Assembly (NCBI GenBank): GCA_000747625.2
Contig: JQDQ01000173.1
Span: forward strand, 1 to 40,916
Reading direction: 5' to 3'
Source: Smithella sp. SCADC
GTDB taxonomy: Bacteria; Desulfobacterota; Syntrophia; Syntrophales; Smithellaceae
DNA: 40,916 nucleotides
The notes under the pieces: model-generated
What the model was told of the DNA's origin: nothing
Databases searched by the model: none
Seen by the model: only the letters and a program-made list of their open reading frames with translations
Made by a program: the position numbers and the translations under genes
In this document: one piece after another, positions 1 to 40,916 of the stretch
Position numbering within the stretch: the first letter of the stretch is position 1
Layout of the letters: every line of letters begins with the position of its first letter

Positions 1-75
1 GCGCATAGACTCAACCAATGACCAGTACCCGTATTCTTCTCCAACAACCTTTTTGCTATGGCGTCGCAAATACAT
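1..75 (-). CDS. Transposase N-terminus, partial at window edge
   Basis: Twenty-five codons run leftward off the window from an ATG at 75, preceded on the minus strand by a GGGGAAG ribosome-binding site. The peptide begins MYLRRHSKKV and continues with YWSLVESMR, which resembles the start of IS1634/IS4-type transposases. The octamer TGTAGTGC lies upstream on the minus strand (about 140-147) and also upstream of the other IS1634-like gene near 10150, so it may belong to the element end. Only the N-terminus is visible, so it cannot be said whether the gene is intact. Confidence 0.5.
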   Translation of the reverse strand, partial: MYLRRHSKKVVGEEYGYWSLVESMR

Positions 76-236
76 GATCTTCCCCTTTTCCAAAGGGAGT
101 ATCTCGTTTCATGAAATAATGAGCAAGGGGGAATTCTGCACTACATTGAGTTTTTCAGATAGGGCCTGCGTAATGATTATACTTTCTTGAAATATGCCGC
201 CTATTTTTATCAAATATCAACACTAACTGCGGAAGA

Positions 237-1262
237 TGGGGTAAGAAAAATCCGGACGAATTTCAGAATTATCTTTCCGACGCCTTCAATTATCAGGGTC
301 TGGCCGAGGCGGTTTATTTACCCGAGAGTGAACAAGAGTTAATCGAACTGGTAAAAAAATGCAACGCCGATGGAATGAGAATAACTGTTTCCGGCAACGG
401 AACAGGACTTACCGGCGCGCGCGTGCCGGAGGGTGGCGTTGTAATCTCCACTGAAAAGATGAACAAAATAATTGAATTGAATGTTGTTGAAAAATACCTG
501 CGCGTTGAACCCGGAATGATTTTGAAAGATCTGCAGGATTATGTTGAAGAGAAAAATTTATTCTACCCTCCCGACCCGACGGAAAGGAACTGTTTTATCG
601 GCGCCACTGTGGCGACCAATTCCTCAGGCGCCAGGAGTTTTAAGTACGGACCGACTCGCGATTATGTAATCGGTATGAGAGTTGTTCTGCCAACAGGTCA
701 AACTATCTCTCTGGAAAGAGGAAAAATATTTGCGTCTGCTTACAATTTTTCTTTTTCAACGGACCAGGGAACAAAATATAATTTTTCGATTCCTCAATTT
801 AAAATGCCGAAAGTAAAAAATGCTGCCGGCTATTATTGCAGTGCAAATATGGACTTAATTGATTTGTTTATCGGTAGTGAAGGAACTCTGGGCATCATTA
901 CCGAATTAAAGCTTAAACTGCTTGCTTTGGAAGAAAAGATTCTTTCCTGTGTTGTGTTTTTCCAAAGCGAAGAAGACGCTTTTAATTTTATTGATGAGGC
1001 CCGCAGCATAACAAAGTCTGACTCTTCCAGCGAAGAAATTAAAATTTCAGCCCGTGGAATGGAATTCTTTAATAAGCTTAAATGGATGCTTGACCTTGTG
1101 GAGCGCAAGAGCTTGGAGTATGTGGTTTACGGACACTTTGGCAACTGTCATACACATCTGAACATGCTGCCCAGAGATCAGGCTGATTTTATCCAAGCGA
1201 AAAAAATATACTCTGAAATCTGTTGTGAAGCCGTTCGTTTTAGAGGAATTCGCTCTGGATGA
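237..1262 (+). pseudogene. FAD-linked oxidase (GlcD-like) remnant
   Basis: The frame encodes an FAD-binding type 4 oxidase of the glycolate/D-lactate dehydrogenase group. The ISGNGTGLTGAR-like FAD loop (here VSGNGTGLTGAR), the CFIGATVATNSSGARSFKYG stretch and IGSEGTLGIITE are clear, and the C-terminal FAD-oxidase domain ends with YGHFGNCHTHLNMLP. The gene is broken. The visible homology starts at DEFQNYLSDA with no convincing start codon and a stop just upstream. The C-terminal domain is short, as if about 100 residues were lost before the HFGNCH motif. The reading frame diverges after CCEAV, before the GGTxSAEHGIG motif expected in the family, and stops at 1262. It is probably a non-functional remnant. 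Confidence 0.72.
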
Positions 1263-2032
1263 AGGAAAACAAAGGCTGATTGTTCAACAAGATTTTTCTT
1301 ACCCCCATCCAACATCAAGAATATTCTAAATCAGGGTAAGGCCATCTGGTTTGCTTTTTACCTTCCCAACAACACGGCTTGGAACAATTTCTATAACTTC
1401 TGGAACAATCAGTCGGAAAACGCTCTCTGGAATCCGGACACTTACTGTGGTAAAATCCGGAATTCCGGCGATGGAGGTCACGCTGTGACTTTGGCCGGAT
1501 ATGATGATTCGGACGCAGACATGGCCAACCATTACTGGATTGTTCTCAACAGTTGGGGAACAACTACTAACAGGCCGAAGGGCATCTTCCGCGTGAAGAT
1601 GTATGCCAATTATGGCTGCACATTTTCCCGTCTGTCTGCTTATGCGCTTGGATTTCAAATTTTGAATATTGCATGGGCAGGTAGCGCTTCAGGAGACAAT
1701 ACCGCTCCCACAGTTACTGCGTTTACCATTCCCGCATCTTCGACATTTCTCACTGTGACTATCAGCGTTGCCGGGACAACCGATCTTATCATCTCGGTCG
1801 TGAGCAACAGAGCTACGACCATTACGGCATCCTCACGTAGTTTTTCCATTACCGATACGACGAAAAACCAGGGAACCGCGTCGTCGGTCGCTTCCACAAC
1901 AAAACACTCTCTGTCCACGACAAGATCAAAGACAAGCAGTTCGGTGCTGCTCAGCGGCACACGATCAGTGGCGGCTCTTGCGGCGGGGGGAACTTCATCG
2001 GGTTCCGTAACCGTCAAAGTTCCCGGCGGAAT
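1263..2032 (+). pseudogene. Papain-family (C1) protease fragment with CARDB-like tail
   Basis: The frame continues after the stop of the oxidase remnant without its own start. It carries the second half of a papain-type cysteine peptidase: the catalytic His motif GGHAVTLAGYDD (about 1470-1505) and the catalytic Asn motif YWIVLNSWG (about 1530-1560). The N-terminal part with the catalytic Cys is missing. After it comes a short piece of a VTAFTIPASS-type repeat and then a CARDB-like beta domain (DLIISVVSN, SITDTTKNQGTASS, LSTTRS, GSVTVKVPGG). Such architectures are secreted proteases in deltaproteobacteria. The domain stops abruptly near 2032, where the amidase fragment begins in another frame. 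Both ends look like deletion junctions. Confidence 0.68.
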
Positions 2033-2146
2033 AACCGTTTTCTTCTGGGCCTTCAGTTCGGCGCCGCCTTTGGTCATGAAAAGGAACTGCTCGATCTGGC
2101 TTTCGAGCTCGAAGACGCAAGACCATGGCCTCGTATAGGACAGTGA
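2033..2146 (+). pseudogene. Amidase-signature family C-terminal fragment
   Basis: A 37-codon stretch reads NRFLLGLQFGAAFGHEKELL and ends ARPWPRIGQ before a stop at 2144-2146. This matches the conserved C-terminus of amidase-signature enzymes (pattern PxGLQ...G...ELL.LA..LE.A.PW). No start codon or upstream domain is present, and it joins the CARDB-like fragment directly. It is a leftover of a deleted gene. The family call rests only on this terminal motif. Confidence 0.5.
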
Positions 2147-2151
2147 TGAAG

Positions 2152-2325
2152 TCAGCGTTTCAAACGCGCAATGATATCTGCCATTAAAACCTCGCGATCT
2201 TTCAGTTGTTTGCGAAATTCTTTGCTGTCCGTATTCGCTATTTCACTTTTGATGTCCGGCAAGTATCTTTCGAGGATTAATAAAAGTTCGTCTTCTTCTT
2301 GCGAAGTTAAATGAAGTTTTTCCAT
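2152..2325 (-). CDS. Small hypothetical protein, 57 aa
   Basis: An ATG at 2325 follows a good ribosome-binding site (AAAGGAGA, 8 nt upstream) and opens a 57-residue frame, MEKLHLTSQEEDELLLILER to the end VLMADIIARLKR. The protein is highly charged, rich in Glu, Lys and Leu, and predicted helical throughout. No family is recognised. It resembles the small uncharacterised helical proteins seen in this group of bacteria. It ends only a few bases from the amidase fragment on the opposite strand. Confidence 0.55.
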   Translation of the reverse strand: MEKLHLTSQEEDELLLILERYLPDIKSEIANTDSKEFRKQLKDREVLMADIIARLKR

Positions 2326-2430
2326 GAGATCTTCTCCTTTCGCTTAAATGTAATACCCATTTTGTAGTAAGTTAACATTTTGTAGACGGTAATTGCAGGC
2401 TTTATTTAATTATAATATATGCAAATAAAC

Positions 2431-3399
2431 TTATTTGTCAAGAATGGCTGTTTGTTTCCTTAAAGTCTTACGGGGATGCGATGGTGCGGTCTTGCCATAG
2501 GAATTGCCAGCCGGCTCTTTGTCGCGTCCTCTTTCTGCGATAACAAGTTTGGAACAGGGACGTTCTTTACGGGCATATCGGATAAGGATGTGGATCAAAC
2601 CCTTATGAAATCTGCCTTTTTCCGATTCATCAAGCAAGAGATCAATGGCGGCCCTGAGCGAAAAAGGGCTTTTTCTATATGGTCGTTCTGATATCAGCGC
2701 ATCCAGAGTGTCAACTATGCCTATCAGATGAGAATATTTATTGAGCCTCTTTATTCTCAGCGGATAACCCGACCCGTCAAGTCTCTCATGGTGCTGGAAC
2801 GAAGAGAATGCAACAGATTTACAGTCCTTGCCGAAATAATAATGCAAAAGAACGTATCCTATCAATGGATGTGTTTTTAATATGCGGCGTTCATCCATTG
2901 TAATAGGTGAACGTTTATTCAGAATACTCAGAGGTATGCGCGATTTCCCCAGATCGTGAAAAAGGCTCAGGCGCAGGGCCATATCCGGGGCATATTTATT
3001 TTTTAGTGAGAGGTCCAAGGCTATTTTGGCAGCCAAAACGGCAATAGTCAGACTATGGTTATACGTATATGGCGACACCTCTTTCATATACGCGAGTTCG
3101 GTCAAGATCTTGTCAGGCATTTTTATGCGGCGTATATAACTTATTATCTTCAGATTAATTTCAGGCGGATATAATATATCTGAATAACGTTTATCTTTGA
3201 AGGTATGAATCCAGTCCGTGAAGATCGGGGTGTTTTTTATCGGGACATAGCGTATTTTTCCGGATGAACCGGCAATATTCTTTAGAGTGCTGCTGTTGAT
3301 GATAGTTCCGGCTTGAACAAGTAGTTTTTTATCAATGCTATATAGATTTTTTTCAAGATGCATGAAGGCCGTCCCGAGAGAATAAAATTTTTTACTCAA
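2431..3399 (-). CDS. HD-GYP domain protein, probable cyclic-di-GMP phosphodiesterase
   Basis: A 322-residue protein with a C-terminal HD-GYP phosphohydrolase domain. It has the metal-binding HD in SLFHDLGKSRIP (His148, Asp149) and the signature HHERLDGSGYP (203-213), where GSGYP stands for the GYP triad. Proteins of this type hydrolyse cyclic di-GMP. The first 100 residues carry no recognised sensor domain. It starts with TTG at 3399, overlapping the stop of the upstream peptidase gene by 3 nt, so the two are probably translationally coupled. An alternative start is the ATG at 3363. The last 30 residues are basic and Pro-rich and not typical of the family. Confidence 0.82.
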   Translation of the reverse strand: MSKKFYSLGTAFMHLEKNLYSIDKKLLVQAGTIINSSTLKNIAGSSGKIRYVPIKNTPIFTDWIHTFKDKRYSDILYPPEINLKIISYIRRIKMPDKILTELAYMKEVSPYTYNHSLTIAVLAAKIALDLSLKNKYAPDMALRLSLFHDLGKSRIPLSILNKRSPITMDERRILKTHPLIGYVLLHYYFGKDCKSVAFSSFQHHERLDGSGYPLRIKRLNKYSHLIGIVDTLDALISERPYRKSPFSLRAAIDLLLDESEKGRFHKGLIHILIRYARKERPCSKLVIAERGRDKEPAGNSYGKTAPSHPRKTLRKQTAILDK

Positions 3400-4367
3400 C
3401 CTCTATTTTTTTGGTGCGGGGATTTTGAACCTTCCATCCACTGTTTGATGCGGTTGGCATCACCGTACCGGGTCAATTTCCCCTGAGCGTCAAGAAGCAC
3501 GATCAGCACAGGACGTTTGGCCACCTGAGATTGCATAACAAGGCATCGACCGGCCTCGTCTATGAAGCCTGTCTTAGAAAGGCCTATTTGCCATCGGGGA
3601 TTCCCGACCAGACGATTGGTATTATGGAATTGAAGTATGCGTCGGCCTGCACGAATGGATGTTTCTTTACAGGTGGTGTATTCCCGGATAATGCTATATT
3701 GATACGCTGCATCAACCATCCGCGCCAAATCCTTGGCGGAAGAGACATTGCCGCAGTGAATACCGGCGGGATCTATGAAGCGTGTATCATTGAGCCCCAG
3801 CGATTTGGCTTTGGCATTCATTGCAGAAGTGAAAGCGTGGAGACCGCCCGGATACGTCCGTCCCAAAGCATGAGCCGCACGGTTTTCAGAAGACATTAAA
3901 GCCAGCAGCAGGGCATCTCCGCGTGTGATGCTTGTATTAACATACAGGCGAGAGTGGCTGTGGCGAATGGTGTCTACGTCTTCCTGTTCAATAGTGATTA
4001 ATTCCTGAAGATCCATTTTGGCATCCAGCACTACCATAGCTGTCATGAGTTTGGTGATGGAGGCAATGGGCATGATTGCTTCTGCTTGTTTCTGCACAAA
4101 ACATTCCCCTGTAATCTGATCCTCCACCAGTGCGGAGGCGGAGTGCAAAACGAGATTACGGGAAGACTGGACAGCCTTAACTTGCGAATATTTTGAATGG
4201 CCAGCGGGGATTTTCGACGCATCTGAAAATCCTACTATTCCCGGAAACAACAGTATCGCGCTACTCAAAAAGATTACTATTCTTAAAAAATACCTGTATT
4301 CCATGCTCTTTTTAAAAAACCAATTTATTATTTTTCTAATCTCACCAGTATCAGGAGCTTTTATCAC
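3396..4367 (-). CDS. D-alanyl-D-alanine endopeptidase/carboxypeptidase (PbpG-like)
   Basis: A serine peptidase of the S11 family acting on peptidoglycan in the periplasm. All three active-site motifs are present: SITK (Ser103, Lys106), SEN (160-162) and KTG (265-267). There is no C-terminal PBP5-like domain, and the length of 323 aa matches PbpG (PBP7) rather than DacA. An uncleaved or cleaved N-terminal hydrophobic segment lies at residues 28-48. The start is uncertain: GTG at 4367 gives the longest form, but ATG at 4304 puts the signal peptide right at the N-terminus and is plausible. The HD-GYP gene follows with overlapping ends. Confidence 0.85.
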   Translation of the reverse strand: MIKAPDTGEIRKIINWFFKKSMEYRYFLRIVIFLSSAILLFPGIVGFSDASKIPAGHSKYSQVKAVQSSRNLVLHSASALVEDQITGECFVQKQAEAIMPIASITKLMTAMVVLDAKMDLQELITIEQEDVDTIRHSHSRLYVNTSITRGDALLLALMSSENRAAHALGRTYPGGLHAFTSAMNAKAKSLGLNDTRFIDPAGIHCGNVSSAKDLARMVDAAYQYSIIREYTTCKETSIRAGRRILQFHNTNRLVGNPRWQIGLSKTGFIDEAGRCLVMQSQVAKRPVLIVLLDAQGKLTRYGDANRIKQWMEGSKSPHQKNRG

Positions 4368-4439
4368 ATATCTAGCTATAGTTCATCTATTTTTTTAGTG
4401 TTGGTTTTAGTCGCTGTACAGAAACTTTATGCGACAGAT

Positions 4440-5180
4440 TTATCGAGCGCAGAACAAACATAAAAGGGATAAAATAATCAATATATGTATAGTAACGACA
4501 CCAAATTTATGACGCTGATAAAATTCGTTTGCCTTTTGAATCCGCTCCAGTCCGCCGCACAATCGCCGGAAACGCTCGAGGCCTTTGTATTTTTTATCGT
4601 TGTCCGAGGCAAAATCGTTTTGAAAAGCAAACATGGGGTAAACGGCGTAGATGTCATCTTGCAGCGGACGAAAAATCGTATCAATAACAATTCCCTGCCA
4701 GGGCTGATAAGCCAGCGTTTCCGCGTAATGTCTGTTTAAAGCATAGGCATGCGCGAGGCTTTGGTATCTGACTTTTTGGATGAATGGATTATTTGTTTTA
4801 CGGCTGGAGCGGATTAACGCTCCCAAAAGCAGAACTTTCCAATCGGGATGTTCCGCTAGAAATTGAGTGCATTGATTGAAGTGTTCTGCCTCAAAGTGGT
4901 CAAAAATAACGTCGTCTTCAAAAACGAGTATGCTCTCCGCGCCGGTCTCCAATCCTTTTCGCAGACAGGTCATGTGCGATTCATACATGCCTTGTTCGAT
5001 ATTAAAGGGATGAGGTTTAACAAGAACGAATTCAACTTTTCCTGTAAGTCCCACTTTGGCAAACGAAGTCGCAGCGGCTTGCCGCCGGTCTGCGCGCTCT
5101 TCCAGAGAGATGCAGTAGATACGATCAAAAAAATCCCAGCCTGTGGCTTCTTTTTTCACGGTATCCTCAATCAATCGCAT
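4440..5180 (-). CDS. Glycosyltransferase family 25 protein (LOS-type)
   Basis: A 246-residue member of glycosyltransferase family 25, which transfers sugars in lipooligosaccharide synthesis. Seen in sequence: the N-terminal CISLEERADRR motif (about 23-33), the ESHMTCLRKGL segment, and the LVFEDDVIF motif holding the DxD-like acidic pair. The protein ends in a strongly hydrophobic helix of about 20 residues (IHILIILSLLCLFCAR), unusual for the family, which suggests a C-terminal membrane anchor. The gene is transcribed away from the small membrane protein at 5271. Substrate and linkage cannot be told. Confidence 0.8.
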   Translation of the reverse strand: MRLIEDTVKKEATGWDFFDRIYCISLEERADRRQAAATSFAKVGLTGKVEFVLVKPHPFNIEQGMYESHMTCLRKGLETGAESILVFEDDVIFDHFEAEHFNQCTQFLAEHPDWKVLLLGALIRSSRKTNNPFIQKVRYQSLAHAYALNRHYAETLAYQPWQGIVIDTIFRPLQDDIYAVYPMFAFQNDFASDNDKKYKGLERFRRLCGGLERIQKANEFYQRHKFGVVTIHILIILSLLCLFCAR

Positions 5181-5270
5181 TTTACTTTACAGGATTATTT
5201 TATAATATTAGTATCGAGGCCGTGTCAAGAAGAGGAAAAATCGGGACTGTTTATTGTAAAGGATTTTTTT

Positions 5271-5630
5271 GTGCGGAAGAAAATAGCCCAATACTTTGCC
5301 GGAAAGAAATTTATCCAGAAGATAATGGAGACTCCGGCGGATCTCAGTGAATTCAAAGAACGTCCGACACCGCGCTTAATTGCCGGATTGGTATTGATGG
5401 TTTTGAGTTTCATCATGGGTTGGCCGGCGGTGGCCGCTCTGAGCGTTCTGGCCGTCTGGTTTCAGGAACCGCTGATCGCTGTCATCGGCTGTCCGGCGAC
5501 CTACGCTCTCTCCTATGTGGTCTTTATTATAGGCGCCTGGCTTTCAAGGGCGCCTCATTATATGGGCACGTTGTTGAGATATGGTGCGCAACGGTTCTTC
5601 AGAAAAATACTATCGTGGAAGGAAAGATGA
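5271..5630 (+). CDS. Small membrane protein, 119 aa
   Basis: Unrecognised protein. The start is placed at GTG 5271 because AAAGGA lies 7 nt upstream; the open frame extends further left but without a good start. The N-terminal 45 residues are charged (VRKKIAQYFAGKKF, then LSEFKERPTPR). Two or three hydrophobic segments follow (LIAGLVLMVLSFIMGW, AVAALSVLAVWF, YALSYVVFIIGAWL), and the C-terminus is basic. It overlaps the start of the RNA methyltransferase gene by 4 nt (ATGA), so the two are probably co-translated, although no functional link is apparent. Confidence 0.62.
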   Translation: MRKKIAQYFAGKKFIQKIMETPADLSEFKERPTPRLIAGLVLMVLSFIMGWPAVAALSVLAVWFQEPLIAVIGCPATYALSYVVFIIGAWLSRAPHYMGTLLRYGAQRFFRKILSWKER

Positions 5631-6376
5631 TAATGGTCTTGAAAGCTAAAACAAAAAACATCAGCATCGTTTTATATAAGCCAAAATATGCGGGCAATAT
5701 AGGTTCGATTGCCCGAGCCGCGAAAAATATGGGTATCGGTAGTATAATAATAGTGGGATGCTCCGGTTTCGATCGCGAAGAAATGCAGCAGCGATCCACT
5801 CATCTGGCCGCCGATGTTTTAGATAAAATCCAATATTTTGAACGCATCAACGAAGCGCTGGGCGGCTTCAATTATATTGTGGGCACAACCGCCCGTCTGG
5901 GCAAAGCCCGCGGACCTTTTATTTCTCCGAGAGCGGCGGCTGGTGATATTGTAAATATATCTCAGAAAAATAAGATTGCCCTGCTTTTCGGCCCGGAAGA
6001 TACAGGCCTTGCCAATGAGGAGTTGCGTCTTTGTCACGCCGTGGTTACCATTCCGGCATCTCGCGAATTCACATCGCTCAATCTTTCTCATGCCGTCATG
6101 ATTCTGTGCTATGAAATATTTACTGCTTCGTCCGGGGCAACCATCACGGAAGAAGTCACACCCAAACTGGCGCGATCACAAGAACTGGAAGGGATGTACG
6201 GACAAATCAAAACATTGCTTGCCGATATCGGATTTCTAAATCCTGAAAATCCTGATTACTGGATGATGCATCTGCGCCGCTTCTTTAGCCGCTCCTCGCT
6301 TTTATCGCGCGAGGTAGGGATTATTCGCGGTATTTGCCGTCAGCTTACATGGAACGCTCACCACAAAAAAACTTGA
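5627..6376 (+). CDS. tRNA/rRNA 2'-O-methyltransferase, TrmJ-like (SpoU/TrmH family)
   Basis: A 249-residue SPOUT methyltransferase that uses S-adenosylmethionine to methylate ribose 2'-OH in RNA. The three SpoU motifs are present: NIGSIARAAKNMG (motif 1), LLFGPEDTGL (motif 2) and IPASREFTSLNLSHAV (motif 3, with the knot residues). The C-terminal helical extension ending in FFSRSSLLSREVGIIRGICRQ is typical of TrmJ, which modifies position 32 of tRNA. ATG 5627 follows GGAAGG; ATG 5633 is an equally possible start. It overlaps the preceding small membrane protein gene. Confidence 0.86.
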   Translation: MIMVLKAKTKNISIVLYKPKYAGNIGSIARAAKNMGIGSIIIVGCSGFDREEMQQRSTHLAADVLDKIQYFERINEALGGFNYIVGTTARLGKARGPFISPRAAAGDIVNISQKNKIALLFGPEDTGLANEELRLCHAVVTIPASREFTSLNLSHAVMILCYEIFTASSGATITEEVTPKLARSQELEGMYGQIKTLLADIGFLNPENPDYWMMHLRRFFSRSSLLSREVGIIRGICRQLTWNAHHKKT

Positions 6377-6512
6377 CTTTACCGGACAGTTCTCATAGTG
6401 ATTGCACGTACAAGCATTGCTTTCCTTGCCGCGTGATTACTTCCCCGGGGTTTATATCCAATGCAACATAACGTCATAATTATATAATCAATACTAATGG
6501 AGGCTTTAAATT

Positions 6513-7670
6513 ATGAGAAAAACATTTTCTTTTACCGGCGCGAAAAAAATTATTTTTGGAAATGGATCAATATTAACATTGACCAGCCATATCAAAGAAT
6601 TCCATGCCCAAAATCCTCTGCTGGTTATTGATAAAAATCTTGCCAAAACAGATTTGCTGGAGAAAATAGCCAACGTTCTTATTCCCGGAGGCATTAAATT
6701 TACTGTTTATGATAAGGTTGAACCGGAACCACCCATTGAGCTGGCTGATGAAGGTGCAAAAATCGCCGTGAAAAACAAATGCGATATCGTCATTGGTATC
6801 GGCGGCGGCAGCGCGATGGATGTGGCCAAGGCCATTGCCGTACTTGCAACAAATAAAGGTAGTGCTGTTGATTATCTGGGTCTCAATAAAGTGCCCAAAC
6901 CGGGACTTCCTAAAATCATGATCCCGACAACCGCCGGGACCGGCAGTGAAGTTACCTTTACCGCGGTTTTTGTGCGGAAGAATTTGAAAAAGAAAGAAGG
7001 AATGAACAGTCCATATCTTTATCCGGAGCTGGCTCTGCTTGATCCGGAATTGACACTGAGTCTTCCACCCGTGCCGACGGCGCAGACCGGCCTGGATGCT
7101 TTGTGTCATGCCATCGAATCATACACATCGGTTAATTCTTCACCCGTGAGCGAGATGTTTTCTCTGGAAGCGATAGCTCTCATTGCTGAAAATTTGCGTA
7201 CCTGTGTGCATGATGGTAAAAATATTGTCGCGCGTGAAAGGATGCTTTTGGGAAGCTTATATGCCGGGATCGGGCTGGCGAATGCCGGTGTGACGGCGGT
7301 GCATTCGCTTTCTTATCCTCTAGGCGGAAAATACGGTGTCGGACATGGACTGGCCAACACGATGATGTTGCTGGCGGTAATGGCCTTTAATCTGCCTGCG
7401 GCGCTGGAAAAATTTACAGATGTTGCTGCGGCGATGGGAGAAAATATTGAAAGTCTTCCCGAGCGCGAAGCCGCTTATTTGGCTCTGGAAGCCGTTGAAG
7501 CTTTAATTGAAGATTGCGGCATCCATGCAACACTTGCTCAATTCGGTATCAAGGAAAAAGATTTTCCTGCCTTGGCCGATGTGGCGTTGACCGTGGCCAG
7601 GCCGCTGGAAAATAATCCCCGTAAAATTACCAAAGAAGATATGATCGCAATTTACGCACAAGCTTTTTAA
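6513..7670 (+). CDS. kdnB: Iron-containing alcohol dehydrogenase, probable KdnB-like Kdo 8-oxidase
   Basis: A 385-residue group III iron-type alcohol dehydrogenase. The nucleotide-binding GIGGGSAMDVAK (95-106) and TTAGTGSE motifs are clear, and the metal ligands are Asp195, His199, His264 and His278. Eighteen bases downstream lies a DegT-type aminotransferase that closely resembles Shewanella KdnA as I recall it. In that organism KdnB oxidises the C8 hydroxyl of Kdo and KdnA transaminates it to 8-amino-3,8-dideoxy-octulosonate, a lipopolysaccharide sugar. The specific KdnB call rests on this pairing; the general family call is firm. A GGAGG site precedes the ATG by 9 nt. Confidence 0.72.
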   Translation: MRKTFSFTGAKKIIFGNGSILTLTSHIKEFHAQNPLLVIDKNLAKTDLLEKIANVLIPGGIKFTVYDKVEPEPPIELADEGAKIAVKNKCDIVIGIGGGSAMDVAKAIAVLATNKGSAVDYLGLNKVPKPGLPKIMIPTTAGTGSEVTFTAVFVRKNLKKKEGMNSPYLYPELALLDPELTLSLPPVPTAQTGLDALCHAIESYTSVNSSPVSEMFSLEAIALIAENLRTCVHDGKNIVARERMLLGSLYAGIGLANAGVTAVHSLSYPLGGKYGVGHGLANTMMLLAVMAFNLPAALEKFTDVAAAMGENIESLPEREAAYLALEAVEALIEDCGIHATLAQFGIKEKDFPALADVALTVARPLENNPRKITKEDMIAIYAQAF

Positions 7671-7688
7671 GAAAGGAAGGTTAGACAA

Positions 7689-8891
7689 ATGGCTGGAGCT
7701 GAGCTAATCGGAAAAGAAGAAATGAAGGAAGTAATGGATGTTCTAGAAACAGGCATCCTGATGCGTTATGGTTTTGATAAAGAAAGAAAAGGAATTTATA
7801 AGGTTCGGGAATTTGAAGAGGCCTTTGCCAAATATTGCGGCACAAGCTATGCGCTGGGCGTAACTTCCGGCTCGGCGGCCCTCCAGATTGCGCTTACGGC
7901 TATGGATGTGGGGCCCGGTGATGAAGTGCTGGTACCCGCTTTTACTTTTTTGGCCACTTATGAGGCGGTGATGGAAGTAGGCGCCATTCCCGTGATGGTG
8001 GATATCGACGACACCCTCAATCTCGATCCTCTCGAAATTGAAAAGAAAAAAACTCAGTATACCAAGGCGGTAATTCCTGTGCACATGTGCGGATCGGGCG
8101 CCAATATCGGCAAAATAGTGGAAATCGCCCATAAAAATAAGCTGCTGGTTTTGGAAGATAACGCTCAGGGCTGCGGCGCCAGTATCAAAGGTAAAAAACT
8201 GGGCAGTTTCGGTGATATGGGAACTTTCAGCTTTGATTATGTTAAAACTGTGACCACCGGCGAAGGCGGCATGGTCATTACCAATAACCTTGATTATTAC
8301 CACCGGTCGGAATGGTATCATGACCACGGCCATGACCATAATCCCAAGGTCAGCCGCGCTCTGGAAGGCCGAACCATTCTCGGATTCAACTTCAGGATGA
8401 ATGAACTCCAGGGAGCGCTGGGCTTGGCGCAGTTGCGCAAACTGGATTATCTCATCGGCGAGCAGAAGAAAAACAAAAAATTTATCATGGATGTGCTGGC
8501 GCAGGTGCCCGGCGTGGGATTCCGCGCTAAACCCGATCCTGAAGGAGATTCCGCCACGTTTCTGGCGTTTAATCTGCCGGATGAAAATCAGGCGCAGAAG
8601 TTCCAGAATCTGCTTAGCGCTGAAGGTGTGGATACTGTCTGTTATAAAAGAAATTTATGGCACTATGTTCCCAATTGGGAACATTTTTTGGCGAAAGCTA
8701 CGGCCAACTCGAAACAATACCCCTTCACGAATCCGGCTTATAAAGGCAAGGTTGAGTACAAGAAGGAAAACATTCCTCAAGCCGAAAGTATTCTGGGGCG
8801 TACGCTGGTTATGGGCATATCCGTTAAGATGAGTCAGGAAAAACTGGATGGGATAAGAAAAGGAATCGAACAAGCCGCGAAAAATATATAA
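7689..8891 (+). CDS. kdnA: DegT/DnrJ-type aminotransferase, probable KdnA (8-amino-Kdo synthesis)
   Basis: A 400-residue pyridoxal-phosphate aminotransferase of the DegT/DnrJ/EryC1/StrS family. The PLP lysine is Lys186 in FSFDYVKTVTTGEGG, and the Asp of LEDNAQGCG binds the pyridine nitrogen. Segments such as DHGHDH, GLAQLRKLD, PDPEGDSA and NWEHF match Shewanella KdnA in my memory, better than typical sugar 4- or 3-aminotransferases. It follows kdnB by 18 nt with a GAAAGGAAGG ribosome-binding site and forms a two-gene operon. The product would replace Kdo in lipid A cores. No Kdo transferase is in the window. A dispersed palindromic repeat follows the stop. Confidence 0.72.
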   Translation: MAGAELIGKEEMKEVMDVLETGILMRYGFDKERKGIYKVREFEEAFAKYCGTSYALGVTSGSAALQIALTAMDVGPGDEVLVPAFTFLATYEAVMEVGAIPVMVDIDDTLNLDPLEIEKKKTQYTKAVIPVHMCGSGANIGKIVEIAHKNKLLVLEDNAQGCGASIKGKKLGSFGDMGTFSFDYVKTVTTGEGGMVITNNLDYYHRSEWYHDHGHDHNPKVSRALEGRTILGFNFRMNELQGALGLAQLRKLDYLIGEQKKNKKFIMDVLAQVPGVGFRAKPDPEGDSATFLAFNLPDENQAQKFQNLLSAEGVDTVCYKRNLWHYVPNWEHFLAKATANSKQYPFTNPAYKGKVEYKKENIPQAESILGRTLVMGISVKMSQEKLDGIRKGIEQAAKNI

Positions 8892-8917
8892 TTCCGCTTC
8901 ACATTCAAGCGGCACCT

Positions 8918-8990
8918 TTGTCAGGCTGCGTCGTCGGCCTCCTCAACATATGTGCACAATACGCCTCGTCGCCTCCTCCTTGCCGTCTCG
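8918..8990 (+). repeat. Dispersed palindromic repeat, copy A
   Basis: Lies directly downstream of kdnA and fills most of the gap before the ABC-F remnant. Its core (8941-8971) has the CTCAAC...ATACGCCTCG pattern, shared with copies at about 16190-16270 and 29004-29085. In this copy the inner palindrome is degenerate. All three copies lie 3' of a plus-strand gene in the same orientation. Confidence 0.55.
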
Positions 8991-9045
8991 ATATCATCTT
9001 TGATTTAAAATTTGCATAATTTGTATAATAAGGAATTCTATACCT

Positions 9046-10117
9046 ATGATTCATTTCAGCGGCATCAGCAAACAGCATGGTCCCCAAATTTTGTTTCGGG
9101 ATGCCAGTTTTCAGATATTGCCCGGCAGCCGCAGCGGTTTAGTCGGGCCAAACGGCGCTGGCAAAACAAGCATCTTTCGTCTGATCATGGGCGAAGAAGA
9201 GTTCGATGCCGGAGAAATCACGAAAGCGCGCAACATTGTTTGCGGCTATTTTTCTCAGGATGTCGGCGCTTCAGGAGGTCATATCAGCCTCCGAGTCAAT
9301 TGCACAGTTAGGCGTGCAGATTCAGGAGATGGAAGCGGCCATGTGTGAGCCGTTGGAAGAAGATGAAATGGCCGAATTGCTTACGCGCTATGGCAACATA
9401 CAGGCCGAGTTTGAGCACCGCGGCGGCTACGATCTGGAAAGCCGCGCGCAAATTATTTTGACCGGTCTGGGTATCGGGCCGGATGATTACCATCACCCTG
9501 TGGAAACGTTCAGCGGCGGCTGGAAAATGCGCATCGCGCTGGCCAAAATCCTGTCGATCAATCCGGATGTGCTCTTGCTGGACGAACCCACCAACCATCT
9601 TGATGTGGAATCGATCATCTGGCTGGAAGCGTGGCTGTCCGGTTCATTCAATGGCGCGCTTTTAATGACCAGCCATGACCGCGAATTCATGAACCGCGTG
9701 GTGAACCGCATTGTTGAGGTCGCTAACCGCACGATCACCACTTACAGCGGCAACTACGACTTTTACCTGCGTGAACGGGAAATCCGGCGTGAACAGCTGC
9801 TGGCCAGTCACCGCCGTCAGCAGGAAATGCTGTCCAAGGAAGAAGATTTTATTGCCCGTTTCGCGGCGCGGGCATCTCATGCTTCCCAGGTGCAGTCACG
9901 AATCAAGAAGATCGACAAGATTGAGCGCATTGAAATCCCCGCCGAACAGCGGAACATTAAATTCGAGTTTGCCGAGCCGCCGCGTAGCGGTGATGATGTG
10001 GTCAAACTCGATGGGCTTGGTGTCACCCTTCACAATAACCTGAATGAAAGTCTTGTGTATTTATCAGAATGTTTTCCTGACTTCGACAGTTTCAGCCGAG
10101 ACACTATTTGTAACTAG
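9046..10117 (+). pseudogene. ABC-F family ATPase, frameshifted and truncated
   Basis: Remnant of an ABC-F (Uup/EttA-like) protein, cytosolic ATPases acting on ribosomes. The first frame has the Walker A motif GPNGAGKTS. Translation then shifts to another frame between about 9262 and 9290, after GYFSQDVG. The second frame carries the signature FSGGWKMRIALAK, the Walker B LLLDEPTNHLD, the switch His in MTSHDREFMNRVV, and the basic linker. The second ATPase domain is missing: after VVKLDGLGV (about 10020) the sequence becomes unrelated and stops at 10117, just before a transposase remnant. An intact family member is about 520-650 aa, so half is lost and the gene should be inactive. Confidence 0.85.
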
Positions 10118-10209
10118 CTGTAATTATTCATGTAGGTATTTTTGGCAAAGTGTAGTGCCCCAGAGGAAATAGTTATTGACTTTTCTTTTTCTTCTGCTAT
10201 GATGAAGTC

Positions 10210-11516
10210 ATGTTTGTACGCGTAAAACAAAAACCTAACGGTAAAAAATCAATTCAAATTGTCGAATCTTACCGGCGAGCCGATCACGTCAGTCAGAAAA
10301 TCGTTCGCCATGTGGGCCAGGCGATGACTGACCGGGAAGTCAAGGAGATGACTCGGCTGGCTCAATCAATGATTAATGAGATGGAGACAGAGAAGCAGCC
10401 GTGCTTGCCATTTTTAGATCCGATAAAATTGCTGAAAGAGAACTCTCACAAAAAGGAGTCGAGCGATACCGTAAAGATTAAAAACCTCCGTGAAGAGCAA
10501 CGGATTATCGATGGGATTGGCGATGTGTTTGGTAAGCTGTACAAAGACTTGAAGCTGGACAAGCTGATTTTAGGTACCCACAAAGACGAGCAGTGGAATG
10601 ATATTTTGGAGTCCTGCGCCCGGGTGGCATTCAATACATTGTCGCGGCCAAGCTCAAGGCACTGCCCAAGAGTCTCAAAACCGACATTCTCCATGCCGAT
10701 TACAACGAGGAGGTCATGGAAGACGATCTGCATGGGCTGAAAGAATTTGAACATAAATCGCGACGCTTGGTTGTCGGCTACAGCGCTAAAAGAGCCGGAA
10801 AAGATGCCGCCGACAGACAACGGCTGGTTGACCGGCTTATGAAGAAGGTCAAAGGCGATAAAATAAGAGTGAAAGACCTTATTCCCCATTACGGCTCAAA
10901 AAAATACATCAGCATTGAAAACGGCAGCGCGTCTATCAACCAGGAAAAAATCAAGGCGGATGCCCAATGGGATGGATTTCACGGGGTCATCACCAACGCC
11001 ACCGGTAAAACGTCAAGCGAGTTACTTTCGAGGTACCGCGAACTATGGCAAATCGAAGAGGCGTTCCGAATCAGCAAGCACGACCTGAAAATGCGGCCCA
11101 TCTTTCACTGGACTGAAAATCGTATCAAAGCCCACATCGCTATTTGCTTCCTTGCCTTCACGCTTGCCAAACAGGCCGTCTATCGCATCGCTCTTCAGCA
11201 AGAACCCATGAGCTTCGAACAAATCCGTAATGAGCTGCTGCATGCTCAATCGAGCGTGGTCATCGATCTGGCGTCACAAAAAAAATACATGATCCCGTCT
11301 CATGTCACAGTCAACCAAAAAAAACTCTATCAGGCCTTTGGCCTCAAACGATCTCAGGTGCCCCAAGATTTTTTAACTGATGGATATCGTTCTGTTCTTG
11401 AATCCAAACCGTCGAAGTCGGGAAAAAACGGGCAAGCTTATGAACAGGCAGATCGGGAAGGATGTGTTCCCGGAACAGACCGGCCCAGGATTCGGATAAA
11501 AGCATTTTCCTTTTAG
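10210..11516 (+). pseudogene. IS1634-like transposase, internally deleted
   Basis: Two frames together encode parts of an IS1634/IS4-type transposase. Frame one (from ATG 10210) begins MFVRVKQKPNGKKSIQIVES and is intact to about 10620. Frame two starts at about 10622 with GGIQYIVAAKLKALPKSLKT and holds the catalytic Glu segment YRELWQIEEAFRISK. Intact relatives are around 550 aa; here about 130 residues are missing between the two frames, including the region expected to hold the first catalytic Asp residues. The C-terminal coding becomes unrelated after about 11415, where a second transposase fragment on the opposite strand takes over. It cannot move by itself. Confidence 0.78.
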
Positions 11517-11610
11517 GCCCCAGATAGTCCCAGGGATCAAAAAGGTAGGGCGTTTGGTGATCGCGCGTATGAATCATGGCATCAGCACCTATATCGTTAA
11601 TATTTAACAT
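11418..11610 (-). pseudogene. Second transposase, N-terminal fragment (DUF772-type)
   Basis: Reading leftward from ATG 11610, about 64 residues (MLNINDIGADAMIH, PYLFDPWDYLGPKRKMLL, SWAGLFREHILPDLPVHKLA) resemble the N-terminus of IS1182/IS5-like transposases with a DUF772 domain. Similarity ends at ARFF (about 11418), where the sequence merges with the tail of the IS1634-like remnant on the other strand. It is a truncated copy joined tail to tail with another broken element. Confidence 0.58.
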
Positions 11611-11696
11611 GATTCATACCATTTTACGCAAATTGTGTCAAGAGGAATCTGCATATTTGTTAAATTATTTTAGCCATTTATGCTAATTTCTCACTT

Positions 11697-11903
11697 TTGA
11701 CCAAAACGTCAAAATTGGGACGGTGGAAAAATGCTTCAATGGTTATGCGGTATGCGCATCATAATCCGGAAAGTTTAAGGTCTTCGATAGAGGTTTTGGA
11801 TCATTTTGATAAGCCAATAATCACAATTCCCAAAAAAGAAGGGCTGCAAGCTTCTTTGAAACTTGCAGCCCTTTTGATTCATGGTGGGTCAGGACAGAAT
11901 TGA
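11697..11903 (+). pseudogene. Tyrosine recombinase (integrase) C-terminal remnant
   Basis: The frame contains LGRWKNASMVMRYAHHNPES (11715-11774) followed by LRSSIEVLD. This is the last conserved block of phage-type tyrosine recombinases, with the His/Trp-position residue (Trp) and the nucleophilic Tyr of MRYAH. Everything upstream of this block is missing. The frame runs on through the terminator and ends inside the tRNA-Phe gene on the opposite strand. Position beside a tRNA 3' end is typical for integrative elements, so this is probably the scar of one. Confidence 0.68.
11841..11871 (-). terminator. Rho-independent terminator of tRNA-Phe
   Basis: A perfect 10-bp stem, GGGCTGCAAG (11841-11850) with CTTGCAGCCC (11862-11871), encloses an 11-nt loop. 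Read on the minus strand it is followed by TTCTTTTTTGG, a good U-tract. It lies 10 nt beyond the encoded CCA end of tRNA-Phe. The remnant integrase frame runs through it. Confidence 0.8.
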
Positions 11904-11957
11904 ACTGTCGACACTCGGATTTTCAGTCCGATGCTCTACCGACTGAGCTACCGACCC
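11882..11957 (-). tRNA. tRNA-Phe (anticodon GAA)
   Basis: A complete 76-nt cloverleaf on the minus strand. The acceptor stem is GGGTCGG paired with CTGACCC (one G-T pair). The D-arm contains AGCTCAGTCGGTAGAGC. The anticodon arm is CGGACTGAAAATCCG with anticodon GAA, and the T-arm contains GTTCAATTC. The 3' CCA is encoded (11884-11882). The 3' end faces a decayed mobile region with an integrase fragment. Confidence 0.96.
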
Positions 11958-11988
11958 ACATTATTAATTTAATTCAAAAGCAGGCAAT

Positions 11989-12017
11989 CGTCTATAGAAT
12001 AAGGTTTCTTTTGTCAA
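11989..12017 (-). promoter_or_regulatory. Probable sigma-70 promoter of tRNA-Phe
   Basis: On the minus strand a perfect -35 TTGACA (12017-12012) is followed by TATAGA (15-nt spacer) or TAGACG (17-nt spacer) as -10. This would start transcription about 25 nt before the tRNA 5' end. Confidence 0.5.
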
Positions 12018-12112
12018 GGTTTTTTTAACTGATTGAATTTGTTATTTTAAGTCTAATTATCAGTTATTTCAATGTTTCTCCTTGTTCTTAGCTATTTTAC
12101 GATGGTGGTATA

Positions 12113-12622
12113 TTAATTAGGATGCTCGGGAATTGATATACCTGCAGTATTATTTTGCTGTTCTCTGATAATAACGACCGTCCCGGCTATTTTATCGTGC
12201 CATCCCTGCTTTCTTTTATCAAATGCAGCCCAGATAAAGCCAAGAAGATATATAAACGAGATAAAATAACCTACCGTCCGGAGAAAAGCCGTTCCGAAAG
12301 TAATCATTGTGGCGTCAGCAGAAACTACCTGTAAACCAAGAAGCATTTTGCCCGGCGTACGTCCTGTGGTGCCATGAAAATAAGTAAAATAAAAAAGTAT
12401 TGTAACAAAATAAAGCGTACATGAAATAAACATTATTGAAAGAGAAGATGTCGGATCAGTTAAATCAACAATCCAGGCGTCACTATTTGAGGAAATCGCT
12501 CCCAATACATATGCCGTGGCTGCTATTATACTTAAAACAGAAAAAATTATAATGATAATTGTATTGTCGATCGAAAAAGCTATAAAACGGCGCCAAAAAC
12601 CGGCGAATTTGTAAATGGTCAT
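12113..12622 (-). CDS. RDD family membrane protein
   Basis: A 169-residue RDD-domain protein with three to four membrane segments. The family hallmarks are seen: FWRRFIAFSIDNTII at the N-terminus (Arg and Asp of the RDD name) and GRTPGKMLLGLQVV in the middle, with DKRKQGWHDKIAGTVVI at the end. RDD proteins are poorly characterised; some have been linked to ion or compatible-solute transport. It overlaps the stop of rsmE by 4 nt (ATGA), making it the last gene of a prmA-rsmE-RDD operon. No functional link to RNA or protein methylation is known to me. Confidence 0.85.
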   Translation of the reverse strand: MTIYKFAGFWRRFIAFSIDNTIIIIIFSVLSIIAATAYVLGAISSNSDAWIVDLTDPTSSLSIMFISCTLYFVTILFYFTYFHGTTGRTPGKMLLGLQVVSADATMITFGTAFLRTVGYFISFIYLLGFIWAAFDKRKQGWHDKIAGTVVIIREQQNNTAGISIPEHPN

Positions 12623-13392
12623 TTTTTTACCTCCGGCAGTCTATTGCTGAAAATTCCTTTTTCGTATTGGATTATGGATATTATTGCTGCTGCTGCCGTT
12701 TCCACTTTTAAGATTTGTTTGCCCAGGCTAACCGAGAGAAATCCTCTCCCTTTGGCCATGTTTATTTCGTCTTTGGAAAAACCGCCTTCCGGTCCAATAA
12801 TGATAAAGAAGTTTTTTATGTCAACAAGAGCTTTGTCAGTCAATACATCTTTAATTGTTTTTTGTGATTCTTCTTCCCAGAAAATTAATTTCAACGCATC
12901 ACTGGAAACGGTACTTAGCATATCAGCAAAAGATGAAACTTTCGAGATTTTTGTTATATGACTGCTGTGGCAACAGCGTGCTGCTTCCCCGGCTATTTTT
13001 TGCCAGCGCGTTACTTTTAAAGAGCTTTTTTCATCGGCAATCCGGCCGACTGACCGTGCGGCGCCAAAAGGAATAATTATATCCGCTCCCAGTTCGGCGG
13101 CGTTTTTCACAATAGTATCCATCTTGCCGGCTTTGGGAATTGCCTGAGCCAGCGTGATGCGAATTTCTTTAGTTGTTGCTGGAATTATTTCCCCCAATTC
13201 TATAAGGACGGATTTTGCGGAAAAGTCTTTAATTACGGCTTCAAACTCCAGACCGAACCCGTCAAAAATTCTGATCCTGTCACCTTGTTTGAGGCGCATT
13301 ACCTGCTTTAAATATTTTAAATTGTCCGTGCCCAGTTCGCAGTTTGTCTTGTTCTCCAGAGGCTCCGGGCTGTATATTCGGGGAATGGTCAA
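12619..13392 (-). CDS. rsmE: 16S rRNA (uracil1498-N3)-methyltransferase RsmE
   Basis: A 257-residue SPOUT methyltransferase of the RsmE family, which makes m3U1498 in 16S rRNA. The N-terminal PUA-like part has LKYLKQVMRLKQGDRIRIFD. The SAM-binding knot contains IIIGPEGGFSKDEI and VSLGKQILKVETAA near the C-terminus, both diagnostic. Start is TTG at 13392. It follows prmA by 49 nt and overlaps the RDD gene; a prmA-rsmE pair is a common arrangement. Confidence 0.93.
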   Translation of the reverse strand: MTIPRIYSPEPLENKTNCELGTDNLKYLKQVMRLKQGDRIRIFDGFGLEFEAVIKDFSAKSVLIELGEIIPATTKEIRITLAQAIPKAGKMDTIVKNAAELGADIIIPFGAARSVGRIADEKSSLKVTRWQKIAGEAARCCHSSHITKISKVSSFADMLSTVSSDALKLIFWEEESQKTIKDVLTDKALVDIKNFFIIIGPEGGFSKDEINMAKGRGFLSVSLGKQILKVETAAAAIISIIQYEKGIFSNRLPEVKK

Positions 13393-13441
13393 GGTTTAAT
13401 ATTCCTCAATTTTTGATGTTTCAGTAGTCAGAATGTCACGG

Positions 13442-14386
13442 TTAAGCGCTGGCGGTTTTCTTTTGGAGAATGTAGCAGACCCATTCTTTTTCCGTGATTA
13501 CTTGATATATGGTAAGTAAGTCGGCGATAAATTGTTCCTCGATATTTTTGACGTCCTGTTCTATTATGCCCGAAATAATCATGTATCCTTCCGGCAAAAG
13601 CAATTGAGTAAGGTTTGGACGGAGGGTTAAAAGCAGTTTTGCAGTAAGATTGGCAATGATTAAATTGCGTGGTTTGTCAATGGCAGCGACATTTTTATTT
13701 AGAATACGCAAAGAAGACCGGACATTATTAATGGCCGCATTTTCACCGGCAATTTCCACAGCCTTTTTATCAATATCCACACAGATGACATCCTGAGCAC
13801 CCATTTTAGCGGCAGTAATGCCCAAGATTCCTGTGCCGCAGCCGACATCCAGAACTTTCCATTCTTTGATAGAACGGTCTTTCATCATTACATTTTCAAT
13901 CGCTTCTATGCACATTCTGGTAGATGCATGCTGACCGGTGCCGAAAGCCATTCCGGGATCGATTTCAATGACAATATCGCGGCTGGAAGGCGTATACCTT
14001 TCCCACGTTGGTTTAACGATAATATTGTTGCTTACCCGTATGGGCTTAAAATATTTTTTCCATTGTTCACCCCAGTCGGGATCACAGATGATTTCGGTCG
14101 TCAGGGATGGCTTTTCAAAATCGGGGAATATTTCCGAGAGGCTTTCTATATATTTATGCAGGGCGGCAATTCTTTTTTCGCTGCGACTGTCCTGCGGAAA
14201 GTAGGCTTTAAGAATTTCTTCAATTACAGGTTCCGGAAAATCTCCGGCAGTATGTTGTGGAGTTGATGATTCCTGGAATACACCTTGAGCGCCGGTTTCT
14301 GTGAGAAAATTACCCAACGCGTCCATAAGTTCCGAGGGAGCCGATATTTCAATTTTCAGCCATTTTTCCGGTTCTTTTTCTGTCAT
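13442..14386 (-). CDS. prmA: Ribosomal protein L11 methyltransferase PrmA
   Basis: A 314-residue class I methyltransferase that trimethylates ribosomal protein L11. The N-terminal substrate-binding domain is followed by DPGMAFGTGQHASTRMC, a PrmA hallmark, and the SAM-binding VLDVGCGTGILGITAAKMGA, then ANLTAKLLL (post-II NxxxN-like motif). ATG 14386 is preceded by AGGAT. It heads the minus-strand operon with rsmE and the RDD gene and diverges from the phosphofructokinase gene. Confidence 0.93.
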   Translation of the reverse strand: MTEKEPEKWLKIEISAPSELMDALGNFLTETGAQGVFQESSTPQHTAGDFPEPVIEEILKAYFPQDSRSEKRIAALHKYIESLSEIFPDFEKPSLTTEIICDPDWGEQWKKYFKPIRVSNNIIVKPTWERYTPSSRDIVIEIDPGMAFGTGQHASTRMCIEAIENVMMKDRSIKEWKVLDVGCGTGILGITAAKMGAQDVICVDIDKKAVEIAGENAAINNVRSSLRILNKNVAAIDKPRNLIIANLTAKLLLTLRPNLTQLLLPEGYMIISGIIEQDVKNIEEQFIADLLTIYQVITEKEWVCYILQKKTASA

Positions 14387-14489
14387 GAATAATCCTGTCA
14401 GGATATTTTACACATATATATATTCTTTTAGTTAATATTTCAAGCATCCATAACAAGCATAAAATGAGGACAATGATATTTTTATGTTA

Positions 14490-14518
14490 TTGACACAAGA
14501 AAGAGTTTTCCTTGTAAA
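14490..14518 (+). promoter_or_regulatory. Probable sigma-70 promoter of the phosphofructokinase gene
   Basis: Perfect -35 TTGACA at 14490-14495, 17-nt spacer, -10 TGTAAA at 14513-14518. The predicted start leaves an 85-90 nt leader before ATG 14612. Confidence 0.5.
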
Positions 14519-14611
14519 AAATTACCGGAAACTGATAAGATATTTTTATTTATGTTCCTTATAAGCCTTGTTGATGTTTTTTTAATTTTCAAAATTTCGG
14601 AGAGTAAAAAA

Positions 14612-15709
14612 ATGAAAATAGCGGTATTGACTGGAGGAGGAGATTGCCCCGGATTAAATGGAGCAATCAAATGGGTCACAAAAAGCGCGCTTGATCCCAA
14701 AATGGTGGCGAAACGCTCCATATCCTTTGAAGTCATCGGTATTACCGAAGGCTGGAAAGGCATAGTAGAGGTTGATCCGGATGATCATAAAAGCTGCGCG
14801 AAGTACATCAAACCTCTCGACGAAGAAATCGTTCGAACCTGGGATCGTTATGGCGGAACAAATCTGGGAACATCGCGAACAAATCCCTTTAATCCGAAAA
14901 ATGACCGTTCGGGAAAGTTAATTGAAAACATCAAGAAACTGGGCATTGATGCCATTGTTGCTATCGGCGGAGAAGATACACTGGGTGTCGCCTATAAGTT
15001 ACATAAATTGGGCATCAAGACAGTAGGAATACCCAAAACTATAGATATGGATCTCGCGGGTACAGAATATTCTCTGGGCTTTGATACAGCGGTGAATATT
15101 ATTATGGAAGAAATCGATCGTTTAAGAACTACCGCCGGTTCTCACAACCGTATTTTTGTTGTGGAGACGATGGGACGCAGTGCGGGCTGGCTTGCTCTGC
15201 GCGGTGGTGAAAGCAGTGGATCTTATATTATCCTGATACCGGAGCATCCTTTCGATATGGATAAAGTATGCGAGCTCTTGCGTGAACGGCAGGGCCGGGA
15301 AATAAAATATTCTATTATAGTGGTTGCCGAAGGGGCTAAATCTCTGGGGCAGCAAGAATTTATAAAAGACAATCAGGTTGATGATTTTGGACATGTTTCG
15401 ATGGGTGGAATAGCCGCTTATATCGCAAATGAAATTCAAAGGAAAACGGGATTAGAATCACGTCATATCATCTTAAGCCATCTCCAGCGCGGCGGAACGC
15501 CTTCAGCCCATGATCGCCTGATGGCCAGGTGGTTTGGCGTTGCCGCTATCGATATGATTGTCAAAGGAGAGTTCGGACGTATGGTAAGTTTGCAGCACGG
15601 AGAAATTGCCACCGCACCTCTGGAAGGGGTTATCAATAAATTGCAACTGGTTGATGTGGAAAAATATTACGATACCGAAAGATACAACGGAAGAAGAACC
15701 ATACTTTAG
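14612..15709 (+). CDS. 6-phosphofructokinase, probably pyrophosphate-dependent
   Basis: A 365-residue phosphofructokinase of the PfkA fold, phosphorylating fructose 6-phosphate. ATG 14612 follows CGGAGAG. Two positions decide the phosphoryl donor: the residue after GGE is Asp (GGEDT, 119-123) and the catalytic loop is PKTID (141-145) with Lys. These are the residues of PPi-dependent enzymes such as the Amycolatopsis type; ATP enzymes usually have Gly at both. The catalytic Asp145 is kept. The usual Asn of TIDND is Met146 here, which is unusual. MGRSAGW and the C-terminal HLQRGGTPSAHDR motif are normal. The gene is monocistronic and diverges from prmA. Confidence 0.85.
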   Translation: MKIAVLTGGGDCPGLNGAIKWVTKSALDPKMVAKRSISFEVIGITEGWKGIVEVDPDDHKSCAKYIKPLDEEIVRTWDRYGGTNLGTSRTNPFNPKNDRSGKLIENIKKLGIDAIVAIGGEDTLGVAYKLHKLGIKTVGIPKTIDMDLAGTEYSLGFDTAVNIIMEEIDRLRTTAGSHNRIFVVETMGRSAGWLALRGGESSGSYIILIPEHPFDMDKVCELLRERQGREIKYSIIVVAEGAKSLGQQEFIKDNQVDDFGHVSMGGIAAYIANEIQRKTGLESRHIILSHLQRGGTPSAHDRLMARWFGVAAIDMIVKGEFGRMVSLQHGEIATAPLEGVINKLQLVDVEKYYDTERYNGRRTIL

Positions 15710-15759
15710 TGAGCCCCAAATTTTAATGAGACTCAAATATCACAAGCAAAGCGGAGTAG

Positions 15760-16059
15760 AATGTTGTCCGCAGTATTTTACGTAAAACGGACTTTTGCGG
15801 ACGTTATGGCGGTGAGGAATTTTTAATTGTGCTTACCGAAACAGATATTCAGGCAGCAAAGATATTTGCGGAACGTATTCGCGATTGCGTGGAAAAGAGT
15901 TTGTTCCCGAGTTTGGGTCCTGATTCCAGAGTTACGGTTTCCATAGGCCTGATGGTGTATAAAATGCAGGAAAACATTGAAAGAACTATTTCACGTGCCG
16001 ATGAAGCTTTATACAGAGCAAAAAACGGCGGGCGCAATAGAGTGGAATTTTCCGAGTAA
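15760..16059 (+). pseudogene. GGDEF domain, C-terminal half only
   Basis: The frame carries the second half of a diguanylate cyclase domain: SILRKTDFCGRYGGEEFLIV with the active-site GGEEF, then VTVSIG and RADEALYRAKNGGRNRV, which are the classic C-terminal motifs. A stop (15757-15759) lies in frame just upstream, and the N-terminal half of the domain and any sensor are absent. The only in-frame start is GTG 15829, inside the domain and past the active site, so the remnant should not make cyclic di-GMP. Confidence 0.8.
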
Positions 16060-16462
16060 ATCATTCAAAAAGGCGGGACTGTTGACCGGGAGCGCATTCC
16101 CGTAGGGAGGCGCAATGGTGAATGGACACCTTCATTGCCGGAAAAAGCCGGAGGCTTTACAAAACGCTCATCTGTCCCGATAAAATCGGGATTGCGCGGC
16201 AAACCACACCGCTCAACGTATATTCATATACGCCTCACGGTTCGGTTTTTGCGTGCCTGGCATCTGAACATCCCGTATCAAGTACGGGACAAGCTTTTAA
16301 ACAGTCCCCAAACACGATGTGTTTAATGCCTTTTTCTTCTTTAAATCAGTTGCTCCCGTGATAATTAACGGCAATAACTCGGCTTGAGTTTTGCCTACCT
16401 TCGTGATAACTTTTCAAACCGGTTTTCAATAAGGCAAATAGATTTTTACAGGAAGGAAAAAT
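16060..16462 (+). repeat. Gene-free spacer with dispersed palindromic repeat, copy B
   Basis: No credible gene is seen here. The central part (about 16190-16270) is copy B of the dispersed repeat: the core CTCAACGTATATTCATATACG holds a perfect 7-bp palindrome (CGTATAT-TC-ATATACG). Two further small hairpins flank it, CCCGATAAAATCGGG (about 16176-16191) and CCCGTATCAAGTACGGG (about 16269-16285). It separates the GGDEF remnant from the haem operon; no riboswitch was recognised. Confidence 0.5.
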
Positions 16463-17104
16463 TTGAAATATTATCCGGTTTTTTTGGACATTAAAGATAA
16501 AAAATGTATTATCGTCGGCGGAGGTGAAATTGCCTTAAGAAAAACTGAGAGGCTCCTTGATTGCGGCGCGAAAGTTTTGGTCATCAGCCCGGAACTTTCG
16601 CCTGAACTTGCCACACTCAAAGATAAGAAATTGATTTCCCATATTGCCGCCCAATATTCGGGCGATTTAATTGATAAAGCCGCTTTGATTATCGGGGCAA
16701 CCGACGACGAAAAAACCAACGCCAAAATATCGCAAGATGCCCGCAGCAAAGGCATACCGGTAAATATTGTTGACGATCCCAAGAAATGCGATTTTATTCT
16801 ACCCTCTATTGTGCAGAGAGGCGATCTGGCTATTGCCATAGGCACCGGTGGCAAAAGCCCGGCCCTAGCCCGCCATCTGCGGGAAGAGCTGGAAGAAAAA
16901 TACGGCTCCGAGTATGAAATCTTTCTTAATATTATGGGAGGGTTGCGCATCAAGATGGAAAAGAACGCCGGAGTAGGCAAGGATTGGTTTAAATCATTGC
17001 TGGCGGAAGGCATTCTGGATTTAATAAAAAACAGGGACATGAAAAAAGTGAAGGAAACTGTAAAAAAAATAACCGGAGAGGAGGTCGAAGTTGAATTTAA
17101 TTGA
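16463..17104 (+). CDS. Precorrin-2 dehydrogenase (SirC/CysG N-terminal type)
   Basis: A 213-residue NAD-dependent enzyme that oxidises precorrin-2 to sirohydrochlorin, the branch step to siroheme and to haem in the Ahb route. The Rossmann loop is IIVGGGEIALRK (about 14-25), and the family signature NIVDDPKKCDFILPSIVQRG with AIGTGGKSPALAR follows. It matches the first domain of CysG and Met8p in order and length. Start is TTG 16463 with AGGAAGG 6 nt upstream; no ATG is available. It opens the haem operon and overlaps the next gene by 14 nt. Met8p-type proteins can also insert iron, so it may double as the chelatase, which is otherwise missing here. Confidence 0.88.
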   Translation: MKYYPVFLDIKDKKCIIVGGGEIALRKTERLLDCGAKVLVISPELSPELATLKDKKLISHIAAQYSGDLIDKAALIIGATDDEKTNAKISQDARSKGIPVNIVDDPKKCDFILPSIVQRGDLAIAIGTGGKSPALARHLREELEEKYGSEYEIFLNIMGGLRIKMEKNAGVGKDWFKSLLAEGILDLIKNRDMKKVKETVKKITGEEVEVEFN

Positions 17105-17921
17105 TTTACAATTAATTTTGTTTAAGATTGCTCTCATTCTCTGTGCCGTAAGCACAGTCGGTTATCTGTCTTCGCTTCTTGTTAAAAAAGTAAGGCTGGC
17201 CAGGATTTCCACCTGGATTCTGGCTGCCGCCTTCGGATTTCTAACGGTTAATCTGCTTTTCGCTTTTGCCAATTCCTCGGTGCTGATTAATCCCGGCTCC
17301 CGTGATTTTCTTTCCCTTTGCGCCTGGTCGGTATGCGCGGTTTATCTTGCCCTGCAATTTAAAACTAAAACCAGAGTGCTCGGGGCTTTCATTTCTCCTT
17401 TTATCTTGTTGTTCATGATTGCCGCTGCCGGAGAGGCTTCCGGCAAATCTCTTGTCCCGCAGAATCTGCAAAATTGGCTGACAGCTTTGCATTTGTTTTG
17501 CGTCATCATGGGCGAAGCGTTGTTTATCGTCGCGTCCTGCGCCGGATTAATGTTCATCATGCAGAACTCTCTTTTGAAAAATAAGAAATTAGGCAAGATG
17601 AGCCGGCTGCTGCCATCGTTAAATGATCTGGACAGGATTAATCATATTTGTCTGCTGTGGGGATTCCCGATTTTGAGCGTAGGTATAATTGCCGGGGCGG
17701 TATTTGCTGAAATAAGTTGGCAGTCCGGTTGGCTGACCGATCCGAAAATTATCTGGACGTTTGCCGGCTGGATTATCTATGGATTCCTTCTGCATCAGCG
17801 TCTGGCCATCGGCTGGAAGGGTTACCGGATGGCTTTGATTTCCGGCGCCGCTTTTATTCTTCTTTTGTTGTCCTATGGAAGCGTGAGAATTTGTTTTTCA
17901 ACTTTGCATAACTTTATTTAA
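17091..17921 (+). CDS. HemX/CcsA-like membrane protein
   Basis: A 276-residue protein with about eight transmembrane helices, belonging to the CcsA/CcmC/HemX group of cytochrome c assembly membrane proteins. The C-terminal part KIIWTFAGWIIYGFLLHQRL is a recognisable CcsA-type segment. In Bacillus the related HemX sits in the hemAXCDBL operon and affects the level of glutamyl-tRNA reductase. Here too it lies directly before hemA, with 3 nt between stop and ATG. Start TTG 17091 follows GGAGAGGAGG and overlaps the precorrin-2 dehydrogenase gene. A role in haem handling or HemA control is inferred from context. Confidence 0.8.
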   Translation: MNLIDLQLILFKIALILCAVSTVGYLSSLLVKKVRLARISTWILAAAFGFLTVNLLFAFANSSVLINPGSRDFLSLCAWSVCAVYLALQFKTKTRVLGAFISPFILLFMIAAAGEASGKSLVPQNLQNWLTALHLFCVIMGEALFIVASCAGLMFIMQNSLLKNKKLGKMSRLLPSLNDLDRINHICLLWGFPILSVGIIAGAVFAEISWQSGWLTDPKIIWTFAGWIIYGFLLHQRLAIGWKGYRMALISGAAFILLLLSYGSVRICFSTLHNFI

Positions 17922-17924
17922 AAC

Positions 17925-19187
17925 ATGATTGTATTAACAGGCTTAAATCATAAAACAGCACCCCTTGCTGTCCGGGAAAAAATATTTGCCGGCTGTCAGG
18001 AGAAAAAGGATTTACTCCCCGGTCTTCTGGCTGTAAATGGCGTGGAGGAAGTTCTGTATCTTTCCACCTGTAACCGCGTGGAGATTATTGCCAGCGTCGC
18101 AGAGGGAAGCCTTGCCCTCAAAGAGCTCAGCGGTTTTATGGCACGAAACGGCAATCTTACCGAAGCCGAAGCTAACGGCTGCTTTTACGAATATCTTGGC
18201 GAGGAAGCCGTGCGCCATATTTTCCGTGTGGCATCGAGTCTTGATTCGATGGTCATGGGCGAGGCGCAGATTCTCGGGCAGGTCAAGGATGCCTATCGCG
18301 AGGCGCTCGAGAAATATGCCACCGGCGTTGTTTTAAACCGTCTGATGCACTGTTCCTTTCGCGCGGCCAAACGTGTCCGGTCGGAAACGGCCATTGCCGT
18401 CAATCCCGTTTCGGTAAGTCATGCCGCGGTGGAATTGGCCAAGAAAATATTTGGCTCTCTGGATGGCAAGAGAATTCTTTTAATCGGTGCCGGAGAAATG
18501 GCTGAACTCACAGGTCAGCAACTGATTGAGAAAGGAGCCCAATCGATAATCATTGCCAACAGGTCTTTGGCACAGGGCGAACTCTTGGCGGAAAAGTTCC
18601 ACGGCGAAGCCGTGGCGCTCGACGCGCTGGATAAAAAACTGATTGAGGCGGACATCGTCATCAGTTCCACCGGAGCGCCCGTTTTTATCGTCACCGCCGG
18701 CATGCTCAGAAAAATTCATCATCAGCGCAAAAACCGTCTGCTGTTTCTGATAGACATTGCCGTACCGCGCGACATCGAACCGGCGGCAAGCGCGCTGGAG
18801 AATGTTTATCTTTATAATATCGACAACCTTCAGGATATTGTTGATGAAAATATGAATATCCGCAAAAAAGAAGCGATTAAGGCCGAAATGATTGTGGATG
18901 AGGAAGTAGCGAGATATATCAACTGGCAGAAGGAACTGGAATCCGTCCCGACAATCGTTTCTCTGCGCAACAAGGCCGGAGAAATTGTGCAGGCGGAAAT
19001 GGATAAAGCTTCCGGCTGGATGAATAATTTGAAAAAAGAAGATCAGGAGAAAATTGATAATCTGGTCAACTCCATCGTGAACAAGGTGCTGCACGCTCCT
19101 GTTTCGGTTTTAAAAGAAGAAAGCTCCGATATCAGTTCCCGCGATATTGTGGCGGCAGTGCGGAGACTTTTTAGGTTGGATGGATAG
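17925..19187 (+). CDS. hemA: Glutamyl-tRNA reductase HemA
   Basis: A 420-residue enzyme reducing glutamyl-tRNA(Glu) to glutamate-1-semialdehyde with NADPH, the first committed step of C5 tetrapyrrole synthesis. The N-terminal GLNHKTAPLAVREK, the catalytic Cys in LSTCNRVEI, and GEAQILGQVKDAY are intact. The NADPH domain has LLIGAGEMAEL and the C-terminal dimerisation helices are present; length is normal. It starts at ATG 17925, 3 nt after the HemX-like gene. HemL, the next enzyme, is not in the window. Confidence 0.96.
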   Translation: MIVLTGLNHKTAPLAVREKIFAGCQEKKDLLPGLLAVNGVEEVLYLSTCNRVEIIASVAEGSLALKELSGFMARNGNLTEAEANGCFYEYLGEEAVRHIFRVASSLDSMVMGEAQILGQVKDAYREALEKYATGVVLNRLMHCSFRAAKRVRSETAIAVNPVSVSHAAVELAKKIFGSLDGKRILLIGAGEMAELTGQQLIEKGAQSIIIANRSLAQGELLAEKFHGEAVALDALDKKLIEADIVISSTGAPVFIVTAGMLRKIHHQRKNRLLFLIDIAVPRDIEPAASALENVYLYNIDNLQDIVDENMNIRKKEAIKAEMIVDEEVARYINWQKELESVPTIVSLRNKAGEIVQAEMDKASGWMNNLKKEDQEKIDNLVNSIVNKVLHAPVSVLKEESSDISSRDIVAAVRRLFRLDG

Positions 19188-19218
19188 AAAATAGTGAATG
19201 GTGAATAGTGAATGGTGA
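19188..19218 (+). repeat. Heptamer repeat array over the hemC start
   Basis: Between hemA and hemC the 7-nt unit GTGAATR is repeated in tandem (GTGAATG, GTGAATA, GTGAATG, then degenerate GTGAAAA). The last copies supply both candidate hemC starts (ATG 19212 and GTG 19215). There is no typical Shine-Dalgarno sequence in front. Confidence 0.6.
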
Positions 19219-20132
19219 AAAAATATAAAATAGGCACACGCGGCAGCAAGCTGGCATTGACGCAGACAAATTTTGTCGCTGAGAAAATAAAAATATTGAT
19301 GCCGGAAGCAAATATTGAAATTTGCGTCATCAAGACCAGCGGCGATATCATGCAGGACGTATCACTGCTGACAATCGGCGGACAGGGAGTTTTCGTCAAG
19401 GAGCTTGAAGAAGCCCTGCTCTCGAAAAAGATTGATCTGGCGGTGCACAGCATGAAAGATGTTCCGGGAGAAACGCCGGAGGATCTGATGTTCGCAGCCA
19501 TCCTGCCGCGAGAAGACGTGCGCGACGTTCTGGTAGCGCGCGACAATATCAAAATGGAGTTTATGCCCAGAGGCGCAAAGATCGGCACCGGCTCTCAAAG
19601 GCGCGGCGCTCAGATCAAAGCGCTGCTTCCCGACGTAAATATTGTGCCGTTGCGCGGTAACATTGACACGCGGTTGAAAAAGATTGAAACGGAAAATCTT
19701 ACCGGCGTCATACTCGCGGCGGCAGGCATGAAGCGCATGGGACTGGCCGAAAAAATCACGCAATTTCTGCCGGTGGAAACCATGCTTCCGGCAGTCGGAC
19801 AGGGCGCGCTCGGGTTGCAGATTCGAAAGAGTGATGTTGATCTGGCAAAGGCCTGTGCCGGATTGAATGACGCAACGACCGCAACGGAAGTTACAGCAGA
19901 GCGTTCTTTTTTGAGAGCGTTGGGTGGCGGATGCCGTTTGCCCATCGCGGCGCTGGGCAAACTCGACGGTCAGATGCTGACGCTTGAAGGTATGCTTGCC
20001 GCGCCCAACGGCTCCACCGTGATTCGCGAAAAAATAAGCGGCACTACAAACGATGCCGAAGAAATGGGCAAAAAACTCGCAGAAATAATATTGGAAAAGG
20101 GTGGTAAAAGACTTTTAGACTTAATTTGTTAA
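19212..20132 (+). CDS. hemC: Hydroxymethylbilane synthase (porphobilinogen deaminase) HemC
   Basis: A 306-residue enzyme that joins four porphobilinogens into hydroxymethylbilane. Signature segments are IGTRGSKLALTQ, GGQGVFVKELEEALL, DLAVHSMKDVP and the cofactor-binding Cys in LGGGCRLPIAALG, to which the dipyrromethane is attached. Length is normal. The start (ATG 19212) lies inside a heptamer repeat without a clear ribosome-binding site, so translation may depend on coupling to hemA, whose stop is 24 nt upstream. A GC-rich hairpin region follows. Confidence 0.96.
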   Translation: MVKKYKIGTRGSKLALTQTNFVAEKIKILMPEANIEICVIKTSGDIMQDVSLLTIGGQGVFVKELEEALLSKKIDLAVHSMKDVPGETPEDLMFAAILPREDVRDVLVARDNIKMEFMPRGAKIGTGSQRRGAQIKALLPDVNIVPLRGNIDTRLKKIETENLTGVILAAAGMKRMGLAEKITQFLPVETMLPAVGQGALGLQIRKSDVDLAKACAGLNDATTATEVTAERSFLRALGGGCRLPIAALGKLDGQMLTLEGMLAAPNGSTVIREKISGTTNDAEEMGKKLAEIILEKGGKRLLDLIC

Positions 20133-20145
20133 ACCATACGTTGTC

Positions 20146-20299
20146 ATTCCCGCCAGGGGCGGGAATCAATAATAATATTCCCGCCCCTGGCGGGCGGGAA
20201 TTAAAGGGAGGGGGATTAATAAAAATATTTCACCCTCCCTCAATCCCTCCCCTCGAGGGAGGGAAGATTTAATTAAGTGTCATTAGGTTGGAATGACAC
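20146..20299 (+). repeat. Hairpin and CT-rich repeat cluster between hemC and cobA-hemD
   Basis: Three structures follow each other. First, an 18-bp perfect inverted repeat (20149-20166 with 20177-20194, built of CCCGCC AGGGGCGGG-type sequence, 10-nt loop). Second, a CT-rich palindromic repeat of the CACCCTCC...CTCGAGGGAGGG type (about 20203-20266). Third, a short hairpin GTGTCATT/AATGACAC (20277-20299) that overlaps the first possible start codon of the next gene. They are inserted inside the haem operon. Confidence 0.75.
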
Positions 20300-20310
20300 A
20301 ACAGGTAATT

Positions 20311-21861
20311 ATGAAAAAAAGTAAAATAGGAAAAGTTTATATTATCGGTGCGGGGCCGGGCGACGCGGGGCTGGTTACACTCAAGGCAATTGACTGTCTG
20401 CGTGACGCAGATGTTGTTATCTACGATTATCTGGTCAGCAAGGATTTGTTGAAATATGCTAGCGCTAATGCCCGTTTTATTTACGCGGGGAAGCAGGGTG
20501 GCGCTCATACGCTTTCGCAATGGCAGATTAACGACCTGCTGGTAAAAGAAGTCAAGTCCGGAAACATCGTTGCCCGTTTAAAGGGTGGAGACCCTTTTAT
20601 CTTCGGCCGCGGCGGAGAGGAGGCGGAAAAGCTTGCCGCCAGCAAAATTCTTTTTGAAATTATTCCCGGCGTCACCTCCGCGATTGCTGTTCCCGCTTAT
20701 GCCGGTATTCCGCTCACACACAGAGGATTAACTTCCACGGTCGCTTTTGTTACCGGCCATGAAGACCCGACTAAAGAAAAAAGCGATATCGACTGGCAGG
20801 CGCTGGCCCGCATCGGAACTCTTGTTTTTCTGATGGGCGTAAAGAATATCGAAAAGATTGTGAAAGAATTAGAAGACAATGGCCGATCACCCAAAACGCC
20901 TGCCGCGCTGATTCGCTGGGGTACGACGCCGCGACAGGAAATTTTAACCGGTACTTTGACCAATATTGTAAAACTGGCAAAGGAGAGCAAATTTGCGCCT
21001 CCGGCAATTCTTGTTGTGGGTGAGGTCGTTGCCTTGCGCGACACGTTGCAGTGGTTTGATTCCAAACCGCTTTTCGGCAAAGGCGTGGTCATTACGAGGC
21101 CGGAAAAACAGGCCGACGATCTGGCAAAACTTCTCATCAAGGAAGGCGCCAATCCCATTCATTTTCCGACAATTAAAATTGTTCCCCCGCCGAACTGGCG
21201 CGAACTGGATGCGACGATAAAAAATCTGGAGGATTATGACTGGCTGATATTTACCAGCGCTAACGGTGTTGCGTTCTTCTTTGAAAGGCTGCTGGCGAAA
21301 AAGAAAGACATCCGTGATTTGAAAGGTGTCAAGATTTGCTGTATCGGCCCGGCAACGGCACAGCAGGTGGAAAGCAAGGGAATCAGGGTTGATCTTGTTC
21401 CCAAAGAATTTATTTCCGAAGGAATCCTGGAATCCTTCTCCGGCAAGAATCTGAAAGGGAAGAAAATACTTATCGCGAGAGCAGCCGAGGCTCGCGACGT
21501 TCTTCCCGAAGGTTTGAAAAAACTTGGTGCAAATGTTGATGTCGTTACCGCTTACGTTACGGTAAGTTCGGGGAAGAAAAAAAGCGATCTGGAAGAACTA
21601 TTCAAAGTAAATCAGGTGGATGTGATTACCTTTACAAGCTCATCAACAGTGAATAACTTTATTAAAATAATGGGAAGCGGTTTTAAGCTGCCCAAAGATG
21701 TGAAAATAGCCTGCATCGGACCGGTTACGGCGGCGGCAGCCAAAAAAGCCGGATTTCCCGTTGATATTCATCAGGAAGAATATACAATGGATGGACTGGT
21801 TGGGGCGCTCAAAGATTATCTCGGAAAAAAACCGGCAACACAAAAAAGAGGTAAAAAGTAA
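20311..21861 (+). CDS. cobA-hemD: Uroporphyrinogen-III C-methyltransferase / uroporphyrinogen-III synthase fusion
   Basis: Two enzymes in one chain of about 516 residues. The N-terminal SUMT domain (to about residue 250) has GAGPGDAGLVTLKA, RLKGGDPFIFGRGGEEAE and PAYAGIPLTHRG; it methylates uroporphyrinogen III to precorrin-2. The C-terminal HemD domain (from GVVITRPEKQADDLA) closes and rearranges hydroxymethylbilane to uroporphyrinogen III. The fusion is common in anaerobic deltaproteobacteria and clostridia and directs flux straight to siroheme. ATG 20311 is preferred because AGGT lies 4 nt upstream; ATG 20293 is in frame but sits inside a hairpin repeat. AhbC follows immediately. Confidence 0.94.
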   Translation: MKKSKIGKVYIIGAGPGDAGLVTLKAIDCLRDADVVIYDYLVSKDLLKYASANARFIYAGKQGGAHTLSQWQINDLLVKEVKSGNIVARLKGGDPFIFGRGGEEAEKLAASKILFEIIPGVTSAIAVPAYAGIPLTHRGLTSTVAFVTGHEDPTKEKSDIDWQALARIGTLVFLMGVKNIEKIVKELEDNGRSPKTPAALIRWGTTPRQEILTGTLTNIVKLAKESKFAPPAILVVGEVVALRDTLQWFDSKPLFGKGVVITRPEKQADDLAKLLIKEGANPIHFPTIKIVPPPNWRELDATIKNLEDYDWLIFTSANGVAFFFERLLAKKKDIRDLKGVKICCIGPATAQQVESKGIRVDLVPKEFISEGILESFSGKNLKGKKILIARAAEARDVLPEGLKKLGANVDVVTAYVTVSSGKKKSDLEELFKVNQVDVITFTSSSTVNNFIKIMGSGFKLPKDVKIACIGPVTAAAAKKAGFPVDIHQEEYTMDGLVGALKDYLGKKPATQKRGKK

Positions 21862-23049
21862 ATGATAGGAATTTCCAAGTTATATTGCGGGGCGGTGGAG
21901 CCGTCCGACGTCCTGCGTTACAACCGGAAATCGGGGGATTTGCCTTCGCATCTCCTGCAATTTTCATCCGACAAAAAACCCGTGGTCGTTTGGAATATGA
22001 CGCGCCGCTGTAATTTAAAATGTATTCACTGTTATTCCAATTCCGCCGATATTGATTATCCCGACGAATTAACAACAGATGAAGGCAAGAAGCTCATTGA
22101 TGATCTGGCGGCCTTCGGCTCGCCGGTGATTCTTTTTTCCGGCGGCGAGCCGTTGTTGCGCAAGGATTTGCTGGAACTTGCTCAGTACGCGAGGGATAAA
22201 GGAATGCGAGCGGTTATTTCCACCAACGGCACGTTGATCACCAAAGACATCGCGGCCAAACTTCAAAAGGCCGGCCTTTCCTATGTTGGCGTAAGTCTTG
22301 ACGGTCTGGAAAAAACGCACGACCGGTTTCGCGGGAAGAAGGGCGCGTTTGCCGCAGCCATCGAGGGAATCCGCAACTGCCGCGACGCGGGAATCAAGGT
22401 TGGTATCCGTTTTACGGTCAATAAACATAATGTGGCTGATGTGCCGGACATGTTCGAACTGCTGAGAAAAAAAAAGATTGAAAGGATGTGTTTTTATCAT
22501 CTGGTCTATACCGGCCGCGGCTCCAAACTGCGCGAAGAAGATTTAACGCATGAAGAAACCCGCAAATTGATTGATTTGATAGCCGCGCAGACCAAAAAGA
22601 TGTTTGACGAAGGCTTGTCTCCGGAAATTCTAACGGTGGATAATCATGCCGACGGTCCGTATCTATATCTGAAAATGAAAAAAGAAAATCCCGGGCGCGC
22701 CAGGGAAATTCTTGAACTGTTGGAGATGAATGAGGGCAACAGCTCCGGCCTTGGCATCGGCTGTGTGAGCTGGGACGGCGAGGTTTATCCCGATCAGTTC
22801 TGGCGCAATCAATCTTTGGGCAATGTCCGGAACAGGTCTTTTGGCGAAATCTGGACGGATGAAAAAAATGAATTTTTGATGAAAATGAAAGATAAAAAGA
22901 GACATGTCCAGGGGCGGTGTGCGGGATGTTTGTGGCTCAATGTCTGCGGCGGAAATTTCCGTGCGCGGGCAGAATCGGCAGGCGAGCTCTGGGGACCTGA
23001 TCCCGCCTGTTATCTGACGGATGAAGAAATACATAAGAGGGAGGACTAA
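21862..23049 (+). CDS. ahbC: 12,18-didecarboxysiroheme deacetylase AhbC (radical SAM)
   Basis: A 395-residue radical-SAM/SPASM protein. The [4Fe-4S] motif CNLKCIHC is at residues 50-57, and FSGGEPLL and STNGTLI follow in the usual order. A C-terminal auxiliary cluster region has [25 protein letters not shown] and DPACYL. The N-terminal ISKLYCG segment and MTRRCNLKC are typical of AhbC and the related NirJ. In the siroheme-dependent pathway AhbC removes two acetate side chains to give Fe-coproporphyrin III. No nitrite reductase genes are nearby and hemB and ahbD follow, so AhbC is favoured over NirJ. Its ATG directly follows the stop of cobA-hemD. Confidence 0.9.
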
Positions 23050-23054
23050 AGAAA

Positions 23055-24029
23055 ATGCAATTTCCGGAATATCGTGCCCGCAGGTTGAGAAAGAATGAAA
23101 ACTTCCGGCGTTTGATACGCGAAACAAAACTAAGCGTTGATGATCTGGTCTATCCGCTGTTTGTGGTGCCCGGTAAGAGCGTTAAAAAGCCAATTACATC
23201 TATGCCCGGCCAATTTCAGCTATCCGTTGATTATATTGCCAAGGAAGCGCAAAAGGCACACGAACTGGGCCTCCCCGCGGTCCTGCTGTTCGGCATTCCG
23301 GCAAAAAAAGATGAGATGGCTACAGGAGCCTTTGCCAAGGACGGCATTGTCCAACAAGCCGTCAAACGCATAAAAAATGAAGTGCCCGACATTCTGGTGA
23401 TTACGGATGTCTGCTTGTGTGAATACACGAGCCACGGTCATTGCGGCATGCTGGAAAAAGACAGCGTGCAAAACGATGAAACACTGGAAGTGCTCGCGGA
23501 AACCGCTCTTTCGCACGTGCGTGCCGGAGCCGATATGGTGGCGCCTTCCGCGATGATGGACGGACAGGTGGCGGCTATCCGTGAGGCGCTCGATGAAAAC
23601 GCGTTTGAGAATATACCCATCATGGCTTACTCGGCAAAATACTCATCATCTTTTTACGGGCCTTTCCGGGAAGCTGCCGAAAGCGCGCCGCAGTTCGGCG
23701 ACAGAAAAGCTTATCAGATGGATCCGGCCAACGGCGACGAAGCCATCAGAGAAATATCGCTGGATGTGAATGAGGGCGCGGATATCATCATGGTGAAACC
23801 GGCGCTGGCTTATCTGGATATAATCTACCGCGCCAAACAGGAATTCGATTTACCTTTGGCGGCGTATAATGTCAGCGGCGAATATTCGATGATCAAAGCA
23901 GCCGCACAACTGGGCTGGCTCGATGAAGAAAAAGCCATGTTAGAGTCGCTGACGGCCATCAAGCGCGCCGGCGCGGACATCATCATCACCTATTTCGCTA
24001 CGCAGGTAGCGAAGTTGTTCAGTAAATGA
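23055..24029 (+). CDS. hemB: Porphobilinogen synthase HemB
   Basis: A 324-residue enzyme condensing two 5-aminolaevulinates. The metal site [14 protein letters not shown] has the three Cys of the zinc-dependent type. Both active-site lysines are seen, in AYSAKYSS and IMVKPAL, the latter being the Schiff-base Lys. The substrate segment SFYGPFREA is present. It lies 5 nt after ahbC inside the haem operon. A CT-rich repeat begins 10 nt past its stop. Confidence 0.96.
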
Positions 24030-24039
24030 AGGGAGGTTA

Positions 24040-24616
24040 CACCCTCCCCCGACCCCTCCCCTCAAGGGAGGGGAGAATTTGAAGAATAAAGAAAGATGAT
24101 CATCGCCCACCAAGGGCGGAGAAATCATTTATTCCCTCGCCCTTGAGGGGAGAGGGTTAGGGAGAGGGTGAATTGAAGCAAATCAAAGCCAACCTGAATC
24201 AATTGGCCAAGAATTTACGAATAAACCAAACCGATGCGGAAAAAATATTATGGAAACTCTTAAAATCCAAACAATTGGATAATACAAAATTTCGAAGACA
24301 GCAACCAATTGGCAATTATATAGTTGATTTTGTTTCACTTGATAAAAAACTTGTTATAGAATTAGATGGCGGTCAGCACGCAGAAGATGAAAACAAAGAT
24401 CAAAAACGCGACAGATGGCTGATTAGTCAAGGGTTTAAAGTATTAAGATTTTGGAATAATGATGTTCTACAAAATATAGAAGGCGTACTGGAATCTATTA
24501 TGGAAAAAATTTCACCCTCCCCCAGCCCCTCCCCTCAAGGGAGGGGGGAAGAAAAGCTTAGCTCCTCTACCCTGACGGACACCTCCGGTCCTCAAGAGAG
24601 GGGAAATGTTGTCCGC
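24040..24616 (+). mobile_element. Repeat-bracketed DUF559 cassette inserted before ahbD
   Basis: A block of about 575 bp lies between hemB and the AhbD-coding region. On the left are a forward CT-rich palindromic repeat (24040-24074) and an inverted copy (24131-24170); on the right are a forward copy (24513-24548) and a degenerate one (24562-24603). Between them lies a DUF559 domain. The inverted left copy ends in GGGAGAGGGTG, which serves as ribosome-binding site for the TTG start at 24173. The layout suggests a small mobile unit, but no terminal repeats or target duplication of a known element were found. Confidence 0.55.
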
Positions 24617-25642
24617 ATGATCGCGTGGGAAGTCACTCGCAGTTGCAACTTGAACTGTGCGCATTGCCGGGCTGCGGCCAGCTGCGGACCTTATCGTGGT
24701 GAACTTTCTACAGATAAGTGCTTTAAACTTATTGATGAAATTGCTGCCCTATCTTCACCTGTGATTATTCTCACCGGCGGCGAGCCGCTGCTGCGGCCGG
24801 ATATTTTCGAAATTGCCTCCTACGGAACAAACAAGGGCCTGCGTATGGTCATGGCGACAAACGGTACTTTGGTTACTCCGACCGTCGCGAGGAAAATGAT
24901 TGAAAGCGGCATTAAAAGAGTCAGTATCAGCATTGACGGCAAGGACGCGCACAGCCATGACGCGTTTCGTCAGGAGAAGGGTGCTTTTGAAAAAGCGATG
25001 GCCGGAATGGAAATTCTCAAAAATGCCGGAATGGAATTCCAAATCAACACAACCATTACAACAGCCAATCTTGATCAGATAAAAGATATCTTAAAATTAG
25101 CCAAAAACATTGGTGCCGCGGCACATCATATTTTTCTTTTAGTGCCCACAGGTCGTGGTAAAGAACTGGCGGGGCAGGCAATAACCGCATCTGACTATGA
25201 GGAGACGCTTAACTGGTTCCATCAGGAAAGCCTGAATTGTGAGATACAGCTCAAGGCAACCTGTGCGCCTCATTATTTCCGTATCATGCATCAGAACAAG
25301 GGCAAAGTCTCGGAGCCGAAGAAAAAAGCCGGAGGCCGCTTTCACGAATCCACAAGAGGTTGTTTGGGAGGTATCACGTTTTGTTTTATTTCTCACGTCG
25401 GTCAGGTTCAGCCCTGCGGTTATTTGGAACTGGATTGCGGCAACGTGAAGAAGAAGAGTTTTGCCGCTATCTGGGAAAAATCGGAAGTGTTTCGCAACCT
25501 GCGTGATTACAGTAAGTATAGCGGTAAATGCGGTTGCTGTGAATTTATCAAGGTCTGCGGCGGTTGCCGGGCGCGCGCATACGAAGCGACGGGAAACTAT
25601 CTGGCGGAAGAGCCGCTATGTTTATACGAACCAAAAAAATAA
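24173..25642 (+). CDS. ahbD: DUF559 nuclease-like domain fused in frame to AhbD haem synthase (radical SAM)
   Basis: One frame of 489 residues covers two unrelated parts. Residues 1-113 form a DUF559 (Vsr-like PD-(D/E)xK) domain: FRRQQPIGNYIVDFV, KLVIELDGGQHA and VLRFWNNDVL. Residues 114-148 are translated CT-rich repeat (SPSPSPQGRGEE). From Met149 (24617) begins an AhbD protein of 341 aa with CNLNCAHC (158-165), TGGEPLL and a C-terminal auxiliary cluster (CGCCEFIKVCGGC). AhbD converts the propionates of Fe-coproporphyrin III to vinyls, giving haem. AhbD may be made from an internal start at 24617, where GAGAGGGG lies 14 nt upstream, or as a fusion. The siroheme decarboxylase gene follows. 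Confidence 0.85.
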   Translation: MKQIKANLNQLAKNLRINQTDAEKILWKLLKSKQLDNTKFRRQQPIGNYIVDFVSLDKKLVIELDGGQHAEDENKDQKRDRWLISQGFKVLRFWNNDVLQNIEGVLESIMEKISPSPSPSPQGRGEEKLSSSTLTDTSGPQERGNVVRMIAWEVTRSCNLNCAHCRAAASCGPYRGELSTDKCFKLIDEIAALSSPVIILTGGEPLLRPDIFEIASYGTNKGLRMVMATNGTLVTPTVARKMIESGIKRVSISIDGKDAHSHDAFRQEKGAFEKAMAGMEILKNAGMEFQINTTITTANLDQIKDILKLAKNIGAAAHHIFLLVPTGRGKELAGQAITASDYEETLNWFHQESLNCEIQLKATCAPHYFRIMHQNKGKVSEPKKKAGGRFHESTRGCLGGITFCFISHVGQVQPCGYLELDCGNVKKKSFAAIWEKSEVFRNLRDYSKYSGKCGCCEFIKVCGGCRARAYEATGNYLAEEPLCLYEPKK

Positions 25643-25654
25643 AGTTTGTTTTGT

Positions 25655-25722
25655 CATGCCGGCGTAGGCCGGTATCCATAAATTATTAAAATACTGGATT
25701 CCCACCTTCGTGGGAATGACTA
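25655..25722 (+). repeat. Dispersed inverted repeat (GTCATGCCGG...GGGAATGAC type)
   Basis: TGTCATGCCGGCGTAGGCCGG at the left and CCCACCTTCGTGGGAATGAC at the right form two hairpins around an AT-rich middle, and the ends TGTCAT/ATGAC are inverted. Repeats of this type are widespread in proteobacterial genomes. A degenerate relative lies at 38478-38573. It separates ahbD from the siroheme decarboxylase gene. Confidence 0.6.
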
Positions 25723-25730
25723 AATAGAGT

Positions 25731-26183
25731 ATGATTATGGATGAAATTGATAAAAAAATACTAAACATTCTGCAGAAGGAATTTCCGCTGGAGGAGCAGC
25801 CATATTTAATTGTTGGCGAGCGGTGCGGCATCAGCGAGGATGAAACAATTCACCGTGTCCAGAAAATGAAAGAAGAAGGAATCATCCGCCGGATCGGTGC
25901 CGTGTTTGACGGTACAAAGCTCGGACGCGTCAGCACTCTTTGCGCTGCGCGTGTTCCTGAAGAAAAGATAGATAGCTTTGTTGCAGTCGTGAATGCCGAT
26001 AAAAATGTCACGCATAATTACCGGCGTGATAACGAATACAACATCTGGTTTACCTTCAGCGCCGCAGATGCTAAGGAGTTAGAAATATTTCTAAAAGAAG
26101 TAAAAGAAAAAACCGGTGTCACGGATATTCTGGATATGCGGGCGGTAAGGACTTTCAAAATTAATGCTTCATTTGACCTGTAA
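25731..26183 (+). CDS. Siroheme decarboxylase subunit (AhbA/AhbB family, Lrp/AsnC fold)
   Basis: A 150-residue protein with an Lrp/AsnC-like N-terminal helix-turn-helix (DEIDKKILNILQKEFPL) and a C-terminal domain with VTHNYRRDNEYNIWFTFSA. The His and Arg of that motif match the catalytic region of siroheme decarboxylases. AhbA and AhbB act as a pair to convert siroheme to 12,18-didecarboxysiroheme. Only one subunit is present here and polA follows, so the partner is elsewhere or this one works as a homo-oligomer. Which of the two it is cannot be fixed without alignment. Start is ATG 25731 or ATG 25737; neither has a strong ribosome-binding site. Confidence 0.85.
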   Translation: MIMDEIDKKILNILQKEFPLEEQPYLIVGERCGISEDETIHRVQKMKEEGIIRRIGAVFDGTKLGRVSTLCAARVPEEKIDSFVAVVNADKNVTHNYRRDNEYNIWFTFSAADAKELEIFLKEVKEKTGVTDILDMRAVRTFKINASFDL

Positions 26184-26210
26184 AATAAAAATTTAATAAA
26201 GTGATAACTC

Positions 26211-28980
26211 ATGACCGAAAAAAATAAAACTCCTCTGGTGGCTTTGGTTGACGGCAGTAATTATACCTACCGCGCCTTCTACGGGCTGCCTCTTTTGACG
26301 AATTCCAAAGGTTTTCCTACCAATGCCATTTACGGCTTTACCAACATGCTGTTGAAACTAAAGCGTGATCTTAAGCCGGACTACATCGTGGTGACATTTG
26401 ATCTGAAGGGGCCGACAACGCGTCACGGAGAATTTGAAGACTACAAGGCGACGCGCAAACCAATGCCGGACGATCTTATTCCTCAGATTCCGTTTATCAA
26501 GGATGTCGTTCGTGGATTTTCCATTTGCGTCCTGGAAAAACAGGGAATCGAAGCTGACGATCTGATCGGAACGCTTACTGTTCTGGCGAATGAAAAAGGC
26601 TGGCGAACAGCTATTATTTCCGGTGACAAGGATTTGATGCAGTTGGTTGGTGAAAACGTCACCATGATCGATACAATGAAAGATAAAACTTATGATGTGG
26701 AGGCGGTGAAAGAAAAATTCGGTGTCGGGCCCGACAAGGTGGTGGAGATTCTGGGATTGATGGGCGATACATCCGACAACATTCCGGGGGTTCCCGGCAT
26801 CGGTCCCAAAACGGCGCAAAGGCTGATTGAGGAATATGGATCTGTGGAAGAGGTTATAAAGAATTCGGAGAATTTGAGAAACGTTAAACTGCGCGAAAGC
26901 TTTCGTCAGTACGCCGAGCAGGCAAGACTCAGCCGTCAGCTCGCCAATATCAGAAAAGACGTCGAAATCGATTTCGATATTCAGGATGCGGCAGTCAGAG
27001 AACCGGATAAGGAAGTTCTTTCGAAGCTTTTCAGTGAATTTGAATTTTCCTCACTGCTACAGGAAATTAGACAGGATAAGGCAAAACCGGCCAAAGAATA
27101 CAAACAAATCTTAGATAGAAAATCACTCGATGAACTTGTCTCCCATTTGAAAAAAAGCCATGAAATTTCACTGGAAGTAATTTTTGAAAAAAATCCTCCG
27201 GCAGATTTAATCGGCATTGCTCTTAGCGAAGGCAAAGATGCTTTTTACATTCCGATTGGTCATACAAACGTTTTAGAGCAGTTGCCGGCAAAAGAAGTAT
27301 TCTCCGCTCTTGCTCCTGTCCTGAACAGTCCCGGAATAAAAAAATACGTTTATGATTTGAAAACAACGCTTGTTTCTCTGGATGGTTTTGAAGTTCAGTC
27401 AGGCGAAGATATGCTGCTGGCTGCTTATCTGCTTAATCCGGCTAAAAATTCCTATAATCTCGATGAAGTTGTCTGGGAATATCTCCATGAGCGAATTCCC
27501 GCGCCCAACGATGTTGCCGGAGGCAAAGGAAAAACTTACCCGATGGCTTTAGTTCCTCTCGATAAAATGACCGGTTACGCAGGACAACGTGCCGATGCCC
27601 TTCATGAACTTGCTCCAGTGATAACCGCGCAGTTAAAAAAAATAGATGCCATTGAGCTCTTCCGCAAAGTTGAGATGCCGCTTCTGCACGTTCTTTCTGA
27701 AATGGAGAAGAAAGGTGTGCTGGTGGATACTTCACTTCTGCAGCAGATGTCGGCGGATCTTACGCAATTGCTCTCTATATCCGAAGAAAAGATTCACCGC
27801 CTCGCCGGTGAAAAATTCAATATCAATTCGCCCAAACAGTTGCAGAACATTTTATTTGAAAAACTAAAATTACCCTCTGGAAAGAAAACAAAAGAGGGTT
27901 ATTCCACGGACGTGGATGTGCTCACTGATCTTGCCCGCAGTCATGAACTTCCCGCAGAGATTCTGGCTTACCGCTCACTGACCAAGCTCAAGTCAACTTA
28001 CGTGGACGCTCTGCCCGCTTTGATCAATCCCAAAACCGGCAGAATTCATACATCATATAACCAGACAGTAACGGCAACTGGCAGACTCTCGAGCAGTAAT
28101 CCCAACTTGCAGAACATTCCTATCCGGACGCTGGAAGGCAAAAGAATCCGTCAGGCTTTCATCGCCGATCCGGATTGTTTCTTGATTTCCGCCGACTATT
28201 CGCAAATAGAGCTTAGGGTACTGGCACATTTATCGGAAGACAAAGCGCTCATTGACGCCTTTGCCTCTGACAAGGATATTCACACACGCACGGCGTCGGA
28301 TGTTTTCGGAGTTTTTCCGCAGATGGTTAATGCCGATATGCGCCGCCAGGCCAAAGTCATCAACTTCGGCATTCTTTACGGAATGAGCGCCTTCGGTCTG
28401 GCTAAAGAACTGGGCGTTTCCATGAAAATCGCGCAGGAATATATTGAAGGATATTTTCAACGCTATAAAAAAGTACGCATCTATCTGGATGGTATTTTGG
28501 AAGGGGCGCGCCGGGACGGTTTTGTCTGCACACTACTCAATCGCCGCCGTTACTTGCCGGAACTGAAAAACAAGATTCCTTCCGTGCGCCAGTTTGCCGA
28601 ACGCATGGCGATCAATACTCCCATTCAGGGCAGCGCCGCCGATCTGATTAAAGTGGCGATGGTGAATGCCGGAACTGAAAAACAAGATTCCTTCCGTGCG
28701 CCAGTTTGCCGAACGCATGGCGATCAATACTCCCATTCAGGGCAGCGCCGCCGATCTGATTAAAGTGGCGATGGTGAATATTGCCAACTTGCTTTTGAAG
28801 CAAAAGCTTTCTGCCCGGCTGATTATGCAGGTGCACGATGAACTGGTTGTCGAAGCGCCCGTGAAGGAAAAAGAAGAAGTCATGGCGCTGGTCAAAAAAG
28901 AAATGGAAGAAGTTATCAAGCTCAAGGTGCCGTTGAAGGTGGAAATAGCATTTGGCAAGAACTGGGACGAAGCTCACTAA
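26211..28980 (+). pseudogene. polA: DNA polymerase I, disrupted by a 112-bp tandem duplication
   Basis: The three PolA domains occur in order: 5'-3' exonuclease (VDGSNYTYRAFYG, DLIGTLTVLA, GDTSDNIPGVPGIGPKTA), a 3'-5' exonuclease-like domain lacking the DxE motif and so probably not proofreading, and the polymerase domain (SADYSQIELRVLAHLS, RRQAKVINFGILYGMS). The first frame ends at 28763 after an altered tail. The true C-terminus, with LIMQVHDELVVEAP (motif C), is in another frame ending at 28980. Removing one copy of the perfect 112-bp repeat restores one frame of 885 codons. As written, the protein lacks motif C and would be inactive; an assembly error is quite possible. Confidence 0.93.
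28556..28779 (+). repeat. Perfect 112-bp tandem duplication inside polA
   Basis: Unit one is 28556-28667 and unit two is 28668-28779, each starting GCCGGAACTGAAAAACAAG and ending GGCGATGGTGAAT. I see no mismatch. Since 112 is not a multiple of 3, the second unit shifts the frame. Confidence 0.95.
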
Positions 28981-29003
28981 TGAGAGCTGTTGAAAAGCAC
29001 TGA

Positions 29004-29085
29004 TCTGCGTTGTTGCGCTGCAAATCCCATCGCTCAACGTATTAGAAGATACGCCTCGCGATGTGATTCTTGCGCGCCTAGCACA
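29004..29085 (+). repeat. Dispersed palindromic repeat, copy C
   Basis: Directly downstream of polA. The core (29031-29062) reads CGCTCAACGTATTAGAAGATACGCC across a 5-bp inverted pair CGTAT/ATACG, preceded by TGCGTTGTTGCGCTG and followed by TTGCGCGCCTAGCA. It matches copies A (8918-8990) and B (16190-16270) in order of blocks. Confidence 0.6.
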
Positions 29086-29106
29086 TACTTGCAAAAGTTA
29101 CCGATA

Positions 29107-29184
29107 TGTCATTTCGACCGAAGGGAGAAATCTTATTCAATGATTATAAAGATTTCTCAGTCACTTCGTTCCTTCGAAATGACA
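29107..29184 (+). repeat. 78-bp MITE-like inverted repeat
   Basis: Perfect 11-nt terminal inverted repeats (TGTCATTTCGA and TCGAAATGACA) with a second inner pair (GAGAAATCT/AGATTTCTC). Palindromes of this TTTCGA type are common non-autonomous elements in bacteria. It lies just before the truncated 5' end of a DUF4238 gene. Confidence 0.7.
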
Positions 29185-29203
29185 CGGTTAATATTGAAAT
29201 TAA

Positions 29204-29979
29204 GCACTAGAAGGATTCACCAATAACGGGCTAGTCGCAGTTTTCGACCGGGAAGTGAACGAGATACGGGTTCAACAGCCAGTGAACACCTGCGTAATCG
29301 GGCACTTTTATACAATAGAGGACGAAGCTGGACGTAAACGCTTCGAGTTGGAGCAGCTGTTTTCCGAATACGAGACCAAGTCGAGCCAAGTTATCAATAA
29401 GCTTTCTAAGATGGAAGCAATCAATGCAGATGAGCGCACCGACCTGGCTATATTTGTAGCTTTCGCTACGTTTCGTACGCCAGACATCGTCGATTCTCTC
29501 AAAATTTTCAACTCCAACTTTATTAAAGATATGGCCAAGCGAATATTCGCAGACGTTATTGAGGTTAAGAAAAAAATGCGCGGAAAGCTCGGCGCATCAT
29601 TGTCTGAAGAGGAACTGGAAATAGAAGCACACGATCTTGTCGAATTCGCTCAGAGCGATCAGTATGAGATAAAGACAAACCATACATGGGCAATTGGCAT
29701 GGCTGTAAAGATGGCTTGCAATATCGCTCCAATCTTAGCGGGTCGTGACTGGATGGTTATTCATCGGAACGAAGAGAAGGAATCTTTCGTAACTACGGAA
29801 GCAACGGAGATCTGAAACACTGCACAGCAGGTACTGAACAGCTACGACACATTAACCTAGCCCTCGCTGACCGTTGCCAGCGTTTTGTCATCGGTCGCGA
29901 CGAAGCGTTGGTTCGGTCTCTAACAGATCAATTATGTCTTATAAATAAGAAGTGGCAACCAAAGATGCAACGCACATAA
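29204..29979 (+). pseudogene. DUF4238 family protein remnant
   Basis: The frame opens at 29204 just after a stop, with GFTNNGLVAVFDREVNEIR and then CVIGHFYT and the Glu-rich helix typical of DUF4238. It lacks the N-terminal HHYVPxFYL start of the family, so the 5' end is lost, apparently at the repeat region upstream. The only start is GTG 29255. The main frame ends at 29817. A further piece in another frame (HINLALADRCQRFVIGRDEA, LVRSLTDQL, stop at 29979) is the family's C-terminal block, so there is also an internal deletion or frameshift. The function of DUF4238 is unknown; such genes are often found in accessory regions. Confidence 0.68.
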
Positions 29980-30012
29980 GTTATCCGATCATTTCGAAAA
30001 TAATCAAAAACT

Positions 30013-30041
30013 GCTGAACTCTAGATTAACATGTGGTAAAA
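30013..30041 (+). repeat. 29-nt direct repeat, left copy
   Basis: GCTGAACTCTAGATTAACAT and following bases match 25 of 29 positions with 30900-30928. All four differences are transitions. The two copies bracket an AT-rich block of 0.86 kb with one unknown gene. Confidence 0.7.
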
Positions 30042-30175
30042 GTATTTCATTGAAATATTTATAATTAAAGGTTATTTATAGAACACAATTTAAAAATAAT
30101 TTAGTAGTCTGTTACTCATAAAACTCTCAAATGAAGTGAGTGTATTAGATGAACGATACGGGAAAAACATAGGAC

Positions 30176-30211
30176 CCACTTTCTTGAATAGAGGAAGTGG
30201 ATTTTTATTTT
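30176..30211 (+). terminator. Possible rho-independent terminator
   Basis: An 8-bp stem, CCACTTTC (30176-30183) with GAAGTGG-type partner (30093+100 to 30200, two G-T pairs), has a 9-nt loop and is followed by ATTTTTATTTT. A tiny frame MNDTGKT (30149-30172) ends right before it. It could close an upstream transcript or act as an attenuator for the gene at 30271. Confidence 0.4.
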
Positions 30212-30270
30212 GGGAAAATGAAAAGGTAAATCTATAGGTAAATTATAAATTAAAGGAAAGGATTAAAATT

Positions 30271-30816
30271 ATGTCCCCAAATGAACCCACCAAACTTCCG
30301 ACAACATGGTCACCTGAAATGTTGAAAGAGTTTCATAAATTTATAAATTCTCTTTTGCCAATTAGTTTTTCTATTTTGGAAAAACATAAATCAACAACGT
30401 TTTTTGGGAAACATAACTCAACGTCATTCCGGTCGCGAACAACAAATCATGTTTCTTATAGAGGGGTTATCTCTATTTCAGGATTTGAAAATATTAGTGT
30501 TATTTTAAATTCAGTACAAAGTTTAGGAGAAGAGTATAAAAACTACATTGGTTATATTGAAATAGTGAACAGTTCTAAAGAGGATACGATTCCCGTTCCA
30601 GAGATAAGAGGGTTTATTAAAGAAGATTTGGGAATTTTTGAAATTATTAATGAAATGTTGGTGGAATCAAAAATATTCCATTCAAAAATGTCCCCGGTCT
30701 ATATTTATTTGGAACAAGCTTTTTGTTTAAAAGACAAGCCTCCTGAAGAATTGTTAAAGAAAAAAATCCCCATAAGAGAGATATCAACATTCCAAAAAAT
30801 TTCTTGTATGGAATAG
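30271..30816 (+). CDS. Hypothetical protein, 181 aa
   Basis: Not recognised. ATG 30271 is preceded by AAAGGAAAGG at a good distance, so it is likely a real gene. The protein is soluble, mixed alpha/beta by composition, and rich in Ser, Ile, Lys and Glu, with the segment HVSYRGVISISGFENISVIL in the middle and no signal peptide or membrane helix. Codon use is strongly AT-biased compared with the neighbouring housekeeping genes, which fits recent transfer. It lies between two 29-nt direct repeats. Its neighbours (DUF4238 remnant, membrane protein) give no hint of function. Confidence 0.6.
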   Translation: MSPNEPTKLPTTWSPEMLKEFHKFINSLLPISFSILEKHKSTTFFGKHNSTSFRSRTTNHVSYRGVISISGFENISVILNSVQSLGEEYKNYIGYIEIVNSSKEDTIPVPEIRGFIKEDLGIFEIINEMLVESKIFHSKMSPVYIYLEQAFCLKDKPPEELLKKKIPIREISTFQKISCME

Positions 30817-30899
30817 TTTGACGCAGGTCAGTGGTTGAAATTCCCAAGGATATTAATTAACTGTTATTCTACACTCTGTAATCCTCAGTAGTGAAAATA

Positions 30900-30928
30900 G
30901 CTGAACTCCAGGTCAACATGTGGTAGAA
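30900..30928 (+). repeat. 29-nt direct repeat, right copy
   Basis: Partner of 30013-30041, 887 nt away in the same orientation. It overlaps the 5' part of the longest frame for the membrane protein gene. Confidence 0.7.
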
Positions 30929-30937
30929 ATCACCATC

Positions 30938-31714
30938 ATGCAGAATAACAATTCATTAAAAAAGGTTTTAAATCCTGCTTATTTGATACGGGCGCTTTTA
31001 TTTTTAATAGCATGTTATATAATTTTTGGGGTTGTCACGCATTTTTCCTGGTGGCTTTTAATTGAGAAGGCCGACATTAAAATCACGAGTCTTGATCCCC
31101 AATACTGGCCTGAATATATAATTGTTTTTGTTTTATTCTTTTTGCCACTGCTCTATCTTTTTTGCAGTTTCGTGGCAAAAAAATTTCTACCCATCCACTT
31201 TCCGAAACTGGTGCTTTACATGGGATGCACTTTTTTCGGCGCCATGTGGTTTGAAATTATTCTTGACACTCTTTTTGTAAAATTTATGGGGGAACCTGGC
31301 TGGCTTTATAAAGTGTGGCCGATCCATCAGGGATACACTTCCGGCGTAGGCATGTTTATGTGGCCTCTATACGGCTTTTTTGTTTATTGCATGAACAGCG
31401 CCATTGAAACAAATCCCCGGCTGGTTAATATCAACAATGGCGCGGCAAAAACTTATTTGTATGCGCTCGACGCAATGGCGCTTGAAATCCTGACTAATAT
31501 ATTTTCAATATTACTGTATAGTACTTACCTGTTCTATTATCTTCCCGATGATTTGCTTCACTTTACAACGATACAGATTTTTATTCCTTACCTGTCTGCC
31601 TGCGGTTTGGGAGCCGCGCTCTCGTTGTTTCTTGAGCGTTTAAAAAAGAATCATTTCATCATAGGACTTTCTTTTTATCTGGCGGGCGTAGTAAGCCTGT
31701 TCTGGCTTGCTTAG
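30938..31714 (+). CDS. Multi-pass membrane protein of unknown function, 258 aa
   Basis: Seven or so hydrophobic segments span the protein, among them LIRALLFLIACYIIFGVV, YIIVFVLFFLPLLYLFC, IFSILLYSTYLFYYL and FIIGLSFYLAGVVSLFWL. Aromatic and polar residues cluster in loops such as WPIHQGYTSGVGMFMWPLYG, which looks conserved and functional. No family could be named. ATG 30938 is preferred; a GTG at 30920 extends the frame but lies in the direct repeat. A strong terminator overlaps the stop codon. Confidence 0.65.
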   Translation: MQNNNSLKKVLNPAYLIRALLFLIACYIIFGVVTHFSWWLLIEKADIKITSLDPQYWPEYIIVFVLFFLPLLYLFCSFVAKKFLPIHFPKLVLYMGCTFFGAMWFEIILDTLFVKFMGEPGWLYKVWPIHQGYTSGVGMFMWPLYGFFVYCMNSAIETNPRLVNINNGAAKTYLYALDAMALEILTNIFSILLYSTYLFYYLPDDLLHFTTIQIFIPYLSACGLGAALSLFLERLKKNHFIIGLSFYLAGVVSLFWLA

Positions 31715-31727
31715 AACAGCAAGCCAG
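31702..31727 (+). terminator. Rho-independent terminator overlapping the membrane protein stop
   Basis: A perfect 10-bp stem CTGGCTTGCT (31702-31711) and AGCAAGCCAG (31718-31727) with a 6-nt loop, followed by ATTTTCC. The stop codon TAG is the first part of the loop. It separates this gene from the convergent crotonase gene. Confidence 0.75.
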
Positions 31728-31793
31728 ATTTTCCTTTAACGTAAAAGCGCAAACTTTTAAGAATACGTCTCCTGTAAAAGTGATTCTAACCTT

Positions 31794-32573
31794 TTACTTT
31801 CCGATGAAATTACCGTCTCTTTTTTCCAAAAACGAGATAACCGCTTCCGTCGCATCATGGCTGGGGATACAGACCCCCTGCATATATAGCTCCAGATCCT
31901 GGTTTATGCAAAAATTACCGCTTAAAGCATTGTCGATGGCTGCCTTAGACATGGAAAGCGCCAGAGGAGCTCTTTTAGCGAGTTTGGTTGCCAAAACCAT
32001 GGCCTCGTCCATTAACTTGTCATCCGGCACAACCTTGGTGACCATTCCTATCTCATAAGCTCTTTTAGCATCGATTCTCTCGCCGGTAAGAATGAGTTCT
32101 TTGGCCTTTGACGGACCGATAAGTTTTGTAAGTCTGTAGGTTCCACCCGCATCCGGCACCAATCCTAAAGTGGTGTAGGCCATTGCGAACTTAGCGGTTT
32201 CCGAAGCGATGATAAAATCGCTGGCAACAGCTATATCACAGCCGTTGCCGACGGCGTGTCCCCTGACCGCCGATATTACGGGTTGTCTCATTTTTTCAAA
32301 TGAGAAAGTGACCTGGACTTTTTTGATAAACCATCGCATCCATGCCGGGCTGGCGTCTTTCAAAGAGGCTGCAAAGCTCAGATTGATTCCGGCACAAAAC
32401 GAGTCACCCGCCCCCGTGATGATGAGTACTCTAACATCCTCATCCTTATCTATCTGAGGTATGAGTTCGAAGAGTTCATCGTACGTTTTGGCATCGAGAG
32501 AATTCTTTGACTCCGGTCTGTTAAACGTCAGGATTCCAATCTTGTTTTCTTTTGTGAATATCAGGTTTTCCAT
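31794..32573 (-). CDS. Enoyl-CoA hydratase/isomerase family protein
   Basis: A 259-residue crotonase-fold enzyme acting on acyl-CoA thioesters. The start is ATG 32573 with AGGAGAG upstream; the longer frame adds an unlikely leader. The oxyanion-hole segments are AGDSFCAGINLS and RGHAVGNGCDIAVASDF. At the positions of the two hydratase glutamates it has Asp (GCDIA) and Asp (VPDAGGT), a pattern closer to PaaG/EchA-like isomerases than to classic hydratases, so the reaction is not certain. The gene stands alone on the minus strand with its own promoter and a palindromic operator, so it is probably induced by a substrate or acyl-CoA. The regulator gene is not in the window. Confidence 0.85.
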   Translation of the reverse strand: MENLIFTKENKIGILTFNRPESKNSLDAKTYDELFELIPQIDKDEDVRVLIITGAGDSFCAGINLSFAASLKDASPAWMRWFIKKVQVTFSFEKMRQPVISAVRGHAVGNGCDIAVASDFIIASETAKFAMAYTTLGLVPDAGGTYRLTKLIGPSKAKELILTGERIDAKRAYEIGMVTKVVPDDKLMDEAMVLATKLAKRAPLALSMSKAAIDNALSGNFCINQDLELYMQGVCIPSHDATEAVISFLEKRDGNFIGK

Positions 32574-32668
32574 AGGGACTCTCCTTTTTGTTGTTGTTAA
32601 TAACAGCGTGATTTGGAATACAGCATACATACCTGCTTGTAATTAGCGTAAAAAATCAAAACATGCTA

Positions 32669-32697
32669 AATTTAAGCGCATTGCGCTTAAATGTCAA
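32669..32697 (-). promoter_or_regulatory. Promoter of the crotonase gene with palindromic operator in the spacer
   Basis: On the minus strand TTGACA (32697-32692) and TAAATT (32674-32669) are separated by exactly 17 nt. A perfect inverted repeat, ATTTAAGCGC-ATT-GCGCTTAAAT (32670-32692), fills the spacer and touches both boxes. A dimeric repressor bound there would block RNA polymerase. Leader length is about 90 nt. Confidence 0.7.
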
Positions 32698-32904
32698 GGT
32701 TAGAAATGTCTCGAATAAAATGTTATCAAAAGGACAGACAAAAAGGTTATCAGAGCAATTCTGCAAATTCAGCAAAATGTTTAATTCTTAGTAGCGAAGT
32801 GTTGACCTGTTATATCCCCAACTCCTACCCTCCATGATAATAACTCAACCAGTTGTCTAAAATATGCCTTTGGAAATAATTGGTAAATATGCTAAAAACT
32901 TGCC

Positions 32905-32910
32905 TATAAT
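32905..32910 (+). promoter_or_regulatory. Possible -10 box of the kefF-kefC operon
   Basis: A perfect TATAAT lies 36 nt before ATG 32946. The best -35, TTGGTA at 32880-32885, gives a long 19-nt spacer, so the assignment is weak. Confidence 0.3.
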
Positions 32911-32945
32911 AACAACCGGCTTCAATTACGCAAAGGTGATTGTTA

Positions 32946-33557
32946 ATGAATAAAATTCTTATTCTTTTCGCCCATCCGCGTTTTGAAAAATCCAAGACGA
33001 ATCGCGCACTGCTAAAAGATATTGATAGCATCAACGGTGTTACTTTAAACGATTTGTATGAACAATATCCTGATTTCAATATAGATACCGATCGTGAAAA
33101 AGAGCTCCTGCTGACTCATCAGATTATTATCTGGCATCACCCTTTCTATATGTACAGCGCGCCGGCTCTGCTCAAGCAGTGGATTGATCTGGTGCTGGAG
33201 CACGGATGGGCGCATGGCCGGGGAGGTGACAATCTCAATAATAAAATTATCTTCAATGTTATAACTTCCGGTGGCACCAGGGAAGTATATGCGGCTAATG
33301 CCTTTAATCGTTTTACAATCAGGGAGTTTCTCGTTCCATTTGAACAGACAGCGACTCTTTGTAAGATGATTTACCTGCCTCCTTTTGCCGTTCAGGGAAC
33401 GCATTTGCTGACCGCGGAAGCGCTCCAGTTTCATATAAAAATGTATCACACGCTTTTAGAGAAGTTAGTCAAAGGTAAATTCGATATTGAGACGCTCAAA
33501 AAAGTAGAATTCCTGAATGACTGGATTGTCAAGGAGATGGAGGGGCAAAAACCATGA
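32946..33557 (+). CDS. kefF: KefF/KefG-like NAD(P)H quinone oxidoreductase, potassium-efflux ancillary protein
   Basis: A 203-residue flavodoxin-fold protein of the NQO1/KefF group, a soluble FMN enzyme that binds and activates Kef channels. It has ILILFAHPRFEKSKTNRALL for FMN phosphate binding and IIWHHPFYMYSAPALLKQWIDLVLEHGWA, which is split here by the active-site loop typical of this family. ATG 32946 follows AAAGGTG. It overlaps the following KefC-like gene by 4 nt (ATGA), which matches the kefF-kefC operon of enterobacteria and supports the assignment. It could equally be called KefG, the KefB partner. Confidence 0.82.
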   Translation: MNKILILFAHPRFEKSKTNRALLKDIDSINGVTLNDLYEQYPDFNIDTDREKELLLTHQIIIWHHPFYMYSAPALLKQWIDLVLEHGWAHGRGGDNLNNKIIFNVITSGGTREVYAANAFNRFTIREFLVPFEQTATLCKMIYLPPFAVQGTHLLTAEALQFHIKMYHTLLEKLVKGKFDIETLKKVEFLNDWIVKEMEGQKP

Positions 33558-35431
33558 TTAGCACTTTTATGAGAGATGCTCTGATATATCTGGCTGCCGC
33601 GATAGTTTTCGTCCCGGCAGCCAGGAAACTGGGTATGGGTTCGGTGCTCGGTTATCTGCTGGGCGGTATAATCATCGGTCCTTTCTTTTTGGGTTTTGTC
33701 GGTCAGGAAGGAAAAGACATTATGCATTTCGCCGAATTCGGCGTGGTGATGATGCTTTTTCTCGTCGGACTGGAGCTGGAGCCGTCGCATTTCTGGCGGA
33801 TGCGTAATTTGATTCTGGGGACGGGTTCTCTGCAATTGTGTGCGACGACAATATTAATCTTCGCGCTTTTATTTTTCATGGGATTCACCTGGCAGGCCGC
33901 ACTGGCCAGCGGTTTGGCAATAGCTATGTCTTCAACAGCTATCGTCATGCAGACGCTTAGAGAAAAAGGATTAACAAAAACGGAGTCGGGGAAAAGTTCT
34001 TTCGCTGTGCTGCTTTTTCAGGATATTTCCGTTATTCCCATTCTGGCGCTCTTGCCTCTTCTGGCATTGTCAGGTTCGCATTCGCAAACAAATGAACATG
34101 CCACTATACTTTCCAATATGCCCGGCTGGGCGCAGACACTGACACTTCTGGGCGCAGTCGGATTGGTTATTCTTTGCGGCCGTTTTGTGATTGTTCCTTT
34201 CTTGCGTTTTATCGCCCGTATTCATTTGCGCGAATTGTTTACAGCGGCGGCTCTTTTTATTATTATCGGCACTGCCTGTATCATGATGCTGGTGGGCTTA
34301 AGCCCGGCGCTGGGAACATTTCTGGCCGGTGTTGTCTTGGCCAATAGTGAATTCAGACATGAACTGGAAAGCGACATTGAACCGTTTAAAGGAATTTTGC
34401 TTGGATTATTTTTTATTGCCGTCGGTGCTTCCATCAACTTCAGTCTGATTATCAGTAATCCCTGGACGGTAATCGCTTTGGTTTGTTCAATCATTGTAAT
34501 CAAAGCAGCGGTGCTGTTTGCCGGCGGATCGTTAATCCGGCTTAGCTTTGATCAAAATTTATTGTTCACTTTAGGATTGGCGCAGGTGGGAGAATTTGCC
34601 TTTGTCCTTTTTTCATTCATTCATCAGCTTGATATTTTATCCGCCCGGTGGACTGATATGATGATGGGCGTGACGGCAATTACCATGACGGTGACACCTT
34701 TATTGCTTTTGGTTAATGAACGATTTATTCTTCCTTATTTCGGCACGAAGGAAAAGGAAGAAAAGGAAGCTGATACGATTGATGAGAGCAATCCTGTTAT
34801 TATCGCCGGGTTTGGCCATTTCGGCAGCACGCTGGGCAGGTTTTTGAGAGCCAACGGCGTCAAGGCTACGATTTTGGATAATGATTCCGATAGAGTTGAT
34901 CTACTGCGCAAAATGGGTTTTAAAGTCTTTTACGGTGATGCAACGCGTATCGATATTTTAAAATCGGCGGGAGCCGCAGAAGCCAAAATTTTAATCGCCG
35001 CCATTGATTCGCCGGAGATTAATTTCGATCTGGTGGAAAAAACAAAAAAAATATTTCCCGATTTGACTGTTATGGTGCGCGCCAAAAGCCGTCTGGATGC
35101 ATATGAACTGCTTGACATGGGAATAAATGATGTTTACAGAGAATCGCTGGATACATCCTTGCGGCTGGGTGTTGATGTTTTGACCAAGCTTGGTTTTCGC
35201 AAATACAGCGCTGTTCGCGCCAGCCAAAATTTTATCAAATATGATGAAACGGCGCTGCGAGAGCTTGCCCGCCATCGTCATGATCAGAGCGATTATATTT
35301 TCACTACGCGCGAACAAATTCAGATACAGGAACAAATGCTGAATAAAGACAGGGAAGTTAATCCGAATATCAACGATCATGCTTGGGACAGCGATTCGTT
35401 TGAAGAGAAATCAGATAGCTCAAATAATTGA
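33554..35431 (+). CDS. kefC: Glutathione-regulated potassium/proton antiporter, KefB/KefC type
   Basis: A 625-residue inner-membrane CPA2 antiporter. About twelve membrane helices (to residue about 395) hold LGYLLGGIIIGPFFLGF, the FAEFGVVMMLFLVGLELEP signature, and LFQDISVIPILALLPL with the ion-site Asp. A cytoplasmic TrkA-N domain follows, with IIAGFGHFGSTLGRFL (NAD-binding loop) and YGDATRIDILKSAGA. In E. coli these proteins export K+ when glutathione adducts of electrophiles bind. The C-terminal 70 residues are polar. Overlap with the KefF-like gene supports the ancillary-activated type; whether glutathione is the ligand in this anaerobe is open. Confidence 0.88.
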   Translation: MISTFMRDALIYLAAAIVFVPAARKLGMGSVLGYLLGGIIIGPFFLGFVGQEGKDIMHFAEFGVVMMLFLVGLELEPSHFWRMRNLILGTGSLQLCATTILIFALLFFMGFTWQAALASGLAIAMSSTAIVMQTLREKGLTKTESGKSSFAVLLFQDISVIPILALLPLLALSGSHSQTNEHATILSNMPGWAQTLTLLGAVGLVILCGRFVIVPFLRFIARIHLRELFTAAALFIIIGTACIMMLVGLSPALGTFLAGVVLANSEFRHELESDIEPFKGILLGLFFIAVGASINFSLIISNPWTVIALVCSIIVIKAAVLFAGGSLIRLSFDQNLLFTLGLAQVGEFAFVLFSFIHQLDILSARWTDMMMGVTAITMTVTPLLLLVNERFILPYFGTKEKEEKEADTIDESNPVIIAGFGHFGSTLGRFLRANGVKATILDNDSDRVDLLRKMGFKVFYGDATRIDILKSAGAAEAKILIAAIDSPEINFDLVEKTKKIFPDLTVMVRAKSRLDAYELLDMGINDVYRESLDTSLRLGVDVLTKLGFRKYSAVRASQNFIKYDETALRELARHRHDQSDYIFTTREQIQIQEQMLNKDREVNPNINDHAWDSDSFEEKSDSSNN

Positions 35432-35452
35432 AAAAGGACGTCTGAAAAAAAT

Positions 35453-36271
35453 ATGGGCAAGCCATATCATTTGTTTAAGTATCACTGCCGGGATGGCGAT
35501 GATTTTACCGTTATCGCTCATCGCGGAGCCTCGGCTTATTATCCTGAAAACACAATTCCCTCATTTGAAGGCGCAATTGAAATGGGAGCGGACATGGTCG
35601 AGCTGGATGTTCAGCTTACCTCGGACAAAGAAGTTGTTGTCTTTCACGATGAGAAAATAAATCGCTGCACCGATGGCCGGGGGAGGATTGCCGATTATAC
35701 ACTTGCTTCATTGAAAAAACTGGACGCGGGTAGTTGGTTCGACAAAGATTTTAAAAATGCGAGGATACCGGCGCTGGCTGAAGTATTGAAGTTTTGCAAA
35801 GATAAAATCGCGGTAAACATTGAAATCAAGACGGAAGCTGTCAATAAAATGTTCTTCGGCGGTATTGAAGAAAAATGCCTGAAGATTGTTGGACAAAGCG
35901 GCATGAATGGACATGTCGTGTTTTCCAGTTTTGATCCACGCGCAATTATGCATTTGAAGCAGATAGACAACACCGCGGCAGTAGCCGTGCTATTTGAAAA
36001 AAAACACTATGGTTCTAAATTGCCTTCGGATATAATGGAGTCACTGGGGGCCGACGCTTTTAATTGTTCCGGCTCTTATTTTAAAAAGAAGTGGCTCGCA
36101 GATGTTGAATTAAATAATATTCCTGTCAATATTTACACCGTCAATGACGCGAGGAATATGAAACGATTTATTAATATGGGTGTCAGCGGGATTTTTACCA
36201 ACAATCCGGACATATTGAAAAGAGTGGCGGCAGATATAAAACAAATGCAAAAAAGCGAAAGCCAGGAATAA
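35453..36271 (+). CDS. Glycerophosphodiester phosphodiesterase (GDPD)
   Basis: A 272-residue TIM-barrel enzyme hydrolysing deacylated phospholipids to glycerol 3-phosphate and an alcohol. Catalytic motifs are AHRGASAYYPENT (general acid-base His, Arg and Glu), ELDVQLTSDKEVVVFHDE (metal ligands and second His), and NIEIKTE. There is no signal peptide, so it should act in the cytoplasm like UgpQ. Its stop overlaps the ATG of the acyltransferase/hydrolase fusion gene by one base, so the two are co-translated, which suggests joint work on membrane lipids. ATG 35453 overlaps no other gene and lies 21 nt after kefC. Confidence 0.9.
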   Translation: MGKPYHLFKYHCRDGDDFTVIAHRGASAYYPENTIPSFEGAIEMGADMVELDVQLTSDKEVVVFHDEKINRCTDGRGRIADYTLASLKKLDAGSWFDKDFKNARIPALAEVLKFCKDKIAVNIEIKTEAVNKMFFGGIEEKCLKIVGQSGMNGHVVFSSFDPRAIMHLKQIDNTAAVAVLFEKKHYGSKLPSDIMESLGADAFNCSGSYFKKKWLADVELNNIPVNIYTVNDARNMKRFINMGVSGIFTNNPDILKRVAADIKQMQKSESQE

Positions 36272-38451
36272 TGAATATATCAGTTTCTTTGATTAATCTT
36301 ATAGAAGTTGCCCTTGATACACTGATTAAAACCACCAAGACGGACATACGTCTGCATGGTGCAGAAAATGTTCCTGCTCAGCCGGTGCTTTATGTCATTA
36401 ATCACTTTACGCGCATGGAAACAATTTTGATGCCGTATGTGATCAAGAAGAACATAAAAAGGTATCCGATCTCTCTGGCATATGAATCCTTTTTTAGCGG
36501 TGAATTGGGCGCCTTTATGGATAAGGTAGGCGCAGTTTCCACTGCCGACCCGAACAGAGATAAAATATTTATCAATGCGCTTCTCACCGACAGTTATCCG
36601 GTAATTATTTTTCCGGAAGGCCAGATAATCAAGGATAAAAAGATTATCGAGAAAGGCAAGTATCTGGTTTACAATGCAGGCATTAGAAGGCCGCCTCATT
36701 CGGGAGCCGCGCAGATAGCCTTGCGAACGGAGTTTGTTCGCGAAAAATTACGAAAATTCCGTTCCAGCGGCGATAATTCATCCATTACCCGAATGGCAGC
36801 TCATTTCGGTTTTGATCCCGCGGAAACGAATAAAATTATAAATAAAGAAACTTATATTGTACCGGTAAATATAACCTATTATCCTGTCCGCGCACAGGAT
36901 AATGCCCTAAGCAAGTTGGCGGGCCGGTTTATGAAGAATATATCAACGCGTCTTCAGGAGGAACTGGAAGTTGAAGGTCCGATGGTTTTAGGCAAGGTGG
37001 ATATTGATATTAATTTCGGCAAACCCATGTCCGCGAAAAACTACATAGCTTCCAATAAAAAACTGAGCAAACTGCTGAGAGATGATAATCCTTATCTGGA
37101 TTCCGGAGAGTTTAAAAAAATAGATTCGTTCAAAAAAACATGTGTGAATATGATGTATGATTACATGAATGCCATATATAATATGACGACTGTTAATCAT
37201 GATCATCTGATGTCTTACATCCTGACCAAATACCGGAAAGATTTCAATGGAAATGATTTCAAAAACCGAGTTTTTCTGGCCATCCAGTATTTGCGTAAAG
37301 CCGGTGTGACCAATTGTCACACGTCACTTTATAAAAAACAGTTATATCTTCTTAACGATGATTATCATGAAAAATATGAAAATTTTATAAAAGAGGCAAT
37401 ATCCAGCGATTATATTAAATTGGATAATGAAATAATTACTAAAAATAGCGAACGATTCAGCAGAAAATCTGATTTCCATACGATCAGGAGAGATAATATC
37501 ATTGAAGTTCTCAGAAACGAAATAGAGCCTCTTCGTGATTTAACCAGAGCTATGGATAGGCTGATGTTTCTCCCTGCTTTCTTTGTCCGGTGGAAGATAA
37601 GAAATCACTTTATCAGGCTGGATAAGGATCTATTTGAACAGGATTATCAGAAGTATTACATAAAAGACGAGAGTAAGCCCAGGAATATCGGGGAGACTTT
37701 CTTCCTGAAGAGATTTTTTAGCAGAAAGGGAGTTATCCTGGTTCATGGATATATGGCAGCGCCGGAAGAAATCAGACCGCTGGCGGATTATCTTTATAAG
37801 AACGGATATAATGTCTACGGTGTCCGATTGCGTGGACATGGTACAGCGCCGGAAGATCTTGCCATCCGTAGCTGGCAAAAATGGTACAATTCCGCAAGTC
37901 GTGCATACATTATCATGAAAAACAGCGTTAAGACTTTCTCCATCTGCGGATTTTCCATGGGTGGCGGAATCGCTCTGCTGCAGGCTGCCAATAAGCCGGG
38001 TAGATTTGTCGGAGTGATATCCATCAATGCTCCTCTCAAACTAACGAGCATTGCCTCCAAATTTGCACCTGTTGTTACCTTATGGAATAAGTTGCTTTCA
38101 AAAATTCATGTGAATAAGGTTAAAATGGAATTCGTAGAAAATGTACCGGAAAATCCCGATATAAACTATACTCGCAATCCGGTGAGCGGAAGCAACGAAC
38201 TGGAAAAACTAATGAAGCAAGTCGGAGATCAACTTAAAAATGTGAAGGGCCCTGCTCTTATCATACAGGGTTCGGATGATCCGGTAGTGAATCCGGTGAG
38301 CGGACTGGAAATTTTTGAAAAGCTCGGCACAAAGGATAAACAGCTTCTCCGGATTTATGCCAAACATCACGGCATATTGCGGGGAGAGGGAGCGGATGAA
38401 GTTAATGCAATGGTTTTGATGTTCCTGGAAAAAGTATCATCAGGCAACTGA
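36271..38451 (+). CDS. PlsC-like acyltransferase fused to an alpha/beta hydrolase
   Basis: A 726-residue protein with two catalytic parts. The N-terminal part (1-250) resembles glycerolphosphate acyltransferases: NHFTRME (44-50, HxxxxD box with Glu in place of Asp) and FPEG (114-117). Residues 250-470 are a helical linker of unknown type. The C-terminal part (485-726) is an alpha/beta hydrolase of the monoglyceride lipase type: LVHGYMA, nucleophile Ser562 in GFSMGG, Asp669 or Asp670 in GSDDPVV, and His699 or His700. It may remove and replace acyl chains, with the upstream GDPD recycling the glycerophosphodiester. The acyl acceptor is unknown. It starts within the stop of the GDPD gene. Confidence 0.82.
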   Translation: MNISVSLINLIEVALDTLIKTTKTDIRLHGAENVPAQPVLYVINHFTRMETILMPYVIKKNIKRYPISLAYESFFSGELGAFMDKVGAVSTADPNRDKIFINALLTDSYPVIIFPEGQIIKDKKIIEKGKYLVYNAGIRRPPHSGAAQIALRTEFVREKLRKFRSSGDNSSITRMAAHFGFDPAETNKIINKETYIVPVNITYYPVRAQDNALSKLAGRFMKNISTRLQEELEVEGPMVLGKVDIDINFGKPMSAKNYIASNKKLSKLLRDDNPYLDSGEFKKIDSFKKTCVNMMYDYMNAIYNMTTVNHDHLMSYILTKYRKDFNGNDFKNRVFLAIQYLRKAGVTNCHTSLYKKQLYLLNDDYHEKYENFIKEAISSDYIKLDNEIITKNSERFSRKSDFHTIRRDNIIEVLRNEIEPLRDLTRAMDRLMFLPAFFVRWKIRNHFIRLDKDLFEQDYQKYYIKDESKPRNIGETFFLKRFFSRKGVILVHGYMAAPEEIRPLADYLYKNGYNVYGVRLRGHGTAPEDLAIRSWQKWYNSASRAYIIMKNSVKTFSICGFSMGGGIALLQAANKPGRFVGVISINAPLKLTSIASKFAPVVTLWNKLLSKIHVNKVKMEFVENVPENPDINYTRNPVSGSNELEKLMKQVGDQLKNVKGPALIIQGSDDPVVNPVSGLEIFEKLGTKDKQLLRIYAKHHGILRGEGADEVNAMVLMFLEKVSSGN

Positions 38452-38477
38452 TTTGAAATCTTTGCAAAATTACCCTA

Positions 38478-38573
38478 TTCGTCATTCGCGTAGGCGGGAA
38501 TCCAGGAAGCTTGATAATACTGGATACACCCTTAGGGGTACGCCGCCGACCTTCCCTAGTATGACATGATTGT
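38478..38573 (+). repeat. Degenerate dispersed repeat (GTCATTCGCG...GTATGACAT type)
   Basis: TCGTCATTCGCGTAGGCGGG at the left and CTAGTATGACAT at the right bound a spacer with ATACTGGAT, a decayed relative of the repeat at 25655-25722. The rest of the gap between the fusion gene and moaE shows nothing else. Confidence 0.5.
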
Positions 38574-38640
38574 TAGCTTAATACAGTTTTGCAAAGGTTT
38601 TGATTTGTAAATAGCCATATTATTATCAAGGAGTATTTAT

Positions 38641-38988
38641 ATGATTGATAAGTGGATAAAGGAAATAAAAAAAGAATCTCCGCCGGATATGCTTGGCATG
38701 ATTCTTTTTCATAACGGAATAGTGCGAGCGACAGCGAAAAACGGCGGGAAGGTTCAGGCGATGAATCTTTCCTACGACAAGGCAAAGCTCAAAACCGTTG
38801 TTGATGATTTTAAAAAAAGAGACGGCATCGTCGAAATCAAGGCATGGATTAATGAAGGTCATCTTAAAATAGGCGACGACATTATGAATGTTTGTGTAGC
38901 CGGTCGATTTCGCAAGGATGTTTTACCAGTCTTTCAGGAACTCATCACAATGATTAAGACCGAAATCGTAACGGAAAAAGAGATGTAG
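38641..38988 (+). CDS. moaE: Molybdopterin synthase large subunit-like protein (MoaE family)
   Basis: A 115-residue protein with the MoaE hallmark HNGIVRATAKNGGKVQ near residue 24 and KKRDGIVEIKAWINEGHLKIGDDIMNVCVAG in two separated blocks, the second containing the GDD-type turn. MoaE carries the catalytic lysines of molybdopterin synthase, which sulphurates cPMP with MoaD. Short MoaE proteins of this kind are common in sulphate reducers and syntrophs. ATG 38641 is preceded by AAGGAG. No moaD or other molybdenum cofactor gene is adjacent, so it stands alone here. Confidence 0.78.
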   Translation: MIDKWIKEIKKESPPDMLGMILFHNGIVRATAKNGGKVQAMNLSYDKAKLKTVVDDFKKRDGIVEIKAWINEGHLKIGDDIMNVCVAGRFRKDVLPVFQELITMIKTEIVTEKEM

Positions 38989-39010
38989 TGTCGTCTAAAA
39001 ATCTCCCCAA

Positions 39011-39045
39011 AAATCAGGGGACGTTATACTAGTTATTATTCTTCC
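39011..39045 (+). repeat. 35-nt direct repeat, left copy
   Basis: Matches 40700-40734 in 32 of 35 positions (the three mismatches are adjacent). The right copy is the 3' end of a REP-associated transposase, so this is the tail of a second, lost copy. Confidence 0.75.
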
Positions 39046-39288
39046 CCGCCCTTTAGGGAAGAGGGGCTGGGGGAGGGTAAAGACAATTTATTCCCCCTTC
39101 TGTCATTGCCCAACTAGATTGGGCAATCCAGTTTTTCTAATAAATAGAACCGTCCCCTTTTTCCTCTTTTTCCTTTTTTCCTTAAAATAAATTTTCCCTT
39201 GACATACAAAACGAAAAGCGTAGTGTCTATCCATGAACAAGTAATGTCTTATCAGAAGCGTCCGAGATCGAAAACGATCCCCATTGAT

Positions 39289-39362
39289 TGGCCGCCGTGT
39301 TGCTCGCTCTAAAAGCAACCCTGAGCGGGCAGCACGGCGGCCTTAACCATCGAACGTTATGT
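39289..39362 (+). other. Long hairpin with attC-like 3' half
   Basis: GGCCGCCGTG (39290-39299) pairs perfectly with CACGGCGGCC (39333-39342); an inner imperfect pair TGCTCGCTC/GAGCGGGCA extends it. On the 3' side follows CTTAACCATCGAACGTTATG, which resembles the L'-R' end of integron attC sites (TTAAC...GTTRRRY, one mismatch). The 5' core AAC box is not convincing, so it may be only half an attC or a coincidence. Confidence 0.35.
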
Positions 39363-39491
39363 CAAGTTTTTTTTGCACTTTTTGAAAGTATTTTTCGCAC
39401 CGCCGGAATGCCTTCGCATTTGATGGCGAATGCGATTGTCTAAACGGAAGTTGTATTTACTGAAGCAACCCAATAACATTAGGAGGCTCCA

Positions 39492-40643
39492 ATGAATGTA
39501 ATTACCAGAATATTGTTAGTCGTTTTCTGCTTTTTTGCGTTATCCATTAATCTCCTAGCAGCCGATCAGGCACCCGTCACATCCTTCTTAAACGAAACCG
39601 ACACTTCGATCACGGGCTACGATGCCGGATTAAAAATCAGTTTTTCGTCTCAGGTGGTGGATGACAGCAAGACTGTGCTCGTTGATATTCAGTTAGGGGG
39701 CAAACGGATCACCAACAGGGTTGACATAACCGACCCAAAGAATATAACTTTTGAGTTAAAAGCGGTGGACATAAAAACCGGAAAGTTGACAAATCTGAGC
39801 GCTAAAGAGTTACGTGATCTGACTGTGCTTGCAAGCAGTGTCGGCTACTCCGGTGGGCCTGCTCATCGCTGGCTTTCAAAAACACTCGATCTTGTGCTTA
39901 TGAATGATCCTGACGGCGAAGATATCGATCTGTCAACTCAAAAGATCAAAGAAGAATTGGAAAAAATCAAAAAGGGGAAAATGTCTATTAACGCTATCAC
40001 CCCGCAAGGGTTTACCTCGTTATGTCCTAACCTGGGGCAGACGATGACGGGGCAATACACGATAAAAGTGAAAGGCAAAGAACAATTAATCGAAGAACAA
40101 GATGTTGTGGGCCCCTGTTACAGCGGAGAGTGTCTGGGGCGTTGTGGGCCACTTTGCAATGGCGAACAAAGTTACACACAGGAATGCTTTAATCACGATT
40201 TATGCACACGCTACACAGGGAAAATAATGGGACCTTGCCGCGATGAATTCTGGGCCGCAGCGGATGGATGGGCTCATGCTCCCGATTGTGCGGACATGAG
40301 TGGTCAATGGTTGGATAACTATGCCTATATATGGAACCTTGGGATGGATGCACTTGGTAATATTACTGGAACTGTCTATGCAGGCGCATGTGGCACTTGG
40401 GACGTCACCGGCAAACGCGCCGCCCAAGACATCACCCTAACCGCGACAAATCCCGCCCCAAGCACTTACTGCTGTACGGCTTTTACCTATTCAGGTACCC
40501 AGCAATGTGGCTCAGCCAGTGGCAGTTGGACGAATGAGTGTTCGCTCAGTGGTTCTTGGACTATGCTGAAGGACGGCACAACAGTAACTGGCGCCACCGT
40601 ACTTCCCCGTCAGTTCGGACCATCCCCCGCAGCATCCCAATAA
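39492..40643 (+). CDS. Secreted protein with phospholipase A2-like motif
   Basis: A 383-residue protein with a signal peptide (residues 1-23, cut after LLA). The N-terminal half is uncharacterised and Lys/Asp-rich. A Cys-rich segment from about 205 contains CLGRCGPLC, then ECFNHDLC (231-238) and CRDEFWAA, which matches the phospholipase A2-type catalytic pattern (Cys-x-x-His-Asp-x-Cys) with His235 and Asp236. The C-terminal 110 residues are Gly/Ser/Thr/Cys-rich and repetitive (GTWDVTG, SGSWTN, SGSWTMLKDG), probably a beta-strand domain. The start ATG 39492 has AGGAGG upstream. It is flanked by 35-nt repeats of transposon origin. Enzyme activity is inferred from the motif only. Confidence 0.65.
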   Translation: MNVITRILLVVFCFFALSINLLAADQAPVTSFLNETDTSITGYDAGLKISFSSQVVDDSKTVLVDIQLGGKRITNRVDITDPKNITFELKAVDIKTGKLTNLSAKELRDLTVLASSVGYSGGPAHRWLSKTLDLVLMNDPDGEDIDLSTQKIKEELEKIKKGKMSINAITPQGFTSLCPNLGQTMTGQYTIKVKGKEQLIEEQDVVGPCYSGECLGRCGPLCNGEQSYTQECFNHDLCTRYTGKIMGPCRDEFWAAADGWAHAPDCADMSGQWLDNYAYIWNLGMDALGNITGTVYAGACGTWDVTGKRAAQDITLTATNPAPSTYCCTAFTYSGTQQCGSASGSWTNECSLSGSWTMLKDGTTVTGATVLPRQFGPSPAASQ

Positions 40644-40699
40644 TGGGGCGGAATGGGAGTCAAATCTTTAATCTTTACATTTCAATGGCAAAGGCACCG

Positions 40700-40734
40700 A
40701 AATCAGGGGACACCATACTAGTTATTATTCTTCC
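40700..40734 (+). repeat. 35-nt direct repeat, right copy
   Basis: Contains the reversed stop region of the transposase remnant (minus strand KNNN then stop) and the CAGGGGAC REP-like sequence. Partner of 39011-39045. Confidence 0.75.
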
Positions 40735-40916
40735 TCGGCCTTCCGCCTTTTCTTGGAACTAAAATCCTCTCTAGCTTACTCTCCAGCCGCTTAATAAAAT
40801 GAATATTCCCCAACGGCCTGCCCGTCTGCTCATGCCGATGGATTAATAATTCATCATCTTCACAAAAGAAGGTGTCCTGCCGACGATTGCCTCGCTGGGT
40901 GACATGATGAGGATAT
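40718..40916 (-). pseudogene. REP-associated tyrosine transposase, deleted, partial at edge
   Basis: One minus-strand frame enters from the right edge with YPHHVTQRGNRRQDTFFCED, the N-terminal block of Y1-type (IS200/IS605-like) REP-associated transposases, and passes directly to LGNIHFIKRLESKLERILVP and the tail GGRPRKNNN. The catalytic HUH and Tyr region of about 150 residues is deleted in frame. The remaining protein could not cut DNA. Confidence 0.78.

Follow-up and report, generated by a model that had tools for sequence, protein, structure and literature searches.

DUF559 nuclease genes between inverted palindromes as candidate mobile units, with a probable old copy fused in frame to ahbD in Smithella

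REP/RAYT is an established case of pairing between a repeat and a nuclease. The accessible parts of Di Nocera et al. (2013, PMC3733652) describe CGTC-tagged REPs as having no dedicated transposase. Holder et al. (2015, PMC4666352) report a G/C-rich intrastrand triplex motif, TM_ECO, with 23 copies in E. coli MG1655; the paper, as far as its text was accessible, shows triplex formation in solution for the E. coli motif and calls its origin unclear. By sequence, the repeat that we term class A is this motif (pyrimidine arm, purine arm and third purine strand), triplex formation being known, within the accessible text, only for the E. coli motif. On the nuclease side, the Caulobacter DUF559 protein VsrA damages DNA when a cytosine methyltransferase is absent and is tied to the SOS response, according to the available portion of its description (PMC12907096). 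Among the accessible portions of openly available papers (subscription papers and preprints were outside the scope), we found none linking DUF559 to repeats or to a mobile unit.

A profile built from 47 DUF559 domains finds 3hrl ('Endonuclease-Like Protein') at E 3e-38 and gives a weak match to 3r3p ('Mobile intron protein') at E 4e-4. We take 3r3p to be I-Bth0305I. In the accessible part of a review (PMC3943268), I-Bth0305I is listed as an EDxHD homing endonuclease.

Here we analyzed a stretch of 40,916 nucleotides (the window) from Smithella sp. SCADC, in which a DUF559 nuclease is fused in frame to AhbD. Between hemB and ahbD there is probably an old copy of a mobile element some 415 bp long, in which two inverted intrastrand-triplex palindromes enclose a Vsr-like DUF559 gene; the nuclease would drive the copying of this element.

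The fused frame and its palindromes

The forward-strand frame (24173-25642) has a TTG start, encodes 489 aa and is open throughout. Pfam places DUF559 (PF04480) at residues 8-113 (E 5.6e-43; 145.7 bits, passing the curated cut-off of 20.6 bits), and Radical_SAM (153-310) and SPASM (397-456) in the C-terminal part. NCBIfam TIGR04545 (heme b synthase AhbD) is matched with E 1.4e-171 and 570.4 bits, above its equivalog cut-off of 500, and its model position 1 aligns at residue 149. Residues 114-148 open with the right palindrome, translated as SPSPSPSPQGRGEE. Upstream of the frame are matches to HemC, a uroporphyrinogen-III methyltransferase/HemD fusion, AhbC and HemB, and AhbA is matched downstream. 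The domain order proposed in the initial annotation thus holds: a Vsr-like DUF559 domain at the N terminus, palindromic repeat translated within 114-148, an AhbD radical-SAM enzyme from 149, and an insertion that left the operon intact.

Repeats had also been noted on both sides of the nuclease part, and they are present as two direct copies and an inverted copy that runs from about 24134 to about 24169 (Table 1). The unit proper is the inner palindrome pair plus the gene, 24134-24550 (417 bp); the outer left palindrome is an extra copy. Within the inner left palindrome, GGAGAGGGTG (24161-24170) ends 2 bases before the TTG and is likely, judging from its letters, to be the ribosome site of the nuclease frame, as had been suggested. 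Both flanks of this copy (locus L001) have the intrastrand triplex layout of pyrimidine arm, purine arm and mirror third strand. Against shuffled versions of itself, the left inverted copy gives a better single-strand fold (z -2.5); the right copy does not (z -0.2). With at most 2 mismatches allowed, the pattern CCCCTCNCCTNNAGGGNGGGG occurs at 24 distinct positions of this genome (30 rows over two strands) and its reversed control at none, so chance was rejected as the source of the repeats.

Palindromes of another type (GTCAT..), without a gene, occur in the window at 25653-25720, between ahbD and ahbA, and at about 20140-20200, between hemC and the next gene, where a lone class A palindrome at 20244 adjoins them.

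Table 1. Features of the hemB-ahbD unit and the fused frame in the window
Feature	Position	Strand	Remarks
Outer left palindrome copy (tail, then hairpin, on + strand)	24037..24077	+	90% identical to right copy
Inner left palindrome	24134..24172	+	Hairpin CCCTCGCCC/GGGGAGAGGG with mirror third strand GGGAGAGGG toward gene
DUF559 Vsr-like nuclease part of frame	24173..24511	+	TTG start; domain 24194-24511
Right palindrome	24510..24550	-	Inverted relative to inner left copy; third strand toward gene
Remainder of in-frame linker to AhbD	24551..24616	+	Whole linker 35 aa, stop-free
ahbD (heme b synthase)	24617..25642	+	Begins at Met149 of fused frame; TIGR04545

Palindromes and nuclease subfamilies across bacteria

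We compared the 220 bp upstream with the 220 bp downstream of each DUF559 gene for inverted similarity in GTDB contigs. The loci were the best 80 of 591 confirmed stretches; this sample leans to class A, and its contig titles name more than 10 phyla. In 63 of the 78 scorable loci, similarity was above the 99th percentile of the values at 2396 sham positions (medians 22.25 vs 9). A generic hairpin count, a weaker test, was positive on both flanks in 55/74 loci vs 11% of 2803 shams. All 30 DUF559 loci shown from the family of this genome have palindromes, by eye, on at least one side.

A set of 133 loci was then reduced, by leaving out short or masked flanks and genes with stops, to 127 for a triplex scan and 126 for a Mantel comparison. 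The scan definition was set after examples had been seen and admits a few weak matches (L046 is A-rich); under it, a triplex motif with its third strand toward the gene lies on at least one side of 116/127 loci and on both sides of 73/127 (upstream 89, downstream 100), compared with 30/612 and 0/612 sham positions, respectively. The enrichment of palindromes at DUF559 genes, which the initial annotation had set as a check, is therefore borne out in loci of many phyla. The opposite orientation was found in 36 upstream and 43 downstream flanks, and in 26/612 shams on either side. Five of the 11 loci missed by the scan have an outward third strand; most others have longer loops or a motif on one side. 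The same layout recurs in other sequence classes, such as class B (AAAGGGGGA with AGGGGGATT) and class C (GCGGAGG with GGAGGTG).

Protein identity correlates with downstream-end/upstream-end similarity between loci (n=126; Mantel r 0.53, reached by 0/999 permutations), a value that host relatedness or base composition could raise, and a within-genome comparison was therefore added. Within five genomes holding two DUF559 subfamilies, 10/11 loci match best with their own opposite end. The repeat class follows the nuclease subfamily, even inside single genomes. From the Mantel correlation and the within-genome class match, we think it quite likely that DUF559 recognizes its own palindrome.

Among 155 genomes of the order, the median number of class A palindromes is 7 in genomes with a class A gene (n=23, a group that includes G062, which has another class, and G027, whose gene has a stop), 1.5 in those with other classes only (n=26) and 1.5 in those without a full-length DUF559 (n=106). 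Class A genomes differ from the other-class and no-gene genomes (p 3e-5 and 6e-5), which do not differ from each other (p 0.6). At least four class A palindromes are carried by 40/106 genomes without a full-length DUF559. Palindromes without the gene count against the model; gene loss, draft genomes or another agent may account for them.

Such an agent could be a RAYT-type HUH transposase acting in trans, or replication slippage, with DUF559 a passenger between inverted pairs. REP/RAYT offers a precedent, and a Y1_Tnp match is present in 111/155 genomes, including that of the window. However, no Y1_Tnp match is present in two genomes that have units and 16 and 13 palindromes, G002 (100% complete) and G007 (98%), and the set with a match does not include G128 (65 palindromes). 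A Y1 transposase in trans is thus unlikely as the general agent. The tracking of nuclease subfamily by repeat class within single genomes also speaks against a passenger role, and we regard movement by another agent as unlikely overall; recognition of the palindrome by DUF559 is the reading that we retain.

The E. coli K-12 MG1655 gene ycjD is a DUF559 gene. Motif no. 9 of Holder Table 1 (1351204-1351239) lies about 170 bp from it, and by eye a degenerate motif copy directly follows the gene. A sequence resembling the ycjD 3' end recurs between the gene and the motif. At DUF559 genes, triplex motifs are present on the downstream side only in E. coli strain KE47 and on both sides in an N. gonorrhoeae record. 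With the KE47 domain as query, ycjD was found in 3365/5426 genomes. A clean empty ycjD site in E. coli was considered and rejected, since two inspected strains that lack ycjD beside fabI carry an efflux operon there, a replacement. In the sapF-fabI interval (L226-L229), ycjD and the motif stand where other strains have the efflux operon (PMC12817139, accessible portion).

A parallel arrangement surrounds small GIY-YIG genes. Thirty GIY-YIG loci, out of at least that many, were compared with 531 shams; among these, inverted flanks exceed the 99th percentile of shams in 15 of 21 small genes and in 0 of 9 loci of the W-x-x-Y type. The inverted palindromes around small GIY-YIG genes (L164-L193, and the G003 and G008 junctions L012 and L013) include GTCATTGCCCGGC.., GTCATTGCGAGG.., GTCATTTCGACC.., GTCATACCGGC.. 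and CCCTTCGACAAGCTCAGGG.., and palindrome class and GIY-YIG subfamily seem to go together. Several have the sequence GTCATT and look like the CGTC-tagged REPs as described in the accessible text of Di Nocera et al. 2013 (PMC3733652), making the small GIY-YIG nuclease a candidate partner of those repeats. At three loci (L165, L167 and L181), GIY-YIG genes adjoin tRNA genes and parts of the tRNA end recur on the far side, which gives the appearance of an insertion.

Movement of units and history of the hemB-ahbD copy

Two pairs of near-identical units are found in different families. The units of G091 (f16) and G021 (f1) share 90.9% identity over 417 bp, and their contigs are long (at least 119 kb and 133 kb). 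Those of G049 (f15) and G036 (f2) share 95.1% over 412 bp; the G049 unit comes from a draft of 420 contigs, on a short one of them, so mis-binning could mimic transfer. For scale, AhbD identity to the window's AhbD is 66% in G036, 66% in G049, 70% in G050 (another f16 genome) and 75% in G021. In both pairs the similarity is confined within the outer palindrome edges and the neighboring frames differ. The palindromes form an inverted pair at both unit ends, so terminal inverted repeats are present; no target-site duplication was resolvable in the aligned pairs, whose flanks are too diverged. Judged from these alignments, repeat, gene and repeat are very probably mobile as one block. The claim that DUF559 and its repeats make up a small mobile unit accordingly holds for the class, with near-identical blocks in different families ending at the palindromes.

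In-frame insertion is found elsewhere. The hsdR gene (type I restriction) of G062 (L194) contains a GIY-YIG insert and a DUF559 insert, both in frame, and the HsdR homologues of G025, G029 and G013 are without them. Further in-frame cases, with genes named by eye, include a PriA-like gene and, in three records, an M14 peptidase gene. In a Synechocystis sp. B12 plasmid (L225), a DUF559 gene with CT-rich palindromes lies in or beside a broken pglX (BREX) region.

On Azospirillum plasmids, four A. brasilense copies occupy one common site. In A. argentinense, the unit stands at that site and is preceded by about 1.1 kb of additional sequence, and no strain without the unit at the site was present among the strains compared. 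At three loci labeled Azospirillum or Roseomonas (L136, L138 and L127), DUF559 units lie between apparent ruvC and ruvA genes, partly in frame with ruvC. The flanks there are 92-97% identical. Identity between the L136 DUF559 gene and the others is only 74-77%, as though one unit had replaced another or had diverged fast.

An Azospirillum site with conserved flanks but diverged DUF559 genes would suit a freestanding homing endonuclease that cuts unoccupied conserved sites, with recombination copying the unit and the palindromes only protecting or tuning it. Recurrent insertion sites in several genomes (hemB-ahbD, livH and the M14 peptidase gene) and the weak profile match to 3r3p fit that reading as well. 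Against it stand lone palindromes scattered over genomes and near-identical units at unrelated sites, and the hemB-ahbD copies form one group, as plain inheritance would give. We judge homing decidedly unlikely and prefer palindrome-bounded units moving as blocks.

Another alternative is that DUF559 is a host Vsr-like DNA-repair nuclease around which palindromes gather as terminators or mRNA stabilizers. Gene-end hairpins can act as terminators, and the accessible text on VsrA of Caulobacter (PMC12907096) connects this protein with cytosine methylation and the SOS response. Yet a host repair role leaves the presence of palindromes on both flanks, the subfamily-specific repeat class and the block transfer unexplained. 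Terminator function was rejected as the cause of the palindromes on the same three grounds, and we consider the repair reading very improbable compared with a mobile unit.

Thirty hemB-ahbD junctions were examined of 60 relatives. The nuclease is in frame in seven of them (G000, G002, G006 at a contig edge, G007, G010, G024 and G035). G011 shows a right end alone, at a contig edge; the G014 copy is decayed; and G009, G012 and G020 (partly N) hold scars. In six, the junction is short, 23-88 bp from the hemB stop to the AWEV codons (G004, G013, G015, G016, G030 and G031); these unit-free junctions support the initial annotation, which had called for a comparison of this junction in close relatives. 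Three junctions have a GIY-YIG unit or its remnant (G003, G008 and G025), three have other palindromes only (G022, G023 and G027), and six more are uninformative or different. In G003 (L012), a MITE-like stretch with terminal AGACTGTGTCGTAATT-type repeats lies inside the palindrome left of the GIY-YIG gene, and similar ends recur in L006, L020 and L023.

A DUF559 search of relatives gave 63 matches in 51 genomes, of which 42 strong full-length matches were used, G006 (contig edge) entered the tree only and 20 weaker or partial ones were excluded; it added two hemB-ahbD nuclease copies (G061 and G074) beyond the 30 junctions. The nine hemB-ahbD copies form one group in the DUF559 tree, arranged roughly by genus (two genera), with support of 90/91, under the 95/80 mark. 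Because the nine copies group together, three junctions keep scars and one copy has decayed, the simplest reading is one old insertion, inherited with later losses; repeated homing into this junction is a less likely alternative. A recent landing at this site is not borne out, and was rejected on this evidence of one group in two genera, scars and decay.

The linkers between nuclease and AhbD keep the frame, stop-free, in 9/9 copies (16-48 aa), and dN/dS of the nuclease part is 0.08-0.11 in 7/8 pairs and 0.27 in one, the pairs not being independent. Both observations would fit a functional fusion, in which the nuclease fold would assist AhbD or the operon and mobility would play no part at this locus. 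However, the six relatives with a short junction have AhbD without the nuclease part, and catalytic residues are lost in 3/8 full-length hemB-ahbD copies (G010, G024 and G074) vs 1/125 elsewhere (p 6e-4; a first, too strict version of the residue pattern, replaced after inspection, gave 3/8 vs 6/125, p 0.01). The nuclease is thus partly damaged while the frame stays, perhaps only because translation of AhbD depends on it. What is left of the right palindrome in G009 and G014 continues to be read through into AhbD. A functional fusion is highly unlikely in our estimation, and we keep to an old insertion of a mobile unit. The initial annotation had opposed a mobile unit to a conserved fusion; both apply, the former to the class and the latter to this copy.

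Proposed mechanism and comparison with known systems

We propose that the nuclease recognizes its own palindrome, perhaps folded as a single strand, and cuts or nicks there, after which repair would copy the unit to a new place. That DUF559 drives movement by such cutting and repair is an inference that we favor, though less firmly than recognition itself. Lone palindromes would be units after gene loss, or short derivatives. One insertion, probably in the common ancestor of at least two genera, would have entered the hemB-ahbD junction. There the G-rich tail of the left palindrome would have become the ribosome site ahead of the nuclease, and the right palindrome would have been left open in frame, so that AhbD is still made. 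The copy would then have been inherited, with losses, decay and partial take-over as an AhbD leader. The small size of the unit, for a DNA element needing only one 113-aa nuclease, counts against the model.

More broadly, the chances seem to us even that DUF559, with intrastrand-triplex palindromes, and small GIY-YIG nucleases, with CGTC-type and related palindromes, drive two large unrecognized classes of mobile DNA. If so, two nuclease classes would explain the origin of much bacterial intergenic palindromic repeat and of many in-frame insertions in conserved proteins, and a single-domain nuclease that reads DNA structure would suffice for transposition without a conventional transposase. 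DUF559 is tied to the Holder motif by position, subfamily-specific repeat class and block transfer, suggesting an origin for a widespread unexplained repeat; this question is approachable in E. coli K-12, which has both ycjD and the motifs. The results also caution annotators that mobile units account for some of the in-frame insertions seen in conserved proteins, HsdR and AhbD among them, and DUF559 proteins currently read as mismatch-repair enzymes deserve a second look.

Compared with TM_ECO, the motif here is the end of a nuclease unit, whereas the accessible text of Holder et al. (PMC4666352) reports no mobility gene beside the motif and does not contain the words DUF559 or nuclease; in addition, classes with other sequences have this layout here. 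CGTC-tagged REPs and Rickettsia RPEs, as far as the available text describes them (PMC3733652), likewise have palindromes able to lie in frame within genes. DUF559 repeats differ from CGTC-tagged REPs in being without the CGTC tag; it is the GIY-YIG palindromes that resemble that class. The weak 3r3p match is the likeness to EDxHD homing endonucleases such as I-Bth0305I, in the accessible part of the review (PMC3943268), but DUF559 units lie outside introns and inteins, are bounded by palindromes and have a single 113-residue domain. Terminal inverted repeats are the feature shared with insertion sequences and MITEs. YcjD, VsrA and 3hrl are alike in belonging to the common family DUF559.

The closest parallel in way of working is REP/RAYT. 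The analogy with REP elements and their transposase drawn in the initial annotation is apt in this respect, but it does not extend to the GTAG tag, none of which was seen by eye beside the hairpins in the DUF559 flanks inspected, or to the HUH gene. The DUF559 unit works like REP/RAYT but without its defining features: the likeness lies in repeats of tag plus hairpin, inverted pairs around a nuclease gene and scattered lone copies, and the gene between the repeats is DUF559 rather than an HUH (Y1) enzyme.
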